Part shown: in pieces, positions 1 through 64,000 of the stretch
Position numbering within the stretch: the stretch's first letter is position 1
Layout: each line of letters starts with the position of its first letter
NCBI GenBank assembly: GCA_003388555.1
Contig: QQVD01000030.1
Coordinates: 62,001-126,000 of the forward strand
DNA from: Acidobacteriota bacterium
GTDB lineage: Bacteria; Acidobacteriota; Thermoanaerobaculia; Multivoradales; Multivoraceae
DNA length: 64,000 nt
Direction: 5' to 3'
Notes under the pieces: model-generated
The model's database searches: none
What the model was told of the DNA's origin: nothing
The model's input: the letters and a program-made list of their open reading frames with translations, nothing else
Translations under genes and position numbers: made by a program

Positions 1-92
1 GAAGCGAGCCGGATGACCGATAAACCCCCACCTCTATCCTCCCCCTGAAGCGAGCCGGATGACCGATAAACCCCCACCTCTATCCTCCCCCT
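1..92. repeat. 46-bp perfect tandem duplication
   Basis: The unit at 1-46 is repeated exactly at 47-92. Each unit begins GAAGCGAGCCGGATGACCGA and ends with a C-run. The second unit runs into a hairpin at 84-103 whose arms are CCTCCCCC and GGGGGAGG. A sequence resembling the unit start, read in the other orientation context, also occurs near 3275-3310, so it probably belongs to the dispersed intergenic repeat family of this genome. The window edge may hide further copies. Confidence 0.9.
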
Positions 93-156
93 GAAGGGGG
101 AGGAAGTCGGCGGGTCGCGGCTTCGGTGCGAGCTCGCGGTCACACCTCCCAGCATC

Positions 157-188
157 GTCATCCCGGACTTGATCCGGGATCCACGCGT
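157..188. repeat. GATC-centred palindromic intergenic repeat, copy 1
   Basis: The core is CCCGGACTTGATCCGGG followed by ATCCACGCG. Related copies are at 441-474 (diverged), 2995-3027 (inverted), 15077-15106 and 15305-15334. All copies are intergenic and can fold into a short hairpin. Confidence 0.8.
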
Positions 189-237
189 TACCTGTGGCGG
201 CAACGACGCGCGTGCGACGAGAGCGCTGGCTCGGAGA

Positions 238-311
238 CCCCGAAGCCGAAGCGAGCGGTGGCGAGCTGAGCCGCAGGAGCGGCAGGGTGAGCCTGCGAAA
301 CGCTGATGCTC
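238..311 (-). repeat. large intergenic repeat block, copy a (inverted)
   Basis: Read on the minus strand this segment matches the blocks at 3076-3152, 3190-3267 and 59699-59774. The shared features are a GGCTCACCCTGCC-like start, GCGGCTCAGCTCGC in the middle and CGCTCGCTTCGGC at the end. It lies outside genes, next to a C/G-run palindrome as the other copies do. Confidence 0.75.
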
Positions 312-368
312 ATTCCTCGGCCTTGTTCCCTGAAAAGAGCGTTCGCTTCACGAGACACCCTCACCCTG

Positions 369-390
369 CCCTCCCCCTGCAGGGGGAGGG
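369..390. repeat. perfect 22-bp palindrome (C-run/G-run)
   Basis: The arms are CCCTCCCCCTG and CAGGGGGAGGG. The same arms with a TTCA-type centre recur at 3047-3068, and shorter versions occur at 84-103, 3170-3183 and 59669-59683. It could form a strong hairpin in RNA. It is a recurrent part of the intergenic repeat family and not a clear terminator, because no gene ends nearby. Confidence 0.75.
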
Positions 391-440
391 ACGGAGGGTC
401 GCGGACGGTTCGGGCCATGGAACGGTGCTCCCATTCCTCT

Positions 441-474
441 GTCATTCCCGCGCAGGCGGGAACCCACGCGTTGC
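441..474. repeat. GATC-type palindromic repeat, copy 2 (diverged centre)
   Basis: It begins GTCATTCCCGC and ends GCGGGAACCCACGCG, so the outer frame (GTCATccc...CCACGCG) is kept while the centre reads GCAGGC in place of TTGATC. It resembles the copy at 157-188 in layout. Confidence 0.65.
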
Positions 475-736
475 TTGAGGCGGTGACGGAGGGCGGTGCG
501 ACCAGCAGTAGGCGACCCTCGAGATGAGCACGCCCGGCCTGGTGAACGCCTCTGACCGCCGGCGACTCCGCTCGAAGCAGGACAGTCAGAGACGTACGCG
601 TCGCCCCCCGTGTCGCCACCACCCGGCATGCCACCCTTCGATACTCTCGCCCGACCCGTCGTCCAGAGCGAACCGGCCGATCCCGGCCCCTCGCGATCCA
701 GAGCGCCTTCGCCTCGCCCGCCACAGGAGCCTCCGC

Positions 737-1681
737 ATGCCCTTCCGCAACCGCGTCACCCAGATGCTCGGCGTCGACATCCCGATCGTGCAGGCGCCGA
801 TGGGTTGGATCGCGAGAGCCCAGCTCGCCTCGCAGGTCTCCGAGGCCGGCGCCTTCGGCATCATCGAGACGTCGTCCGGTCAGCTCGACGAGATCCGCGG
901 CGAGATCGCCAAGATGCGCCAGCTCACCGACAAGCCGTTCGGCGTCAACATCGCGCAGGCCTTCATCCGCGATCCCGGCATCATCGACTTCGTCATCGAG
1001 CAGGGGGTGCGCTTCGTCACCACCTCGGCCGGCGATCCGCGCAAGTACACCGAGACGCTGAAGAACGCCGGCCTCACCGGCTTCCACGTCGTGCCGACCC
1101 TGCGCGCCGCGCTCAAGGCGGTCGACGCCGGGGTCGACGGCCTGGTGGTCGAGGGCGCCGAGGGCGGCGGCTTCAAGAACCACCAGGACGTGGCGACCAT
1201 GGTGCTGCTGCCGCTGATCCGCAGCAAGGTCGACGTGCCGCTGATCGCTGCCGGCGGCATCTGCGACGGCCGCACCATGGCGGCGGCGTTCGTGCTCGGC
1301 GCCGAAGGCGTGCAGATGGGCACCCGCATGGTCTCCGCCCTCGAGTCGCCGATCCACGACAACTGGAAGCAGGCCATCGTCGACGCCGCCGAGACCGGCA
1401 CCGTGCTGCTCAAGCCCGAGGGCCAGCCGGCGCTGCGGGCGCTGCGCACCGAGCGCACCACCCGGCTCGAGCGCGGCGAGGGCAACCCGATGCAGGAGCT
1501 GCGCGACGGCGCCATGAAGGTCTACTTCGGCGGCGAGCTCGAGGCCGGCGTCGCGCTCACCGGCCAGGTCGCCGGCCGCATCGACTCCGTCAAGCCGGTG
1601 CGCGAGATCATCGAGCAGACCACCCGCGAGTTCTTCACCTGCGTCGGCGAGCTCGGCGCCTACACCGCGTCGTCGGTGTGA
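737..1681 (+). CDS. nitronate monooxygenase / 2-nitropropane dioxygenase-like flavoprotein
   Basis: A 314-residue cytoplasmic protein. The family are FMN-dependent TIM barrels that oxidise alkyl nitronates; some members are enoyl reductase-like and the real substrate is unknown here. The N-terminus (RNRVTQMLGVDIPIVQAPMG) is the usual start of the family. The phosphate-binding segment AAGGICDGRTMAAAFVLGA is followed by GVQMGTRM, both typical of the FMN site. The start was chosen at ATG 737 because AGGAG at 725-729 precedes it by seven bases; the open frame upstream to 524 lacks family similarity. It is followed after 37 bases by an acyl-CoA dehydrogenase, so the two may share a transcript. Confidence 0.87.
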   Translation: MPFRNRVTQMLGVDIPIVQAPMGWIARAQLASQVSEAGAFGIIETSSGQLDEIRGEIAKMRQLTDKPFGVNIAQAFIRDPGIIDFVIEQGVRFVTTSAGDPRKYTETLKNAGLTGFHVVPTLRAALKAVDAGVDGLVVEGAEGGGFKNHQDVATMVLLPLIRSKVDVPLIAAGGICDGRTMAAAFVLGAEGVQMGTRMVSALESPIHDNWKQAIVDAAETGTVLLKPEGQPALRALRTERTTRLERGEGNPMQELRDGAMKVYFGGELEAGVALTGQVAGRIDSVKPVREIIEQTTREFFTCVGELGAYTASSV

Positions 1682-1718
1682 GCCGTCGACGCCAGGAGCG
1701 TCTCCGGACCCGACTCCC

Positions 1719-2894
1719 ATGATCTCCCCCGACATCCTCGACCTCGACTTCCCTGCCTATCTGGAGCGCATCCGCCGCTTCACCGACGAAGAGCTGATCC
1801 CCGGCGAGGCCGAGATGGTCGCCGAGGGCGCGGTGCCCGACCGGCTGATGACCCGCCTCCGCGAGCTCGGCCTCTTCGCCATCACCCTGCCGCGCGAGTG
1901 GGGCGGCCTCGGCTGGAGCGTCGAGGAGCAGGTGCGGCTCACCTTCGAGTTCACCCGCGCCTCCTGCGTCTACCGCTCGCGCTTCTCGACCACCATCGGC
2001 CTCTGCTCGCAGGTGCTGCTCGACCACGGCACCGAGGCGCAGCGCCAGCGTTACCTGCGCGCGATGGCGGCCGGCGACTGCGTCGCCGCGTTCGCCCTCA
2101 CCGAGGAGGCGGCGGGCTCCGACGCCGGCAACGTGCAGACGACGGCGATCCGGGACGGCGACGACTACGTGATCTCGGGCAGCAAGCGCTACATCACCAA
2201 CGGCGCCTGGGCCGACCTGCTGATCGTCTTCGCCCGCACCGACCCGGAGACACCCGGCCACCGCGGCACCTCTTCGATCCTGGTGCCGCAGGGCACCCCC
2301 GGCGTCAGCAGCCGGCTGCCCGAGCAGATGAACGGTCACGCCGAGGGTCCCGTCGCCGAGCTCTTCTTCGACGACGTGCGCGTGCCGCGCGCCAACCTGG
2401 TCGGCGAGCACGAGGGCGCCGGCCTGCGCCAGGCGCTGCGCGGCATCAACCACGCCCGCACCCACGTCGCCGCCACCGCCGTCGGCCAGGCGACGCGGCT
2501 GCTCGACGAGGCCACCCGCTTCGCCACGTCGCGCGAACAGTTCGGTCAGCCCCTAGCCGACTTCGGCGCCGTCGAGGCGATGCTCGGCCGCAGCTACGCC
2601 GAGCTCGAGGCCGGCCGCGCCCTGATCCTCGACTGCGCCCGCCAGTTCGACGGCGGCGAGATCCCCGCCGAGCGGATCGCCGCCGCCAAGCTCTACTGCA
2701 CCGAGATGGCCTCCGAGATCGCCGACCGCGCGGTGCAGATCCTCGGCGGCGCCGGCATCGTCGGCGATCACCCGGTGCCCCGCATGTGGCGCGACGTGCG
2801 CGCCCTGCGCATCTACGAAGGCGCCTCGCAGATCCACGAGCGCAACCTGGCGCGGTACCTGAAGAAGGGCGTGCAGGGCGCGTCGCGCCGCTGA
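1719..2894 (+). CDS. acyl-CoA dehydrogenase (SCAD/MCAD-type catalytic Glu)
   Basis: A 391-residue FAD enzyme expected to catalyse alpha,beta-dehydrogenation of an acyl-CoA thioester. Visible family motifs are FALTEEAAGSDAGNVQTTA in the FAD/substrate region, the SKRYITNG segment, and RIYEGASQIHERNLARY near the C-terminus. The Glu in YEGAS (about residue 367) is at the classical catalytic position of short- and medium-chain enzymes. AGGAG at 1694-1698 is about 20 bases upstream of the ATG, rather far. It follows the nitronate monooxygenase-like gene by 37 bases. The second dehydrogenase, at 7101-8249, uses the other catalytic-Glu arrangement, so the two are not recent duplicates. Chain-length specificity cannot be read from sequence. 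Confidence 0.93.
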   Translation: MISPDILDLDFPAYLERIRRFTDEELIPGEAEMVAEGAVPDRLMTRLRELGLFAITLPREWGGLGWSVEEQVRLTFEFTRASCVYRSRFSTTIGLCSQVLLDHGTEAQRQRYLRAMAAGDCVAAFALTEEAAGSDAGNVQTTAIRDGDDYVISGSKRYITNGAWADLLIVFARTDPETPGHRGTSSILVPQGTPGVSSRLPEQMNGHAEGPVAELFFDDVRVPRANLVGEHEGAGLRQALRGINHARTHVAATAVGQATRLLDEATRFATSREQFGQPLADFGAVEAMLGRSYAELEAGRALILDCARQFDGGEIPAERIAAAKLYCTEMASEIADRAVQILGGAGIVGDHPVPRMWRDVRALRIYEGASQIHERNLARYLKKGVQGASRR

Positions 2895-2994
2895 GAGACG
2901 GCCGCTCCACGCAACCGCCTGACCCTGGCATCGGCTGGGACTTCCCAGGTTCAGCGCTCTCGTCGCACCGCGCGGCGAGAGCCGCCACAGGCAA

Positions 2995-3027
2995 CGCGTG
3001 GATCCCGGATCAAGTCCGGGATGACGA
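2995..3027. repeat. GATC-centred palindromic repeat, copy 3 (inverted)
   Basis: It reads ACGCGTGGATCCCGGATC, then AAGTCCGGGATGACG, which is the reverse complement of the copy at 157-188 over nearly its whole length. It lies just after the acyl-CoA dehydrogenase gene. Confidence 0.8.
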
Positions 3028-3046
3028 AGCCGCGAGCCTCCGCCAA

Positions 3047-3068
3047 CCCTCCCCCTTCAGGGGGAGGG
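3047..3068. repeat. C/G-run palindrome
   Basis: The arms are CCCTCCCCC and GGGGGAGGG around a TTCA centre. It is nearly identical to the palindrome at 369-390 and may work as a hairpin terminator between convergent genes. Confidence 0.7.
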
Positions 3069-3075
3069 CAGAGGA

Positions 3076-3152
3076 ACGAGCGTCAGTCTTCGCAGGCTCG
3101 ACTGCCTCTCGTGCGGCTCAGCTCGCTGACGCTCGCTTCGGCGTGGGGGTGT
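3076..3152 (+). repeat. large intergenic repeat block, copy b
   Basis: It contains CGCAGGCTCGACTGCC, TGCGGCTCAGCTCGC and CGCTCGCTTCGGCGTG, matching copies at 238-311 (inverted), 3190-3267 and 59699-59774. Two copies lie head-to-tail in this one gap. Confidence 0.75.
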
Positions 3153-3189
3153 CTCGTGAGGCGAGCGCCCCTTCAGGGGGCGGGTAGGA

Positions 3190-3267
3190 AAGAGCGTCAG
3201 CGTTCCCAGGCTCACCCTGCCGCTCCTGCGGCTCAGCTCGCTACCGCTCGCTTCGGCTTCGGGGGTT
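3190..3267 (+). repeat. large intergenic repeat block, copy c
   Basis: The best-preserved direct-orientation copy. It carries AGGCTCACCCTGCCGCTCC, TGCGGCTCAGCTCGC and CGCTCGCTTCGGCTTCGGGG, and is followed by a GTCATCCGGCTCGCTTC element like the one at the start of the window. Confidence 0.75.
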
Positions 3268-3315
3268 CACCCGTCATCCGGCTCGCTTCAGGCCTGCGAG
3301 CGACCGACCAACCCC

Positions 3316-5091
3316 CTACTCCACCTTCTCCCCCGGCATCTCGCGGCCACCCTGGTGGATGGTCACCGTCGACACCGCACCGTCCTCGCGCCCGAAGGTG
3401 ACCTGGGCGTCGACGACTTCGAGGAAGAAGGCGTCGGTCGCCTCGGCGAACAGCTCCACTTCGGGCTGACCCGGCAGCTGCGAGAAGACCCGGTTGCCGT
3501 CGACCCGGATCGTCATCTCGAAACCGGGCTGCATCTTGTAGGTGCCGGCGTAGGCGGCCGCCTGCTCGGCGCTGATCTCGATCTTGGTGCGGGTCTGCAC
3601 CTCCTCGTCGGTGAGGTCGGCGCGCTCGGCCTCCTCGGCGCCGTCGGGATGGAAGAGCATGTGGCTCACCTCGCCGTCCTCGCCGAGCACGAAGTCGAGG
3701 TAGCTGAACGTGTTCTCGTAGAAGAAGCGCGTCTCGCTCTCGGGCAGGATCTCGAAGCGCTGGCCGCCGCTGCGCTGGGTGTGCAGCTTGCCGTCGGCGA
3801 AGGTCACCGTGCGGGTGTCGTCCTCGCCGATGCGGTAGACGCCGACGTAGCGGCGCAGCGTCTCCTCGGGCAGCTCGATCGCCTTGCGCTCGGGGAACGG
3901 ATCGCCGACCGCGATCGCCGCCAGCTGCTGCGCCACGCGCGACGGCGACTTGGCGTTGTCGGTGTTGTTGGCCAGCACCGCGACGTAGACGTCGTCCTGC
4001 GGCAGGTAGAGGGCGTAGGTGCGGAAGCCGTGGATGCCACCGCCGTGCTGGATCATCTCGCGACCGCGCAGCTCGCCGATGGCGAAGCCGTAGCCGTAGC
4101 CGACCTCCTCGCCGTCGTCGGTGGTGAACGAGGTCCACAGCGCCTTCGCCTGCTCCGGCTTCATCAGCTCGCCACCGTGCAGGGCGCGGTTCCAGCGCGC
4201 CAGATCGTCGACCGAGGACATCAGGCTGCCGGCGGCGTAGGGCTGCGTCATGCTGAGGAAGGGCGCGTTCCGCCACTCGTCGCCCTCCTTCTCGTAGCCC
4301 TCCACCCGGTCGTCCACGATCTGCTCGGGATCGTCGTAGTGGGTGTGCGCCATGCCGAGCGGCGTGAAGATGCGCTCCTGCAGGAACTCGGCGTAGCTCT
4401 TGCCGGTGACCTTCTCGATGATCGCGCCGAGCAGCACGTAGCCCGAGTTGTTGTAGAGATGACGCTCGCCCGGCGCGAAGTCGATCGGCTCGTCGTCGAA
4501 GACGTCGATCAGCTCGTCGACCGTCAGGTCGCGACGGATCTCCTGGTCCATGTAGCCCGGGATGCCGGTGTAGCTCTTGATGCCGGAGGTGTGGGCCAGA
4601 AGCTGCTCGACGGTGACCGGCTCGTCGGTCTGCGGGAAGTCGGGCAGGAACTTGGTGAGCGGATCGTCGAGCGAGAGCTGTCCCTCGAGCTCGAGCAGCC
4701 GGATCGCCACCCCGGTGAACTGCTTGGTGATCGAGCCGAGGCGGAAGATCATGTCGGGCTCGAGCGCCACCTCGTGCTCCATGTCGGCCATGCCGCGCGC
4801 GGCGCGGTAGACCACCTCGCCGCCGCGGGTGACGATCGCCGCCGCGCCCGGCTCGGCCGGGTCGTACGCCTTCTCCATCACCGCCGCGTAAGGCGCCGCG
4901 GCGGCTTCGTCGGCCGACGCCTTGGCGAAACCGGGTGCGCTCATTCCGCCGACCGTGAGCAGCAGTGCCGCGGTGAGGCACGTGGCGACGACTCTGCCGC
5001 CACGCTGCAGACCACGCCGCTGTTGAGGCCGTCGGGCTGAGTGCGACGGGCGGGCCTGCGGACGGTCGATCGATGGATGGCTCTGGTGCAT
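3316..5091 (-). CDS. secreted serine hydrolase, beta-lactamase class C / esterase family
   Basis: A 591-residue exported protein of the serine beta-lactamase-like family, which includes D-aminopeptidases, esterases and PBP4*-like proteins. A hydrophobic segment at about residues 34-50 follows a long basic N-terminus, consistent with a signal peptide. Catalytic motifs are visible: S120-I-T-K123 (SxxK) in RLGSITKQF, Y213-N-N215 (YxN), and HGGG in MIQHGGGIHGF as the KTG-like third motif. The C-terminal 200 residues hold repeated beta-rich segments typical of the extended members. The start at 5091 follows GAGGAA at a good spacing. It is divergent to the membrane-protein gene at 5257. Substrate is unknown; a true beta-lactamase role is unlikely given the HGGG motif and extra domain. 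Confidence 0.88.
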   Translation of the reverse strand: MHQSHPSIDRPQARPSHSARRPQQRRGLQRGGRVVATCLTAALLLTVGGMSAPGFAKASADEAAAAPYAAVMEKAYDPAEPGAAAIVTRGGEVVYRAARGMADMEHEVALEPDMIFRLGSITKQFTGVAIRLLELEGQLSLDDPLTKFLPDFPQTDEPVTVEQLLAHTSGIKSYTGIPGYMDQEIRRDLTVDELIDVFDDEPIDFAPGERHLYNNSGYVLLGAIIEKVTGKSYAEFLQERIFTPLGMAHTHYDDPEQIVDDRVEGYEKEGDEWRNAPFLSMTQPYAAGSLMSSVDDLARWNRALHGGELMKPEQAKALWTSFTTDDGEEVGYGYGFAIGELRGREMIQHGGGIHGFRTYALYLPQDDVYVAVLANNTDNAKSPSRVAQQLAAIAVGDPFPERKAIELPEETLRRYVGVYRIGEDDTRTVTFADGKLHTQRSGGQRFEILPESETRFFYENTFSYLDFVLGEDGEVSHMLFHPDGAEEAERADLTDEEVQTRTKIEISAEQAAAYAGTYKMQPGFEMTIRVDGNRVFSQLPGQPEVELFAEATDAFFLEVVDAQVTFGREDGAVSTVTIHQGGREMPGEKVE

Positions 5092-5246
5092 GTGTGGGGT
5101 TCCTCGGTCTCGGGTTCGGGGTCGGCAGGCGCCGCGGCTTCTTCACACGGTGCGCGCCTCGCCGGCGAGCGTCGCGCTGCTACTGTGCGGCGCCGCTCAG
5201 GTGACGGATCGCAGGTCCCGGACAGCACTCGGGGCGAGCGCCGACT

Positions 5247-5259
5247 GGAGATCTCCTTG
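5247..5259 (+). promoter_or_regulatory. ribosome binding site deciding a TTG start
   Basis: GGAG at 5247-5250 lies six bases upstream of TTG 5257, directly before a signal-anchor-like hydrophobic sequence. No ATG or GTG in the same frame nearby has a comparable site. Confidence 0.55.
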
Positions 5260-6785
5260 CGCCGACTGCTTCTGGCTCTCACGGTGGCCTCGATTCTGGC
5301 GCAGGCCGGGCTGCACGTCCTCTACGTGCAGACGGTGGCGTCGGGTTTCGGCTGCGATGCGGCGACGCTGCGCTGCCCGGATGAGGCCGGCGGCGCCGTG
5401 TCGCTGTGGGACGAGCCGGCCGCCGAGCTGCCGTGGGCCAACCGCGACACATCGACCTACGTGTGGCCTGCGAAGCGGGCGCGCGAGGGTGGCCTCGGCC
5501 TGCTGGCGAGCGACCTGCACCGACGCTCGCCTGGCCTGCCGCTGCTCCTGCTGGCGCTCGACGGGGCCGGGCTGGCGCCCGAGACCCTGGTGTGGCTGAG
5601 CGCCCTGGCCGCGGTGCTCGCCACTACCTTCGCCGCCGCCTTCTGCGGCCGCTGGTTCGGGCCGGCCGCGGCGCTCGCGGCGGCGCTGCTCGGCGCCGTG
5701 TGGTCGAGCTCCTACCGCATGGTGCCGATCCTGGGCCCCGACGCACTGCACGCCAGCCTGTTCACGATCGCCTGCTGCGCTCTGCTCTGGGCAGGTCTCT
5801 CGCGCCGCACCGCCTGGCTGGCCCTGGCGGTGGCGGCGCTGGTGGCGGCCCAGCTGCTGCGCCCTTCGCTCGCCTTCGCGGCGGCGCCGGTGGCGCTGGC
5901 CCTGGCGCCGCTGCTGCTGCGAAGGCGCCCCGAGGAGGCGTCGCAGGAGCCCGGCCGGAGCGGCCGCCGCGCCCCGGCTGCAGCGATCGCCGTCGCGCTG
6001 CTGGCGGCTCTCGTCGCCGTGCCGCTGACCCAGGCGTCGTTGAATCGATGGTTCCACGGCGAGCTCACTCTCTCCCAGATCGGCAAGACCACCCTCGCCT
6101 GCTACGCCGGGGCGCGGCTGCGGGTGGAGGTCGAGGGGGCCCGCTTCGCCGACGCGCGCCGCGAGTGCGACGAGAGGATGCGCGGCGACGCTGCCAGCCG
6201 CCAGGAGGAGTACGAGCGGGCGGTGCACGGATTTCGCGCCCGACCGGGGGCGACGGCGCGCTCCTTCGCCGCGGAGGCGCTGCGCCAGCTCGACTTCCCG
6301 CCCCGCCTCGAGTACGCCGAGGCGCAGGCCACAGCGCCCTGCCGCCGGCACTGGTGCACTGGTTCAGGGAGACCCGGCTGCTGCGCCTGCTCTGGCTGCT
6401 CGCCGCGCTCGGGGCCTGGCGGCTGGCGCGTCTGTCGACGAGGCCGCGCGGACAGCATGAAGAGCCCGAGGGGCGCCGTCGGCTGGCTGCGCTCGGCGGG
6501 CTCGGCGGCCTCGCCGCGGTGCTCGGCCTCTGCCTGATGCTGGCGCTGCTCAACTCCGTCTCCCACCTGGTCGGCTCGCGGTTGCGGCTGCCGATCGAGC
6601 AGCTGGCCCTGGTGTTCGCGGCGCTCGGGCTCACCTGGCCGTGGGCTCTGCGCCACCGCGTCGGCGGCTGGGCGCAGGCGCTGCCTTCCGTCGTGACGCG
6701 ACAGCTGGCACGGCAGCAGCCGCCGGGGGTACCGGTGCGGACGCGAGTGGCGTGGCGGGCGCTGCGCCCGTTCCGCCGCCGCTAA
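5257..6785 (+). pseudogene. frameshifted polytopic membrane protein, possibly GT39/ArnT-like
   Basis: About 508 residues if the frame is repaired. From TTG 5257 the frame encodes MRRLLLALTVASILAQAG, then a lumenal loop with GFGCDAATLRCPDE, then six or more alanine/leucine-rich membrane helices. Near 6330-6345 coding shifts by one base: upstream reads LEYAEAQATAP, downstream continues as LPPALVHWFRETRLLRLLWL in the frame ending at TAA 6785, with three further helices. Neither half is a plausible full protein alone. The spacing of helices, a GPDALHASLF segment and a large loop before the frameshift resemble GT39-type glycosyltransferases using lipid-linked sugars; this is a weak inference. A sequencing or assembly indel, a true mutation or programmed slippage are all possible; no obvious slippery heptamer was seen. 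Confidence 0.6.
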
Positions 6786-7100
6786 CGGCGACGAGCTCCC
6801 CTGGGGGCCGAAACGCCGCCGCACGGCGAGGATCCGCCGACGGAGCCGAGGCCGCGGGGCTTCGGGCGCCTGCGCCACCCGACGGGCGGCGATACAGTCC
6901 TCGTCGGCTCCACCGCCGCCCGCGAACGCACGCCAGCGGCCGGTCTGGCTGCCGTGGCCGTCGCCGGTCGCGGCCCGAGGCACCCACGTCCGCCGGCCCC
7001 GGGGCGACGAACGCGACGAGGAACGGACCCCGGGGCGACCCGGGGGCTCCCGACGGCTTTCCCCGTAGAGACTCGAGACCCCAGTAGAGCGAGGACTCCG
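6786..7100 (+). other. intergenic region with GC-rich hairpins
   Basis: No gene is supported in these 315 bases. Around 7028-7047 two CCCCGG/CCCGGGG stretches can pair and may terminate or attenuate transcription ahead of the acyl-CoA dehydrogenase. Only GAGGA at 7091-7095 is a clear signal. Confidence 0.4.
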
Positions 7101-8249
7101 ATGCAACGCACCCTGTTCGAAGACCACCACCACAGCTTCCGCGACGCCGCGCGCCGCTTCATCGCCAAGGAGATCGTGCCGCACGACGAGCAATGGCACG
7201 CCGAAGGCAAGGTGAGCAAGGAGATGTTCCGCAAGGCCGGCGAGCAGGGCCTGCTCGGCTTCGAGGTCGACGAGCGCTACGGCGGCACCGGGATGTGCGA
7301 CTTCCGCCTCAACGCCATCGTCGACGAGGAGCTGCAGATGGCGGGGGTGTGCTCGTCGGGCTTCTGCATCACCCTGCACAACGACATCTGCATGCCCTAC
7401 TTCACCGAGCTCACCAACGACGAGCAGAAGGAACGCTGGCTGCCGAAGCTGGTCTCCGGCGAGGCGATGGCGGCGCTGGCGATGACCGAGCCCGGCACCG
7501 GCAGCGACCTGGCGTCGATCCGCACCACCGCCCAGCGCGACGGCGACCACTACGTGGTCAACGGCTCGAAGACCTTCATCACCAACGGCATCAACTCCGA
7601 TCTCGTCGTCGTCGCCGTGAAGACCGATCCCTCCGAGCGCCACAAGGGCATGAGCCTGCTGGTGCTCGAGGAGGGCATGGAGGGCTTCGAGCGCGGCCGC
7701 AACCTCGAGAAGATCGGCCTCAAGAGCCAGGACACCGCCGAGCTCTTCTTCAAGGACGTGCGGGTGCCGGTGAGCAACCGCCTCGGCAACGAGGGCGAGG
7801 GCTTCCTCAACCTGGTCAGGAACCTGCCGCGCGAGCGCCTCAGCATCGCCGTCGTCGCCGTCGCCCACGCCCGCTACTCCTTCGAGCTCGGCCTCCAGTA
7901 CGCCCGCGAGCGCCAGGCCTTCGGCCAGCCGATCGGCAAGTTCCAGCACAACCGCTTCCTGCTCGCCGAGCTCAAGACCGAGGTCGAGCTAGGCCAGGCC
8001 TTCGTCGACCGCCAGATCGAGGCCCTCAACCAGGGCACCCTCACCGCCGAGGACGCCGCCATGTCGAAGTACTGGTGCGCCGAGCTGCAGAACCGCGTCG
8101 CCGACCGCTGCCTGCAGCTCCACGGCGGCTACGGCTACATGGCCGAGTACCCGATCTCGAGGGCGTTTCTGGATGCCCGCATCCAGACGATCTACGGCGG
8201 CACGAGCGAGATCATGAAGGAGATCGTGGGGAGGGGATTGGGTTTGTGA
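7101..8249 (+). CDS. acyl-CoA dehydrogenase (LCAD/IVD-type catalytic Glu)
   Basis: A 382-residue FAD enzyme of beta-oxidation or amino-acid catabolism. Motifs include ALAMTEPGTGSDLASIRTTA (about residues 125-144), NGSKTFITNGINSDL (154-168) and the C-terminal IYGGTSEIMKEIVGR. The usual catalytic Glu in YEGTSEI is Gly here, as in long-chain and isovaleryl-type enzymes, and a Glu is present at the alternative position, E245 in LPRERLSIA. That pair of changes argues for an active enzyme of the LCAD/IVD class. GAGGA at 7091-7095, five bases from the ATG, fixes the start. The gene stands alone between a hairpin-rich gap and the accessory island. Confidence 0.93.
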   Translation: MQRTLFEDHHHSFRDAARRFIAKEIVPHDEQWHAEGKVSKEMFRKAGEQGLLGFEVDERYGGTGMCDFRLNAIVDEELQMAGVCSSGFCITLHNDICMPYFTELTNDEQKERWLPKLVSGEAMAALAMTEPGTGSDLASIRTTAQRDGDHYVVNGSKTFITNGINSDLVVVAVKTDPSERHKGMSLLVLEEGMEGFERGRNLEKIGLKSQDTAELFFKDVRVPVSNRLGNEGEGFLNLVRNLPRERLSIAVVAVAHARYSFELGLQYARERQAFGQPIGKFQHNRFLLAELKTEVELGQAFVDRQIEALNQGTLTAEDAAMSKYWCAELQNRVADRCLQLHGGYGYMAEYPISRAFLDARIQTIYGGTSEIMKEIVGRGLGL

Positions 8250-8438
8250 GGCGGATTGGTCGCAGCTGACACGCAGAGTACTGACACCTGCCGAATCGAG
8301 GTGGTCGCGCTGTCCCCGCCGTTCTTCTCTAGAATCAAGAGCGAAACTGACAGCTCTTGAGGGATTGCTCGGACGGCTCGCTGCCGCTCGGCCGCGGCCT
8401 CAGCAACCCCCCCTGAGGGGCCTTGAAGGAGGCGGGAC
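8250..8438. other. intergenic boundary before the accessory island
   Basis: It contains an inverted repeat (8336-8359) and a short C/G-run hairpin at about 8404-8418 that resembles the genome's intergenic repeats. It marks the change from core metabolism to accessory genes. Confidence 0.5.
8336..8359. promoter_or_regulatory. inverted repeat CAAGAGC-N10-GCTCTTG
   Basis: Perfect 7-base arms with a 10-base spacer lie about 80 bases upstream of the endonuclease-like gene at 8439 and 87 bases after the dehydrogenase stop. It could be an operator of the island gene or a terminator; no T-run follows, so an operator is somewhat more likely. Confidence 0.35.
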
Positions 8439-9530
8439 ATGAAGCTGTTCGAACAACTGAGTGCTCTCGGCGTTCGTGCTGCCGAGCAAGCCGGTCACCT
8501 GGCGACCGAAGAGGCGACGAAGAACGCGCTCGTGATGCCGTTCATCAATGCGCTCGGCTACAACGTCTTCAATCCCTTGGAGGTAGTGCCCGAGTTCACG
8601 GCCGACGTCGGCATCAAGAAGGGCGAGAAGGTCGACTACGCCATCGTCCGCGACGGTCGACCCGTCGTTCTCGTCGAGGCGAAGGCGAGCGGGACGGATC
8701 TGGATCGAGCGGTCATGTCGCAGCTCTTCCGATACTTCACGGTCACCGACGTCCGCATCGCGATCTGCACGAACGGGACGGTCTACCGCTTCTACTCCGA
8801 TCTGGAGCGACCGAACCGGATGGACGAGAAGCACTTCCTCGAGCTCGACCTCACAGATCTTCGCGCGGAAGTCGTTGACCGCTTGGCGCACATCACCAAG
8901 GACGCCTTCGACCAGGACCGCCTCCTCGAGACCGCTACGGAGCTGAAGTACCGCGGCCAGGCCAAGAGACTCCTCGAGGCGCAGCTCGAAGAGCCCTCCG
9001 ATGAGTTCATCCGTTTCGTCGCTGCCTCCGTGGTGGACGGACGGGTCACGAGGGCCGTTCGCGAGCAATTCGGCCGGATCGCCCGAGACGCCTTCCGTGA
9101 GCTCGTTCGCGACAGAGTCCAGAGCCGCCTTCGCGACGCTCTCGAGCGAGCGGCGAGGGACGAAGTAGCTCAACTCGCGGAGGAGAGCCTCGATACCGCA
9201 ACGGATGGCGCTGCCGATGACATCGAGACCACGGCCGACGAACTACAGGGCTTCTACATCGTCAAGGGCATCCTGCGTCGGGTCGTCGACTCGTCGCGCA
9301 TCGCGAGCAGAGACGTCCAGTCCTACTTCGGCATCCTGCTCGACGACAACAACCGGAAACCGCTTGCCCGGCTTCACTTCAACGGTCGACAGAAGTACCT
9401 CGGCCTCTTCGACAACGCAGACAAGTCCGAGGAGCGTCTCCCGATCCAGAGCCTCGACGACATCTACGACTACGCGGACCGGCTCACAGCCACAGTCGGG
9501 TTCTACGAGGGAACCGACGGAGGTGAGTAG
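8439..9530 (+). CDS. stand-alone HSDR_N-like restriction endonuclease domain protein
   Basis: A 363-residue soluble protein. Residues 20-120 match the N-terminal nuclease domain of type I restriction R subunits found as free-standing proteins: NALVMPFINALGYNVFNP, then GIKKGEKVDYAIVRDG and VVLVEAKASG. Asp66, Glu80 and Lys82 form the D...ExK signature, so the nuclease core looks intact. The middle is charged and helical, and the C-terminal 90 residues are of unknown function. There is no helicase or HsdM/HsdS partner nearby. AAGGAGG precedes the ATG closely. The stop overlaps the start region of the next gene (9523), suggesting coupling. A role in nucleic-acid defence is an inference from the family and the location beside the cassette array. 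Confidence 0.8.
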   Translation: MKLFEQLSALGVRAAEQAGHLATEEATKNALVMPFINALGYNVFNPLEVVPEFTADVGIKKGEKVDYAIVRDGRPVVLVEAKASGTDLDRAVMSQLFRYFTVTDVRIAICTNGTVYRFYSDLERPNRMDEKHFLELDLTDLRAEVVDRLAHITKDAFDQDRLLETATELKYRGQAKRLLEAQLEEPSDEFIRFVAASVVDGRVTRAVREQFGRIARDAFRELVRDRVQSRLRDALERAARDEVAQLAEESLDTATDGAADDIETTADELQGFYIVKGILRRVVDSSRIASRDVQSYFGILLDDNNRKPLARLHFNGRQKYLGLFDNADKSEERLPIQSLDDIYDYADRLTATVGFYEGTDGGE

Positions 9531-10128
9531 CGGCTCCGGGCATCGACGAAGCCAGAGAAGCTCGCCTCGGCGGCCTATAGAGAAGAGCCAGCAGGGGATT
9601 GAGCTGCGACTCCTAAGGCGTACTCTCGATGACCTCTTCGAGGTCGCCCAGCGCAGCATCCTAGCCAGCCGGCCGGTACCGAGCCTCGTCCTTGTCTACA
9701 CCGCCATCGACATCCTCGCCAGCCTGGAGCGCGGCCAGGAGAGTGTTGGGGAGGCCTTTAGGAGATGGGTTGCCAGGTATCTCCTAGCCGAGCTCCAGAC
9801 TGAAGCTACACCTGCCGATCTCTGGGGAGCCCGCTGCGGAATTGTCCACACGGCATCGGCGAACTCAGATCTCATGAACAGGGGTCAGGCACGGCCAATC
9901 ATCTACGCGGGGCCATTCCAGGGGCCCGACGAAGTCGAAGAGCTCGCCCGGTCACTCGGACACGAAACCGACATCGTGATCGGACTAGGAGACCTCGCAA
10001 CCGCCACCGAAATCGCATCAGGCAACTACCTCAGCGAGATCGAGAGCCACGCTGAGCGAGCCAGGAATGCCACCGCCAATGCACCCTACTGGCTTTGTTC
10101 GACGGGGCCTCCCGAGGCCTTCTATTGA
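9523..10128 (+). CDS. HEPN-like hypothetical protein
   Basis: About 201 residues if it starts at GTG 9523, which overlaps the preceding stop codon by eight bases. The start is uncertain because GGAGG at 9519-9523 overlaps this GTG. The predicted fold is all-helical: TLDDLFEVAQRSILASRP, LVLVYTAIDILASL, then WGARCGIVHTASANSD. R104 and H109 in ARCGIVHT give an Rx4H pattern like the catalytic motif of HEPN ribonucleases, and the surrounding aromatic/helical pattern fits. No sequence family is recognised beyond that. It appears co-transcribed with the nuclease-like gene at 8439. A nuclease plus HEPN-like pair would suit a defence function, but this is inference. Confidence 0.6.
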   Translation: MSSGSGHRRSQRSSPRRPIEKSQQGIELRLLRRTLDDLFEVAQRSILASRPVPSLVLVYTAIDILASLERGQESVGEAFRRWVARYLLAELQTEATPADLWGARCGIVHTASANSDLMNRGQARPIIYAGPFQGPDEVEELARSLGHETDIVIGLGDLATATEIASGNYLSEIESHAERARNATANAPYWLCSTGPPEAFY

Positions 10129-10144
10129 AGCGCCTTTGCCCCTT

Positions 10145-10271
10145 TGCCAACGTCTCAGAGATCAGGGCCCTGATGGCCAACGCGCTCGTGGATGGAAGTG
10201 ATGTCGTTCTGATGGGTGCCGGTTAGCAGCCGGAAGCGAGGGCAGCCTCCGCTGCATCTCTCTTGTTGGAT
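10145..10271 (-). other. attC-like site A (distal end of array)
   Basis: 127 bp. On the minus strand R'' is ATCCAAC (10271-10265), 19 bases after the stop of the gene at 10290. The distal core GTTGGCA is degenerate, which fits the end of the array. The outer arms share AGAGAT and CAG..GCTG blocks with sites B and C, but pairing of the inner arms is weaker. Confidence 0.6.
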
Positions 10272-10289
10272 GGACCCTCCGGAGCGAAC

Positions 10290-11264
10290 TTAAAAGGGCA
10301 CCTCGTCTGAAGACGCGGGTGTCCCGGCGGCCCCATCCGGCAGGGGTATAGTGCTCGTGACGTACAGGTTCAGAATGTCCTCCCGATCCATGAAGAGAAT
10401 CTGGCTTCGTTTCGTCACATCCAGCTTCTCACCGAGCCAGTTCTTGGCCTGCTTCGTGATTTCTCCACCTGCGACGATCATTGCGTGGTCTACCAGAACA
10501 CGGCGACTGGTCTCTGGGTCGAAGATCTCGTGACCCAGCATCATAAGCACCTGCTGGTGTATCTCCGCAACATTGGCATTCGATCCCTTCGAAGCACCAG
10601 CAGCGTCCAGCTTCCCCTTCTTAGCCTGAAGACCGAAGTAGAGAACGTGCTGAGTGGGAAGGACGTACCGCATCCAGATGTCTTTGCCGTACTCCAGAGC
10701 CTTGTCCTTGTGACCAGCAGCAGTAACGCGATGAAATCCCAGCTGCCGAAAGAGCGGGAGCAGGACGTGATCGATCAGATCGTCTTCGGAGGCGCGGTCC
10801 AAGTACGCGCCAAGCCGGTTCTTTCGGTCGACCTCTCGTGGCGTGAAAGGCCGGTGCGGATTCGCAGGCGAGCTGACTGTCTTCGTTCCTATGTGCCTAA
10901 CGTAGAGCTGTTGATCTTCGCCATAAAACGCCTCATACCCTTCCCTCGACAGAGGCTTGTTCAGCGCTTCAAGGGCCTTCGCACGATCTGGGTCATCTTC
11001 CTCGGCGTCGGCCTTGAGCATTAGGACGCGCAGGACGTGGACAAACACTTCCGGAAGAGAGTGCGGCCCCGGCCGAGGCTCCTGCAAGAGCTCTGACAAT
11101 CGCTCCGCAGCCCACCGCCACCTCGTCGACCCGTCGTGGACAAGATCGAGATCGCATTCTTCAAAGAACTCAGTTATGTAGCTGCTAGAGCGATAGGGAA
11201 AGTGAGCAACATCACCAACCACCATCTCAGCCAGCGCCCGAAGGTTGCGTTTCCTGAAGTTCAT
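10290..11264 (-). CDS. cassette gene: Mrr-like PD-(D/E)xK nuclease with AbiJ-like N-terminal region
   Basis: A 324-residue soluble protein. The C-terminal half (about 160-285) looks like an Mrr-type restriction endonuclease fold: LLPLFRQLGF, then YGKDIWM with Asp195, and YFGLQAKKGK with Q213-A-K215, the D...QxK signature. It ends in a short disordered tail. The N-terminal 60 residues (FRKRNLRAL...FPYRSSSYITEFFEECDL...HDGSTRWRWA) resemble small domains found before effectors in abortive-infection (AbiJ-type) proteins; this is a recollection of pattern only. It is a single cassette gene: start 44 bases inside the cassette, stop 19 bases before the attC core. Best guess is a DNA-targeting defence protein; substrate unknown. 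Confidence 0.72.
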   Translation of the reverse strand: MNFRKRNLRALAEMVVGDVAHFPYRSSSYITEFFEECDLDLVHDGSTRWRWAAERLSELLQEPRPGPHSLPEVFVHVLRVLMLKADAEEDDPDRAKALEALNKPLSREGYEAFYGEDQQLYVRHIGTKTVSSPANPHRPFTPREVDRKNRLGAYLDRASEDDLIDHVLLPLFRQLGFHRVTAAGHKDKALEYGKDIWMRYVLPTQHVLYFGLQAKKGKLDAAGASKGSNANVAEIHQQVLMMLGHEIFDPETSRRVLVDHAMIVAGGEITKQAKNWLGEKLDVTKRSQILFMDREDILNLYVTSTIPLPDGAAGTPASSDEVPF

Positions 11265-11306
11265 CGAGTCCTCTACCTACCAGTGCTCCGGAACCCGTCG
11301 CGGGCT

Positions 11307-11434
11307 ATCCAACGGATCAGAGATCAGCGGCGCTGTAGGCCGTCGCGCTCGTGAATGGGAGTGATGCTCGGCCCATGAGTGAAGGCTAGAAACCGCGAGC
11401 GCGGGCAGCGTCCGCTGCATTTCTATTGTTGTGC
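11307..11434 (-). other. attC-like site B
   Basis: 128 bp, the clearest site. The end cores are ATCCAAC (11307-11313) and GTTGTGC (11428-11434). The inner arms AGCGGCGCTG (11326-11335) and CAGCGTCCGCT (11406-11416) pair with one extra base on the right arm, like the extrahelical bases of attC. GCGCTCG (11345-11351) pairs with CGAGCGC (11396-11402). The terminal loop region is about 44 bases. Confidence 0.72.
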
Positions 11435-11456
11435 TGCCCAGAAGCCCCTGGGCTGA

Positions 11457-12014
11457 TCAGTCCTCGCAGTCACGAGCATCGGGCGACCTATCGACCGCCA
11501 TCTCCTCAAGAGGGAGCACCAAAGCACGGATCACGCCGTCGTCATTCATCTTGGAGATAAGAGCTTCCTTCCCATCCCACAGTGCCTCGCGCGCTTCACG
11601 AACTTCACGAAGACAGGCAACATAATCGGAGTCACTCATGTGCCACCAACCGTATTTCTTCAATATGCCGTGAACGACATGATTCCGGGCCACTCTAGCC
11701 CTCTCGAGTGCCACAGCAGTCTTCTGGTCCTTGCAGTACTTCTTGAAGGCGTTGGCGAGCCAACCGATCGTCTTGTCGGAGTGCGCGTCGATCGACAGAT
11801 CTCCATCAAGGCGCGCCGCCGCTTCAATCGCCGACAATAGACCACCAACCTGGAACTCGAACACCTGCGAGTCCGCGACGACTGCTCCGAGAAAGGCGAA
11901 CAGAGCGAGATCGTTGGGCCGAACATAGAGTCCGACCAGCTCTTCTCCGACCCGCACAACGAGAGGATCCTCGTGTCGGCTGTAGTCCGGACCGGTGATC
12001 TCAAGCGCAGTCAT
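11457..12014 (-). CDS. cassette gene: HEPN-domain protein (RNxxxH)
   Basis: A 185-residue mostly helical protein of unknown family. The segment ERARVARNHVVHGILKKYG contains R110-N111-H112-V-V-H115, the RNx3H signature of HEPN ribonucleases. It sits after a long helix (WLANAFKKYCKDQKTAVALE) as expected in the four-helix HEPN bundle. The ATG at 12014 was chosen over an upstream in-frame start because AGGAG precedes it by five bases. It follows the gene at 12135-13139 in the same direction with a 120-base gap lacking an attC, so both appear to belong to one cassette. A toxin or abortive-infection effector role is plausible; no obvious MNT or antitoxin partner is adjacent. Confidence 0.68.
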   Translation of the reverse strand: MTALEITGPDYSRHEDPLVVRVGEELVGLYVRPNDLALFAFLGAVVADSQVFEFQVGGLLSAIEAAARLDGDLSIDAHSDKTIGWLANAFKKYCKDQKTAVALERARVARNHVVHGILKKYGWWHMSDSDYVACLREVREAREALWDGKEALISKMNDDGVIRALVLPLEEMAVDRSPDARDCED

Positions 12015-12134
12015 CTGTACTCCTGTAATCGGGAGACGGCCCAGCCGCCTCACGGTCTGCGGATCGACCGCACGAGTGTGAAAGAGGAGGACCCGAGCGC
12101 TCTGGACAGCCGGATCCGATCGGGTGTGCTGCTC

Positions 12135-13139
12135 TCATTCAGGCACAGCCCCTGTCCCTCCTTCAGTGAAGCGCCGAACCCCTAGAGGCCTGAGTCTCCG
12201 ATCACGCCAGTCGACGACCACTACCTCTCTTTGAGCGGACCCATCGCGAGGTGTTCTTAAGTGGAGGTGCATCGCAGTCGCCTTCGCCCAATCTTCGCCA
12301 AGTTCGGGCAGCAATCCCTCGAGCTCCGACCTGCTATGGCCGAACTCGACCGCCGCCTTGGTCACCTCCCTACAGTAGAAGTACGTCGTCACCGCGATCT
12401 CGTTGAAGTCACGCACTCCAATCTGAACTCGATCTCCGGGCTTGAACCCCCTGCTCCTTATGCACCCATCGAACATATACAGACCCCCGCAGCCTACGTC
12501 TTCGGGTCGCTCAATAGGTTTCGGGCCTTCGGCACTACCGAACCGATCAATGTCGATGCCGGCCCATAAAGAAAGTAGCTGACCATCGGCACAGTCCATC
12601 TCAGCGCTCACGATTCCGCCCCGATGTGTCAAGCAGTTTCGCACCTGCTGGAAGCGGACCAGGACGTCATCAAGATTGGTTGCGACTGAGTAGCGTTTCC
12701 GAAGGCACTCCATCTTCCGCCTGAAACCCATCTTGTGACTTCTGGCCCAATACCTGTCCACTTCTTCGATGTGTGTTCCAGCCTCGTTGCTCGCTATGGC
12801 ATCGAGACCGAATTCTTCGATTCTTTCTAAGGCGTGGCAGAAGGACCCTGCCCAGTCGAGGTGAACGTGCACCCGTTCGATGAGTTCGCGGAAACCGTTC
12901 GCCAGTACCCAAGTCGTGAAGTCACCGAGTTCTTCGGCCGACGGCGCCTCCTCGTCCCACTGCGCCATCGTGAGTTCGAATGCTAAGTCTCTGAAGGAGA
13001 GAGGTCTGCCTGCTTCCGGGAGCTCGGCAGCGAGACCGATCCGAACACGCTTCAGGAGTTCAGAGATCTCCCGGGAGACCGTGTTCAGCCGTGCCGAGAC
13101 ATCGAGAGCGATTGCATGCTGACCCACCTCGCGATCCAT
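12135..13139 (-). CDS. cassette gene: larger HEPN-like protein
   Basis: A 334-residue soluble protein with no recognised family over its full length. Residues 150-178 (YSVATNLDDVLVRFQQVRNCLTHRGGIVS) carry R167-N168-C-L-T-H172, an RNx3H HEPN-type motif followed by Gly-Gly. The N-terminal 140 residues are helical. The C-terminal 120 residues look beta-rich with several hydrophobic strands (VQIGVRDFNEIAVTTYFY, REVVVVDW) and may be a sensing or partner-binding domain. AGAGG lies six bases before ATG 13139. It is the first gene of a two-gene cassette; the second gene, 11457-12014, is also HEPN-like. Two HEPN proteins in one cassette suggests a paired RNase complex, which is speculative. Confidence 0.65.
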   Translation of the reverse strand: MDREVGQHAIALDVSARLNTVSREISELLKRVRIGLAAELPEAGRPLSFRDLAFELTMAQWDEEAPSAEELGDFTTWVLANGFRELIERVHVHLDWAGSFCHALERIEEFGLDAIASNEAGTHIEEVDRYWARSHKMGFRRKMECLRKRYSVATNLDDVLVRFQQVRNCLTHRGGIVSAEMDCADGQLLSLWAGIDIDRFGSAEGPKPIERPEDVGCGGLYMFDGCIRSRGFKPGDRVQIGVRDFNEIAVTTYFYCREVTKAAVEFGHSRSELEGLLPELGEDWAKATAMHLHLRTPRDGSAQREVVVVDWRDRRLRPLGVRRFTEGGTGAVPE

Positions 13140-13158
13140 CTACCGCCTCTTCTCTGCA

Positions 13159-13284
13159 GCACAAGGGATCAAAGCTCAGCGGCGCTGCGGACGAGCGCGC
13201 TGGGCAGTGGGAATAACTTCGGGTTCATCACAATGGCTACCAGTCGCGAGCACGGGCAGCGCCCGCTGCAGCTTGTTGTTAGGC
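13159..13284 (-). other. attC-like site C
   Basis: 126 bp. The cores are GCACAAG (13159-13165, a one-base deviation from the RYYYAAC consensus) and GTTAGGC (13278-13284). The inner arms CAGCGGCGCTG and CAGCGCCCGCTG pair as in site B. The TAA stop of the upstream cassette gene is formed by the R'' core itself, as in many integron cassettes. Confidence 0.72.
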
Positions 13285-13587
13285 GCCGTCACTGTTCAAG
13301 AGACCGGCTGCCCTGAGTTCTTGGAAGAGCATCCGACCGGGCCGACCACAGGACTCTTCTTCAAAGCCGCGCGCATCGAACGACCGAGAGAAGACCGCTG
13401 AAACAGCTCGCACCGCATCCTCGGCCGACCTGAACGTTCGTGCGTGCCGAACGAGCTCAGCGGCCTCGCTGTCGAACTCGTCGGCGGGTGCCCCGCCGGC
13501 CACCAAAGAATAGGGATCCCAAGACCTCAGGACGAGGCGCGCGATAGACAACGCCCGCTCATAGTCACTGGCAGTAGTGATTCCCAC
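13279..13587 (-). CDS. cassette gene: DUF1871-like small protein
   Basis: A 102-residue protein starting at GTG 13587, only eight bases inside the cassette. The pattern YERALSIARLVLRSWDPYSL followed by GGAPADEFDSEAAELV and a C-terminal VSAVFSRSFD is characteristic of DUF1871-type proteins (WDP...GAPxDEfd...F...F). Function of that family is unknown. The TAA stop lies inside the attC R'' core GCCTAAC. It is the cassette nearest the proximal end, so it would be the most recently inserted and best expressed if an integrase or promoter once lay to the right. The ribosome binding site is weak. Confidence 0.65.
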   Translation of the reverse strand: MGITTASDYERALSIARLVLRSWDPYSLVAGGAPADEFDSEAAELVRHARTFRSAEDAVRAVSAVFSRSFDARGFEEESCGRPGRMLFQELRAAGLLNSDGA

Positions 13588-13594
13588 TCGCGGC

Positions 13595-13601
13595 GCCTAA
13601 C
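13595..13601 (-). other. proximal cassette boundary core (GTTAGGC on minus strand)
   Basis: GCCTAAC on the + strand is the reverse complement of the core after the cassette's own gene (13278-13284), which marks the cassette start. The flanking sequence to the right does not fold like sites A-C, so this may be an attI relic, a decayed attC or a non-canonical insertion point. Confidence 0.55.
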
Positions 13602-13699
13602 TACTTGGCTAGCTGCGCCAGCGACGCCGCCAGGTCACGGATACGAGCCAGGCGCCGCTGCATAACGCGCTGCACTGGACGGTCTGCGTTCCTCAGCAT
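13601..13699 (-). CDS. possible 32-residue peptide at the array boundary
   Basis: ATG 13699 is preceded by GGGGAG with five bases spacing and opens MLRNADRPVQRVMQRRLARI, then an amphipathic helix DLAASLAQLAK, ending at TAG 13601-13603, whose last base touches the cassette core. The peptide is basic and helical. It could be a leader peptide ahead of the cassettes or a fortuitous frame; there is no homology I can name. Confidence 0.3.
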   Translation of the reverse strand: MLRNADRPVQRVMQRRLARIRDLAASLAQLAK

Positions 13700-13782
13700 C
13701 TCCGCTCCCCTGTTGCCCTCTTGTCTGTTTCCGCCAGTCTAGCCCAGGGCAATATTCGGGCGGGATCGTGCTGCATAACGCG
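13657..13782. repeat. direct repeat GCTGCATAACGCG (two copies)
   Basis: Identical 13-mers at 13657-13669 and 13770-13782 each contain GCATAAC, which resembles an attC R'' core (compare the GTTATGC core found in many integrons). They are 113 bases apart, close to the attC length here, and may be relics of an excised or decayed cassette. Confidence 0.45.
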
Positions 13783-13872
13783 CCGGGGCTCTCGCGGCAC
13801 TGTGACGATGTCAGGTCTGAATGGCTCAGCATGGCGGCGCTACCGCGTGCGCGTGCGTCCGCGGTGCCAGAC

Positions 13873-13908
13873 GCCTGGAAGAGCCTCGCCGCCTGGAAGA
13901 GCCTCGCC
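13873..13908. repeat. 18-bp tandem duplication
   Basis: GCCTGGAAGAGCCTCGCC occurs twice in direct succession, just beyond the 3' end of the regulator gene at 13942. Confidence 0.85.
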
Positions 13909-13941
13909 GGCACCATCCCGACGCCCCGCGCCACGGACCTC

Positions 13942-14910
13942 TCACTCGACCAACGGCCAGTGGACCTCCGTGAGCCACTTGCCTGGATCGGGCTCCTCGC
14001 CGGGGTCGGTGACGTAGATCTCGCACGGGTAGCCGGCGACCTCCTCGCCCTCCTCCGCGATCCAGCGCTCGACGGCCTGGTGCGCCTCGCCGAGGGCGTC
14101 GTAAGGGCCCAGGTGGTGGGTCGCGGCGACGGTGCAGCCACCGAGGTGACCGACTTCGAAGCCCTGGGCGGGCGCGATCTCGCCGGCGATCGGCATGCCG
14201 GCCTCGACGGTGATCAGGCCGGGCCCGAACTTCGGGTAGCGCGCGGTCGGCCTTCCCGCGAGCTCCAGGCCGTTCGAGATCGCGTGCTGGAACACGGCTC
14301 CGAAGATCTCGCCGAAGGCCTGAGCCAGCTGATCGGGAGCGACGTCGCGGCGCTGGTAGAGGAATCCGGTCTTCTCGATGCTCTTCTTCTCGATCTCGTA
14401 GTCCATGGTCACGTCCCCTCGTCTCGAGTGGCTGCGTTTCGTGTTGGGCTCGCTGTACAGCGGTGCCCGGTAGAGGCCGACGCAGGGCGCGATCCGGTGG
14501 GCCAGCCGACGATCGGCTGGCGGCCCTGGAGTCGTGGTAGTCGGCGGAGCTGACTCAGAGAACGGAGCGTGTCGGCCCCGGTGCTGCGAGACCCGGCGCC
14601 TCAGCTCGCCGGGCGAGCAGCCGAAGTGTCGGCGGAAGGCGCGGGTGAAGCCCTCGTGGCTGTCGAAACCGGCGTCGAGAGCGATCTCGAGGATCGACGA
14701 GCCCGTGAGCGCCAACGAAAGGGCGGCGCGCTGCAGCCGGACGCGCCGCTCGAACTGCAGTGGCGACTCGCCGATCGTCGCCTGGAAGACGCGCTGCAGG
14801 TGTGTCGCCGAGCGTCCGTCGAGTCGGGACAGCTCGGCCAGCGACGTGCGTTCTTCTCCGTCGGCGAGTTGTACCAGCAGGGGCAGGAGTCGTTGCAGGG
14901 GGCTCGGCAC
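13942..14910 (-). CDS. AraC-family transcriptional regulator with GyrI-like effector-binding domain
   Basis: A 322-residue protein. Residues 27-108 are an AraC/XylS double helix-turn-helix: SATHLQRVFQATIGESP in the first motif and ILEIALDAGFDSHEGFTRAF in the second. After a Pro/Thr-rich linker (about 110-165) comes a GyrI-like small-molecule-binding domain (MDYEIEKKSIEKTGFLYQRR ... GTVAATHHLGPYD-type ... YVTDP). This order occurs in Rob-like regulators. GTG 14910 lacks a clear ribosome binding site. Inside the linker, GAGGGGACGTGACC precedes ATG 14405, so a separate GyrI-like protein could also be made. It is the first gene right of the cassette array; any link is unknown. Likely a ligand-responsive activator of efflux or stress genes. 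Confidence 0.85.
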   Translation of the reverse strand: MPSPLQRLLPLLVQLADGEERTSLAELSRLDGRSATHLQRVFQATIGESPLQFERRVRLQRAALSLALTGSSILEIALDAGFDSHEGFTRAFRRHFGCSPGELRRRVSQHRGRHAPFSESAPPTTTTPGPPADRRLAHRIAPCVGLYRAPLYSEPNTKRSHSRRGDVTMDYEIEKKSIEKTGFLYQRRDVAPDQLAQAFGEIFGAVFQHAISNGLELAGRPTARYPKFGPGLITVEAGMPIAGEIAPAQGFEVGHLGGCTVAATHHLGPYDALGEAHQAVERWIAEEGEEVAGYPCEIYVTDPGEEPDPGKWLTEVHWPLVE

Positions 14911-15076
14911 GAGCCGACTGTAGCTGCCGCCTGGTGCGGCGCTCTTGACCGTTCTTGCGGTCTGCGGAGGGTTTAGGGGCGGAGTGTCGGTGGGGTGAGC
15001 GGCGCGGCGCGGTCTGGAGAGACGTCCTCGCGTACCACCCTTGAACGCACACCGTGGAGGCTCTGTTTGACGTACT

Positions 15077-15106
15077 GCGTGGACCCTGGATCAAGTCCAG
15101 GGTGAC
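15077..15106. repeat. GATC-centred palindromic repeat, copy 4
   Basis: Reads GCGTGGACCCTGGATCAAG then TCCAGGGTGAC. The CCGGG arms of copies 1 and 3 are replaced by CCTGG arms with compensating changes on both sides, which suggests selection for the stem or transposition of a variant. Confidence 0.78.
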
Positions 15107-15304
15107 GGCCAAGGGGGTTTGACGGCGATTGCGAGAGCGGCGGCCTCAGGTGTGTATTCGAGGACGTGGGGAAGGGGGCAACCACCCGTCCTCGACTGCG
15201 AAGGGCCGGGAGTGTCGAGTCGGTCGCTGCGCGGCAGCGCGGCGGCCCGGTGTCACAGACGTCTGGCGAACAACGCAAACCGAGGCGGCTCTGCTTGACG
15301 AAAA

Positions 15305-15334
15305 GCGTGGACCCTCAGATCGAGTCCAGGGTGA
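15305..15334. repeat. GATC-centred palindromic repeat, copy 5 (degenerate)
   Basis: Reads GCGTGGACCCTCAGATCGAG then TCCAGGGTGAC. It lies in a longer duplicated context with copy 4 (both have TTGACG nearby upstream and GTGACGGCC downstream). Confidence 0.72.
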
Positions 15335-15370
15335 CGGCCCGGGGTGTGACTGCGACTGCGAGAGCGGCAG

Positions 15371-15460
15371 CCTCAGGTGTGTGCGCTCGCGGATGTCTGC
15401 GCTTCAATCTTCCCGTCAGCGGCGAGGCTCACCTCAGGTGTGTGCGCTCGCGGATGTCTG
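15371..15460. repeat. 29-bp exact direct repeat, two copies
   Basis: The unit starts CCTCAGGTGTGTGCGCTCGC and occurs at 15371-15399 and 15432-15460. A shorter match (CCTCAGGTGTGT) is at 15147. Only two full units and one 32-base spacer exist, so it is not a CRISPR. Confidence 0.85.
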
Positions 15461-15575
15461 ACCTGAGGCCACTGACCGGTTGGCTGGTCTCCACACGCAC
15501 GCGGGCGCCACCTCGGCTCGCAACACCGAACGGGCGGCTGGGCCCTGGTCTCGCGACGCACGCGGACGCCACACC

Positions 15576-15956
15576 TCAGATCGACATCGCCGCTCCGAAA
15601 TAGATCCCCAGGGTGCCCACGAAGCCGAGCGGGAACCCGAGGAGGAGTGCTCGCAAGGGCCGTAGTCTGGGCAGCTCGACCAGGTGCGCCACCGCTCCGA
15701 GGATGACGAGCAGCGGGCAGACCGCGCGGATCGCCCAGTGGGCGGCCGGCGAGCCGAAGCCGTACTCCACCGGCAGCAGGGTCAGGAAGAACACGAAGCC
15801 CATCGGCGCGACGAAGGGATAGGCCATCCACAACGGGCTTCCCACCAGCACCACCTCGGCGGGCCCGAAAGCCACCGCGCTCACGATGCCGAGCAGGTAG
15901 GCGCCGAGCATGCCCGGCAGCGATCGGTGGTCGGGGCTACGCTCGGATCGAGGCAT
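15576..15956 (-). CDS. small hydrophobic membrane protein, unknown function
   Basis: A 126-residue protein with about four predicted membrane segments (LLGIVSAVAFGPAEVV, MAYPFVAPMGFVFFLTLL, AIRAVCPLLVILGAVAHL, LLLGFPLGFVGTLGIYFG). No family is recognised. The ATG at 15956 has no good ribosome binding site; ATG 15911 is an alternative that removes a short polar N-terminus. It is downstream of, and co-directional with, the secreted protein at 16003, 46 bases apart. Confidence 0.55.
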   Translation of the reverse strand: MPRSERSPDHRSLPGMLGAYLLGIVSAVAFGPAEVVLVGSPLWMAYPFVAPMGFVFFLTLLPVEYGFGSPAAHWAIRAVCPLLVILGAVAHLVELPRLRPLRALLLGFPLGFVGTLGIYFGAAMSI

Positions 15957-16002
15957 GTTCGGAAGTCTCGGGCCTCGGTCCGCGAGGGTTCACCACGAGC
16001 TC

Positions 16003-16818
16003 CTAGGGCCAGGACGCCGGTGCGCCGGTCTCGTCGAACAGCGGCGCCCGGTCGGCGTACGACTCGAGCACGAACTCGACCGGGCCCTTGACCAGCCCGA
16101 TCAGCGGCAGCTCGGCGAGGCCGGTGCAGGGCAGGCGGTCGTCGAAGCGGTCGTCGTGCTGCCACGACTCGCCGGTCCCGAGGTGCCAGCGTCGGGGGCC
16201 GATCCGGTGGTGCTGGCGGTCGGAGCGCACCCACTCCTCTTCTTCGGTACCGATGACGCGCACGTCGACCTCCTCGCAGGTCAGGCGCTCCTCCACCACC
16301 GAGAGGTCGAGCCGCCGATCGCAGTCGACGTCGCCGACCGCGATGCGATCGAAGCGCGCCGCCCAGCAGCCGCCGAGACGCACGCGCGACTTGGAGGACC
16401 CGAGGTCGAGGCCACGCCAGAGCTGGCCGGTCGTGGGATCGAGGATGAGGAGGAGGTCTCGACCGCTGGCAGCCTGCGCCGAGCCGCCGTCGGCGATGGT
16501 GTAGGAGGACAGGTGCAGGCCGATCCGGCCACCGCCGATCGGGAAGGCGGTCACCGCCTCTTCCCAGTCGAGTGAGCCGACGTAGGACTCCTCGTCCTCC
16601 GCCACGACCTCGGGGGGCTCGAGCCAGGCGAGGGGGATCGGGGCGTCGATGCCGTCCGCCGAGCGCAGGCGGTAGGCGTCACCGTCCCGCACGAGACGGA
16701 ATCGCTCTGCATCGAAGAAGTCGCCAGCCGATGCGGCGGCGGGCGAGCACACAGCAGACGTCCCCAGAAGCACCGCCACCAGCACCCCCAGAGACGACGC
16801 AACCAGCTCTCTGGTCAT
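16003..16818 (-). CDS. secreted hypothetical protein
   Basis: A 271-residue protein with a clear signal peptide (VASSLGVLVAVLLGTSAVC, cleavage near SPAAASA). The mature part is acidic with Trp-rich segments and four cysteines that could form disulfides (GGCWAAR, GDVDCDRR, ERLTCEEV, DRLPCTGL). The DVDCDRRLDL segment is reminiscent of calcium-binding or integrin-like repeats, but only once. GGGAGGA lies seven bases before the ATG. No family is recognised. The neighbouring beta-propeller gene upstream may be in the same transcription unit (89 bases). Confidence 0.65.
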   Translation of the reverse strand: MTRELVASSLGVLVAVLLGTSAVCSPAAASAGDFFDAERFRLVRDGDAYRLRSADGIDAPIPLAWLEPPEVVAEDEESYVGSLDWEEAVTAFPIGGGRIGLHLSSYTIADGGSAQAASGRDLLLILDPTTGQLWRGLDLGSSKSRVRLGGCWAARFDRIAVGDVDCDRRLDLSVVEERLTCEEVDVRVIGTEEEEWVRSDRQHHRIGPRRWHLGTGESWQHDDRFDDRLPCTGLAELPLIGLVKGPVEFVLESYADRAPLFDETGAPASWP

Positions 16819-16907
16819 CTACCGGTCCTCCCATCGACGCTCCGTCCGCTCCTAGGGGACCGATCGTACCTGGCAGTGAGGAGACCGAATCGGGGCGGGA
16901 GATCTCC

Positions 16908-18389
16908 CTACTCCGCGAACGCCAACACCCGGCCGTCGAGAGAGCTGGCGTACACCCGTCCGTCGCCGGTCGCCGGCGAGCCCGGGAAGCCGAAGGGGCC
17001 GCTGTCGCTCGCTGGCGCCTGGAAGTACCAGACGATCTGGCCGGTCTTGCGATCGAGCGCGAAGACGCCTCCGTGATGGCCGACCAGGTAGCCGGGAGTG
17101 CTCGCTGCGCCGGCGTAGACGCGCTGCTCGGTGACCGCGGGCTGCCCCCACGTCCAGCCACGCACGTCGGCGCTCCACAGAGCACGGCCGGTCGCCGCCT
17201 GGAGGGCGAAGACCGCCGCGGCGTCGGACGAGCCGACGTACGCCACCGCGTCACGCACGCTCGCCGACGACTCGATCCACGAGAACCACACGTAGTGGCT
17301 CCAGGCAGGCTCACCGGTCGCCGCGTCGAGGGCGAGGAAGTCGTAGCTACGGCTGCCGACGAGCACCAGGTCGCCGTGGATCGCTGGGGTCGACACCACC
17401 GGCCCCCTGGTGTCGTGCTTCCACAGCAGCTTGCCGGTGCTCGCCTCGAGGGCGTAGACGTGGCCGTCGTAGCTGCCGAAGAAGACCCGTCCCCGATGCA
17501 CGGCGGGCGCGGCGAGGATGCTGTCGCCGGCGGCGTGCTCCCACGCCTTCGCGCCGTCCTCCGGATCGAGTGCCAGCAACCGCCCGTCGTGGGTGCCGAG
17601 GTAGAGGCGATCCGCCACGGTGACGTCGGAGCCGAAGCGGTCGTAGCGCGACTTGGGGTCGTCGAACGGCAGGCGCACGGCGGGCGAGCCTGAGACCTTC
17701 ACCCGCCAGCGCTCGGCTCCGCTGCTCGCGTCGAGCGCGTAGAGCATGCCGTCGTCGGCAGCGAGGTAGAGGACGCCTTTCGAGATCGTCGCCCGGCTGC
17801 GGATCGCCCCTGCGGCAAGGAACGACCAGCGCCGTTGGCCGCTCGCCGCATCGAGGGCGTGCAGCCGGCCGTCCTCGCCGCCCGAGTAGACGAGGCCGTC
17901 CGCGAACACCGGTCCCGCCCACTGCGGCGACCCGGCGTCGAAGCTCCACAGCGGCTGGACCTCACGACCCGCGAGCTCGGCTCGCTCAGGCGACTCGGGA
18001 AGCCCGCCGCGACGCAGCGTGACCGGCAGCTCGTAGACGGGCACCAGCCCCTTCGGCATCACCCCGCTCAGCGTTCCCTCTGCGGCGTCGTGCACGAAGC
18101 GGAAAGGCCCGAGGCCGACGTCGACCCGCGAGCCCTGGGCCTCGCCGACCACCAGCGGCACCGCGCCGAGCGACGACCCCTGGACGTGGATCGCCGGGAT
18201 GGTCATCAGGAGCGACACCTTGCCGTCGTCGCGGGCGACGATCTCGAGCGCGAAGGCCGTCGTCTGCTCGCCGTGGGTGATCGTGCCCGACCACGGCCCG
18301 AGGAGGTCCTCGGGCCCGAGGGGATCGGCCGTCTGATTTGACGCGGCCAGATTCAGGGCGATCAGCAGGGCGCTGAAGGTTCCGATCAT
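16908..18389 (-). CDS. secreted PQQ-binding-like beta-propeller protein
   Basis: A 493-residue protein with a short signal peptide (MIGTFSALLIALNLAAS). About residues 20-135 form a beta-rich domain (LLGPWSGTITHGEQTTAFAL...), as found in lipid-binding or DUF-type preludes. From about 145 onward there are seven to eight repeats of the type W.F...G....P...G.VY.G..DG.L.ALDA.SG...W, the signature of PQQ/BamB-type propellers. Examples are GRLHALDAASGQRRWSF and GMLYALDASSGAERWRV. Propellers of this type often bind partner proteins or cofactor-free substrates outside the cytoplasm. It has no dehydrogenase catalytic motifs, so PQQ binding is not implied. The ribosome binding site is weak (GAGAG). Confidence 0.85.
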   Translation of the reverse strand: MIGTFSALLIALNLAASNQTADPLGPEDLLGPWSGTITHGEQTTAFALEIVARDDGKVSLLMTIPAIHVQGSSLGAVPLVVGEAQGSRVDVGLGPFRFVHDAAEGTLSGVMPKGLVPVYELPVTLRRGGLPESPERAELAGREVQPLWSFDAGSPQWAGPVFADGLVYSGGEDGRLHALDAASGQRRWSFLAAGAIRSRATISKGVLYLAADDGMLYALDASSGAERWRVKVSGSPAVRLPFDDPKSRYDRFGSDVTVADRLYLGTHDGRLLALDPEDGAKAWEHAAGDSILAAPAVHRGRVFFGSYDGHVYALEASTGKLLWKHDTRGPVVSTPAIHGDLVLVGSRSYDFLALDAATGEPAWSHYVWFSWIESSASVRDAVAYVGSSDAAAVFALQAATGRALWSADVRGWTWGQPAVTEQRVYAGAASTPGYLVGHHGGVFALDRKTGQIVWYFQAPASDSGPFGFPGSPATGDGRVYASSLDGRVLAFAE

Positions 18390-18543
18390 GTTCTCTCGCT
18401 GGTCGAGACTCCGGGTGCGCCCGAGTACGCGGAGGCGGCCGGGCGTGTTGCACCCTAGAGGGAGGGCCCGGGCGCGAGACGGGGACTCCGAGGATCCTGT
18501 GGTTCGCCGCTAGTCCGTAGCATCGGGGCGGCGGCCGCGCGCC

Positions 18544-19242
18544 CTACCAGCGGTAGGAGACTCCCACCTGCACCACCGGGTAGAGATCGTAGTCGGCCAC
18601 CTCCCGGCGCAGCTCGGCCTCCTCCTGCTCGACGATGATGTCGATCACCTGCCGGAACTCGGGCGGCACCTCGATCGGCAGGTTGAGGTTCGCCGTGAGC
18701 TCGACGTCCGGCGCGCCGGTGAAGAGCACCCCGAGATCGACCTTGAAGCGCCAACGGCCGGTCTGGCCGAGCGGGTTGCCGAAGCCGATCCCGAGGTAGG
18801 GCACCACGGGGTCGATCGTCGCCGTGCCTTCGAGGGTGCCGAGGAAGTCGACCAGGATCGCCGGGAAGTCCTCGCCCGGTAGCAGGAGGTCGGCGAGCGG
18901 CGCCGAGGCCTCGATCCGATCGTCGTTGATCGCGACACCGGCGCTGATGCGGAAGGAACCTTCCCAGGGATACCAGTCGCCGACCAGCAGGAGCTGCTCG
19001 AGCTCCAGGTCGCCGGAGTAGTCGACCTCGTCGGTCTGGATGTCGATCGACGTCGACCAGGCCGCCAGCGCGGCACGGGCCTGCAGGCGCGGAGAGCCGA
19101 CGGTGGCCTCGAGGCCGGCGCCAAGGGTGCCGGCAGTGGGTCCGAGCGAGAAGTCGGTGGCGTGGCCGGGGACGACGCAGGCGAGGGCCAGAGCCGAGGT
19201 CGCGAAGACCAGCCGGCGTCGGCGCAGTGGCAAGAGATTCAC
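18544..19242 (-). CDS. outer-membrane beta-barrel protein
   Basis: A 232-residue protein read from GTG 19242, preceded by GGAGGA with eight bases spacing; an upstream in-frame extension has no signal. The signal peptide is RRRRLVFATSALALACVVPGHA. The mature part has alternating hydrophobic strands (GLEATVGSPRLQARAALAAW, VVPYLGIGFGN, RWRFKVDLGVLF) and ends in VQVGVSYRW, a C-terminal aromatic signature of outer-membrane proteins. The long loop with LPGEDFPAILVDFLG and the LNLPIEVPPEF segment resemble small barrel proteins of Gram-negative bacteria annotated as hypothetical OMPs. Implies a diderm cell envelope. Confidence 0.72.
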   Translation of the reverse strand: MNLLPLRRRRLVFATSALALACVVPGHATDFSLGPTAGTLGAGLEATVGSPRLQARAALAAWSTSIDIQTDEVDYSGDLELEQLLLVGDWYPWEGSFRISAGVAINDDRIEASAPLADLLLPGEDFPAILVDFLGTLEGTATIDPVVPYLGIGFGNPLGQTGRWRFKVDLGVLFTGAPDVELTANLNLPIEVPPEFRQVIDIIVEQEEAELRREVADYDLYPVVQVGVSYRW

Positions 19243-19250
19243 GGTGGTCG

Positions 19251-19256
19251 TCCTCC
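19251..19256 (-). promoter_or_regulatory. ribosome binding site deciding a GTG start
   Basis: GGAGGA on the minus strand, eight bases before GTG 19242, selects the start directly before the signal peptide of the barrel protein. Confidence 0.55.
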
Positions 19257-19508
19257 TGGTCGGAAAGAGCCCGGATGGGCGAGCGCGACTCCGGTACGGA
19301 CGGACGGTGCGCCCACCCCAGGATCGACGCCGGCGTCGCGTGCTCGGGGTCCCAGCCCGCCGCGAGGCGATGATCCCGTCCCAGGTGGAACCGGATGCGA
19401 TGGGTGCGCATTCACGCCAGGCCTGGGCCAAAAGAATCACGTTGTAGTGAGTGTCGGCCTGGAGCTAGGCTTCCGCCGCCAAGTCCACAGGGAGTCGCAC
19501 GGTCGAAG

Positions 19509-20816
19509 ATGAGGCCCAGCCGATTCGCTCCGTTCCTCGCCCTGCTCGTCACACCCTTCCTGGCGACGGCGCAGGACGGCTTCCTCGACGCCACGTTCTA
19601 CGCCGACGGCCGGGTCGAGTTGCCAGCGGCCCAGATGAGCTACGGCGACGTGATCGCGACGGCGCCGGACCAGCGCATCGTGATCGCCGGGACTCAGGTC
19701 ACCACAGGTGCCCCCCACAAGGTCGTGTGGGCGATCCTCGACGGTTCGGCCGCGGCCCAGGTCTGCAGCTTGTCGGCGCCGCTCGGCAGCGTGGGCTTCG
19801 AAGTCACAGCGGCCCTCTTCGACTCCACCGGTCGGCTGGTGATCGTCGGCGAAGGTGGCTTCGAGGGCGAAGGCCTCGAGGGCGTCGTCCTCCGCTTCCT
19901 CTATCCCTCCTGCACCCTCGATCCGACCTTCGGCAACGGGGGAGGCTTCCGGACCGCCTTCTTCGAAGGCAGCGTGCACTTTCGCGACTCCGCCTTCGAC
20001 CCGACGGGCCGACTGGTCGTGGCCGGGTACCACGAGAGCTCACCGGACACCGGACTCGTACTCCGTCTGCTGGCGAACGGTACTCCCGACACGAGCTTCC
20101 ACTTCGACGGCTACGCCCAGCTCGTCCGCAGCCACGACCTCCAGCTCGAAGCGGTCGCTGTCCGGCCCGACGGACGGGTCGTCGCGGTGGGTGACCATCT
20201 GTACCCCGGCGGAAGGGAGATCCTCGTCGCCGGATGGACCACTGCCGGCACGAAGGACACCAGTCTGGCGCCCAGCGGTTGGGTCGAGATCGGAATCGCG
20301 CCGGCACACGGCGTCGCGCTCGAGCTCGACCCGGGAGACGGAGCGATGCTCATCGCGGCCACCGTCTCGGCTCCGGGACCCGGCTGGTCGACACTCGTCA
20401 GGATGCAGCCCGACGGCGATCTGGACCCGACCTTCGGAACCGACGGAATCGCGCAGCGGCAGACCTGGGCGCACAGCGAATCGCTCACCGGGTTGGCCAG
20501 GCTGAGCGATGGACGCCTCGTCGTCCTCGGACGAGGCTCGGATACCGTCGTCGTCTCCGACGGCGCCTGTTTCCTGTACCGCTTCACGGAGTCCGGCGGC
20601 CCAGACGACTTCGGCCTCTTCGGCATCTCCGCCTTCAACTGGGCGGCGCTCGGCTCGAACGGCGTCACCTGCTGGGCGATCGCTCTGCAGGCTGGTCGGC
20701 CCGTGGTCGTCGGCAGGGCGGCTTTCGGAACCATCCCCTCCGCCGTCGCCGCCCGCCTCGAGAATGCCCTGATCTTCGCCGACGGGTTCGAGAGCGGATC
20801 CACGGACGGTTGGTAG
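19509..20816 (+). CDS. secreted delta-60 repeat protein with GFESG C-terminal tail
   Basis: A 435-residue protein with a signal peptide (RFAPFLALLVTPFLATAQ). The body has repeats of the delta-60 type, of about 55-60 residues, seen in lines such as CTLDPTFGNGGGFRTAF, LRLLANGTPDTSFHFDGYAQ and QPDGDLDPTFGTDGIAQ, each with an R(L/P)DGR(L/V)VV(A/L)G strand. It probably folds as a propeller or solenoid at the surface. The last residues, LIFADGFESGSTDGW, match a tail found on other secreted proteins in this window (37780, 41931). It is divergent to the barrel gene at 18544. No enzymatic motif is seen. Confidence 0.8.
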   Translation: MRPSRFAPFLALLVTPFLATAQDGFLDATFYADGRVELPAAQMSYGDVIATAPDQRIVIAGTQVTTGAPHKVVWAILDGSAAAQVCSLSAPLGSVGFEVTAALFDSTGRLVIVGEGGFEGEGLEGVVLRFLYPSCTLDPTFGNGGGFRTAFFEGSVHFRDSAFDPTGRLVVAGYHESSPDTGLVLRLLANGTPDTSFHFDGYAQLVRSHDLQLEAVAVRPDGRVVAVGDHLYPGGREILVAGWTTAGTKDTSLAPSGWVEIGIAPAHGVALELDPGDGAMLIAATVSAPGPGWSTLVRMQPDGDLDPTFGTDGIAQRQTWAHSESLTGLARLSDGRLVVLGRGSDTVVVSDGACFLYRFTESGGPDDFGLFGISAFNWAALGSNGVTCWAIALQAGRPVVVGRAAFGTIPSAVAARLENALIFADGFESGSTDGW

Positions 20817-20874
20817 GAGCGCCGCTTGCTGGGAAGGGGTGCGCGCGGAGGTGCCGAGCACCGCGATCACTCCC

Positions 20875-21245
20875 TCGGCGATGTCGTCGGGCGGTCGACG
20901 ACGAACGTTCCGTCGCGCAGCTCGACGCGACGGTGTGGCGTGTCGCGCGATCTCCTCCTCGTGGGTGACCAGGACGATCGTGGTGCCGACGGCGTTCAGC
21001 GCGTCGATCTGCACCATCCTGTCGGCGGCGGTGGCGGAGTCGAGGTCTTGCCGCCTTCTCGTCCGCGAGTTCCTTCGGCTCGTTGATCAACGCCCTGGCG
21101 AGGGCGACGCTCTGCCGCCGGCCGGCCGCGATCTGGTTGGGCCGATGGTGAACACGATCCGCGAGGTCGACCCGCTCGAGGGCGGCGAAGGCATGGCGAC
21201 AGCGCTCGTCGGGCGTCACCCCCACGCAGACCGGGGGGAGCGCGG
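20875..21245 (-). pseudogene. decayed ABC transporter ATP-binding protein (MacB/LolD type)
   Basis: On the minus strand, separate frames read pieces of a MacB-like ATPase. In order they are ERVDLADRVHHRPNQ, then IAAGRRQSVALARALINEP (a degraded SGGQxQRVAIARAL signature), KELADEK (Walker B remnant of LLADEPTG), and in another frame MVQIDALNAVGTTIVLVTHEEEIARHA (D-loop/H-loop region with the switch His). The Walker A half is absent. At least one frameshift and the loss of the ABC signature make it non-functional. It lies in the gap between 20816 and 21300. Confidence 0.8.
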
Positions 21246-21299
21246 TGTTGTCCGCCGAGCAGCGGCCGACCGACCACCGGTCAGTCGGGAGAGAAAGCT

Positions 21300-22616
21300 C
21301 TAGAGATCACATCCCGGGAACGCCTCGAGCAGGCTGAACGACGGCGCGGTGACTCCGTCGACGTTGTCGATCACCCGCAGGTACTCGGGGGAAGGTCGGC
21401 CGGCCGCCTTGGCCACCAGGTCCTCGACCTCGAGGCGGAAGCCGAGGGTGGTGGTCGGCGCGCCGAAGAGCCAGAAATGGCCGTTGATGGAGCAGCCGTC
21501 GAGCACCTTGACCAGGAACTCGGGGTTGCCCTCGAAGAAGCTGAACAGGCCGCCGTCGGGCAGGCCGACGCCCGAGAGCGGCGAGGCGAACGCCTGGCCC
21601 GACTGGCCGCCGCCGATGGCGGTGAACCAGGCGAGGGTCACCCGGAAGCGGCCGTCGTTCGGCTGGTCGTCGAGGCAGAGGGTGGTCGCGTCGGACACGC
21701 AGTCCGGGGTCTGGCCGCCCTCGAGGAGCGCCGCGAAGTCGACCGGCACGCTGCCGCTCTGGCCGAGGCCGTAGGCGACAACGCCCGGGGTCGCGTCGTC
21801 CCAGAGCTGGCCGCGCAGCAGCACCGGCACGAAGAGCACCTGGCCGACGTCGCCGGGCGCCGGCGAGCCGGCGGTGCGCTGCAGCCTGGCGCCGACCAGC
21901 CGCTGGGCGGCGTCGAACTGAAAGTTGTCGAGCAGCAGGGTGACGCGGGTGGTCGGCTGCGCTCCGCAGCGCGACTCGACCTCGAGGAAGGCTCGCTCGA
22001 AGGGGCTGTCGGGCAGTATTGACGCGGCGGTCGAGCAGGGCTGGCCGGCGCGCTCGAGCTCGACGCGCAGCGTCTGCTGCACCAGGGCCAGGGCGCCAGC
22101 GAGTCGGGCGGAGACCTGCTGCGAACGCGGAGCGACGAAGCGGTCGACCTCGGGCCCGGGAGTGGCGCCGAGGAAGTCGGCGCCGGGAGGGCCCTGGGAG
22201 CCGCCGATCTCGAGCGCGCCGGCCGCCAGCGCCACCCGCAGCACCGGCGACGCGTCGACGTCGGAGGCGGCGGGCTGCGCCATCAGGCCGAGGGTGGTCT
22301 GCCGCACGGCGCCGGGCGCTCGCGGCGCCGAGGGCACTCGCACGATGCTGGCCGCGAGGTGGCGCTCGGGTGCTCCGCCCGTCGCCGAGGTCACGGCGCG
22401 CAGCACCGCCAGGCCCTCCTCGTCGGCCGTCACCGTAACCAGCGACGGCGACTCCGCACCGACCACCTGCGCCGCAGCGAGGGCGGCGCGGAGGCGCTCG
22501 TTGAGACTCGGCACCTGCGCTCCGGCGGGGGCCTCGAGGAGGGCGAGGCCGGTCAGGGCCAGGGCGAGCACCACGGCGTGCCTCGAGGTCGCACGCGGAC
22601 CGACAGGGGTCAGCAT
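21300..22616 (-). CDS. secreted protein with C-terminal KVLDGC...NGHFW module
   Basis: A 438-residue exported protein (signal peptide ATSRHAVVLALALTGLALLEA). The N-terminal half is of unknown fold. The C-terminal ~130 residues carry a module also seen in the gene at 33419: TLCLDD...GRFRVTLAW, then FSFFEGNPEFLVKVLDGC, INGHFWLFGAPTTTLGFRLEV. This order (a Cys, the F/W/F strand, a KVLD(G/A)C and NGH(F/Y)W motif) marks a conserved extracellular beta-rich domain of unknown role. ATG 22616 was chosen because GGAG lies eight bases upstream. The gene begins one base after the stop of the upstream gene, so the two are translationally linked. Confidence 0.7.
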   Translation of the reverse strand: MLTPVGPRATSRHAVVLALALTGLALLEAPAGAQVPSLNERLRAALAAAQVVGAESPSLVTVTADEEGLAVLRAVTSATGGAPERHLAASIVRVPSAPRAPGAVRQTTLGLMAQPAASDVDASPVLRVALAAGALEIGGSQGPPGADFLGATPGPEVDRFVAPRSQQVSARLAGALALVQQTLRVELERAGQPCSTAASILPDSPFERAFLEVESRCGAQPTTRVTLLLDNFQFDAAQRLVGARLQRTAGSPAPGDVGQVLFVPVLLRGQLWDDATPGVVAYGLGQSGSVPVDFAALLEGGQTPDCVSDATTLCLDDQPNDGRFRVTLAWFTAIGGGQSGQAFASPLSGVGLPDGGLFSFFEGNPEFLVKVLDGCSINGHFWLFGAPTTTLGFRLEVEDLVAKAAGRPSPEYLRVIDNVDGVTAPSFSLLEAFPGCDL

Positions 22617-22617
22617 C

Positions 22618-23652
22618 TCACGGGCTCCGATCTGCGTTGGGGTCCAGACGCGAAGGGTGCGCGTCCTGGTAGAGCAGGGTCCAGTCGATCGTCGCCGCAC
22701 CCACCGTCTGCTCGGGCGAAACGACGAGGCGCCCGCTCGAGCGGGCCGAGAGCAGACCGGGCGCCGCCGGTGAGCGGAACCTGACCTCGAGCTCGGGGCC
22801 GATGTCGAAGCGTGGATCACCGATCAGGAAGACTGCGCTCATGGTGTCGAGCCGGCCGGCGAAGTAGCTGGCGTCGAGGTTGATCAGCGCCTCGCCGCAG
22901 GGGTCGAGACAGCCGATCTTGATCTGGTAGCGCTGCGGTGCGTTGGGGCGGCGGGTGAGCTGCGCGAAGGCGTCGTGGCAGGTGGTGACGCCCTGGGCCG
23001 AGAGGTCGTCGCACAGGCGCAGCTCGATCGACTCGCGGAGGAGGTCGAAGACCATCCAGTCCTCGGCGTCGTAGACGTGCTCGTGGTCCGAGCCGAGGGC
23101 GAAGGCGAGATCGGCGGCGGGGATCGCGTCGACCGCGCGCCGGGCGCTGTCGATGCGCGCCGTGCGGCCGGCCGCCTCGACCTCGAGCTCGAGCAGCGCC
23201 GCCGAGGCGCCGACCGCGACGTCGCTCGACGGCGTCACCCGCAGCAGGTGCAGCTGCGGCTGCGCGGCGAGGTCGAGGCGCGACTGCGGCGGCGCCAGCT
23301 GCGCCAACCACCAGAGCTGCGCCCCCGGCGCGACGCGCAGGGCGCCGCTGCGGTCGTGCTCGGCAGTGCGCACGCTGCCCTCGATGCCACCGGAGCGGCC
23401 GGGCGAGAGCACGGTCATCGTCGGCTGCACGGCGAACGGCGCCGCCGCGTCGAGCCCGGCGCGCAGCGCGTCCATCTGGGCGCGGTCGTGCTCAACCTGC
23501 TCGAGGGTCAGCTGGGCGGAGGCCGGCACCGCGGCGAGCACGAACCAGAGCACCAGCACCGCCAACCGGCGCGCCGGGCACGAAAGCGAACCGCGCCTCG
23601 CAGGCGGCCTGCCAGGACGGTAGAGCGGTCGGAATGGCCTCGGCACAGTCAC
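22618..23652 (-). CDS. secreted hypothetical protein, first gene of a two-gene operon
   Basis: A 344-residue protein starting at GTG 23652, with GAGGAGGA seven bases upstream. A hydrophobic signal segment (LAVLVLWFVLAAVPASAQ) follows a basic N-terminus. The mature protein has a helical start (LTLEQVEHDRAQMDAL) and many short beta segments; cysteines occur in ELRLCDD, VTTCHD and GCLDPCGEALI. No family is recognised. Its TGA (22618-22620) is followed one base later by the ATG of the next gene, indicating co-translation. The pair may form an extracellular complex. Confidence 0.65.
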   Translation of the reverse strand: MTVPRPFRPLYRPGRPPARRGSLSCPARRLAVLVLWFVLAAVPASAQLTLEQVEHDRAQMDALRAGLDAAAPFAVQPTMTVLSPGRSGGIEGSVRTAEHDRSGALRVAPGAQLWWLAQLAPPQSRLDLAAQPQLHLLRVTPSSDVAVGASAALLELEVEAAGRTARIDSARRAVDAIPAADLAFALGSDHEHVYDAEDWMVFDLLRESIELRLCDDLSAQGVTTCHDAFAQLTRRPNAPQRYQIKIGCLDPCGEALINLDASYFAGRLDTMSAVFLIGDPRFDIGPELEVRFRSPAAPGLLSARSSGRLVVSPEQTVGAATIDWTLLYQDAHPSRLDPNADRSP

Positions 23653-23879
23653 GCTGTCGTCCTCCTCGAAGGCGAAGCGGCGGGGACTCTATGCGAACTC
23701 GAGCTGGCTGCGACGATGACGGCTGTTGCCGAGGGGACGGTGACCTCGTTCCGGATCGCACGCCAGGTAGCGTTGGAGACTCCGAGCAGCCCGTCTCGAC
23801 AGTTTCCGGGCCCTCGGCTTCGGGGCACCGGCGGGGCGACGCCGCACGCCATGCATCCAACACCCGGGAAGGAGTCGCG

Positions 23880-24728
23880 ATGAAGGACTCACGGATCGAG
23901 CTGAACGGCGGGCGGGAGCTGGCCTTCACCGAGATCGGCCCTGCCGACGGCACCTGTCTCTTCTTCTTCCACGGAGCGCCGATGAGCCGGCTGCACCTCG
24001 CCGGGCTCGAGCAGGAGCTCGCGGCGCGACGCCTGCGGGTGCTCTCGCCCGATCGTCCCGGCTACGGCGGTTCGTCGCCGCGGCCTGGCCGCAGTCTGTC
24101 GGACTGGCCCGGCGACGTCGCGGCGTTGGCGGACGCGCTGGGCATCGAGCGCTTCCTGGTCGGCGCCCACTCCTCGGGTGGGCCCTACGCGGTGGCCTGC
24201 GCGGCCCTGTTGCCGCAGCGGGTGAGGGCCGGCGTCATCCTCGGCGGCGTCACCGACATGGGCTGGGCGGGCGCCTGGGAGGGTTACCCCGAAGAGGAGA
24301 TCCCGATCCTGCGCCAGCCCGACGAGGCGGCGGCCATCGCCTGGTGCACCGAGCACTACGGCGCCGACGGCAGCGGCTTCCTGGAGGGAGACTCGCTGCC
24401 GTTCCCCGACCCGGACCTGGCGGTGCTCGCCGAGGAGAGCTTCGGTGCGGCCGTCGTCGAGGCCTTCCGCCAGGGCGTCGGTGGGTACGCCCAGGATCTG
24501 CACGTGCAGAGCCGTCCATGGCCGTTCGATCCAGGGTGCATCGGCGTCCCCTTCGTGGTCGTGCACGGAGAGCAGGACGACCTGATCCCCGTCGCGCACA
24601 GCCAACACACCGCGGAGCTGATCCCCCACGCGAGCTTCCGGCTGTTGCCCGGACACGGTCATCTCTCGATCGTCGCCGAGCTGCCGGGGATCGCGGCGGA
24701 GCTCGACGCCGCGGACCGTTCCGCCTGA
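23880..24728 (+). CDS. alpha/beta hydrolase
   Basis: A 282-residue cytoplasmic hydrolase. The oxyanion segment is FFFHGAPMSRL (His31-Gly32), the nucleophile elbow is AHSSGGP with Ser98, the acid is probably Asp in HGEQDDLIPVAH, and the base is His in LLPGHGHLSI. PDRPGYGGSSP is the usual strand-4 loop. The family covers esterases, haloperoxidases and lactonases; the substrate cannot be predicted. The ATG at 23880 follows AAGGAG closely. It is transcribed away from the secreted operon at 22618, sharing a 227-base divergent region. Confidence 0.9.
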   Translation: MKDSRIELNGGRELAFTEIGPADGTCLFFFHGAPMSRLHLAGLEQELAARRLRVLSPDRPGYGGSSPRPGRSLSDWPGDVAALADALGIERFLVGAHSSGGPYAVACAALLPQRVRAGVILGGVTDMGWAGAWEGYPEEEIPILRQPDEAAAIAWCTEHYGADGSGFLEGDSLPFPDPDLAVLAEESFGAAVVEAFRQGVGGYAQDLHVQSRPWPFDPGCIGVPFVVVHGEQDDLIPVAHSQHTAELIPHASFRLLPGHGHLSIVAELPGIAAELDAADRSA

Positions 24729-24928
24729 TCGGTTCCGTCGTACGCTGAACGAGCATGAATCAGCGAGGCCGCTCCTCCAACCAGAGGGTGGCTGGCGCTC
24801 CTCCTTAGACCTGGTCGGGTCTCCCTGTAGAAGAATGCGCGTCCACGCCTTCCGCACTGCACTGATCGCCAAGGGTTCTCTCCCCATTGGGATGCAGCAC
24901 CGGTCCGAATCGTGAAAGGTCCCACCGA

Positions 24929-25507
24929 ATGACAGACACGTCCCTAGCAGCCGCCACCAGGGACTCCGCCGCACAGCAGCCAGAAGCAGCCGCCTTCTCG
25001 CCTCCCGGCCTGCGCGAGTACGCCGGTCTCACCGTGTGCCTGGTGGCCTACGGCATCCTCCTGACCTGGGCGGCGACGCGCTCCGGTCCCGTTCCGCAGC
25101 CCGAGGCCATCCTCGGCCCCGTCGCGTTGCAGCTGGGGCTCACCGCCGCGGTGTGGCTCCTGATGGTGGGCTTTCGCAACTACAGCGTGTTGTCGGGACT
25201 GATCAGCGGCGAGTACTTCCGCGCCTACCAGGCGCTGCACGCACCGCCCGACTGGGTGGAGCGCCCGGCGCGGGCGTTCAACAACCTGATGCAGGTGCCG
25301 ACGCTCTTCTATCTCGCCTGCCTCTTCCTGGTGCTCTTCGAGCGGCTCGACCACCAGGCGGTGCTGCTGGGCTGGATCTACGCTTCGACGCGGCTGCTGC
25401 ACGCGGTGGCCTACATCGGCTGGAACTACCTGCCGGCGCGCTTCGGCGCCTGGCTCGCCAGCTGCGTGTGCCTGATCGTGCTCTGGGTGCGGCTGCTGTT
25501 GGGCTGA
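24929..25507 (+). CDS. MAPEG-family membrane protein
   Basis: A 192-residue protein with four predicted helices: YAGLTVCLVAYGILLTWAA, AVALQLGLTAAVWLLMV-like, FYLACLFLVLFERL and a final WLASCVCLIVLWVRLLLG. The segment RAFNNLMQVPTLFYLACL and the C-terminal WIYASTRLLHAVAYIGWNYLPARFG match MAPEG proteins (membrane-associated eicosanoid/glutathione metabolism). Bacterial members are often glutathione-transferase-like or of unknown activity. The ATG follows AAAGG at nine bases. The N-terminal 25 residues are polar and low complexity. Confidence 0.75.
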   Translation: MTDTSLAAATRDSAAQQPEAAAFSPPGLREYAGLTVCLVAYGILLTWAATRSGPVPQPEAILGPVALQLGLTAAVWLLMVGFRNYSVLSGLISGEYFRAYQALHAPPDWVERPARAFNNLMQVPTLFYLACLFLVLFERLDHQAVLLGWIYASTRLLHAVAYIGWNYLPARFGAWLASCVCLIVLWVRLLLG

Positions 25508-25581
25508 GCGGTTTCACCCGGCGGGAGACGTAGCGGACGGCGCCACCGCTCGACGAAGGCGCCGCCGCGGTCCTCCGAACC

Positions 25582-26814
25582 TCACCCCCCGAACGGCTGA
25601 CCGCTCGCCGGCAGGTCGGCGATGCGCGCCTCGCGATCCGGCATCGGTGGCAGCGGCGCGCTGGGCACCGGCTCGTACCAGAACGCCGCCACCGAGTAGT
25701 CGTCCTGGCGCTCGAAGAGGGCGCTCATGTACCAGCCCATCGGATCCTGCAGCAGCTCCGCCATCGGCGGCGGCGCCGTCGCGCAGCAGCCGATCGTCTG
25801 CAGCGTCACCCGGATCTCCTCGTCCCAGTAGATCGGGTCGGCGAGGTGCCAGCGGTACATCGAGACGTAGCTCTCGGTCTTGGCGCCCTCGTCCCGCTCG
25901 ATCCAGTTGGCTCCGTGGTGGAGGAACGGCGTCTCCTGGATCCCGTACGACAGGCCGACGTAGTCCTCGGCGCCGGTGCCGTTGATCGTCGGCAGCTCCT
26001 CGTCGCCGTCGAGGTAGATCTTGATCTCGCCCTCGCCCCACCAGTCGACCGGGTGCTCGACCGGCGTCGGAAGTGGGCGGACGCCGATCACGGCGCCGAG
26101 GTAGCGGCCGCGGCCGGTGCGGCGCGGCAGCACCTCGAGATCCTCGCGCAACGTGGTCGGGGCGTGGCGGTCGAACGCCACGTGCAGGCGGCCGAAGCCG
26201 TCCGAGTGTCGGTCGCCGAGGGTGTAGTCGAGCTGGAAGTACACCATCATCGGGATCGGCAGCTCGTTGGTCAGCGTGACGCGGGCGCTGCTGGCGAACG
26301 GCATCGGCAGCCAGATGTTCATGCCGAGCCTCTCCCCCACCGAGTGCACCGCCGACTGGAAGGCGTCGGTGGTGCCGTGCGCGAAGCCGAAGAAGTCGCC
26401 CACCGGCGCCTCGATGCTCGGATGTTCCTGGCCGTCCCAGTAGAAGCGCAGCACCATGCTGCGGATCACCTCGGGGAACTGCGGCATCGTCATCCAGATG
26501 TGCCGCACGGTGCCCGGGCCTTCGATCGCCGCCAGCTCGACCGTCTCGCCCGGCGCGAACACCCGCGAAGGAGATCCCTTGCGGCCGGGGCCGAGTGGGC
26601 TCGCGGCGACACCGCCCGCGCCGCGTGCGCCGGTGGGGTTCTCGAACGAGATCGAGCGGCTCTCGAGGCCGGTGCCGAGGTCGTAGGGAGCACGCGCATC
26701 GAAGGCGGCCTGGAGCACCTCACCGTCTCTACCGGCACACCCTACGAGGACGAGGAGGAGGACGAGAGCGACGAGCGCCAGGCGAGCGGGCGACGTCTTC
26801 ACGGGTGGCTGCAC
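25582..26814 (-). CDS. DUF2961 / GH172-like lipoprotein
   Basis: A 410-residue lipoprotein: the signal LALVALVLLLVLVGC ends with lipobox V-L-V-G-C26. The body matches DUF2961, now glycoside hydrolase family GH172 (difructose dianhydride I synthase/hydrolase and related furanosidases). Motifs are ISFENPTGARG near the start, MTMPQFPEVIRSMVLRFYWD, VGDFFGFAHG, and WWGEGEIKIYLDGDEELP followed by INGTGAEDYVG, where the conserved acidic residues of the active site lie. GTG 26814 was chosen because GGAGGG sits six bases upstream; an upstream GTG at 26850 has no site. Likely anchored to a membrane, acting on furanoside-containing glycans; the sugar is unknown. Confidence 0.85.
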   Translation of the reverse strand: MQPPVKTSPARLALVALVLLLVLVGCAGRDGEVLQAAFDARAPYDLGTGLESRSISFENPTGARGAGGVAASPLGPGRKGSPSRVFAPGETVELAAIEGPGTVRHIWMTMPQFPEVIRSMVLRFYWDGQEHPSIEAPVGDFFGFAHGTTDAFQSAVHSVGERLGMNIWLPMPFASSARVTLTNELPIPMMVYFQLDYTLGDRHSDGFGRLHVAFDRHAPTTLREDLEVLPRRTGRGRYLGAVIGVRPLPTPVEHPVDWWGEGEIKIYLDGDEELPTINGTGAEDYVGLSYGIQETPFLHHGANWIERDEGAKTESYVSMYRWHLADPIYWDEEIRVTLQTIGCCATAPPPMAELLQDPMGWYMSALFERQDDYSVAAFWYEPVPSAPLPPMPDREARIADLPASGQPFGG

Positions 26815-26820
26815 GACTGT

Positions 26821-26827
26821 CCCTCCT
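26821..26827 (-). promoter_or_regulatory. ribosome binding site deciding the GTG start of the GH172 lipoprotein
   Basis: AGGAGGG on the minus strand, six bases before GTG 26814. Confidence 0.5.
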
Positions 26828-26993
26828 GCCGTCGGCACGCGACGCTCCACGCCGGCCTCTGCACCTGAGGGAAGGTGCCCTCGGTCCCGGCGCGAGGCGG
26901 GTGGCGTCTCTGGAGTCTTGGAGTGGAGCGATGGGTGCGCTCGATCCTACCTGCGCCGGACCCTTGGACTCGGCGTCGCTAGACTGGCGAGCG

Positions 26994-27398
26994 ATGACCC
27001 CAGCGGCGAGATCCCTGGCTCCCGTGACGCTGCTCTTCATCGCCGCCAGCCTGGTCCACTTCGTCCACAACGCCGAGTGGATCGCCGACTATCCGGGCCT
27101 TCCCGAGTCCTGGACCCGGACCGGCGTCTACACGGCTTGGATCGGGATGACGCTCGTCGGAGTCGTGGGCTGGTGCTGGTTGGCGCTTCGCTTCAGCCGG
27201 CTCGGGCTCTCACTGATGGCAGTGCATGCGCTGCTCGGGATCACCAGCCTCGGCCACTACGCGCTGGCGCCGGTCGCCGCACACACGGCTTCGATGCACC
27301 TGACCATCCTGCTCGAGGTGGGCGCCGCGTGCGTGGTGCTCTACAGGGTCTGCAGGCTCGCGGCGTCGAGCCCACGACCGCTTCGCGGTGTGTCCTAG
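26994..27398 (+). CDS. small four-helix membrane protein
   Basis: A 134-residue protein with hydrophobic stretches LAPVTLLFIAASLVHFVH, YTAWIGMTLVGVVGWCWLAL, LSLMAVHALLGITSLGHYAL and LTILLEVGAACVVLYRV. The HFVHNAEWIADYPGLPESW loop after the first helix, with His, Glu and Trp, is typical of a group of uncharacterised small membrane proteins. The start at ATG 26994 lacks a strong ribosome binding site. It is divergent to the GH172 lipoprotein and convergent with the next gene. Confidence 0.6.
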   Translation: MTPAARSLAPVTLLFIAASLVHFVHNAEWIADYPGLPESWTRTGVYTAWIGMTLVGVVGWCWLALRFSRLGLSLMAVHALLGITSLGHYALAPVAAHTASMHLTILLEVGAACVVLYRVCRLAASSPRPLRGVS

Positions 27399-27436
27399 CC
27401 GCGTAGGGCCCCCTTCCCTCCGATCCACCACGCGGC

Positions 27437-28678
27437 TCACTCAGAGAACACGCCCGCCTGTTCGAAGGCGCGCACCATCTCGCGACCGACGATCTCGTTG
27501 CCGGGATCGAAGAAGTGGCAGCAGCCGTCCATGTAGAGGGTCTGCTCGACGTCCGCGAAGACCTGGGTCAGATCGACGAAGTGCACTCCGGCGCCTGCGA
27601 GCTCCTGCCCTGCCTCTCGCAGCGCGGGGTAGCCGCGCTCGGCGAAGCGCTGGTGGGCCGAGCCGGGCAGCAGCAGCTCCTGCTCCCGGAGCGACAGAGG
27701 CTTCGATCCCTCGACGTTGAGGTTGGGCTGCAGGAAGTGGAAGTAGGCAAAGCCGTGGCGCTGCGCCAGGGCGTCGAGCTGGGTGGAGGACCGGGTCCAC
27801 AGCCTGGTGGCGAAGTCGACGAAGCCGGCTTGGTCGCCAGCGAACGCGGGCCCGTTGCGGAAGTAGGGGAAGTCGCCCGGCTGTCGCGCCGCGCCGCTCG
27901 CTTCGGCGGCGATCTGCCGCGCGAGCCGTGCGTCCACGAGCGACCAGACGGTGCCGGCGGTAACCGAGAAGCGCAGGCGCTCGGCGACGCCGGCCCAGCG
28001 GCTCCTGGCCTCTCGCAGGCCGAGCACCCTGGCCAGTGAGCGCAGCCCCCTGGCGTCGCTCTGCGGCGCCGAGAGCGCTCGCCAGTGGTAGGGGTACGCA
28101 GGGAAGACGCCGCTCTCGTACAGCTCTCCGGCCAGGCTCAGCTCGTTGAAGCCGTCGAGCGCCACCAGCAGATCGAGCCGGCCGCCCAGCGCCAGGTAGT
28201 AGGCGGTGGCGAGCAGCTGCTGCGGCTGCTTGTAGCCGCGCAACCCTAGGTGCACGTACTCGATGCGCGCGTCGCGCAGGCTCGGGAGCCGGCGCAGCTG
28301 CTCCTCCCAGGTGCGTTCGCGGGTGGCCCAGCGGTAGAACAGCTCGCCCACCGAACCGCCGGTGATGCCGACGACGAAGACGTCGTCGGCCGCGCTCGCC
28401 GGCTCCGCCGTGGTCGGGAAGCCGTAGAACGTCTGCACCTCGTCTGCCGGCTGACGGGCGTAGCCGAGGTAGGGGTGCAGGATGCTGTCTTCGAAGGTCC
28501 AGCCGCCGGGATCCCGGTCTGCCCCGTCAACCTGAGTCAGCTCGTCCGCAGGCCGCCCGAGCCTCGCCTCCCGCCGGGCCGCGGCGAGCTCCGCGAACGA
28601 GAAGCCCCTGCCGTGCGCCCACCAGAAGGTGGCCGCCGACGACAGCTCGACGATGGCGTACGCCAGGACGATCGCCAA
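27437..28678 (-). CDS. membrane-anchored SGNH/GDSL-hydrolase-like protein
   Basis: About 413 residues if read from TTG 28678. A single N-terminal membrane helix (AIVLAYAIVELSSAATFWW) is followed by an extracellular domain. VFVVGITGGSVGELF contains GGS at the nucleophile block position (usually GDS), the middle has LDLLVALDGFNEL (the GxxNE-like block III), and near the C-terminus YMDGCCHFFDPGNEIVG gives the Asp/His block V. So an SGNH esterase or acyl-transfer fold is likely. The start is uncertain: no in-frame ATG exists, GTG 28906 would overlap the patatin-like gene, and a good GGAGG near 28780 has no start codon at proper distance. It lies downstream of the patatin-like gene on the same strand. 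Confidence 0.68.
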   Translation of the reverse strand: MAIVLAYAIVELSSAATFWWAHGRGFSFAELAAARREARLGRPADELTQVDGADRDPGGWTFEDSILHPYLGYARQPADEVQTFYGFPTTAEPASAADDVFVVGITGGSVGELFYRWATRERTWEEQLRRLPSLRDARIEYVHLGLRGYKQPQQLLATAYYLALGGRLDLLVALDGFNELSLAGELYESGVFPAYPYHWRALSAPQSDARGLRSLARVLGLREARSRWAGVAERLRFSVTAGTVWSLVDARLARQIAAEASGAARQPGDFPYFRNGPAFAGDQAGFVDFATRLWTRSSTQLDALAQRHGFAYFHFLQPNLNVEGSKPLSLREQELLLPGSAHQRFAERGYPALREAGQELAGAGVHFVDLTQVFADVEQTLYMDGCCHFFDPGNEIVGREMVRAFEQAGVFSE

Positions 28679-28890
28679 GGCACGGAAGGCGATCGACGCT
28701 CTGGCCGGCTTGGCCGGGCGGCTCTGGATTCCGGTTCCATCGACGACTCGTACCGACCGCGAGCCTCGCTGCCGGGACCTCCGTGGTGGGTCCCTCAGGC
28801 TATCGGAGCCGAGCGACGCGATCCCGGCGGGCGTTCGGCCAGACCGACCGATTCGATTGGGCTCACGAGGGGCGTCCCGCCTCGGATCGC

Positions 28891-30771
28891 CTACCCCGCG
28901 AACCACTTCTTCAGCTTCTCGGCGTTGCGGTCGACCACCCACCAGGTGAGATTCGCCATCAGATTGACCTGGAACGGTGTGAGCCTGAAGTCCGGCAGCA
29001 CGTCGTCGTTCTCGTAGGCCAGCGAGTAGGTCGGGAAGTACGGCACCGGTTCGTAGTGGATGCCGAAGGTGTTGTCGGAGCCGAGGCCGTTGCCGTACTC
29101 GATGTACTTCTGCAGCGTCCACGGCTGGCCCCAGGAGTGGGCGGGATCCGGGTCGGCAGTGGTCGGCAGCTGGCTCTCCCACTCCTTGACCCGGTCGAGG
29201 TAGATCCACAGCACGTCGACGTTGCGCCCTCCGGGCAGCGCCCAGCTCGGGTTCGCCCTGGTGCGCAGGGTGTTCGCCGAGACGACGCCGGCCCATTCTC
29301 CCGGTCCCGCCTGCTCACGGTTCTTCGCCGCCACCAGCCCCTGCACCACCTCGGCGAAGCCGTCGTAGCTCCCCCCGTCCGCCGACCCGGCGTCGTGCTC
29401 GAAGACGTGATCGAGCGGATAGGGATTGCTGCCGTCGGCCAGCGCCTGACCGAAGAGCTGCGAGATGACGGTGTCGATCTGGCTGGCCGTCGGCGCCGTC
29501 TTGCCGTCGTACTTCGTGTCGAGCACGGTCGAGGTGTTGACGAACACGGCGATCCGCTCGACCCCGCGCAGCAGCAACGAGACGATGCCGAAGTTCTCGA
29601 GCAGGCCACCGTCGCCGATGAAGTAGTCCTGCTGGGTCGGCAGCGGCTGCTGCCCACCGGGAATCGCCGTCGACGAGATCGGCCACAGATCGCGCCGCAT
29701 GGTGAAGTCGGTGTCGTTGAGGTAGCTGGCCAGGAGCTGGGCGTAGAAGGCGCTCGCCATGGCGCTGGCCTCCACCATGCCGAAGTGCCTCTGCGGCGGC
29801 GCCAGGTCGACGCAACAGGCACCGTCGTCAGTCACCGGACCGCGGCACCTGCCGGGCAGCTGCGAGGGCGCCGCGGTGCCGAAGGCGAAGGTCTCGAGGA
29901 AGCCGCCGCCGAGATGCACGATCTCGGAGACGTGCGGCGAGCTCGTCGGATACTTCAGCTCGAAGATGCCCGGGGCGCCGCAGTAGAGCGGCGTCATCTC
30001 GAGGCCGACGTAGAGGCTCGGCAGGTTGGTCAGCCCCTGCGGCCCCATCATCGTGGCGTTGGCGATCAGGAAGGGCCGCGGCGACACTCCCCTGGCGGCC
30101 TGCCGCACGGTGAAGAAGCGCTCGCCCGAGAGAGCCGGGTTGCGTCCCTTGATGTCCTTGACGTTGGCGTCGTCGAAGGCGAAGTAGGCCTGAGGCTTGG
30201 GCTCGGTGGCCTTGCTGCCGGTGATCGGATCGAAGAGACCGAGGGGCGCGAAGAAGAACTCGCCGACCACCTCGTACCAGAGCAGGTCTTTCTCGAACGA
30301 CTGCTCCCACAGCGCCTTGCCGCGATCGAACCCGGAGCTCAGCGCGGTGCGCCCGAAGGTGCCCATCACCGAAGGCTCGTCACTGCGCAGCTGCTCGAAG
30401 GTGAGGTCCTGCGGCTGCACCACCGGCCCGAGCAGCTCCTCGTCGGTGCCGCTCGGGTTGTAGGTGAAGGCCGTCGCCGCCCACGAGCCGCCGGAGACGC
30501 ACGACAGGTAGCCGACGTCAGCCAGCAGGTCGCGAGCGCTCAGTGCCCTGAGCTGACCGAGACACGCGGTCGACGAGCGCGTGCCGCCTCCCGAGAAGCA
30601 GATCCCGGTCTTCGGGTTCGACACCGCGCCGGTGGTCTGTTCGGGGAAGTCGAACCGGGCCGGGGCGCCACCGCTCGCCGGCTGGGTGATCCACACCTTC
30701 GCGTGCCACGGCTTGCCGGTGCCTGCTTCGGAGCCCGTGCTGCCGATGTCGTCGCGCTTCTTCTCAGCCAT
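28891..30771 (-). CDS. patatin / cPLA2-like phospholipase
   Basis: A 626-residue protein without a signal peptide. It shows the catalytic layout of cytosolic phospholipase A2-like enzymes: an oxyanion loop S60-GGGTR65, the nucleophile block SCVSGGSWAATAF with Ser96, and DGG in YFIGDGGLLENFG for the catalytic Asp. Length and the large insertions resemble bacterial proteins of the lysophospholipase/PLA2 family rather than short patatins. The likely reaction is hydrolysis of acyl ester bonds in phospholipids; substrate unknown. ATG 30771 follows a GAGGG-type site. The SGNH-like gene lies directly downstream, so two lipid-ester hydrolases may be co-transcribed. Confidence 0.85.
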   Translation of the reverse strand: MAEKKRDDIGSTGSEAGTGKPWHAKVWITQPASGGAPARFDFPEQTTGAVSNPKTGICFSGGGTRSSTACLGQLRALSARDLLADVGYLSCVSGGSWAATAFTYNPSGTDEELLGPVVQPQDLTFEQLRSDEPSVMGTFGRTALSSGFDRGKALWEQSFEKDLLWYEVVGEFFFAPLGLFDPITGSKATEPKPQAYFAFDDANVKDIKGRNPALSGERFFTVRQAARGVSPRPFLIANATMMGPQGLTNLPSLYVGLEMTPLYCGAPGIFELKYPTSSPHVSEIVHLGGGFLETFAFGTAAPSQLPGRCRGPVTDDGACCVDLAPPQRHFGMVEASAMASAFYAQLLASYLNDTDFTMRRDLWPISSTAIPGGQQPLPTQQDYFIGDGGLLENFGIVSLLLRGVERIAVFVNTSTVLDTKYDGKTAPTASQIDTVISQLFGQALADGSNPYPLDHVFEHDAGSADGGSYDGFAEVVQGLVAAKNREQAGPGEWAGVVSANTLRTRANPSWALPGGRNVDVLWIYLDRVKEWESQLPTTADPDPAHSWGQPWTLQKYIEYGNGLGSDNTFGIHYEPVPYFPTYSLAYENDDVLPDFRLTPFQVNLMANLTWWVVDRNAEKLKKWFAG

Positions 30772-31253
30772 CGTGGACCCTCACCCGAACTTCGTCCGCC
30801 GGTGGTTGCGGCGGCGTGCTCGCTGCCTTCTGGGAAACGGAAGCCGGGAGAGCTGTTACCTGTCTCGGGCGGTCCGAGGCGAGCCGGCGGTCTGACGTGC
30901 AACACGTTGCGGCCCCTGCTGAGGTCGTATCTCGCGAAGCACATCGTCCACACGGCCGGAGACCGCCGCATCGCAGCGGGACCGTCGAGATGGTCGGTCG
31001 AAGGAAGCCCCTTCGATCTCGCCAAGCCATGGCGGCGGTGCTGAGGAGCCGGAGACTCGCGCGCAACGAACACCACGCTGCCGCGTACCCTCGACATCCG
31101 TGCTGCGACCGGCGCCGCCGTACCGGAACGAGGGCTGCCTCGTCGCCCTGTTATGCTGTTACAGCATAGTTCACCAGATCCGAGTCGGCGCGTGGATCGC
31201 ACGCGACCGACCGCGGAGGCCGGAGCGCCCAACCCAGAAGGAGGTCTCGGGAG
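30772..31253. other. divergent intergenic region with palindrome
   Basis: 482 bases between the patatin-like gene and the surface-protein gene. No gene is supported. A perfect 7-base inverted repeat lies at 31152-31168 in a locally AT-richer stretch that could hold a promoter for the gene at 31254; AGAAGGAGG near 31238 is that gene's ribosome binding region. Confidence 0.55.
31152..31168. promoter_or_regulatory. operator-like palindrome TATGCTG-TTA-CAGCATA
   Basis: Perfect 7-base arms with a 3-base centre, 85 bases upstream of the ATG at 31254, in an AT-richer pocket of an otherwise GC-rich region. Symmetry of this size suits a dimeric repressor; the regulator is unknown. Confidence 0.45.
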
Positions 31254-32696
31254 ATGACCGAGAAGACTCTCGCCTCGAGCAGCGACACGGTGCGCCGAGG
31301 CGCATCCATGGGACTCTGCGGCCTCGGAGCCGCCCTCGCGCTCGCCGCTGCCGTCGTCGGTGCTGCGCAGGCGCAGAGCCCGCCCGTGGTGAGCAAGTCG
31401 TTCTCACCCGACACGATCCTGCTCGACGGCACTTCGGTGCTGACCATCACGGTGGACAACACCTCCAGCGCCGTCGCCGCGACGCAGATGCAGTTCATCG
31501 ACGTGCTCGAAACCCTCGATGCTGGACCCCTCACCTCCAACACCTGCGGCGGTACGTTGGAGCTAGGGCCGCCGGTGTACGGCGACAGCGCGATCCTCCT
31601 GTCGGGGGGCTCGGTCGTGGGCGGCGACACCTGCGAGATCGTCGTTCCCGTCGCCCCGATCGGGCCTGCCGGTGAGATCGTCAACGTGATCTCGGACTTC
31701 ACCAGCAGCGCCGGCGCTTCGCCACCGGCCACGGACACGCTGCTGGTGCATCCGTTCGTCGAGGTGGCGATCCGCAACGAAGTGGCGCTCGTCGGTGCGC
31801 CGGCGGTGTTCACCTACACGATCGAGAACCCCGCCACGGTGCCGGTGGCCGATCTGAGCTTCGCCCTCGATCTCAAGCCTCTGCCCGGACTGTCGGCGGT
31901 GGACCTGCCGGCCAGCCCCTGCGGACCCGGCTCGCAGCTGACCGGCACCGACGTCGTGACCCTGAGCGGCGCCAACCTGGCAGGCGGTGGCTCTTGCGAG
32001 TTCGAAGTCACCGTGCAGGTTCCTCTCGACGCCCCTCTCGGCGGCTGGACAGCGTTGACCACCACGACCATCGCAGCCTCGCTCGGAGGGTTGGCGATGC
32101 TGGCGCCCAGTGAGACGACGTCTCTGTGGGTCCACGAGGTCTACCTCGATTCCTTCCTCGGTGCCTCTTTCCATCTCGGTGCTTGGCCGCCCCCGATCCT
32201 GGCCGGGGACGTCGTGGATCTGTACATCGAAGTGTTCAACCTCTCCCGGCACGGTGTCGCCTCCGACCTCTCGATCACCGACGACCTCGAAGCAGCGCTC
32301 CCTGGTCTCCGCCTGACCTCCGCGGAGAGCGACTGCCCGGGGTGGAGCGTCGACGGCACCGCTCAACTCACCCTGAGAGCCGACGAGGTCGAGCCACGCC
32401 CGTTGGTGGGCGGCAACGGCATCCCACCCATCCCCCTGCCCTCCTGTACCTTCCGCCTGCAGTTGCGGATCCCACCCTCGGCCCACGGTGGAACCATCGT
32501 CAACACCACCTCGGCACCCACGGTCACGGTGGCGGCCGGGACGTACACGAGCACTCCCTCCTCGGCGACCACGGCCTCGCTGGCGTTCGGGGGCAATCCG
32601 ATCGCGGTGCCGCTCACCAGCACCTGGACCCGGGTCGCCCTTCCCCTGGCGCTCCTCTCCGTGGGCCTCTTCGCACTGCTTCGGCGCAGGCCCTGA
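31254..32696 (+). CDS. surface protein with DUF11-like repeats and IPTL-like C-terminal anchor
   Basis: A 480-residue exported protein. A signal segment (LGAALALAAAVVGAAQAQ) follows a polar N-terminus. The body has three or more beta-sandwich repeats of the DUF11 type (VSKSFSPDTILLDGTSVLTI, ITVDNTSS..., FTYTIENPATVPVADLSF, VFNLSRHGVASDLSITDDLE), each followed by a cysteine pair region. The C-terminus is NPIAVPLTSTWTRVALPLAL, a short hydrophobic helix and LLRRRP. This matches the layout of IPTL-CTERM sorting signals (P-x-L-x3-W, helix, Arg cluster), suggesting processing and anchoring in the envelope. The start follows GAAGGAGG. No sortase-like gene is in the window. Confidence 0.75.
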   Translation: MTEKTLASSSDTVRRGASMGLCGLGAALALAAAVVGAAQAQSPPVVSKSFSPDTILLDGTSVLTITVDNTSSAVAATQMQFIDVLETLDAGPLTSNTCGGTLELGPPVYGDSAILLSGGSVVGGDTCEIVVPVAPIGPAGEIVNVISDFTSSAGASPPATDTLLVHPFVEVAIRNEVALVGAPAVFTYTIENPATVPVADLSFALDLKPLPGLSAVDLPASPCGPGSQLTGTDVVTLSGANLAGGGSCEFEVTVQVPLDAPLGGWTALTTTTIAASLGGLAMLAPSETTSLWVHEVYLDSFLGASFHLGAWPPPILAGDVVDLYIEVFNLSRHGVASDLSITDDLEAALPGLRLTSAESDCPGWSVDGTAQLTLRADEVEPRPLVGGNGIPPIPLPSCTFRLQLRIPPSAHGGTIVNTTSAPTVTVAAGTYTSTPSSATTASLAFGGNPIAVPLTSTWTRVALPLALLSVGLFALLRRRP

Positions 32697-33004
32697 TCGT
32701 CGTCTCGGCGACCCGGACCTCGGTCCGGCTCCGCCCGAGCGAGGTCGCGCTCCGCTGACGCCTCCGACCGATGCGACGAGGAGCCCGCGTCTCGCGATAG
32801 GCTGCCTGCGCTCCCCTCCGACAGACCGACACGTGGGTGTGCGGCCCGTGGGCTCTCGCCTCAGACCGGCCGGGTCCGCCGACTCGACGCCTTCGAGTAC
32901 CCGCGAGGCAAGCCCGAGTGTCGACGGAGAAGGCCGACAGGCGTCCCGCGTGCATCGTGGCCAGGCGCCTAGACCGCCCCGTCGCACCAACCGAAGGAGT
33001 CGTC
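32697..33004 (+). other. intergenic region, nothing recognised
   Basis: 308 bases after the surface-protein gene. Open frames on both strands lack ribosome binding sites and have skewed composition. The only clear signal is AAGGAG at 32993-32998 ahead of the small gene at 33005. Confidence 0.5.
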
Positions 33005-33175
33005 ATGAAGCTGTCTGCTCCGAAACAGGCGACCTGGATCGTCGCCGTCGTGCTCGGCGCCCTCTCCCTGCTGGGATCGCTGACCTACATCGCCGTCATC
33101 ACTCCGTACTCGTACTGGCTGGCGATCGTCGGCCTCGGCGCGCTGATCCTCGGGACTCTGCTCGAGGATCTGTGA
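33005..33175 (+). CDS. 56-residue two-helix membrane protein
   Basis: MKLSAPKQATWIVAVVLGAL is followed by a short turn and a second helix (YWLAIVGLGALILGTLLEDL). An AAGGAG ribosome binding site lies six bases upstream of the ATG, which supports real translation despite the size. Small proteins of this pattern (MKLSAPK.ATW then two helices) occur in several bacteria and are of unknown function. It stands alone. Confidence 0.68.
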   Translation: MKLSAPKQATWIVAVVLGALSLLGSLTYIAVITPYSYWLAIVGLGALILGTLLEDL

Positions 33176-33418
33176 CGGCCGCGCCGGCCGGGCGACCGGC
33201 GCCGCAACGGGGAAGCGGGACGGCTGCGGATCTCTCGGCGACGCCGGAGATCTGAGTCCGCCGAGACCGCCGCGTCCGTGCGCGGACCAGGGCAGTGCCG
33301 GGGCGGCAGCCCCCGCGGGAACGCGAGCAGCAGCCCCACGCCGCGGCGAGCGAGGGAGCCATCCCCTCGCCACGCACGGCGCGGCGCTGCGGCCGCGAGC
33401 GCGCGGCCGGTCACCCGG

Positions 33419-34264
33419 TCAGTTGCAGGGGAAGGCGGTGGTGTCGGTGACCGCCGGCGCCTGATCTCCGAGGAAGTTGGAGTAGGCGTTCACCTGCCCG
33501 GTCTGGGCGTCACCGACGCTGATCGAGTAGCCCTGGTCGGTGAGGGCGCCGATGAACACCCAGTAGTGGCCGTTGAGGCCGCAGGCGTCGAGCACCTTGA
33601 TCATCACCTCCCAGTTGGTCTCGCCGAAGAACCAGTAGAGGGCGGTGTCGTTCGTGCCGCTGCGCACCGGCGTGGCGAGGCCCGAGTTGCTGGCGGTGTT
33701 CCAGTTGATCGCGACGACGAAGCGATTCTGCAGACAGACCTGCTGCTCGATCGGGACTCCGAAGTACTGACTGCACGAGCCCTGCAGCGGCTGCGCCACG
33801 TTGCAGTGGATGGTGTTCTGGAAGAAGCCCTGCGAGCTCGCAGAAAAGCCGCTGGTCACCAGGAAGTAGGTGCCGGCGGTGAGCGCCACCGAGTTGGTGT
33901 TCAGATCCGCCGGGATCCGCGACGTGCCGATGCCCAGCTCGGCGTCGTCGTCCCCGTCCACGAGGTTGACCAGCGGCAGGGCCGGATTGAAGGAGTTCCG
34001 GTAGAGATGCAGGTAGCCGTCGTAGTCCTGCGCGCTGACGATGTAGCAGCTGGAGTCCTGTTCGAGCCGGAACCTCTGCACACGGTAGCGCACCAGGCTG
34101 GTCGAGACGCTCGGCCCGCCGCCGACCGGTCGGTTGAAGGTCGGCCCGTTCTCGGTGTTGCCGGAAAACGTCTGGCCTGCGTCGCCGTGCACCGGGGCCG
34201 CCAGGACCAACGCCAGCAGCGTGCAGAGCACCGAGCCGGCCAGAGTGAGCCACGATCTACGCAT
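33419..34264 (-). CDS. secreted protein with C-terminal KVLDAC...NGHYW module
   Basis: A 281-residue exported protein (signal WLTLAGSVLCTLLALVLAAP). The N-terminal half resembles bacterial pre-peptidase C-terminal (PPC) folds: YRVQRFRLEQDSSCYIVSA, FNPALPLVNLVDGDDDAELG, ALTAGTYFLVTSGF. The C-terminal module (VCLQNRFVVAINW, YWFFGETNWEVMIKVLDAC, LNGHYWVFIGALTDQGYSI) is shared with the gene at 21300. It ends in a Cys (AFPCN) that could pair with the module's first Cys. ATG 34264 follows GGGAGGT. The substrate or partner is unknown; a carbohydrate- or protein-binding role is possible. Confidence 0.72.
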   Translation of the reverse strand: MRRSWLTLAGSVLCTLLALVLAAPVHGDAGQTFSGNTENGPTFNRPVGGGPSVSTSLVRYRVQRFRLEQDSSCYIVSAQDYDGYLHLYRNSFNPALPLVNLVDGDDDAELGIGTSRIPADLNTNSVALTAGTYFLVTSGFSASSQGFFQNTIHCNVAQPLQGSCSQYFGVPIEQQVCLQNRFVVAINWNTASNSGLATPVRSGTNDTALYWFFGETNWEVMIKVLDACGLNGHYWVFIGALTDQGYSISVGDAQTGQVNAYSNFLGDQAPAVTDTTAFPCN

Positions 34265-34614
34265 GAGGACCTCCCTGCTGCAGTGGTGGTGTTGTGCCTC
34301 GTGGAGAGCGAGCACTCGCTGAACCCCCGGAGGCACGAGGGGATCGCCGAAGCGCTGTCGCCCCGACTCTCGATCCCGACTCTCGTTGTTCACTGAGATT
34401 CACGAGCTTACTCTGCCGAAGCGGTCGCCGCCGACCGCGCGTCACTCGCGCCATCGCACGAGGAGGCACTGCCAGCTCTCCCGCGAGCAGAGGCTCGGCG
34501 CGCTCGAGGAGTACTCTGGGGATCCGGGCACGCCTGTCCGCTCTCTGGGCGTCCGGACCGCCGCGTTGATGCCTCGGCGCCCGGCGCGCGAACCGCCGTC
34601 GGCCTCCCGGTCGG
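34265..34614. other. intergenic region, nothing recognised
   Basis: 350 bases between the starts and ends of minus-strand genes. No gene, hairpin or repeat could be supported beyond the ribosome binding site of the gene at 34264. Confidence 0.5.
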
Positions 34615-35313
34615 CTAGTCGCGCACCGCGCCGTAGGTGCCCCGCAGCCGCAGCGTGACGGTGACCACCTCGTCGCTGCGGTTGCGCCAGAACCAGCCGT
34701 GGGCGCCGTCGCTGGCGGCGGTGAACTCGCCGGAGACCCTCTCTTCGGCCCTGCCCTGGCGGTAGCTCAGCGAGCCGCCGTCCGGCCCGTCGTCGGTGTG
34801 CAGGTCCGAGTTCAGGTGGCCACGGTCGACGCTCCACTCGTAGACCGCGCTGTCGCCTCGTTGCATCGTCAGCTTGATCTCCTCGCCCTCGGCCGGGGCG
34901 AGGGTGCGCGAGAACACGTCGCGCCATCCGTCGGTCGTCTCGACCGGGCCACCGGCCTGGCCGGCTCCAGCGGCCACGGCACTCTCGGAGGACCCGACCG
35001 GAGCGTCGGCGGCTGGGGACTCCGAGATCGGCGGCGCCGGCGTCGCGCTGCTGTCGGCGGCGCCGGCAGCGGATGCTGCTCCGACCAAGGCTCCGGCCTC
35101 GGCTTCGGCCTCCGCAGCGAGCTGGCGCTTGATCTCGCCCATCTCGGTGAGACCGAGCACCCGGCCGATGCCGGTGGGATCGAGGCCGTACTCCGCCGGC
35201 AGCACCACCGCCACGAGGACCAGCACGGCGACGACCAGGGCGATCGCGGTGGAACGCAGAAGCTGACGGCTGCTCGGCAGCTCGGCGCGTGACGGCAGGT
35301 CGGCGTTGTACAT
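34615..35313 (-). CDS. transmembrane anchor protein (HupE-associated)
   Basis: A 232-residue protein. MYNADLPSRAELPSSRQLLR precedes one membrane helix (STAIALVVAVLVLVAVVLPA), then EYGLDPTGIGRVLGLTEMGE, a very characteristic juxtamembrane block of the protein usually encoded next to HupE/UreJ-2 genes. An Ala/Pro-rich linker leads to a periplasmic beta domain from about residue 140 (IKLTMQRGDSAVYEWSVD, HGWFWRNRSDEVVTVTLRL). It starts 13 bases after the HupE stop, so the two are one operon. Its role is unknown; it may present metal or ligand to the HupE-like protein. Confidence 0.78.
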   Translation of the reverse strand: MYNADLPSRAELPSSRQLLRSTAIALVVAVLVLVAVVLPAEYGLDPTGIGRVLGLTEMGEIKRQLAAEAEAEAGALVGAASAAGAADSSATPAPPISESPAADAPVGSSESAVAAGAGQAGGPVETTDGWRDVFSRTLAPAEGEEIKLTMQRGDSAVYEWSVDRGHLNSDLHTDDGPDGGSLSYRQGRAEERVSGEFTAASDGAHGWFWRNRSDEVVTVTLRLRGTYGAVRD

Positions 35314-35326
35314 CGGATCGTCGTCC

Positions 35327-36121
35327 TCAGGTGACCAAGTAGCCGGTGAGCTGGTAGCCCATCAGCATGAAGCCGGCGCTCATCATCGCGGCGTTGACCG
35401 AGTAGGCGTGGCGGAGAAAGCCGGCGGTGCGTCGCCAGTAGCCCATGGCGATGAGGATGGCGCCGAGAGCCAGGAGCTGGCCGATCTCGACGCCGAGGTT
35501 GAAGGCGAGCAGGTTCGCCAGCAGTCCGTCGGGGGAGATCTCGTAGTCGAGGATCTTCGACGACAGCCCGAAGCCATGGCAGAAGCCGAAGATCAGGGTG
35601 GCCAGCTTGGTGTCGGGTTGCACCCCGAACCAGCGCTGGTAGGCCCCCATGTTGTCGAGCGCCTTGTAGACGATCGAGAAGCCGATGATCGCGTCGATCA
35701 GGTGGCTGTCGATGCCGAACTCGAAGAACACCCCGGCGAGCATCGTGGTCGAGTGGCCGACGGCGAACAGGCTGACGTAGAGCGCGATGTCGCGCATGCG
35801 GTAGAGGAAGAAGATCACCCCGAGCAGGAAGAGCACGTGGTCGTACCCGGTCACCATGTGCTTGGCGCCGAGGTAGGCGAAGGCGACGGGCCGCGCTCCG
35901 CTGACCTCCTGGATGTAACCCTTGTCGCCCTGGGCCACGGCGTGGCCGAAAGCGGGCCCGGCGAAGCAGAGCAGCGCCAGGAGGGCGGCGAGCAGGCCGG
36001 CGGTCGAGCGACGCAGCCGGGGTCGTCGGGCGCGCCGCGGCGAGGAGCCCTGGCGCTGCCGTCGCTCGCCGGCCGCGGTGAGGCCGGCCTCTTTCGCTAG
36101 TGGGTCGTCGTGCCGTCTCAT
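35327..36121 (-). CDS. HupE/UreJ-2 family membrane protein
   Basis: A 264-residue protein. A basic N-terminus and a signal-like helix (GLLAALLALLCFAGPAFGHA) precede six to seven membrane helices. The family motif GAKHMVTGYDHVLFLLGVIFF with H-x3-G-x-D-H is intact, followed by FAVGHSTTMLAGV, and GFCHGFGLSSKI. HupE and UreJ proteins are thought to carry nickel; the UreJ-2 group has less certain substrates. The exact start is uncertain; ATG 36121 has only a weak AAGAG site. It is followed by its usual partner, the anchor protein, 13 bases downstream. No hydrogenase or urease gene is in the window. Confidence 0.85.
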   Translation of the reverse strand: MRRHDDPLAKEAGLTAAGERRQRQGSSPRRARRPRLRRSTAGLLAALLALLCFAGPAFGHAVAQGDKGYIQEVSGARPVAFAYLGAKHMVTGYDHVLFLLGVIFFLYRMRDIALYVSLFAVGHSTTMLAGVFFEFGIDSHLIDAIIGFSIVYKALDNMGAYQRWFGVQPDTKLATLIFGFCHGFGLSSKILDYEISPDGLLANLLAFNLGVEIGQLLALGAILIAMGYWRRTAGFLRHAYSVNAAMMSAGFMLMGYQLTGYLVT

Positions 36122-36306
36122 TGCCGATTCTCTTCGCGGCGCAGGGGCTCGAGGATGCATGGGCCTGCGAGAGGCCGACCGCCGACCCTCTGCCCGTCTG
36201 CCTCGTCTGCCTCGTCTCGCTCCAGCTCCACGCCGATGTCCCACCACGACGACGCCGGGCGATCGGCTGTTTCCGGGGACCCCGCCGGGGTGGTGGCCTC
36301 GCCGGC

Positions 36307-37575
36307 TCAGCCCTCGCCTTCTCTGCCGTCCGGTCGCCTGCGCACCACCGACCTGGCGATGGCTCCGGCGGCTTCGCTGCCGGCGAGCTCACCGCGTTCG
36401 CGACCCGCACCTTCGTCCTCCACCTCGACGACCCGGTTGCGCCCCGAGCGCTTGGCGGCATAGAGACCGCGATCGGCCCGCCGCAGGGCCTCGTCGAGTC
36501 CCCCCGGCCCGACCGTCGCCACGCCGGCGCTCAACGTGACCGGCCGGCGCAGGACGTCGCGGTGGGCGTGCTGCGAGACTGCCGACAGCACATTGCGGGC
36601 GAGCTCGGCAGCAGCTGCCCGGTCCAGCGCCAGCAGGGCGGCGAACTCCTCGCCGCCGATCCGGCCGCGAGGCGCCGCTTCCGGCAGAACTTCGGCGAGC
36701 GAGCCTGCGACCCGCCGCAAGACGAGATCCCCCAGGTCGTGGCCGAAGACGTCGTTGATGCGCTTGAAGCGGTCGATGTCGAACAGGATCACGCAGAGCT
36801 CGCCGGACGATCCTCCCGGACTCTCCTCCAGCGCCACCTGCGCCAGCTCGAAGAAGCGGCGCCGGTTCGGCAGACCGGTAAGGAAGTCGGTCGTCGCCTG
36901 GGCCTGGAGCACCCGCAACGCGTCGAGCATCTCGACCTCCTGGCGCTGCCCGACGGCGAGGATGGCTCCGATGACCGCCGACATGGTGGCGATCGTGCCG
37001 CCGAAGAAGAGGACGACCTCGGCGCTCTGGCGGTCGCCCGACAGAGCGACGATCAGCGCCCGCGCCAGGAGCACCAGTGCGAGGCCGGCATAGCTGGCGC
37101 CGAGCAGGTAGTAGGAGGGCCGCAGGCCTGGACGCACGCCACGCAGACAGCCGCTGGTCGCGCCGCCGAGGATCGCCGCCGCGGTGATGCTGCAGATCAG
37201 CAGCAGCACCGGATACCCGGCATCGAGGAGTCTGGCCAGGGCGGCGAGGCCGAGGCCCGCGGCCGCCGCCACGACGTCGCGGCGCCAACTGGACGGGCGC
37301 CGTCGGAAGCGGCGAACTCCCTCGTGGGCGGCGACCGTCGCCCCGAACATCGGCAGCCACGAGACGAAGAAGCGGGCGTCGCGGATCGGCGCGTCGGCAG
37401 GGAAGACGAGCAACACCATCGGCGCCAGCGCCAGCAGGCCGAGCGACAGGAGCCAGAGCCGGAACCCGGCATACACGGTGCGCGTCGCGGCGACGAACGC
37501 CATGAGGGCGATGAGCGTCGCCAGCACCAGCAGCATCGACGACGCCAGCGCCTGGAAGCTGATCCACTCGCCCAT
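36307..37575 (-). CDS. membrane-bound diguanylate cyclase (GGDEF)
   Basis: A 422-residue protein. Six to seven hydrophobic helices occupy residues 8-210, with no recognisable sensory domain. The C-terminal GGDEF domain (about 230-385) has DFLTGLPNRRRFFE at its start, the metal-binding FDIDRFKRINDVFGHDLGD, and GRIGGEEFAALL, an active GGEEF signature. The RxxD inhibitory site upstream of GGEEF appears absent (EAAPRGR), so product feedback is probably not by that route. Expected product is cyclic di-GMP. The C-terminal tail is charged and dispensable-looking. It stands alone. Confidence 0.9.
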   Translation of the reverse strand: MGEWISFQALASSMLLVLATLIALMAFVAATRTVYAGFRLWLLSLGLLALAPMVLLVFPADAPIRDARFFVSWLPMFGATVAAHEGVRRFRRRPSSWRRDVVAAAAGLGLAALARLLDAGYPVLLLICSITAAAILGGATSGCLRGVRPGLRPSYYLLGASYAGLALVLLARALIVALSGDRQSAEVVLFFGGTIATMSAVIGAILAVGQRQEVEMLDALRVLQAQATTDFLTGLPNRRRFFELAQVALEESPGGSSGELCVILFDIDRFKRINDVFGHDLGDLVLRRVAGSLAEVLPEAAPRGRIGGEEFAALLALDRAAAAELARNVLSAVSQHAHRDVLRRPVTLSAGVATVGPGGLDEALRRADRGLYAAKRSGRNRVVEVEDEGAGRERGELAGSEAAGAIARSVVRRRPDGREGEG

Positions 37576-37779
37576 GGCCGGGCATCATGGCAGCAGAGCG
37601 GACGTCACGTCGGCGTCCGAAAGGTACCGGAGCCTGCGGATGGGGCCCGGGCGAGTCAGAGCTGGGTGTGGATCGGCTTCGAAACGGCTCTCGCCCGTGG
37701 CGGCCGGGTCGCCGCGCGGCCCGGCCGCATCATCCTGTCCCTCCGTTGCGTCCAGCTGGTTGCTCGGGTGCGTGGTCTC

Positions 37780-38427
37780 TCAGGACCCCACGGTCGCCGA
37801 CCAGGCGCTCGTGTCGCCCGTTTCGAAGCCGTCGCCGAAGAGCGGAACGTCGAACTGGTAGCGCACGCGGACCCCGCAGAGGGCGATGCTGCTGCCCACG
37901 CCGCCTTGGATGCTGGCGACGATCACGAACGAGTCGTTCACGCTGTCGACGGTGCGGGCGAAGAAGCCGCTGCCGGCGCTCGAGTATCCAGGCGTCCCGC
38001 TGCCGTCGGCCTCGGCCACGAGCTCGGTTCCACCCGCACCGTCGAAGGCCCAGAGCTCGGAGTTGACGTTGTACGTGGCGGTGTTGTCGAAGTAGTAGAC
38101 GCGGAGGAAGTCGATCACCGCCCCGTGGGGCAGATCGAGATCGTAGGTGAACCAGGAGTCGCCGACGTTCGAGTTGCGCTGGAGGCATCCGCCACCGAGG
38201 TAGGAGAAGGTCGTGCTGCTGTCACGCGCCCGGAAGTTCGATCCCGCAACGAACAGAAAGCGGGTCGACGATCCAGGTCCCCTCACCGAAGGGCTCTCTT
38301 CCCAGACCTGAGGCTGAGGCACCGGCTCGGCCGGCACAGAGCCGCTCTCGCCGTGGTCCGTCGCCCACCCCGCAGCGACGCCGAACACGATGAGGATCGA
38401 GATCGACCACCTGTGTGCGAGTCGCAT
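37780..38427 (-). CDS. secreted protein with GFETGD tail, paralogue of the adjacent gene
   Basis: A 215-residue exported protein (signal AHRWSISILIVFGVAAGWA). The body matches the neighbouring protein (38427-39005) closely: FSYLGGGCLQRNSNVGDSWF, AVIDFLRVYYFDNTATYNVN, AEADGSGTPGYSSAGSGFF and IQGGVGSSIALCGVRVRY. It then adds a tail, PLFGDGFETGDTSAWS, which the other copy lacks. Its ATG overlaps the upstream stop (TGATG), indicating coupled translation. Two conserved cysteines may form a disulfide. Function unknown; the fold may be a beta-sandwich lectin-like domain. The tail resembles a sorting signal seen in two other genes here. Confidence 0.75.
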   Translation of the reverse strand: MRLAHRWSISILIVFGVAAGWATDHGESGSVPAEPVPQPQVWEESPSVRGPGSSTRFLFVAGSNFRARDSSTTFSYLGGGCLQRNSNVGDSWFTYDLDLPHGAVIDFLRVYYFDNTATYNVNSELWAFDGAGGTELVAEADGSGTPGYSSAGSGFFARTVDSVNDSFVIVASIQGGVGSSIALCGVRVRYQFDVPLFGDGFETGDTSAWSATVGS

Positions 38428-39005
38428 CAAGGCACCTGGTAGCGGAGACGGACGCCGCAGAGCGCCAGGGAGCTGCCGACGCCGCCCTGCACCGAGGCGA
38501 CGACCACCAGCGACTCGTTCACCGTCGACACGGGATGCGAGAAGAAGTCGCTTCCGGCGCTCGAGTATCCGGGGGATCCCGACGAGTCCGCCTCAGCGAT
38601 CAGGGACGAGCCTCCGCCCGCGTCGAAGGACCAGAGCTCGGCGTTGATGTCGAAGGTGGCGTTGTTGTCGTAGTAGTAGACGCGCAGGAAGTCGATCACG
38701 GCTCCGTCGGGCACCTGCACGTCCCAGGTGAACCAGGAGTCTCCCGCATTGGAGGTGCGCTGCATGCAGCCGCCGCCGTAGTAGGAGAACGTCGTCGTAC
38801 GGTCCCGCGGCGCGAAGTTGGATCCGGCTGCGCGCAGAAAGGCCTGTGAGCCGGGCCCCTCGGGGGCACCGTCCTCGACCATGGGGCCGAGGTCGAAGAG
38901 CCCGTCGTTCGATGGCCAGGCCGGCTCGCCCTGGGCCCACGCCGCATGGAGTCCGCCCAGAACGAGGCAGAGCAGGAAGCACGGGACGAACTTTCTTCGG
39001 ACCAT
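38427..39005 (-). CDS. secreted protein, paralogue lacking the tail
   Basis: A 192-residue exported protein (signal VPCFLLCLVLGGLHAAWAQ). It is the same domain as the next gene: FSYYGGGCMQRTSNAGDSWF, FLRVYYYDNNATFDINAELW, VQGGVGSSLALCGVRLRYQ, ending directly after the last strand. AAGGAG lies five bases before ATG 39005. Its stop overlaps the start of the paralogue, so both should be made in similar amounts and may assemble. The pair arose by tandem duplication followed by loss or gain of the GFETGD tail. Confidence 0.75.
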   Translation of the reverse strand: MVRRKFVPCFLLCLVLGGLHAAWAQGEPAWPSNDGLFDLGPMVEDGAPEGPGSQAFLRAAGSNFAPRDRTTTFSYYGGGCMQRTSNAGDSWFTWDVQVPDGAVIDFLRVYYYDNNATFDINAELWSFDAGGGSSLIAEADSSGSPGYSSAGSDFFSHPVSTVNESLVVVASVQGGVGSSLALCGVRLRYQVP

Positions 39006-39670
39006 CTTGTCTCCTTGTCAGCTGACTGTCGAATCGGGTCGAGTCGGCGATGGCTCGGCCAGACGGAAAGGCAGGGATTCGGCGGGCGCCCTTCATGGCA
39101 CAACGGGTCGACCGCTGCCGATCCCTCACCTCGACCGAGTGCCGTCGCTAGGACGCGGTACGGCGCCGGTGCGCCCCCACCCTCCCTCCCTGAACCGGAC
39201 GCGAGCTCCTCGGCGACCCTGCTGTAGTGATTCCACGCTCTCGGCGTCGCCTTCCGGACTTCGCAAGGGTTCCTCGGCTCGCGAGGTGCGGCGACATTCC
39301 TGGCTCCGCAGACCGGCTCCGCCGGGCCAGCTCCGCCGTCCGATCCGTCCCCCAGATGCACCCATCTCGGCGCGCAAGCTGGGCAGTGGATCGAGCCGGG
39401 CGGCGCGGATGGCGGGAACGAGACTGGCGGCCAGCGCGAAGCAGCTTCGCGAGCGCGGCTCCGGCGAAAAGCAGGGGCTCGCCACGAGGAACGGCCGCAA
39501 GCGGAGCCTCGCTGTCCGTCTGAATCGCACACCGGCCCCGGGCTGTGGCACCGGCGAGGAGCCAGGAGAAGCGCTGCTGACCCGCCCACGCTCCGCCGAG
39601 CGGTCAAGGCGACGCCTGCCGTGCCTCTTCCGGCCACGGTTTTGGCGAGCACGAGAAACGGAGGGAGGAG
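39006..39670. other. 665-bp intergenic region with permease remnant
   Basis: No intact gene is supported. The stretch at about 39355-39455 (minus) encodes a MacB/FtsX-type permease C-terminus fragment, listed separately. The remainder reads as non-coding. GGAGGGAGGAG at 39660-39670 is the ribosome binding site of the next gene. Confidence 0.6.
39355..39455 (-). pseudogene. remnant of a MacB/FtsX-type ABC permease C-terminus
   Basis: On the minus strand one frame reads CFALAASLVPAIRAARLDPLP then SLRAEMG. This matches the end of MacB- and ADOP-type permeases (helix, then PA(R/I)RAARLDPLxALRxE). The preceding membrane helices, the periplasmic domain and a start are missing, so only the last ~30 residues survive. 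Acidobacteria carry many such permeases. Confidence 0.6.
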
Positions 39671-40171
39671 ATGACCAGGAAGCAGTATCTGGAAAGTGAG
39701 TTGGCAACGCAGATCGAGCGCCTCGACCGCGAGTCCACCAGGCACAAGAGGCTGTACCGAGGGCTGCGCTACCTCGTCTTCGCACTCACCGCCTGCTCTG
39801 CGGTTCTCGCCGGAGCGGCGCTCGCCGTCCCGCAGCATCTCGAGGTGATCAACGTGGCGATCGTCGTGACCAGCGCCGTCGTCGGCTTCGTCACCTCGGT
39901 CGAGGGGCTGCGAAAGCCCAGCGAGCTGTGGATCCACGAGCGCACGACCATGTACGCGCTCAAGGATCTCGAGAGAGCGCTCCAGTACGCAGCGAGCGAA
40001 TCGCAGCGGCCGCTCGGCGCGCAGGAGATCGACGGCTACTTCGCGCGCTTCCAGGCTCTACTCGGCGCGGCCGGAACCCGGTGGAGTCGCGAGATCCTCA
40101 ACAACGACAAGAGCCAGAGCGAGACTCCCGAGGACCGTGCGCAGGAAGAAGAGGTACCAGACGAGGGCTGA
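39671..40171 (+). CDS. SLATT/DUF4231-like two-helix membrane protein
   Basis: A 166-residue protein. A helical N-terminus (YLESELATQIERLDRESTRH) leads to two membrane helices (LRYLVFALTACSAVLAGAAL and INVAIVVTSAVVGFVTSVEG). A third conserved block follows: SELWIHERTTMYALKDLERA, then LLGAAGTRWSREILN. The order (amphipathic helix, 2TM, W..xR.t...L..E) is that of SLATT domains, two-helix effectors of nucleotide-dependent conflict systems, and of DUF4231. The ribosome binding site is very strong (GGAGGGAGGAG). No SMODS, SLOG or TIR partner is adjacent, so its role in defence is only a possibility. Confidence 0.6.
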   Translation: MTRKQYLESELATQIERLDRESTRHKRLYRGLRYLVFALTACSAVLAGAALAVPQHLEVINVAIVVTSAVVGFVTSVEGLRKPSELWIHERTTMYALKDLERALQYAASESQRPLGAQEIDGYFARFQALLGAAGTRWSREILNNDKSQSETPEDRAQEEEVPDEG

Positions 40172-40339
40172 GAAAGCGGTGCGGGCACGAGACCGGAGGT
40201 CGCAGCCGGTTCCAGCCCACCCCTCGCAACCCAACTCCCGACAGGCCGTGCATCGAGCGCGCTCCCAGGTGCTGCATCGGGAGCTCGCCGCCTCCGATTC
40301 CGAACTGGCCGGCCCAGCCCCAAGGATGTACCGCAGCGC

Positions 40340-41851
40340 TCAGTCGCGCAGACAGTAGACCTGAGCGTCCCAGCCGGGCTCGTCCCAGCAGAACGCGCTC
40401 AGAGCATCGTTGTCGTCGACGAAGTGCTGCGAACAGACGTTGTCGCCCCCGCATCCGAAGGTCGTGCTCGAGCTGTCGTCGTCGATCTGGTCGCAGTCGA
40501 CCGCGATGGCACTGTAGCCCCCGCCGCAGATCTGCCCAAGGGTCGACTCGGCGCAGGTTCCGTTGCATTCGACGCTCACCACCCGGATCGACTTGAGCTC
40601 GCTGCGCCCGACGGCGTCGGAAGTGATCTCGCTCGAGCCGACGGCGCCCGAGGCGATCTTGCTCGCCGTGACCGCGCCGGCTTCGATCTTGCTCGAGTCG
40701 ACGGATCCGGCCGCCAGGTCGCTGGCGGTCAAGCTGAAGTTGGCGATGTCCGATCCAGTCAGACTGTTGTTCAGCACTCTGCTGCCGCTGACCGAGTCCA
40801 AGGCGAGGTCGCTACGGTCGACGCACCCGCTGCACTCGATGTCGTCCACCGTGACTCCGGTCAGGGCCGAGCCGTCGCCGAAGTAGCTCGTCGCGCTCAC
40901 CGAGCCGGCGACATCGACGTCGAGCCCTCCGCCACCGGAATTCCGGAAGGAGAAGCTCTCGAGCGAGGCCGAGGCGCGGTCGAGGCCGTCCTGCGACAGC
41001 GTCGTGTCGGTGGCGCCGCTGGTCGAACCGTCGAGCACCAGGTCGACGCCGATGCCGGCTCCGGCGGCGACCACCCCGGCGCCGTCCGGCGAGCTGCTGA
41101 TACCGACCACGCCGTTGGCGTCGCCCGAGACGGCGCTGCTCTGGCCGCGGATCGCGGCGCTGCCGGCGAGCGAGGCGAACGGCGGCAAGCCCTGCACCGC
41201 CTCGCCGCCCTCGGACCGGTCGCGCCGGGCCGCGACTGACTCCGTCTGCCGATCGAGCGCTTTCGATGTCAGCCGCTTCGAGGCGGTGTCGGCCGGCGCT
41301 TCAGCGACGCGGCGTGCGGCACTGCCAGGCGACGAATCGGTCGCCGCGGCGAAGCCCTGCGTCTCGAGGTAGCGCGCCAGCACTTCGCGCGCCGCCCGCA
41401 CCTCGTCGAGGGTCGGTGCCAGCGCGGTCTCGAGCAGGCGGGGCCGCGACCATTCGGTGAGCTCACCGCCCACTTCGGCACGCACGAACCAGGCGTAGGT
41501 GGCGCCGGGCTCGAGACACTGATCGGCGTCCGGGGTCCAGGTGCCGACGGTACCCTGCAGGCGCACGCTCGACACCTTCTCTCCCACCTGCTCGCCCCAC
41601 TGCTCGTCGACGCGGTAGATCTCGACCTCGTAGTGGGTGGCGGAATCGACGAGTGCCCAGCTGAACGTCGGGCACGCGCCGCTGACCGGCGAGAAGCGCT
41701 CTAGGTGACCGGGCGAGACGGTGCGGGGCGCTTCGCGCGGTGGACCCACCTCCGCTCCGGGCGAAGGAGCGACAGAGGAGTCGGAAACGCCGGGGAGTAG
41801 GCAGGCGCAGAGAACGGCCAGAGGCACGAGACGGGCGGCTTGGGTGTTCAT
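40340..41851 (-). CDS. secreted tail-fibre-like repeat protein
   Basis: A 503-residue exported protein (signal RLVPLAVLCACLLPGVSD). An N-terminal fibronectin-like domain (about 50-150: CPTFSWALVDSATHYEVEIY, PDADQCLEPGATYAWFV) is followed by a low-complexity Ala/Ser region. A phage-tail-fibre-like part comes next (SATSYFGDGSALTGVTVDDI) with pentapeptide-like repeats of the form xxLAxGSVxSSKIxxGAVxxSKI. It ends in a compact Cys-rich domain (VECNGTCAES, CGGGYSAIAVDCDQ, TFGCGGDNVCSQH). This arrangement is common in surface fibres of environmental bacteria and may serve adhesion. AAGGGAGA precedes ATG 41851. Confidence 0.7.
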   Translation of the reverse strand: MNTQAARLVPLAVLCACLLPGVSDSSVAPSPGAEVGPPREAPRTVSPGHLERFSPVSGACPTFSWALVDSATHYEVEIYRVDEQWGEQVGEKVSSVRLQGTVGTWTPDADQCLEPGATYAWFVRAEVGGELTEWSRPRLLETALAPTLDEVRAAREVLARYLETQGFAAATDSSPGSAARRVAEAPADTASKRLTSKALDRQTESVAARRDRSEGGEAVQGLPPFASLAGSAAIRGQSSAVSGDANGVVGISSSPDGAGVVAAGAGIGVDLVLDGSTSGATDTTLSQDGLDRASASLESFSFRNSGGGGLDVDVAGSVSATSYFGDGSALTGVTVDDIECSGCVDRSDLALDSVSGSRVLNNSLTGSDIANFSLTASDLAAGSVDSSKIEAGAVTASKIASGAVGSSEITSDAVGRSELKSIRVVSVECNGTCAESTLGQICGGGYSAIAVDCDQIDDDSSSTTFGCGGDNVCSQHFVDDNDALSAFCWDEPGWDAQVYCLRD

Positions 41852-41930
41852 GATCGGTCTCCCTTCATCGCTCGGAAATCGGATCGAATCGTGTCGGTCG
41901 CAGTCGCGCGACTGCATCGCGGACGCGCAG

Positions 41931-42437
41931 CTACGGCGTCGACGCCGACCACTCGGAGGTGTCGCCGGTCTCGAAGCCGGCGCGGAAGATCTCGGTCGAC
42001 AGGAGGGGGCACGGTGCGCTGGGCGAGTTCAGGACCTCGACGCCGTCGGTGACGACCTCGGCTCCCGCCACGACGTCCAGGCTCCGGGAGCAGCCGCTCT
42101 CGACGGTGAGATCGGCGAGCGTCGCAACGGTGGCGGCGCCGGCGATCACGAGCTTGCCGAGGATCGTGGTCTGGGAGGCGCCTGGCCCGAACAGGACCAG
42201 GCTGCGGTCGACCAGCACCGACTCGGCCTGGATGCCCGAAGCCAGAGAGACGCTCGAGCAGACAGGATCGTCGACCGCGCTCTGCACCGTGGCGTGGGTC
42301 GAGGGCACGCTGCAGACGCCCTGGGCGTCGAGCGACGGTGGCGATGCGAAGCAGGTGATCGCCGCGAGGCACGCGAGCGTCGAGAGCCTGCTCGGGCGGC
42401 GCGCTTCGAGTACCGGTGTCGTCGCGGTCTGGTCCAT
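41931..42437 (-). CDS. small secreted protein with GFETGD tail
   Basis: A 168-residue exported protein (hydrophobic LSTLACLAAITCFAS). The mature part resembles the pectate-lyase-like right-handed helix rungs of surface proteins (ATVQSAVDDPVCSSVSLASG, GKLVIAGAATVATLADLTV, GAEVVTDGVEVLNS), but is short, perhaps two or three rungs. It ends in IFRAGFETGDTSEWS, the tail also found at 19509 and 37780. AAGGAG precedes the ATG. The neighbour at 40340 is also secreted; they may form one operon. Confidence 0.7.
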   Translation of the reverse strand: MDQTATTPVLEARRPSRLSTLACLAAITCFASPPSLDAQGVCSVPSTHATVQSAVDDPVCSSVSLASGIQAESVLVDRSLVLFGPGASQTTILGKLVIAGAATVATLADLTVESGCSRSLDVVAGAEVVTDGVEVLNSPSAPCPLLSTEIFRAGFETGDTSEWSASTP

Positions 42438-42880
42438 GGTCGATCTCCTTCCATGGACCTCCTCACGTCGAATCCCGGGCGACGCGCCAAGTGCAAGCGA
42501 GATTCGTTCGGCCGGCGGCCGCCGCGAGATCCGCGCCTAGGGGCTTGCTGAAGAAGTCCTGCGGAGCCTCGCGCGGGGATCTGCGCCGTCTGGTCGTGGC
42601 GCGGCCGACGAGCTCGATGCGGTGCCATCGTGGAGGAGGCCCAACGCGGCCAGGCGGCGCAAACCCCCGCGCCTTGAGGGTTTCGGCGGCGTTGGCCCAT
42701 CTCCTGCGTTGCGCTCACTCTACAATGGCACCGCATTGCCATCGCTCGCGCGCCACAGGATCTGAGGCCAACGGCGCTCGAAACGAGGCCCACAGGACTT
42801 TTTCAGCAAGCCCCTAGACCCTGGCGTAGCCGGAGGAGACCGCGAGGGGTCTCACCGCCGGCGGCCCACCCCCACCTCGC
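42438..42880. other. intergenic region occupied by a MITE
   Basis: Of these 443 bases, 281 are the inverted-repeat element at 42537-42817. The flanking stretches have no visible gene; the left flank contains the ribosome binding site of the gene at 42437. Confidence 0.6.
42537..42817. mobile_element. foldback MITE, probably IS5-like (CTAG ends)
   Basis: The element begins CTAGGGGCTTGCTGAAGAAG and, read on the other strand, ends CTAGGGGCTTGCTGAAAAAG; over the first 28 bases the two ends match at 26. A second pair of arms lies inside (ATGCGGTGCCAT near 42619 and its reverse complement near 42728). CTAG at both ends is a self-complementary tetramer that fits a YTAR-type target duplication. No transposase is encoded. 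It would fold almost end to end and is probably mobilised in trans by a full-length relative. Confidence 0.75.
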
Positions 42881-43186
42881 CTACCGGTCGGCTTCGTCAC
42901 CCGCTCGTCCTCCCGGCTCTAGACGAACCTGGAAGACGACGCCATCGCCGTCCTGCAGCCGGAAGAATCTCCAGGCGTCCCCGACGTCGGTCCGCAACCT
43001 GAAGACCTCTCTCTCGGGTCGTCGGCTCCAGCCGAAGGGGCGGCGTACGGTGACGAGTCCGGTAGCTGTCCAGTGTGCCTCTGACCTGGGGCCACCCGCT
43101 GCCTCCAGTGCATCGAAAAGGGTCGCACCTTCGCTCAGGACCTGTCGGCCGCGGCACTGAACATCGCCGTGCACGAACACCTCCAT
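42881..43186 (-). CDS. small SLBB-like beta-grasp protein
   Basis: A 101-residue soluble protein. VFVHGDVQCRGRQVLSEGAT then LFDALEAAGG is the pattern of SLBB (soluble-ligand-binding beta-grasp) domains, and FRLQDGDGVVFQVRL at the end matches their last strand pair. Such domains occur in polysaccharide export and complex I proteins; free-standing copies are unexplained. ATG 43186 was taken over a TTG two codons upstream. No export gene is adjacent. Confidence 0.5.
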   Translation of the reverse strand: MEVFVHGDVQCRGRQVLSEGATLFDALEAAGGPRSEAHWTATGLVTVRRPFGWSRRPEREVFRLRTDVGDAWRFFRLQDGDGVVFQVRLEPGGRAGDEADR

Positions 43187-43283
43187 CGTCAACTACCACC
43201 CACGTCGACGGCAGGCATCCAGGCTCCACTGGTCAGTGAGATGCCCTCTCGCCGTTCGCGCCGCTCGCCTCTGTCTCTCGGCT

Positions 43284-43658
43284 CTACCCGGTCTGGCAGA
43301 AGACGCAGAGCTTGTTGCCGTCGAGATCGCGGAAGTAGCCGGCGTAGAAGCCGCTGTCGCCGCGCGGACCGACCGGGCCCTCGTCCTTGCCGCCGAGCGC
43401 GAGCGCCTTGGCGTGCACCTCGCCGACCTTCTCCTGCGAGCTCACCGCCAGCGAGATCATGGTGCCGTTGCCGACGGTGGCGGCCTTGCCGTCGTAGGGC
43501 TTGGTGACCGAGATGGCGGGCTGCTTGGGATGCACCGCCCAGGCGATGAACTGCTCCTCCTCCATGAATCGCTTGGCGCCGAGCAGGCCGAGCACCTCGT
43601 CGTAGAAGGCGGCGGCGCGGGGCAGGTCGTTGGTGCCGAGGGTGACGTAGCCGATCAA
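43284..43658 (-). CDS. VOC-family (glyoxalase/bleomycin resistance-like) protein
   Basis: A 124-residue protein that starts at TTG 43658, set by GGAGGA seven bases upstream; an upstream extension has no family similarity. The start MIGYVTLGTNDLPRAAAFYD is the classical opening of one VOC subfamily, with LLGAKRFMEEE, AISVTKPYDGKAATVGNGTM and FYAGYFRDLDGNKLCVFC following. The conserved Asp-Gly-Asn-Lys near the C-terminus is present. Members are metal enzymes or binding proteins; the substrate is unknown. It stands alone. Confidence 0.85.
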   Translation of the reverse strand: MIGYVTLGTNDLPRAAAFYDEVLGLLGAKRFMEEEQFIAWAVHPKQPAISVTKPYDGKAATVGNGTMISLAVSSQEKVGEVHAKALALGGKDEGPVGPRGDSGFYAGYFRDLDGNKLCVFCQTG

Positions 43659-43665
43659 GGTGGGG

Positions 43666-43671
43666 TCCTCC
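43666..43671 (-). promoter_or_regulatory. ribosome binding site deciding a TTG start
   Basis: GGAGGA on the minus strand, seven bases from TTG 43658, which opens the exact N-terminus expected of the VOC subfamily. Confidence 0.6.
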
Positions 43672-43744
43672 GACTGTGGATCCGTCTCAGGAATACGGGA
43701 ACGACAGGGTAACGGAGCGGCGCAGGGGCGACGACGAGGCTCGA

Positions 43745-44593
43745 TCAATCGAGCTCGAGCGCCCGCTGTTCCGTCTGCTCGTCATCGGCCTCGATCCGTC
43801 GCCTGGGCACCGCGAGGCCGATGCCGAGCTCGCGCAGCCGACGCTGCACCGCCTGGGTGAAGCGGGTGCGCACGGCGATGAAACGCTTCTGCTCGGCCCA
43901 GCCACCGAAGCGCACGGTGATCGCCGACTCGGTGTAGCCGAGCAGCACGAACACCGGCTCCGGCTCGTCGAGGATCTCCTTCTCCTCGCGCGCCAGCTGG
44001 CGCAGCTCCCTCTCGAGCAGCGTCAGATCGACGTCGGGCGAGATCGGCAGATCGATGTCGGCGCGCCGGATCGGGAACTTGGTGAGCACCACGACCTCGG
44101 TCTTGATCATCGTCTCGTTGGGGATGCGCACCAGCGTGTTGTCGAAGGTGCGCAGCTTGGTCGACAGCAGGTCGATCGACGTCACCTCACCCGAGATGCC
44201 GGCGACGGTGATCGCGTCGCCGACCTCGACCGCCTGCTCGGTGAGCAGGAAGAGGCCGCTGATCAGATTCGACGCCGAGGTCTGGGAGGCGAAGCCGACC
44301 GCCACGGTGAGGATGCCGGCGGCGCCGAAGAGAGGCCCGAGGTTGAAGCCGATCTGGTGCAGCACCGTGGCGACGACCAGGCCCATCAGGCCGAAGAAGA
44401 CGAAGCGCCTGGCGATCACGCGGTGCGGCAGCGGTCGCGTGGCGAGCAGCCGCACCACGGCGCGCGACGCCAGGGTGGAGAGGATCCAACCGACCACCAG
44501 GATGATCGAGGCCCGCACGACCTGGTCGAGCGGCACGTTGGTGATCCACCCGCGCAGCTGGGCGAGCAGGCCGTTCCAGAGGTCCTTCAACAT
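43745..44593 (-). CDS. MscS-family mechanosensitive channel
   Basis: A 282-residue small-conductance channel protein. Three membrane helices lie at about 26-45, 63-82 and 88-120. The third, pore-lining helix has the Ala/Gly-packed pattern LFGAAGILTVAVGFASQTSASN, followed by LISGLFLLTEQAVEVGDAIT, the conserved MscS beta-domain entry. The cytoplasmic domain follows with STKLRTFDNTLVRIPNETMI. Expected to release solutes on hypo-osmotic shock. GGAGGG lies nine bases upstream. It follows the DUF432 and CorA genes on the same strand with a 76-base gap. Confidence 0.92.
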   Translation of the reverse strand: MLKDLWNGLLAQLRGWITNVPLDQVVRASIILVVGWILSTLASRAVVRLLATRPLPHRVIARRFVFFGLMGLVVATVLHQIGFNLGPLFGAAGILTVAVGFASQTSASNLISGLFLLTEQAVEVGDAITVAGISGEVTSIDLLSTKLRTFDNTLVRIPNETMIKTEVVVLTKFPIRRADIDLPISPDVDLTLLERELRQLAREEKEILDEPEPVFVLLGYTESAITVRFGGWAEQKRFIAVRTRFTQAVQRRLRELGIGLAVPRRRIEADDEQTEQRALELD

Positions 44594-44669
44594 TGGTCGA
44601 CCCTCCGCGGCGAGGCGCCGCGTGCGGCGACCGGCGCCCCCACGCAGCGCGTCGATGACGCCCCGAAGT

Positions 44670-45578
44670 TCATCCGAACAGCGCCTCCAGCGCGCGCGAT
44701 CCGAAGGCTCGGAAGCGCGAGTGCTCGCCGCGGCGCAGGCGCGGCGAGCGCACCAGCGTGGTCTCGACCCCGCCCTCGACGCCCTTCGGAGCGCCGCGCT
44801 GGATGTCGAGCTCGGCGTAGGCAGGCTCGTCGGCCTTGACCATGCGCACCCCGTCGGTCCACAGCCAGCGCTCGCCCCGATAGAGAGCCAGCGAGGGAAC
44901 CGGGAGGTTGACCCGGTCGAACTCGAAGATCTGCGCCGACACGTTCTCGATCTCCACCCGGGTCACCGCGCGCGCCGGGAAGGTCGCCAGGTTCGCCAGG
45001 CGCAAGCGTCCCTGGGTGCGAGCGGCGTAGCAGAGCTCGCCCTCGTAGAAGGTGCCGAACCAGGTGTCGGGTGGGCGGTGCACGGGCCGCGAGTAGAGAA
45101 CCAGGTCGTCGCAGGTGACCTCGAACCAGATCGGTGTGCCGACGTACAGCACCACCGAGGAGCGCGGCGCCACGGCGATCCGAGCGGTGGGCCGCACGAT
45201 CACGGAGCGGTCCGCAAGGGCCGGGCGGACTTCGACCGAGTCGCTGTCGATCAGCAGCCGGCGCACGTCGAGATGAGGCTGCGACCCGGCGACCGGCGCC
45301 TCGGGGGCTTCGGAGGCGCTCACCTCCCACGGCTGGAGCTCGCGCTCGGCCTCCTCGGGATCCTGGCCCTCCTCCGGCAGCTCTTCCGTGAGCACCCACC
45401 AGTCGTCCTCCGCCCGGTGGATCTCGGCCCGCAACCGGCCGATCTGCGCCCGCGCGGCCTGTCCCCGGCTCAGCTCGAGCGGCCCCCAGAACGATCCGTC
45501 CTGTCTCGTCTCTCTCGCCTGCCCCGCCGGCCCCGCCGGCTTCGCTGCCGCCGGCTTCTTCGAGCTGCTTCGCGCCAT
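44670..45578 (-). CDS. DUF432-family protein
   Basis: A 302-residue soluble protein. After a Lys/Ala-rich N-terminus and a short helical linker (SRGQAARAQIGRLRAEIHRA), residues 120-300 match DUF432: VIVRPTARIAVAPRSSVVLY, GTPIWFEVTCDDLVLYSRPV, TWFGTFYEGELCYAARTQGR and RVNLPVPSLALYRGERWLW. This family is frequently encoded beside MscS channels and is of unknown function; a regulatory or scaffold role at the membrane is a guess. ATG 45578 lies two bases after the CorA stop, so translation is coupled. Confidence 0.75.
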   Translation of the reverse strand: MARSSSKKPAAAKPAGPAGQARETRQDGSFWGPLELSRGQAARAQIGRLRAEIHRAEDDWWVLTEELPEEGQDPEEAERELQPWEVSASEAPEAPVAGSQPHLDVRRLLIDSDSVEVRPALADRSVIVRPTARIAVAPRSSVVLYVGTPIWFEVTCDDLVLYSRPVHRPPDTWFGTFYEGELCYAARTQGRLRLANLATFPARAVTRVEIENVSAQIFEFDRVNLPVPSLALYRGERWLWTDGVRMVKADEPAYAELDIQRGAPKGVEGGVETTLVRSPRLRRGEHSRFRAFGSRALEALFG

Positions 45579-45580
45579 GC

Positions 45581-46645
45581 TCAGTCGTCCCGCAGCCAGC
45601 CGCGGCGGGCGAAGAAGAGGAACAGGCAGGCGGCCAGGGCGATCATCGCCGTCCACAGCACCGGATAGCTCCAGCGCCACCCGAGCTCGGGCATGTGCTC
45701 GAAGTTCATGCCGTAGACGCCGACCAGGAAGGTCAGCGGGATGAAGATGCTGGCCATCACGGTCAGCCACCGGATGACGTCGTTGGTGCGCTGGCCGACC
45801 AGCGAGAGATGGATGTGGGTGAGGTTGGAGACCGAGTCGCGGGCGCTCTCGATCTGGTCGAGGATCTCGATCGCGTGGTCCGCGATGTCGCGCAGGTAGG
45901 GCTGGATCTCCTCGCCGAAGAACTTGCTCTCGCCGCGGAGCAACGACTGCACCACCTCGCGCTGCGGCCAGGCGGCGCGCCGCAGCTCGAGCAGGGTGAC
46001 GCGCAGCTCGTGCATGAGCTCGAGGATGCCACCGTGCGCCTCGTCGAAGACCGCCATCTCGACTTCCTCGAGCAACCCCTGCACCGTGTGCAGGTGGGGG
46101 AAGTAGGCGTCGACCACCGCGTCGAGTAGCGCGTAGGCCAGATAGCCGCTGCCGGCGGTGCGCAGCCTACCGCCGCCTCCCCGCAGTCGCTCGCGCACAC
46201 CGTCGAAGTCGTCGTCGTACTGCTCCTGGTAGGTGACCACCCAGCCCTCGCCGACGAAGAGGCTGAGCTGCTCGAAGCGGTCGATGTGGTTGGGCACCAG
46301 CATCTGCAGCACGATCTGGTGGTTCTCCGGATACGCCACCTGCTTGGGACGCTGCGGCACGTTCATCACGTCTTCGAGCGCCAGGGGGTGGATGCGGAAG
46401 AGCTCGGCGACACCCTGCAGGATCTCGAGGTCGGCGAGGCCGCGCACGTCGACCCAGAGTCGCTCGCCGGCGGCCAGCGCCGCGCCGACCTGCTCGAGCG
46501 AGGCTGCCTCGACCTCCTCGCAGGAGTCGGCGTCGAACGAGACCAGGCGGATGCGCGACGGCAGCGCCCCCTCCGGGACCTGCAGCAGGCCGGGCCGCGA
46601 CCCGACCGGCGAGTGCTTCTTGAGCTTGCGGCGACGCTTGAGCAT
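45581..46645 (-). CDS. corA: CorA-family magnesium/cobalt transporter
   Basis: A 354-residue protein. The N-terminal cytoplasmic domain (about 30-280) is alpha/beta with the long stalk helix (LTHIHLSLVGQRTNDVIRWL). Two C-terminal helices follow, with the selectivity motif YGMNFEHMPELGW between them, and the protein ends in a basic tail (RRGWLRDD) facing the cytoplasm. Expected to import Mg2+ as a pentamer. ATG 46645 was chosen on family length; no strong ribosome binding site is visible. It heads the CorA-DUF432-MscS cluster. Confidence 0.93.
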   Translation of the reverse strand: MLKRRRKLKKHSPVGSRPGLLQVPEGALPSRIRLVSFDADSCEEVEAASLEQVGAALAAGERLWVDVRGLADLEILQGVAELFRIHPLALEDVMNVPQRPKQVAYPENHQIVLQMLVPNHIDRFEQLSLFVGEGWVVTYQEQYDDDFDGVRERLRGGGGRLRTAGSGYLAYALLDAVVDAYFPHLHTVQGLLEEVEMAVFDEAHGGILELMHELRVTLLELRRAAWPQREVVQSLLRGESKFFGEEIQPYLRDIADHAIEILDQIESARDSVSNLTHIHLSLVGQRTNDVIRWLTVMASIFIPLTFLVGVYGMNFEHMPELGWRWSYPVLWTAMIALAACLFLFFARRGWLRDD

Positions 46646-46695
46646 CGGCCCGCATCTTACGGAGGGCGCTGCCGATGGCAAACGCCAGCCGGCGG

Positions 46696-48240
46696 TCAGC
46701 CGGGGTTGCGGTAGGCGTCGCGGTAACGCTCGCGCAGCAGGTTCTTCTGCACCTTGCCCATCGCGTTGCGTGGCAGCCGGTCGAGCCAGTAGAAGCGGCG
46801 CGGGTGCTTGAAGCGGGCCAGCGACTCGTCGAGCGCCGCCTGGAGCAGGACTCGATCGACCGCCTCGCCCTCCGCCACCAGCACCGCGACGACGCCTTCG
46901 CCGAGGTCGTCGTGCGGCACTCCGATCACCGCCGACTCCGCCACTCCCTCGACCCCGTCGAGAACCTGCTCGATCTCCTTGGGATGGATGTTGTAGCCGC
47001 CCGAGATCACCAGGTCCTTGCTGCGTCCGACCAGGGTGAGCCGCCCGTCGCCGTCGAGCGAGCCCAAATCGCCGGTGCGGAAGAAGCCGTCGGGGCGGAA
47101 CTCGGTCGCGTTCTTCTCCGGCATGGCCCAGTAGCCGCCGAAGACGTTGGCGCCGCGCACCTCGACCTCGCCCACCTCACCGGTCAGCGCCGCGGCACCG
47201 TCGTCGCCGACCACCCGCACCTCCACTCCGGGCAGCGCGAAGCCGACGGTGCCCGGCGTGCGCTCGCCGTCGAGCGGATTGCTGGTGATCATGCCGGTCT
47301 CCGACATGCCGTAGCGCTCGAGGATCCGATGTCCGGTGCGGGCCGTGAACTCGCGGTGGGTGCTCGCCAGCAGCGGCGCCGAGCCGGAGACGAACAGCCG
47401 CATCGAAGAGCACTCCTCGGCTCCGAAGCCTGGCTCGGCGAGCAGGCGGGTGTAGAAGGTCGGCACACCCATCAACAGGGTCGCTCCGGGGAGCGCCGCG
47501 CGCACCGCGGCTGCCTCGAAGCGCGGCAGGAAGAGGACCTGTCCACGCGCCATCAGCAGGGTGTGCAGGGCGACGAAGAGGCCGTGTACGTGGAAGATCG
47601 GCAGCGCGTGCACCAGCACGTCGTCGGCGCGGATCGCCCAGGCTGCGACCAGCGCCTCGGCGTTGACCCGCAGGTTGCCGTGGCTGACCATCGCCCCCTT
47701 GGAGCGGCCGGTGGTGCCCGAGGTGTAGACGATGGCGGCGAGGTCGTCGTCGCCGCGCTCCTCGATCTCGAGCCGGCGATCCGCGGCCGGGGCCGGTGCG
47801 CTCCACGAGGCGGCGCCGAGCGGCCGGGTGGCGATGCCGAGCGGCTCCGCCACCGCCTCGATGGCGCGGTGACGCTGCGGATCGCAGAGCAGCAGCCGCG
47901 GCGCACAGTCGGCGGCGAAGACCGCCACCTCGACATCGGTGTAGCCGCTGTTCAGCGGCACGAAGACGGCGCCGGCGGCCAGCACGCCGAGGTAGGCGGC
48001 CACCGCGTCGGGCGATTTCTGGACCTGCACCAGCACCCGGTCTCCGGGCGTGACTCCGTCGGCCTCGAGCCGCTGCCGATGCCACGCCGCGCGAGCGGCC
48101 AGCTGGCCGTAGCTCCACCGGCGATCGTCGGGCAGCACGAGCGCCGGCCGCGAACCGGCACCCGATTCGTCGGCCGGTTCGTCGACGCTCGCGGCTGCGA
48201 CATCCGAACGGGGGAGTAGGCTCGTAACGATGTTGGCCAC
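46696..48240 (-). CDS. matB: acyl-CoA ligase, malonyl-CoA-synthetase-like
   Basis: A 514-residue ANL-superfamily ligase (acid + ATP + CoA to acyl-CoA + AMP + PPi). The P-loop is IVYTSGTTGRSKGAMVSHGN, the A5 motif is ERYGMSETGMITSNPLDGER, the hinge is DGRLTLVGRSKDLVISGGYN and the A10 lysine lies in LPRNAMGKVQKNLLRE. HALPIFHVHGLFVALHTLL and LMGVPTFYTRLL are characteristic of malonyl- and methylmalonyl-CoA synthetases (MatB/ACSF3), so malonate is the likely substrate; other short dicarboxylates are possible. Two GTG starts (48240, 48270) compete. No decarboxylase operon adjoins it. Confidence 0.85.
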   Translation of the reverse strand: MANIVTSLLPRSDVAAASVDEPADESGAGSRPALVLPDDRRWSYGQLAARAAWHRQRLEADGVTPGDRVLVQVQKSPDAVAAYLGVLAAGAVFVPLNSGYTDVEVAVFAADCAPRLLLCDPQRHRAIEAVAEPLGIATRPLGAASWSAPAPAADRRLEIEERGDDDLAAIVYTSGTTGRSKGAMVSHGNLRVNAEALVAAWAIRADDVLVHALPIFHVHGLFVALHTLLMARGQVLFLPRFEAAAVRAALPGATLLMGVPTFYTRLLAEPGFGAEECSSMRLFVSGSAPLLASTHREFTARTGHRILERYGMSETGMITSNPLDGERTPGTVGFALPGVEVRVVGDDGAAALTGEVGEVEVRGANVFGGYWAMPEKNATEFRPDGFFRTGDLGSLDGDGRLTLVGRSKDLVISGGYNIHPKEIEQVLDGVEGVAESAVIGVPHDDLGEGVVAVLVAEGEAVDRVLLQAALDESLARFKHPRRFYWLDRLPRNAMGKVQKNLLRERYRDAYRNPG

Positions 48241-48374
48241 GCGCCCGAGCCTACCGGCTGCGCTGCCCACCTCAACTCAGCAAACGACCAACGCCGGCCC
48301 GGTCCGGAGCAGCGCCACCGGCGACGCTCCGAGGCGGACCGGCGCCCGAGAACCTCCCCGAGGAGCCCTGACCC

Positions 48375-48968
48375 ATGATCCGACCCCACCGCCGCCTCTC
48401 GACTCTGCTCGCCGCCGTCCTGCTCGCAACTGCCCTGCTCGCCACCGCGCTGCCGGCGAGTGCTGCCACCTGGGAGATCGACGGCCTGCACTCCTCGGCC
48501 GTCTTCAAGGTGAAGCACCTCGAAACGGCCTACTTCTACGGCGTCTTCGGCGACGTCCAGGGGACCATCACCTACGACCCGAACGCTCCCGCCAACTCGT
48601 CGATCGACGTCACCATCGACGCCCAGAGTGTCGACACCCGCAACGCCAACCGCGACGAGCACGTCAAGAGCCCGGACTTCCTCAACGCCAAGCAGTTCCC
48701 GACCATCACCTTCAAGAGCAAGAGCGTCGAGGCCAGCGGGGACGACCTGCGCATCACCGGCGACCTGACGCTGCTCGGAGAGACCCGCGAGATCACGGTC
48801 ACCGCGACGAAGACCGGCCAGGGGACCAACCCACGGTCGCAGAAGGAGATGGTGGGTTTCCACTCCGAGTTCACCGTCGACCGCACCGATCACGGGATGA
48901 ACTTCATGGCCGGCCCGCTGGGCTCCGAGATCACCTTCATCCTCTCGCTCGAAGCCCAGAAGCAGTGA
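48375..48968 (+). CDS. YceI-family periplasmic lipid-binding protein
   Basis: A 197-residue exported protein (signal LSTLLAAVLLATALLATALP). The lipocalin-like barrel has WEIDGLHSSAVFKVKHLETA at the start, SIDVTIDAQSVDTRNANRDE, and HVKSPDFLNAKQFPTITFKS in the middle, all typical of YceI. Such proteins bind polyisoprenoids or similar amphiphiles. GAGGAG lies ten bases before the ATG. Divergent to the ligase gene at 48240. Confidence 0.92.
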   Translation: MIRPHRRLSTLLAAVLLATALLATALPASAATWEIDGLHSSAVFKVKHLETAYFYGVFGDVQGTITYDPNAPANSSIDVTIDAQSVDTRNANRDEHVKSPDFLNAKQFPTITFKSKSVEASGDDLRITGDLTLLGETREITVTATKTGQGTNPRSQKEMVGFHSEFTVDRTDHGMNFMAGPLGSEITFILSLEAQKQ

Positions 48969-49085
48969 CCTGAGTCGACGCTGACCGGCTGCCTGCTCCA
49001 AAGGCCGGCAGCCGGTTCGATACCCTGGCCGCGGCACCGGGTGGCCTGCGTGGCCCGCACCCTCGGTGATCTCCCAAGTGCTTCG

Positions 49086-50042
49086 ATGCTGCTGCAGAAC
49101 ATCATCCTCCCGGGCGTCGTCTATCCCCTGATCGCCGCGATCATCGGGGTGCTGCTGTCGCTCTTCACCGCCCAGCGCGGCACCTCGAACCGCAGCGGCG
49201 GGGCGCTCACGGTGGGGGCGTCGTTCGGCGTCGGCTTCGTGGCGCTGAACGGATGGCCTCGGCTGCCACCGGTCGAGGCGACGCAGCGCCTCTTCGTGAT
49301 CGTCACCGCGTTCGCCCTGCTCGCCTACGTGTTCAGCCTGTTCAGGCCGCCCGAGGGGCCGCGCAAGATCACCTTCGCGCCGCGCGACCGCCCGGCCTCC
49401 CTCGCCGGGCCGCTGATCCTCTTCGTGGTCTGCTGCGGTCTCATGCTGCCCGCCGCGCTCGAGGCGATGATCCGCCACACCTGGACGGCGCTGCAGGCGG
49501 CGCTCTGGCTGGGAGGTCTGCTGGTCTACGGCGTGGTGCTGTGGCTGGTGCTGCGGCGCCATCTGCTGGTGGCGGTCGAACCGCAGCCTCTCTTCCCCGG
49601 CGAGCGCGACGGGATGGTGCGCATCGCCCTGCGACTCGCGACCTTCGCTGGCCTCGCCGCCACCTTCGGGCTCGCCGACAGCGCCCTGCTCGGACAGGTG
49701 ATGGGGGCCGCCTTCGTCGGCATCGCAGTGGTCGACGTCGCAGGCTGGTTCACCCACCGCCGCATGTGGCGCTTCGCGGATCTGTCGCTGCTGGCGCTGC
49801 TCGTCGTCGGTCTCGGCGCCATCGCACACCACTACGCCGGCCTGACCACCTGGCCGGCGCTGCTCGCCGCCGCCGCCCTGCTCCTGCTGCCGCCCACCAG
49901 CGCTCCCACCTGGCGCGGTCTCCTGCCGGTCGCCGCGCTCGCCGTCGCGATCACGCTGCTGGTGTGGTCGAAGAGCAACGAGCCGGATCCGTACGACTAC
50001 TACGGCCTCGGCCCGGCGCGAGTGGAGCACGAGGCCGCCTGA
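49086..50042 (+). CDS. polytopic membrane protein, unknown function
   Basis: A 318-residue protein with eight to nine hydrophobic segments, among them VVYPLIAAIIGVLLSLF, LFVIVTAFALLAYVFSLF, LAGPLILFVVCCGLMLPAAL and ALLAAAALLLLPPTSAPT. No charged pairs or known transporter motifs stand out. The start at ATG 49086 lacks a ribosome binding site; GTG 49041 is an alternative. It ends 39 bases before the CopC-like gene, which is on the other strand. Confidence 0.6.
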   Translation: MLLQNIILPGVVYPLIAAIIGVLLSLFTAQRGTSNRSGGALTVGASFGVGFVALNGWPRLPPVEATQRLFVIVTAFALLAYVFSLFRPPEGPRKITFAPRDRPASLAGPLILFVVCCGLMLPAALEAMIRHTWTALQAALWLGGLLVYGVVLWLVLRRHLLVAVEPQPLFPGERDGMVRIALRLATFAGLAATFGLADSALLGQVMGAAFVGIAVVDVAGWFTHRRMWRFADLSLLALLVVGLGAIAHHYAGLTTWPALLAAAALLLLPPTSAPTWRGLLPVAALAVAITLLVWSKSNEPDPYDYYGLGPARVEHEAA

Positions 50043-50081
50043 GCGCCACGAAACGGGTGCCAGCCGACGGCGGAGGCCGTC

Positions 50082-50546
50082 CTACTCCTCCGACTCAGCC
50101 TCCGAGTCGCCGCCGCCGCGCCGCACCTCGAAGGTCCAGCTGCCCTGCTGCGCCTGCTCGCCGCTGCCGACCGTCCAGCCGGCGGTGTACTCGCCGTCGG
50201 GCATGCGGCCGACGACCTGCGCCATCAGGTCGTCTTCGCCCATGGTGTGCAGGCCGGTCACCTCGAGCTCGCCGGCGGGCCCGCTGAGGGTGAGCTGGGA
50301 CAGCGCGACGTCGGGTGAACGGTCGAACCAGACACGCAGCGAGCGCACCGGTCGATCGACGACGGCGCCGTCCTCGGGCTCGGTGGCGACGACAGCGATC
50401 GGCTCCTCGGCGGGCGCGGCGCCGAGGGTGGCGGCGGGACCGGCGCAGGCGATCAGGGTGAGCAGCGCGGCGACGAGCACGGCCGTCGCGGGACCAACCC
50501 GTCGAGCACCGGCGGTGGCGGAAGAGAGAATCGAAACGGGGCGCAT
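50082..50546 (-). CDS. CopC-like lipoprotein
   Basis: A 154-residue lipoprotein (LVAALLTLIAC34, lipobox L-I-A-C). The body matches the CopC fold: VATEPEDGAVVDRPVRSLRV then WFDRSPDVALSQLTLSGPAG, a Met/His-containing LHTMGEDDL, and MPDGEYTAGWTVGSGEQAQQ-type end strands. The mature N-terminal His used by classical CopC for copper is not present, so copper binding, if any, differs. GGAGAT precedes the ATG. It lies 122 bases downstream of the copper-monooxygenase-like gene, in the same direction. Confidence 0.75.
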   Translation of the reverse strand: MRPVSILSSATAGARRVGPATAVLVAALLTLIACAGPAATLGAAPAEEPIAVVATEPEDGAVVDRPVRSLRVWFDRSPDVALSQLTLSGPAGELEVTGLHTMGEDDLMAQVVGRMPDGEYTAGWTVGSGEQAQQGSWTFEVRRGGGDSEAESEE

Positions 50547-50668
50547 GAGGGGATCTCCGAGGGTGCTCCGGCGTGCGGAGCGGTGTCGATGTTCAGGCGA
50601 TGGGAGGCGCAGACGCGTCGCGATCCGCTGCGAGGAGAAGGTCGGCCTCGACGACCGGAGAACGTCGC

Positions 50669-52390
50669 TCATCCGTCACTGCCGGCGGAGGTCGTGCCGG
50701 CGCCGACCTTCGGTTCGACGGGCTTGGCGAGGAAGGGGAACTCGATCGGCTTCTCGGTGTCGCTGCCGATGGTCAGGGTGCCCTCGAGCCGCCGCTCCGC
50801 GTCGAGCTGAGCGACCAGGGTGGTCGTGGTGGCGCTCGCCTCGGGAGTCGGGAACTGGGTCGTGATCTCGAGCCTGTCTCCGCTCCAGCCGAAGTCGTCG
50901 AGACTGATGGTGAACATCACGACGCCCTGCACCAGGTAGAGCCAGCCCTCACCCTCGCGCGGCGCGTAGAGACCGAACGGCATGAAGCCGCCGGCGACCC
51001 AACCGTGCTCGGCCGGCAACTCGGAGAGGATCGAGCGCAGCTTCTCCTCGGGGCGCAGCGGCGTGTGCACCACACCCTCCTTCTGCACCGCCTCGATGAA
51101 GCCGTTGAACATCTCGCTGAAGGTGTCGCCGCGGTAGATGACCTCGGCGGTCGGGTCGGGATTGGAGGGGTTCGCGGCCGAGTTGTCCCAGCGCGCGGTC
51201 ACCTCGATGCGGCTGCCGGCGGGCACGTCGACCAGCTCGGTCGGGTAGTAGAGCCACTGCCAGTTGTAGTCGTAGTCGGGCACGTCGAGCAGGGTTTCGC
51301 GCTCGCCGTCGGGATGGATCAGCTCGTACTTCATCGCTTTCCCGCGCACGTGCATGTGCGGCGAGAAGGCGAGCAGCTGCATATCGCGATCGAAGGTGTA
51401 GTACGCCATCTCGGGGTGATCGGCGGCACCCGGCGGGATGCGCAGGCCGGTGTTGGTCACCGGCAGGGTCGCCACCTCCTTGCGCAGCTCGCCCTCACCG
51501 AAGTGGATGCCGATGCGGCTCCTGTCGACGGTCGCCTCGCCGAAGGGGTGGTAGTGGTTGTCCATCGTGATAGTGGTGCCCGGCGAGAGGATGCGGCCCA
51601 TGCCCTCCGGGAAGACGTAGGGCGGCATGCCGGCGGTCCAGATGCCGAAGACGCCGTTGCGGGCCGGCTTGTCGGCGGCGCCGATCTGGCCCGACGAGCC
51701 CGGCGAGGCGTAGGTCGCCTGGAAGTGATGGGTGGCGCGGCGGTCGCCGGGCAGGAACTCGATCGCCTGCACCCAGCGCTCGCCATCGAGCGGCACCGCG
51801 ATCGTCTCCTTGGGGAAGAGGTCCGGACCTGACGCCGGCACCTCCACCGGGCTCAGCTCGAGCACGAGGTCCGGCTCGCCGAGCACCCAGGTGTCGGAGA
51901 ACTCCGGTGTCTGCGGGAGATGCGACGGATCACCCTCGGGAGCGCCGGCGCGCGCCCAGCGCACCAGCGTCTCGATCTGCTCGTCGCTGAGCGAGAGGTC
52001 GCCCTCGAACTGCAACCGGTCTGACTCGCCGCTCCACGGTGGCATCTCGCCGGCGCTGACCGCGCGGGCGATCGACTTGGCCCACGGCCGTGCCTCGGCG
52101 TACGAGAGCAGCGACATCGGCGCGACCTGGCCAGGCCGGTGGCAGGTGACGCACTTGCCGAACAGGATCGGCGCGACGTCGCGGCTGAAGGTCGCCGCCG
52201 GCTCCTCGCTCGCGCCCACCGGCGTCGCGGAGCGGATCGCAGCGACGCCACCGGCGGCCGACAGGACCGCGGCCGAGAAGGCGAAAGCGACAGCGAGCCT
52301 GGGCAGGCGCGCCGGGCCGCCCGGCGGACGGCGGCGCGAGGCTGCGCGCCGCGGAGGGTGCCGCGGAGAGCGGGGTGCGAGTCGAGACAT
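50669..52390 (-). CDS. cytochrome c / copper type II monooxygenase-like fusion
   Basis: A 573-residue exported protein (hydrophobic LAVAFAFSAAVLSAAGGVA). An N-terminal cytochrome c domain has C80-V-T-C83-H84 (CVTCHRPGQ), with a Met-bearing AGEMPPWSGESD segment. The rest resembles copper type II ascorbate-dependent monooxygenases (PHM/DBM type): RRATHHFQATYASPG, TITMDNHYHPFGEATVDR and LLAFSPHMHVRGKAMKYEL carry His clusters like the CuH and CuM sites. An electron donor fused to a copper hydroxylase would be consistent. GAGGAGG lies seven bases before ATG 52390. A CopC-like lipoprotein follows. Confidence 0.82.
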   Translation of the reverse strand: MSRLAPRSPRHPPRRAASRRRPPGGPARLPRLAVAFAFSAAVLSAAGGVAAIRSATPVGASEEPAATFSRDVAPILFGKCVTCHRPGQVAPMSLLSYAEARPWAKSIARAVSAGEMPPWSGESDRLQFEGDLSLSDEQIETLVRWARAGAPEGDPSHLPQTPEFSDTWVLGEPDLVLELSPVEVPASGPDLFPKETIAVPLDGERWVQAIEFLPGDRRATHHFQATYASPGSSGQIGAADKPARNGVFGIWTAGMPPYVFPEGMGRILSPGTTITMDNHYHPFGEATVDRSRIGIHFGEGELRKEVATLPVTNTGLRIPPGAADHPEMAYYTFDRDMQLLAFSPHMHVRGKAMKYELIHPDGERETLLDVPDYDYNWQWLYYPTELVDVPAGSRIEVTARWDNSAANPSNPDPTAEVIYRGDTFSEMFNGFIEAVQKEGVVHTPLRPEEKLRSILSELPAEHGWVAGGFMPFGLYAPREGEGWLYLVQGVVMFTISLDDFGWSGDRLEITTQFPTPEASATTTTLVAQLDAERRLEGTLTIGSDTEKPIEFPFLAKPVEPKVGAGTTSAGSDG

Positions 52391-52721
52391 CGAAGACCTC
52401 CTCGATCCGGTGCGGCCCAGCTCCCGAGCGTCCTGGAGCAGTGCCGGTCGCGCTTCCGTGAGGGGACGACCCGTCGGCAGGAGCGGCGAACATCGAACGC
52501 CCCGGCGCGGGCGAATCACGGGACAGAATACACTGCGGCGGCGCGCGGCGCGTCCCTCTCGGAGCGGGCGCCGGGTTCGGGCGCGCGGGCCTTCTCGGCT
52601 CTGCCGTCGCCCGACCACTGCGGTCCGGCCGCCGCTGCGATCCAGGCCGCCAGAACACCACAGCGCCCGAGATGCGCGCCAGCCCGCGCCGTCCCGGAGC
52701 TGCACAGAGAACGGAGACTTC

Positions 52722-53273
52722 GTGAAACAGCTCCTCCCCTTCCTCTTCGCCCTCGGCACCGCCGTCTGCTGGGGCCTCTACGGGCCGACGCTCGGCCGCG
52801 CCCGCATCGCCGACGCCGACCTCTCGCCGTTCAAGCCCTACGTCGCCATCGGCTTCGCCTACCTGGTGATCGCCATCCTCGGCGGCATGGTCGGCATGTA
52901 CTTCAAGGGCGACAGCTTCACGCCGTCCGGCGCCGGAGCCTGGTGGGGCCTGATCGCGGGCACCCTCGGTGCGCTCGGCGCCTTCAACCTGACCCTGGCG
53001 ATGTTCACCGGCGGCGCCCGCATCCCCCACGCCGTGATGCCGGTCGTCTTCGGCGGTGCGGTGACGGTGACCGCCCTCTACACCATCCTGACGTCCGGCG
53101 GCACGCTGAGGATGACGCCGCGTCTGGGTCTCGGCATCGTGTTGATGTTCGTCTCGATCGTGATCATCACCACGAACACGCCCCACGCGCCTCCCGCCGG
53201 CGGCGCGCACGGAAGCCAGGGAGCTCCGACAGCGGCGGGCGGGGCCGGCGGCGAGACCGGCGACGGGCACTGA
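52722..53273 (+). CDS. EamA/DMT-like small membrane protein
   Basis: A 183-residue protein starting at GTG 52722 with GGAG five bases upstream. Five predicted helices: LLPFLFALGTAVCWGLYGPT, FKPYVAIGFAYLVIAILGGM, AWWGLIAGTLGALGAFNLTL, VMPVVFGGAVTVTALYTIL and LGLGIVLMFVSIVIITTNTP. The first helix with WGLYGPT is reminiscent of half-length DMT transporters. The last 20 residues are Gly/Ala-rich with His at the end. Substrate unknown. Divergent to the cytochrome-copper gene. Confidence 0.68.
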   Translation: MKQLLPFLFALGTAVCWGLYGPTLGRARIADADLSPFKPYVAIGFAYLVIAILGGMVGMYFKGDSFTPSGAGAWWGLIAGTLGALGAFNLTLAMFTGGARIPHAVMPVVFGGAVTVTALYTILTSGGTLRMTPRLGLGIVLMFVSIVIITTNTPHAPPAGGAHGSQGAPTAAGGAGGETGDGH

Positions 53274-53407
53274 ATCCGCCCGCCCGGGTCCGTGTCCTGC
53301 GATCGGCCGCGCCATGCGCTGAGCCCGGATGCCTCATGGCGCGCCCTCGGGAGACGCCCGCAGTCTCCTCGAGGCGGAGTCCTACTGCCTACCCGGCAGG
53401 CCCTCGC

Positions 53408-56101
53408 TCAGCGCGGCGGCTCGGTGCCCACCCACCAGGGTGACGTCCACGCGACGGCGCCGTCGATCTGGGTGACCTTGACGTAGTACCAGTCGCCGCC
53501 AGGCGCCGAACGCTCCTCGCCCCAACGCATCGTCACGTCGTCGACGCCGGCTGCCGGCAGCCGTCGCAGGGCGACGCGATCCTCGGTGACCCCGCCGTCG
53601 ACCGCGCGCACCGCGGTCTCGTCGCCGAGCCCGGCGAGACGGAAGACCTCGCGCACGGCCGGGAAGTCGCTGTCCTCGCGCTCCACCGGCGGTGCGCGAC
53701 CGGCCTCGCGGGTGGGGTTCACCGAGACCTCCAGAGTCGCCTCGTCGCCGACCCCTTCGAGCTCGAGCTCGACCACGCGCTCGATGCCCCGTGTCGCCAG
53801 ATCGAACACGACACGCTGCTTCGCCCCGCGGCCGTCGTTCCCCTCGGCGGTCGCCTCGACGCGCACGGAGTCGGTGTCGGGAGCGACCTTGCCGACCAGT
53901 CGCGCAGCGGCGACGCGGGCACCGCGCAGGGCGATCGACCCACCCCAGCGGCGGTGTCCGCGCGGATTGTCGCGGATCCCCTGACCGGCGGAGCCGAACT
54001 TGCCGAACGGCTCGGAGCTCGAGGAGAAGACCACCTGGTAGCGCGCGCGACCATCGGTGGACGCCGCAGCGGGATCCCCTTGCCGGGTGAGATCCTCGAC
54101 GTGCACCACCTCGCCGGAGCGCACCACCTCGATCCGCGCCAGCGGCGCGGTGCCGATGGCGCGCAGCCGGATTCCGCGCTCTTCGGTCATCGCCAGGGAG
54201 CTCCCCATCGGGCGCCCGTTGAGGTCGGCGAGCAGGATGATCCGCTCGGCTCCGCTGGTCGCGACGGTGCGCCTGGCCCTCAGGCCGTCGAAGATCTCGT
54301 CGCGCCCCTTGGCCGGCGCGAACACTCCCCCGAGGCCGCCGAACTGGTGGATGTTCGAGCGCCGGTTGGCGAGACCGCGACCGGGCGAGTAGCCGGGATG
54401 ACCGAGATGGTCGTCGCTGGCGCCGACGAAGCCGACCTGGAAGCCGCGCTCCAGGTAGTAACGGCCGAACCACTCGAAGGTGCCGTGGCCCGACATGATC
54501 TCGACCAGTCGTTCGGTGTCGAAGTCGCTGAGCCGCCAGTCGCCCGCCTGGTGGGCGTGGGGGATGACCAGCACGTCGTCCGGGTCGAAGCGCGCGTGCA
54601 GGCCGCGGTAGAGGGCGGAGAGTACCGGCGCCTCCTGGCTCGGCACCCGCGGCTGGTCGAAGTGGCGGTAGAACACGTTGTGATGACCGCCGACCTGGCG
54701 GTTCGCGGTCCACTCGTAACCCGGGTAGACGACGAGCCGGCCGTCCTGCGACCAGCGGCGCGACGCCTCGTTGAGGGTCCTCCACTCGCCGTCGTCCATC
54801 CAGATGTCGTGCTCGCTGAGGGTCAGGAAGTCGAGCCGGGCGTCGTCGCGGCCGAAGCGGAAGTAGCCGTCGACCGAGCCGAGCCCCTCGGCGAAGCCGC
54901 AGTGACCGTGCGTCTCGCCCCAGTAGAGCCGCACCTGCGGATCGGCCTCGACCAGGATCGGGTTGGCCTGGCCGACGACCGCACCGTCCGGCGAGCGGAA
55001 GGTGAAGCGCTGCACTCCCGGCGCCTCGAAGCGAGCCTCGAGGAGATGGATCGCGCCAGCGTAGTCGTTCGCCAGGTTCGACTTAGCGGCCGGGATCTCG
55101 GCGTAGGGCGCGCCGTTGAGCAGCACCTGGTAGGACGGGATCGCTCCCGAAGCCCGGTTGTAACCGGCGTCCTCGCTGCGCACCGAGATCTCGACCCTCT
55201 CGCCGACCGCGACGATCGACGGGGCGAACCCCTGCACCGCGACCGCCGCGCCACCGACCACCTTGAAGGTCGGGGTGGGGAACTCGTGGAAGAGCCCGTC
55301 GCCGTGATCGACGTAGACCGGTAGCGCCACCGCGTCGTTGCTGTACGAGGGCACCCGGTAGCCGGGTCCGCCGCCGGAGCGGTCGCCGTAGGTGACGGTG
55401 ACCCGGTCGCCGGGCTGCAGGTCGGCGCCGGAGAGGCGGAACGCCGGCAGCGGTGTGGCGCCACGGAAACCGCCGTGCGGGCCGACGATCGGCGCCTCGG
55501 TGCGCTCGAAGACGGCGCCGGGGCGCGAGCTGGCGATCGTCGTGTAGCCCTCGCCGGCCGCATCGTCGACCTGGATCGGCGTGCCGGTGAGGAAGTGGCG
55601 CGCGATGAGGAAGCGGCCACCCGCGCGCACCGGCAGACGGCCCACGGTGTAGGTCACGCGGTAGGTCTGCAGCGAGTCGGCGATCGCCGCCGGCGGCCCT
55701 TCGATCGACAGGGTTCCCAGCAGCCCCGGGTCGGCCGCCGCGACGAGCCGCCGCACGTCGTCGTCGAGCTGCTCGAGGAAACGGTCGCCGGCGCCGCTCT
55801 GGCCGCTCATCACGCGGCCCACCATCAGGGTGGTGTTCAGCGGCACGAACCCGCCGAGCAACGAACGGGCGTTGGCCCAGCGCCACACCACCTCGGCTCG
55901 CCGGCGCGCCTCGTCCTCGGCGACAGCAGGCGTCGGTTGGTCTTCGATCGCGGCGATCAGTGCATCGACCTGCTGCTGCAGCTCGGCCGGCAATGCCTGC
56001 GCGACGGACGGCGGCGAGGCTCCCGCGACGGCGAGCACGGCGATCACCGTGGCGGCCGAAACGGGTCTGGGCCACGCCCGGGCCGAAGCCCGACGCCGCA
56101 T
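53408..56101 (-). CDS. DUF3604-family secreted protein
   Basis: An 897-residue exported protein (signal VSAATVIAVLAVAGASPPS). The N-terminal 370 residues form beta-rich domains. From about 405 a metal-dependent PHP-like fold begins: RLYWGETHGHCGFAEG, DFLTLSEHDIWMDDGEW, VVYPGYEWTANRQVGGHHN, VLVIPHAHQAGDW and GFVGASDDHLGHPGYSPGRG, the His/Asp set that defines DUF3604. The last 250 residues are beta-sandwich-like. Family members are uncharacterised and possibly hydrolytic. The ATG overlaps the upstream stop (TGATG), so it is coupled to the gene at 56101-56805. No strong ribosome binding site of its own is needed. Confidence 0.85.
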   Translation of the reverse strand: MRRRASARAWPRPVSAATVIAVLAVAGASPPSVAQALPAELQQQVDALIAAIEDQPTPAVAEDEARRRAEVVWRWANARSLLGGFVPLNTTLMVGRVMSGQSGAGDRFLEQLDDDVRRLVAAADPGLLGTLSIEGPPAAIADSLQTYRVTYTVGRLPVRAGGRFLIARHFLTGTPIQVDDAAGEGYTTIASSRPGAVFERTEAPIVGPHGGFRGATPLPAFRLSGADLQPGDRVTVTYGDRSGGGPGYRVPSYSNDAVALPVYVDHGDGLFHEFPTPTFKVVGGAAVAVQGFAPSIVAVGERVEISVRSEDAGYNRASGAIPSYQVLLNGAPYAEIPAAKSNLANDYAGAIHLLEARFEAPGVQRFTFRSPDGAVVGQANPILVEADPQVRLYWGETHGHCGFAEGLGSVDGYFRFGRDDARLDFLTLSEHDIWMDDGEWRTLNEASRRWSQDGRLVVYPGYEWTANRQVGGHHNVFYRHFDQPRVPSQEAPVLSALYRGLHARFDPDDVLVIPHAHQAGDWRLSDFDTERLVEIMSGHGTFEWFGRYYLERGFQVGFVGASDDHLGHPGYSPGRGLANRRSNIHQFGGLGGVFAPAKGRDEIFDGLRARRTVATSGAERIILLADLNGRPMGSSLAMTEERGIRLRAIGTAPLARIEVVRSGEVVHVEDLTRQGDPAAASTDGRARYQVVFSSSSEPFGKFGSAGQGIRDNPRGHRRWGGSIALRGARVAAARLVGKVAPDTDSVRVEATAEGNDGRGAKQRVVFDLATRGIERVVELELEGVGDEATLEVSVNPTREAGRAPPVEREDSDFPAVREVFRLAGLGDETAVRAVDGGVTEDRVALRRLPAAGVDDVTMRWGEERSAPGGDWYYVKVTQIDGAVAWTSPWWVGTEPPR

Positions 56102-56805
56102 CACGGCGACCCGTCGCGCGGCGGCGTGATCATGATGTGGGCGCCGGGCGTGCCTTCGCCCATCAGCCAGGGCGCGACGCCACCGGTGGGACCGGCGGGC
56201 AGGCCGAGCTCCTCGGCGGTGGCTCCCGGCACGTAGAGGACCCAGCGGGTGTGGGCGCCTTCGATCTCGCCCTTCTCGGGGTCGTAGCGCCTGCCGGTGG
56301 TCACGTAGAGCGCCCGCGGTCCGGCCGGCATCGGCAGCTCGCCGGCTTCGATCTCGGCGAAGCGACGGTCCGAGCGCTCCTTGCCCTGCACTCCTTCGAA
56401 GCTGAGCTGGCGACCGCGCGCCATGTACGGCTCGAGATCGCGGTGGTAGCAGGCGATGTTGAGCGCCGCGTCGCGCGGGTCGTCGGCGAGGCAGACGATG
56501 TCGTTGCTGCCCTCGCGCAGGGTGACGTTGCTGCCGTCCGCACGCCAGCCGATCACCGTGGCCTCGGCGCGCCGGTCTTCGGGCGCCGCCAGCACCGCCG
56601 CGGCGATCTGCTCGGCGTCGGGAGGCACCGCGACCGAAACCTCCGGTTGCGACTCGGTCTCCTGGGCGATCAGCGGCGGCGGCGCGACGGCGGCGAGGAC
56701 GCAGGCCAGCGAGAGGAGAACGAAGGCGGCGCCGAAGGGGTGCGGGCCCAGGCGGGCCGGCGAAGCAGCGGCGAGACTCGGGCAGAGGCGGTGGTACCGG
56801 CGCAA
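56101..56805 (-). CDS. secreted protein coupled to DUF3604 gene
   Basis: A 234-residue exported protein read from TTG 56805, with AGGAGG eight bases upstream; in-frame codons further up lack a site. A hydrophobic segment (FGAAFVLLSLACVLAAVAPP) is a signal anchor or signal peptide. The mature part has ATVIGWRADGSNVTLREGSN, LNIACYHRDLEPYMARGRQL and HTRWVLYVPGATAEELGLPA, ending in MITPPRDGSP. No family is recognised, but similar small proteins of a few hundred residues occur near enzymes in environmental bacteria. Its stop overlaps the ATG of the DUF3604 gene. Confidence 0.68.
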   Translation of the reverse strand: MRRYHRLCPSLAAASPARLGPHPFGAAFVLLSLACVLAAVAPPPLIAQETESQPEVSVAVPPDAEQIAAAVLAAPEDRRAEATVIGWRADGSNVTLREGSNDIVCLADDPRDAALNIACYHRDLEPYMARGRQLSFEGVQGKERSDRRFAEIEAGELPMPAGPRALYVTTGRRYDPEKGEIEGAHTRWVLYVPGATAEELGLPAGPTGGVAPWLMGEGTPGAHIMITPPRDGSP

Positions 56806-56813
56806 AGGGAGCT

Positions 56814-56819
56814 CCTCCT
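56814..56819 (-). promoter_or_regulatory. ribosome binding site deciding a TTG start
   Basis: AGGAGG on the minus strand, eight bases before TTG 56805. Confidence 0.6.
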
Positions 56820-57039
56820 GTCGAAGCCTCCGCGGCGCTCGGTCCGGCGCTCGGGTCACATCCCTGCGACCCGTCGAGCCGCCTTCGGCCCGCGGAGTGG
56901 GGGTCGTCTCGGACTCTCGGACTTTCGGTCGGGAGCCTACAGGACGCACCGACGCCACCGACGCATCGCACGGCGCGGATCCCCGCTTCGGCTCGTCCGC
57001 CCTCAGCCGGACGGGGAGGCCGCGCCAACGCTCCCGAGG

Positions 57040-59436
57040 TCAGGGATCCTCGACCAGCTCGATCGGCAGCGCCGTGCGCACCTTGAGACCCTTCGGCAAC
57101 ACCCGCAGCTCCGGCCGCGCGTCGGCTCCGTCCCCGGGACCGCGCTCGCTGTAGTAGCTGACGATCAGCTGGCTGCGCAGCTCCGCCTCGATCTGGCGGT
57201 AGACCGCCTCGACCTGGTCGAGCGAAGCGACCTGGAACAGCCTGCCGCCGGTGGGCTCGGTGATCAGCCTCAGGTTGGAGCGCGCGGTGACCTCGGCGAA
57301 CTGGATCTCCGGCGCGCCGGGAGAGCCACGCCGGATCGAGCCGATGGAGCCCGAAGAGCCGGACAACGCGATCACGTACACCGGCACCCCGAGGCGCTGG
57401 CCGAACTCGATGGCGCGCTGCGGATCGGCGCGGCTGTCGCTGTCGAAGCCGTCGGTGAACACCACCAGCGCCTTGCGCCCCTTGACGTCGCCGAACTGCA
57501 GCAGCGAGAAGAGCACCGAGTCGTAGAGCGCGGTGCCGCCCTCCGGCTGCAGCCGGTCGAGGGCGAAGCGAGCCGCCTCGAGGTCGCCGGTCAGCGGCTG
57601 CAGCAGACGCAGGCGCTGGTCGAAGTCGACGACGAAGACCCGGTCGCCGGTGCTCAGCGTCTGCTCGAGGAAGGCCGCGGTGAGCTGGCGGGTGCGCTCC
57701 CAGACGTCGCGCATGCTGCCGGAGGAGTCGATCGCCATGCCGAGCGCGAGCTGCGTGTCCGTCGACGGGCTGACCTGGTCGACCGGGTAGACGCGGCCGC
57801 GCCGGCCTCCCTCGCGCACCTCGAAGTCCTCGGGGCGCAGGTCGGTGACCGGCGCGCCGCGCCCGTCAACCACCAGCACCTGGAGGCGCACCAGCTGCAC
57901 GTCGAGCGTCTCGGCGAAGCCGCCGGCGGCGTTGGCGTCCTGCACCAGACGCACGTCCTCGAGCTCACGGCCGTCGTCGAGTCTGGCGACGACGCGCACG
58001 AAGTCCTGCGCCGTCGGCGGCGGCGACTCGAAGCGGGCGGCGAAGCGCTCGATGCTCTCGGCGCCGCGTCCGGAGGGATCGTCGACCTCAGAAGTGAGTG
58101 CGCCCAGCCTCTCCTGGTTGCGGTAGAAGGTGACGCCTTCGAGCAGGGCATCGCGCGGCACCGACACCGCGGCCTGGATCTCGATCGCTCCTGCGCCGCT
58201 CTGCACCTGGAGGCCGGTCAGCCGCACCGAGAACCGCGGATCGAGCCGGTTCAGCACCAGGGTGTCGCTGCCCAGCAGGCGCTCGCCGGGGCCGTACGCC
58301 TTCACCTCGACGGTCTGCTCGCGCGGTGGATCGGCGAGCTCGACCTTCGCCTCCCAGGGCGGCAGCACCCGGCGCTCGAAGCGCTCGCCGTCGAGCAGGA
58401 ACTCGACCGTCTGGATCGTCGGATCGACGTTGAGGGTCTCGAGCAGCACCCGGCCGGTGAGCAGCTGTCCGCGCGCGCCTTCGGGCGGCAGCAGCCTGAT
58501 CACCGCCGAGCGTTGCGGCGGGTCGGCGAGCGCGGCGGTGCGCGACGCGCCCGAGGAACTGGACGCGGCCTCGGCTCGAGCGCGCGCACCTTCACCAGGT
58601 GTCCTGTCGTCGGTCGACGGGTCCGGCGACACCGGCGGCAGCACCTCGGCCCGTCGCGAATCGGTGCGTCGCTCCGTTCCCGGGGCACGCACCAGCTCGC
58701 CGCCACCGGCGACACGCTCGTAGACGGTGCGCAGATCGAGCTGCGAGCCGAGGCCCAGGCTGAGATCGCTCTCGAGCACCAGGCGCGGCGCTCCGTCGTC
58801 GCCCTGGCTCCTGGTGAAGCGCTCGCTGCGCCGCCGCGGTTCGGCCCGGGTCTCGACCACCAGCGCCTCGCCTTCGAGGCGCGCCGTCACCTCGCCAGTG
58901 AAGGAGTCGCCGACGGTGCGGCCGTCGAGGTGCAGCTCGCGGGTGTTGCGCGCCGCGTCGCGGATGCGCAGCGTCCTGCCGTCCTCGGCGAGGTCGATCT
59001 GCAGCACCTGGAGGGCGCGGAAGATCTCCTCGACCTGAGCCCGCACTCCGCCCGGGGCGTTGATGCCGCCCTGCGGTGCCGGCGAGTTGGAACGCCCCGT
59101 CGGCCCGCCGGAACGACCTCTCGTGCCGGCGGAGGTGCCGCCAGAGTAGGGCCCCGCCTGCCAACCCGTTCCCCCGCGTGGGCCGCTGCTGAGCCACTCG
59201 GCCATCTTCTCGTCGAGATCGTCGCTCTCGCCCTCGAGCAGCAGCCAGGTGCCGGTGAGGTCCAGGCCGCTCGTCGAGTCGCCCTGCACGGTGACGGAAG
59301 CGGAGACCGGGTGCCCGGCGACGGCGAGTGCGAGCACCAGCGGGAGCATCGCCAGGGCAGAGGGCCCGGCGAGGTGGGAGCGGCCGCCGGGTGGTGCCAC
59401 GGGGCCGGATGTGGGACAGGGGAATCTGGGAATCAC
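57040..59436 (-). CDS. secreted VWFA-domain protein (acidobacterial type)
   Basis: A 798-residue exported protein that starts at GTG 59436 with AGAGG upstream; signal peptide LAMLPLVLALAVAGHPVSA. Residues 50-300 are low-complexity and beta-rich, including a stretch with Gly/Ser/Arg repeats; 310-480 have beta-sandwich-like strands. From about 500 the pattern of the VWFA-related acidobacterial family follows: LQVLVVDGRGAPVTDLRPED, FEVREGG, then the VWA domain at about 560-750 with MIDAS residues DSSGS (MAIDSSGSMRD), TALYDS and TDGFDSDS. It probably binds protein or polymer ligands at the cell surface. No ATPase partner is adjacent. Confidence 0.88.
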   Translation of the reverse strand: MIPRFPCPTSGPVAPPGGRSHLAGPSALAMLPLVLALAVAGHPVSASVTVQGDSTSGLDLTGTWLLLEGESDDLDEKMAEWLSSGPRGGTGWQAGPYSGGTSAGTRGRSGGPTGRSNSPAPQGGINAPGGVRAQVEEIFRALQVLQIDLAEDGRTLRIRDAARNTRELHLDGRTVGDSFTGEVTARLEGEALVVETRAEPRRRSERFTRSQGDDGAPRLVLESDLSLGLGSQLDLRTVYERVAGGGELVRAPGTERRTDSRRAEVLPPVSPDPSTDDRTPGEGARARAEAASSSSGASRTAALADPPQRSAVIRLLPPEGARGQLLTGRVLLETLNVDPTIQTVEFLLDGERFERRVLPPWEAKVELADPPREQTVEVKAYGPGERLLGSDTLVLNRLDPRFSVRLTGLQVQSGAGAIEIQAAVSVPRDALLEGVTFYRNQERLGALTSEVDDPSGRGAESIERFAARFESPPPTAQDFVRVVARLDDGRELEDVRLVQDANAAGGFAETLDVQLVRLQVLVVDGRGAPVTDLRPEDFEVREGGRRGRVYPVDQVSPSTDTQLALGMAIDSSGSMRDVWERTRQLTAAFLEQTLSTGDRVFVVDFDQRLRLLQPLTGDLEAARFALDRLQPEGGTALYDSVLFSLLQFGDVKGRKALVVFTDGFDSDSRADPQRAIEFGQRLGVPVYVIALSGSSGSIGSIRRGSPGAPEIQFAEVTARSNLRLITEPTGGRLFQVASLDQVEAVYRQIEAELRSQLIVSYYSERGPGDGADARPELRVLPKGLKVRTALPIELVEDP

Positions 59437-59836
59437 TGAGTCGAACCTCTTCAGTCGTACTCGAGCCCTGCAATCTGTACGCCGCCCCGAGGTTGGCCGG
59501 ACTTCAAGCGGCAGGCCGCTTCCCCGAGGTGCGCGAACCGCGTTCCGCCTCTGCCTGCGTCTCCCGAGGTGGACACACCCGTGGCCCGAGGGAGTCGAAA
59601 AGACCAGGCGGTTGACCAGGGCTCCTGCCCCCGCAACGAATCACCTCGTCCTTTCCGGCCGACCTCTCACCCCCTTCAGGGGGCACGATCGAGGAAAGGG
59701 CGGCAGCGCTCACTGGCTCGCACTGCCGGCCCTGCGGCTCAGCTCGCGGCCGCTCGCGTCGGCCTGTGGGGGTGTCCCAGTCGACGATCGCGTTCCGCCT
59801 CGTTGCTCTCCCCGAGCGGGCAGCAGTGGTGCCCGC
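59437..59836. other. intergenic region with a large repeat block
   Basis: 400 bases between minus-strand genes. The only structure seen is the repeat at 59667-59774 (C/G-run hairpin plus block copy d). No gene is supported. Confidence 0.65.
59667..59774 (+). repeat. C/G-run hairpin plus large intergenic repeat block, copy d
   Basis: A CCCCCTTCAGGGGG hairpin at 59670-59683 is followed by AGGAAAGGGCGGCAGCGCTC, a CTGCGGCTCAGCTCGC core and CGCTCGCGTCGGCCTGTGGG, matching blocks near 238-311 (inverted), 3076-3152 and 3190-3267 some 56 kb away. Confidence 0.75.
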
Positions 59837-60931
59837 TCAGCGCTCGAACAGCAGGCGCATCTCGATCGCCTCGCTGTCGGCCGGAAGCTCGTAGAGCTGA
59901 CCGTCGGCGGCGATCTCGGCGCCCTCGGGCAGGCCCTGGCGGAACGCCGCCTGCACCATCGGGTTCACGGCCGCCGGCACCAGGTGGTAGAGCACCAGCT
60001 TGCGCACCTGCGCCGCCTCGGCCGCGGCGACGACGTCGGCCACCGGGGCGTGGTACGTCTGGATGTCCTGCAGCAGCTTGGCGAGGCGGGGCGGCCCGGT
60101 CTCGGCTCGCGCGGCGGCGAGCAGCTGCACCACCGGCAGCGCCATCGCGTCGTGCAGCAGCAGATCGGCGCCCTTCGCCGCGGCGATCAGGCCGTCGGTC
60201 TTCACCGTGTCGCCGCTGACCACCACGGAGCGGCCGCGGTAGTCGAAGCGGTAGCCGAGCGCCGGCGCGATCGGATCGTGGTCGACCTCGAAGGCGGTGA
60301 CCTTCACGCCGTCGTGCTCGAGCACCACTCCCGGCTCGACCGCCTTCGCCTGCATCGGCCCGGTGGCCGGCGGCAGCATCTCGGCGCCGTGGTGCTCGGT
60401 GCGATATCTGCGGTCCAGCGCGTAGGCCTCGTTGAAGCCCGCGACCACCCGCTCCACCCCGCCGCCGCCGTACACGGTCAACGCATCGGACCGGCCGGCG
60501 ACCCACGACGCCAGGTTGACGTCACCGAGACCGGAGATGTGGTCGGAGTGGAAGTGGGTCAAGAAGACGCCGCGCAGATGCTCGAGCGGAATCCCGCCCA
60601 ACGCCAGGTTGGCGCCGGTGCCGCCGCCGATGTCGACCAAGAAGATCCGCCCGCCCGCGATGACCGCGACGCAGGCCTCCGGTTGGGCGCCGAGCGGCGA
60701 GGCGGAGCCGCACACGAAGACGCGTAGCGCGCCGGGATCGACAAGGGCCCTCGACGCCGCGGCCTGGGCCTCGAACTGCTGTTGCAGCATGCGCTGTTGC
60801 GGGTTCTGCGCGCTGGCGGGCAGCGCGGCCAGAGCCGCCACGAAGAGGAGTGACAGAGCCAAGACCATCGCCCGGCAGCAGAGTGCCGAGAAGAGGACTC
60901 GGGGAGCTTCGGGGCCGCTGCGGTCGATCAT
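59837..60931 (-). CDS. exported metallo-beta-lactamase-fold hydrolase
   Basis: A 364-residue exported protein (MVLALSLLFVAALAALPASAQ). The zinc-binding motif T125-H-F-H-S-D-H131 is intact, with VDIGGG before it, SVVVSGDT (later metal Asp) and LVLYHLVP near the C-terminus. The layout (VRVFVCGSASPLGAQPEACVA-like start) fits RNase Z-like/arylsulfatase-like and GumP-like MBL proteins rather than beta-lactamases proper. AAGGAG lies seven bases before the ATG. Substrate unknown; an extracytoplasmic ester or phosphoester is possible. Confidence 0.87.
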   Translation of the reverse strand: MIDRSGPEAPRVLFSALCCRAMVLALSLLFVAALAALPASAQNPQQRMLQQQFEAQAAASRALVDPGALRVFVCGSASPLGAQPEACVAVIAGGRIFLVDIGGGTGANLALGGIPLEHLRGVFLTHFHSDHISGLGDVNLASWVAGRSDALTVYGGGGVERVVAGFNEAYALDRRYRTEHHGAEMLPPATGPMQAKAVEPGVVLEHDGVKVTAFEVDHDPIAPALGYRFDYRGRSVVVSGDTVKTDGLIAAAKGADLLLHDAMALPVVQLLAAARAETGPPRLAKLLQDIQTYHAPVADVVAAAEAAQVRKLVLYHLVPAAVNPMVQAAFRQGLPEGAEIAADGQLYELPADSEAIEMRLLFER

Positions 60932-61086
60932 CGTCGGGCTCCTTGCGGTTCGCGCGCGGGCACCGCGGTGCCCGGCCCTGAGGTGGTGCCGGGTTCCGGG
61001 GCGCCAGGGCGCGGTCGTTGCGGTCGTCGGGCGCGGTCGCGTTCAGTCGGGTCGCTGGTTCCTTCGTCGCGGTGAGTCGGTTCGAT

Positions 61087-64000
61087 TCACCGCGGATCGT
61101 TCTCGTCGTGCAGCCCGAGGTCGCCGTAGCCGCCGCCGCCAGGGGTCTCGATGACGAACACATCGCCGGCCCCGACTTCGACGCTGGCGGTGGCGCCGAG
61201 CTCGACCACCGTGCCGTCGGCGCGTTCGAGACGGTTGCGACCCGGCGCACCGGAGGCGCCACCCGCCAGGCCGTAGGGCGGGATCTCGCGGTGCTGCGAC
61301 AGGATCGAGGCGCGCAGGCCGGGGCGCAGGAAGCGCACCCGACGCAGCACGCCGTCGCCGCCGCGCCAGCGCCCGACGCCGCCCGATCCGCGGCGCACCG
61401 CGAAGCGCTCGAGCAGCACCGGGAAACGCCACTCGAGGACCTCGGGGTCGGTGAGCCGGGTGTTGGTCATGTGGGTGTGCACCGCGCTGGCGCCGTCGAA
61501 GCCGGGGCCGGCGCCGGCGCCGCCGCAGATCGTCTCGTAGTACTGGATCGGCTCCGCTTCGTCGTCGCTGTCACCTTCGTCGCCGCCCTCGTTGCCGAAC
61601 GTGAAGTTGTTCATCGTGCCCTGGCACTCGGCCATCAGGCCGAGGGCGCCGAGCAGAGCGTCGGTGATCGCCTGCGAGGTCTCGACGTTGCCCGCCACCA
61701 CCGCCGCGGGATGCCTCGGATCGAGCAGGCTGCCCGGCGGCACCCGGATCTCGAGCGGCTTCAGCATGCCACCGTTGAGCGGGATCTCGGCGTCGACCAG
61801 CAGACGGAACACGTAGAGCACCGCCGCCGACGCCACCGCCGAGTTGATGTTGAAGTTGCTGCGCTGCTGCGGAGAGGTGCCGGCGAAGTCGATCACCGCC
61901 GAGCGCGCCGCGCGGTCGATCTCGATCGCGACGCGGATCTCGGCGCCACAGTCCATCGGCAGGGTGAAGGTGCTGCGCTGTCGCCCCTCGCCCCCGCGGC
62001 TCTCGTCCGAGGCGCCTTCGCTGGTGCCGGGCGGCAGCTCGAGCTCGGCGAGGGCGCGCCGCACCGACTCCTCGGCGTTGTCCTGCACGTGACCCATGTA
62101 GCGCCGCACCTTCGCCAGACCGAAGTGCTGGACCAACCGGTGCAGCTCGCGCACGCCCTTCTCGTTCGCGGCGATCTGTGCCTCGAGGTCGCCGAGGTTG
62201 TGGCGCGGGTTGCGCGACGGGTAGGGGCCGGAGCGCAGCAGCGCCAGGGTCTCGTCGCGCCGCAGCAGGCCCTGCTCGACGAGCAGGAAGTCCTCGATCA
62301 GCACCCCCTCCTCGTCGATGTGGGTCGAGTGCGGCGGCATCGATCCGGGCGTGATGCCACCGATCTCGGCGTGGTGGCCGCGCGAGGCGACGAAGAAGAG
62401 CAGCTCGTCGCCGCCAGCGGCGAAGACCGGGGTGACCACGGTGACGTCGGGCAGGTGGGTGCCGCCGTCGTAGGGCGAGTTCAGCATGTAGACGTCGCCG
62501 GCGCGCAGCGCTCTGGCGCCGGGCGCGTTTCGCCGGCGCAGCACCGTGCGCACCGACTCGGGCATCGAGCCGAGGTGCACCGGCATGTGCGGCGCGTTGG
62601 CCACCAGGTCGCCCGCGGCGTCGAACACCGCGCACGAGAAGTCGAGCCGCTCCTTGATGTTCACCGAGTAGGCGGTGTTCTGCAGCACCACGCCCATCTG
62701 CTCGGCGACCGACATGAAGAGGTTGCCGAATACCTCGAGCAGAACGGGATCGACGACGTCGTCGGGAGTCTGGTCTGCGCTCGCGGCGAGCCGGGTCTGC
62801 GAGTCGGTGCCGGCCTCACCAACCTCCAGGACGAGGTCGCCTCGCTCGCTGACCCGGGCGCGCCAGCCGGGCTCTACCACCGTCGTCGCGTTGGCCTCGA
62901 TGACGATCGCCGGCCCCGGGAGGCGCCCGCCGCGTGGCAGATCGTCACGCCGGAAGACGGGCACCTCGCGCCAGGCGCCGCCGAGGAAGGCGCTGACGCG
63001 CTCGATGGGCTCGCTCGCCTCCACCACCTCGGCCACGGCCTGCTGTCCGGCCGCCGGCCCCTCGGCGCCCCGCGCCCTTGCCTCCTCGCCACCGGCGATC
63101 GCCTCCACCGCCACCGCCTCGACCACCAGGCCCGGCGACGCCGGCTCGAAGCCGAACTGCTCGCGGTGGCGGCGCGCGAACTCTGCCCGCAGCGCCGCCT
63201 CGTCGCCCATCGGCACCGCCAGATGCGTGTCGCTGCCCTCGGTGCGCAGGTGGAGTCGCACCCGTTCCTCGATCGCTCCCGGATCCGCTCCCTGCCCCGC
63301 CAACGCCTCGCGGCACTCGCCGAGCAGGTCCTCGGCGCAGCGCTCGAGGCGCGGCATCAGCCCGGTGTCGAGCGTCGCCTCGACGGCACGCTCGCGCAGC
63401 TCGCGCAGCGCCGCCACCCCCATGCCGTAGGCCGACAGCACCCCGGCGAGGGGATGGATCAGCACCGACCGCATGCCCAGCGCCCGCGCCACCCGGCAGG
63501 CGTGCTGCCCCCCGGCGCCACCGAAACAGTGCAGCACGTACTCGGTGACATCGTGTCCAAGCTGCACCGAGATCTTGCGGATCGCTTCGGCCATGTTGGC
63601 CACCGCGATCTCGACGAAACCGTCGGCGACCTGCTCGGGGGAGCGCTCGACGCCGCTCTGCTCGGCGATGCGCGACGCGAGCTCGGTGAAGCGGCGCGCG
63701 ACCACCTCGGCGTCGATCGGCTGGTCGCCGTGTGGCCCGAAGACGTGCGGGAAGTGCCGCGGCTGCAGGACGCCGAGCAGCACGTTGGCGTCGGTGACGG
63801 TGAGCGGGCCGCCGCGCCGGTAGCACGCCGGCCCCGGATCGGCCCCCGCCGAGTCGGGGCCGACCCGCTGGCGCTGGCCGTCGAAGTGCAGGATCGAGCC
63901 GCCGCCGGCGGCCACCGTGTGGATGCGCAGCATCGGAGTGCGCATGCGCACCCCGGCGACCTCGGTCTCGAAGGCGCGCTCGTACTCGCCGGCCCAGTGC
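61087..64000 (-). CDS. hydantoinase/5-oxoprolinase, HyuA-HyuB fusion (5' end cut by window)
   Basis: About 970 residues are visible and the reading frame stays open to the window end ([20 protein letters not shown] continues upstream of the first ATG). The first part is the C-terminal two-thirds of the HyuA/OplaH ATP-binding half: [47 protein letters not shown]. At about 62690 the HyuB half begins ([20 protein letters not shown], then [37 protein letters not shown] and TPGGGGYGD at the end). The full-length family has about 1200-1300 residues, so roughly 250-300 are missing. The reaction is ATP-dependent opening of 5-oxoproline or a hydantoin; which one is not decidable here. Confidence 0.9.

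Follow-up and report, generated by a model that had tools for sequence, protein, structure and literature searches.

The two-gene cassette

The stretch of DNA analysed (64,000 nt, referred to as the window) contains a small array of integron cassettes between 10.1 and 13.6 kb. The central cassette of those listed in Table 1 carries two genes, coding for proteins of 334 aa (P0002) and 185 aa (P0001). The G+C content of the cassette region is ~57-59 % compared with 70 % for the window, as expected for acquired DNA. There are three attC-type repeats with spacings of 1163 and ~1851 bp and, when read along the minus strand, each cassette opens with an end that is complementary to the R'' end of its own attC: GTTAGGC at 13601 with GCCTAAC at 13284 for the cassette of the 102-aa gene, TTGTGCTGC near 13164 with GCAGCACAAC at 11437 for the two-gene cassette and GTTGGAT at 11313 with ATCCAAC at 10271 for the cassette of the 324-aa gene. 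There are no RYYYAAC or GTTRRRY boxes in the gap between the P0002 and P0001 genes. The pairing of the R' and R'' ends and the lack of attC boxes in the gap mean that the two genes form one cassette, which bears out what had been proposed from the sequence alone, and this is a genuine integron cassette. The gene of the next cassette (324 aa) gave no family match at E values up to 10.

Table 1. Positions in the window of the genes and attC sites of the cassette array
Feature	Position	Strand	Remarks
Next cassette's attC (324-aa gene)	10145..10271	-	R'' ATCCAAC pairs with GTTGGAT at 11313
Next cassette's gene, 324 aa	10290..11264	-	Without family match
Two-gene cassette's attC	11307..11437	-	R'' GCAGCACAAC complementary to the opening end; R' GTTGGAT
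Two-gene cassette	11313..13164	-	~1852 bp; from repeat spacing (1852) and R'/R'' pairing
P0001, 185-aa ORFan	11457..12014	-	Second cassette gene; HEPN-like RN-x3-H at residues 110-115
Intergenic gap, 120 nt	12015..12134	-	AGGAG directly upstream of the P0001 ATG
P0002, 334 aa, predicted HEPN-type	12135..13139	-	First cassette gene; RN-x3-H at residues 167-172
Preceding cassette's attC (102-aa gene)	13159..13284	-	R'-like end TTGTGC is the start of the two-gene cassette
Preceding cassette's gene, 102 aa	13279..13587	-	DUF1871 below threshold

The sequence GCAGCACA is present just past the stop codon of P0002 (12125-12132) and again in the R'' end of the downstream attC (11430-11437), the two copies flanking P0001. 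The duplication may have been left by the fusion of cassettes or by insertion of the second gene, or it may be a chance occurrence.

Coding evidence and motifs

Both ORFs give a clean translation on the minus strand, the ATG of P0001 is preceded by AGGAG, and the G+C content by codon position is non-uniform, as is seen in coding DNA. The HEPN ribonuclease signature that had been reported for each protein is present in both, as RNHVVH from residue 110 of P0001 and as RNCLTH from residue 167 of P0002. The looser pattern R-x4-6-H is found in 66 % (P0001) and 97 % (P0002) of sequence shuffles and is worthless on its own; most proteins of such composition should contain it by chance. The RN-x3-H form, however, is found in only 0.8 % (P0001) and 2.0 % (P0002) of shuffles. 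Neither protein has a meaningful match in Pfam, NCBIfam, PADLOC or PHROGs, and neither matches 3jrt or any of the HEPN structures by sequence at E values up to 1.

The P0002 family

No relatives were found by exact-peptide scans or with a two-row profile. A tblastn search gave a single relative, on a Mesorhizobium plasmid, and this led to a degenerate search pattern: further relatives were collected across genome contigs using a DNA pattern for RNC-x2-HR-x-G. The scan returned 100 stretches, about 60 of which encode P0002 relatives (phmmer, with E values as low as 1e-19 in a search of that small set), and many of the remainder are chance matches. The relatives are found in Cyanobacteria, Chloroflexota, Pseudomonadota, Planctomycetota and other groups. 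They are rare (one in 150 genomes in one sample and five in 347 in another) and mostly present as a single copy per genome.

The relatives align to P0002 from the N-terminus through approximately residue 270. The C-terminal part of P0002 had been described as an extra beta-rich region that could sense a phage product; most of it is in fact a segment common to the family, and what is peculiar to P0002 is limited to approximately its last 60 residues. The family is widespread but sparse and has no name. Its members are standalone proteins of ~270-330 aa, predicted to be HEPN-type ribonucleases, and the Pfam, NCBIfam and PADLOC libraries hold no model that covers them. On the Mesorhizobium plasmid pMspAR07d (L078:5869-6675) the P0002 relative stops early and the remaining C-terminal part lies in the following ORF; this is a broken or split copy.

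Relationship of P0002 to HEPN proteins

Forty-six sequences of the family were aligned (A3). The residues R, N, C, H, R, G and V are invariant in this alignment, partly by construction since the search pattern required them; most of the relatives were selected by the motif and only three are free of this bias. These three (L201, L203 and L204), which were found by profile with the motif unused, keep RN-x3-H as RNCLEH, RNCLEH and RNALVH, respectively. L204 differs at the adjoining C and R yet has the same R, N and H. The Rx4-6H motif of HEPN proteins, in which N, D or H usually follows the arginine, is retained in these relatives. Outside the search pattern, the conserved columns are W77 (89 %), E/D85 (91 %) and D182 (98 %), and E/D85, which lies upstream of the motif, is a candidate for the conserved acidic residue that HEPN proteins have in an upstream helix (helix 2).

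Several relatives also match HEPN models. L107 matches Pfam DUF4145 with an E value of 1.1e-4 over residues 83-166, motif included, and L070 matches it across the motif with an E value of 0.075; the best score of any relative was 22.7 bits, just under the cut-off of 23.1. Weak matches were seen to HEPN_Apea (L094), to HepT-like (L113) and, in five relatives, to the PADLOC model RTasHEPN (best E value 0.0034), the last spanning the motif region in the two relatives for which positions were seen. When A3 was compared by hhalign with a profile made from 28 DUF4145 domains gathered here, the score was 27.5, against a maximum of 15.4 over 99 column-shuffled templates, and the Rx4H motifs were in register. 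The P0002 family thus has profile similarity to a known HEPN family. A single-sequence structure model of P0002 had a mean pLDDT of 38 and gave no Foldseek fold match. The sequence evidence makes it very probable that P0002 belongs to the HEPN superfamily. The sequence-only reading had taken both proteins to be HEPN; this is well supported for P0002, whose family profile matches DUF4145 with the motif in register, and for P0001 it is plausible rather than proven.

Is P0001 a HEPN protein?

No relatives of P0001 were found in plasmids, phages, viral contigs or 396 genomes of its phylum, and none were found in 39 genomes that carry P0002 relatives. A lone P0001-like match in those 39 genomes (E 0.086 over 39 residues) contains an internal stop and was rejected as not credible. 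There is no Pfam family match at E values up to 10. Compared with the DUF4145 profile, P0001 scored 18.9 with RNHVVH in register, a score equalled by 2 of 150 shuffles whether the motif was kept or not. In the single-sequence model, which is of low confidence (mean pLDDT 42), the chain is all-helical through the motif, and Foldseek gave no fold match. When P0001 was compared directly with the P0002 family only the motif aligned (P 0.09), which does not establish that the two are paralogous. The low frequency of the motif in shuffles together with the marginal profile match suggests that, on balance, P0001 may be a HEPN protein.

Genomic neighbours of P0002 relatives

The neighbours of P0002 relatives vary and include TIR, SIR2-like, KAP NTPase, NERD and PIN-TPR genes and three DUF2971 genes, with no fixed partner. 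Several of these types are often met in defence islands, and the association of the family with defence-type neighbours is anecdotal. One relative is directly followed by a TIR-domain gene (L050:6666-7601, plus strand). Another relative has, 56 bp downstream, a gene (L108:286-726, minus strand) for a 146-aa protein that contains RIRCNLFHG (R-x4-H) and has no Pfam match; it is an unrelated, possible HEPN neighbour. Among 5739 ORFs neighbouring P0002 relatives there is no P0001-like gene (best E 0.72).

Do P0001 and P0002 act together?

Our preferred reading, to which we give a probability of roughly 60 %, is of an ordinary integron cassette whose two genes encode a standalone HEPN RNase (P0002) and a second, probably HEPN-like protein (P0001). 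It had been proposed that one of the two senses and the other cleaves. This is not supported: the partner is not conserved with the P0002 relatives, and the full catalytic signature is intact in both proteins, so neither resembles a dead sensor. The shared cassette implies co-transfer and probably co-transcription of the two genes, not interaction of their products. HEPN active sites can be composite between two protomers, and a heteromeric pair might still be imagined in which P0002 senses or regulates and P0001 cleaves, or in which the active site is composite. The two genes, which have the same orientation and are not separated by an attC within their cassette, would move together and probably be transcribed together, both proteins have Rx4H with N after the R, and the distant relative at L108 offers a single case of a different small Rx4H protein close downstream. 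We regard such a pair as rather unlikely, however, because a P0001-like gene is absent near all P0002 relatives and from the 39 genomes searched, neither of the intact motifs is accompanied by any mark of a sensor role, the genes are 120 nt apart and the HEPN identity of P0001 is not firm. It is improbable that the two proteins, as divergent and catalytically intact HEPN proteins of one cassette, form a mixed active site that depends on the pair.

Two-gene toxin-antitoxin modules are common in integron arrays, and the P0001 and P0002 genes, adjacent and on the same strand, have the usual layout of such a module. HEPN proteins are also common as toxins (PMC3710099). One gene could encode a toxic HEPN RNase that the other neutralises by binding as a pseudo-partner. 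This too is unlikely, since the two proteins, at 334 and 185 aa, are large for members of a toxin-antitoxin pair, P0001 matches no known antitoxin and the pairing is not conserved; many P0002 relatives are solitary, which indicates that P0002 has no need of P0001. A possibility to be taken more seriously, though we do not favour it, is that P0001 is not a HEPN protein, its RN-x3-H having arisen by chance, and that the genes were joined through cassette fusion or insertion, an attC being lost in the process. The absence of P0001 relatives from all the collections searched and of any Pfam match, the marginal profile match and the repetition of GCAGCACA on either side of P0001 are all consistent with this. 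Against it, RN-x3-H is rare in P0001 shuffles, the motif lies in a predicted helix, albeit in a low-confidence model, and it is in register with the DUF4145 motif at a score that few shuffles reach, whether or not they keep the motif.

Comparison with known systems

The arrangement had been thought new for a cassette-borne system. This was overstated: Anantharaman et al. (2013; PMC3710099) had already listed an 'Integron cassette HEPN' family, for which there is a solved structure (PDB 3jrt), so HEPN proteins on cassettes are not new. The same study proposes a role in stress or dormancy. The cassette described here likewise encodes a probable HEPN-type protein with Rx4-6H, but there is no sequence match between 3jrt and P0001 or P0002, and here two genes share the cassette. 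DUF4145 (PF13643, HEPN clan CL0291) matches P0002 relatives across the Rx4H helix, whereas P0002 itself is unmatched and its family adds an N-terminal part and a C-terminal beta/helix segment. The HEPN-MNT system (HepT/MntA) is similar in that it too is small, comprises two genes and includes a HEPN RNase. It differs in its MNT nucleotidyltransferase, a domain that is absent from both genes and from the flanking cassettes. The RTasHEPN protein of DRT systems (PADLOC PDLC03820) is weakly matched by the five P0002 relatives mentioned above, but the two-gene cassette has no reverse transcriptase. The analysis adds a scattered, unnamed family, one member of which is cassette-borne, to the pool of candidate HEPN RNase effectors. 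If P0001 is a true partner, the two proteins would make up a compact heteromeric HEPN system that is mobile as a single cassette.

Proposed mechanism

In the HEPN superfamily the Rx4H site is assembled in a dimer. P0002 would accordingly form a homodimer in which two Rx4H motifs make up a metal-independent RNA-cleaving site. Metal independence is suggested by likeness to the characterised HEPN RNases, which cleave RNA at the Rx4H site without metal (PMC3710099). P0002 is probably activated by stress or phage infection and would then cut cellular RNA and arrest growth, the outcome being dormancy or abortive infection under stress. The C-terminal part conserved in the family (the beta segment and the last helix) probably has a regulatory or structural role and is probably not a phage sensor peculiar to P0002. 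P0001 may act independently or may modulate P0002.

Integrase and other attC copies in the genome

No integron integrase (IntI) was found in the assembly above the TIGR02249 cut-off. The best candidate reads as a XerC-like recombinase and scores far below the integron-integrase cut-off, and the array therefore appears to be without an integrase of its own. The possibility that the array adjoins an integrase was rejected, there being no IntI and the exact attC cores being confined to this window and to one other contig (C8) of the same genome. The gene that adjoins the array on the plus strand (8439-9530) encodes a solitary N-terminal domain of the type I restriction subunit HsdR (HSDR_N). On contig C8, the exact copies of the attC core lie near 4682-4698 and 5995-6011 of locus L206 and near 4112-4128 of locus L205. 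Uncharacterised ORFs of 181 and 229 aa are located beside them, suggesting that there are further integrase-less cassettes in the genome.
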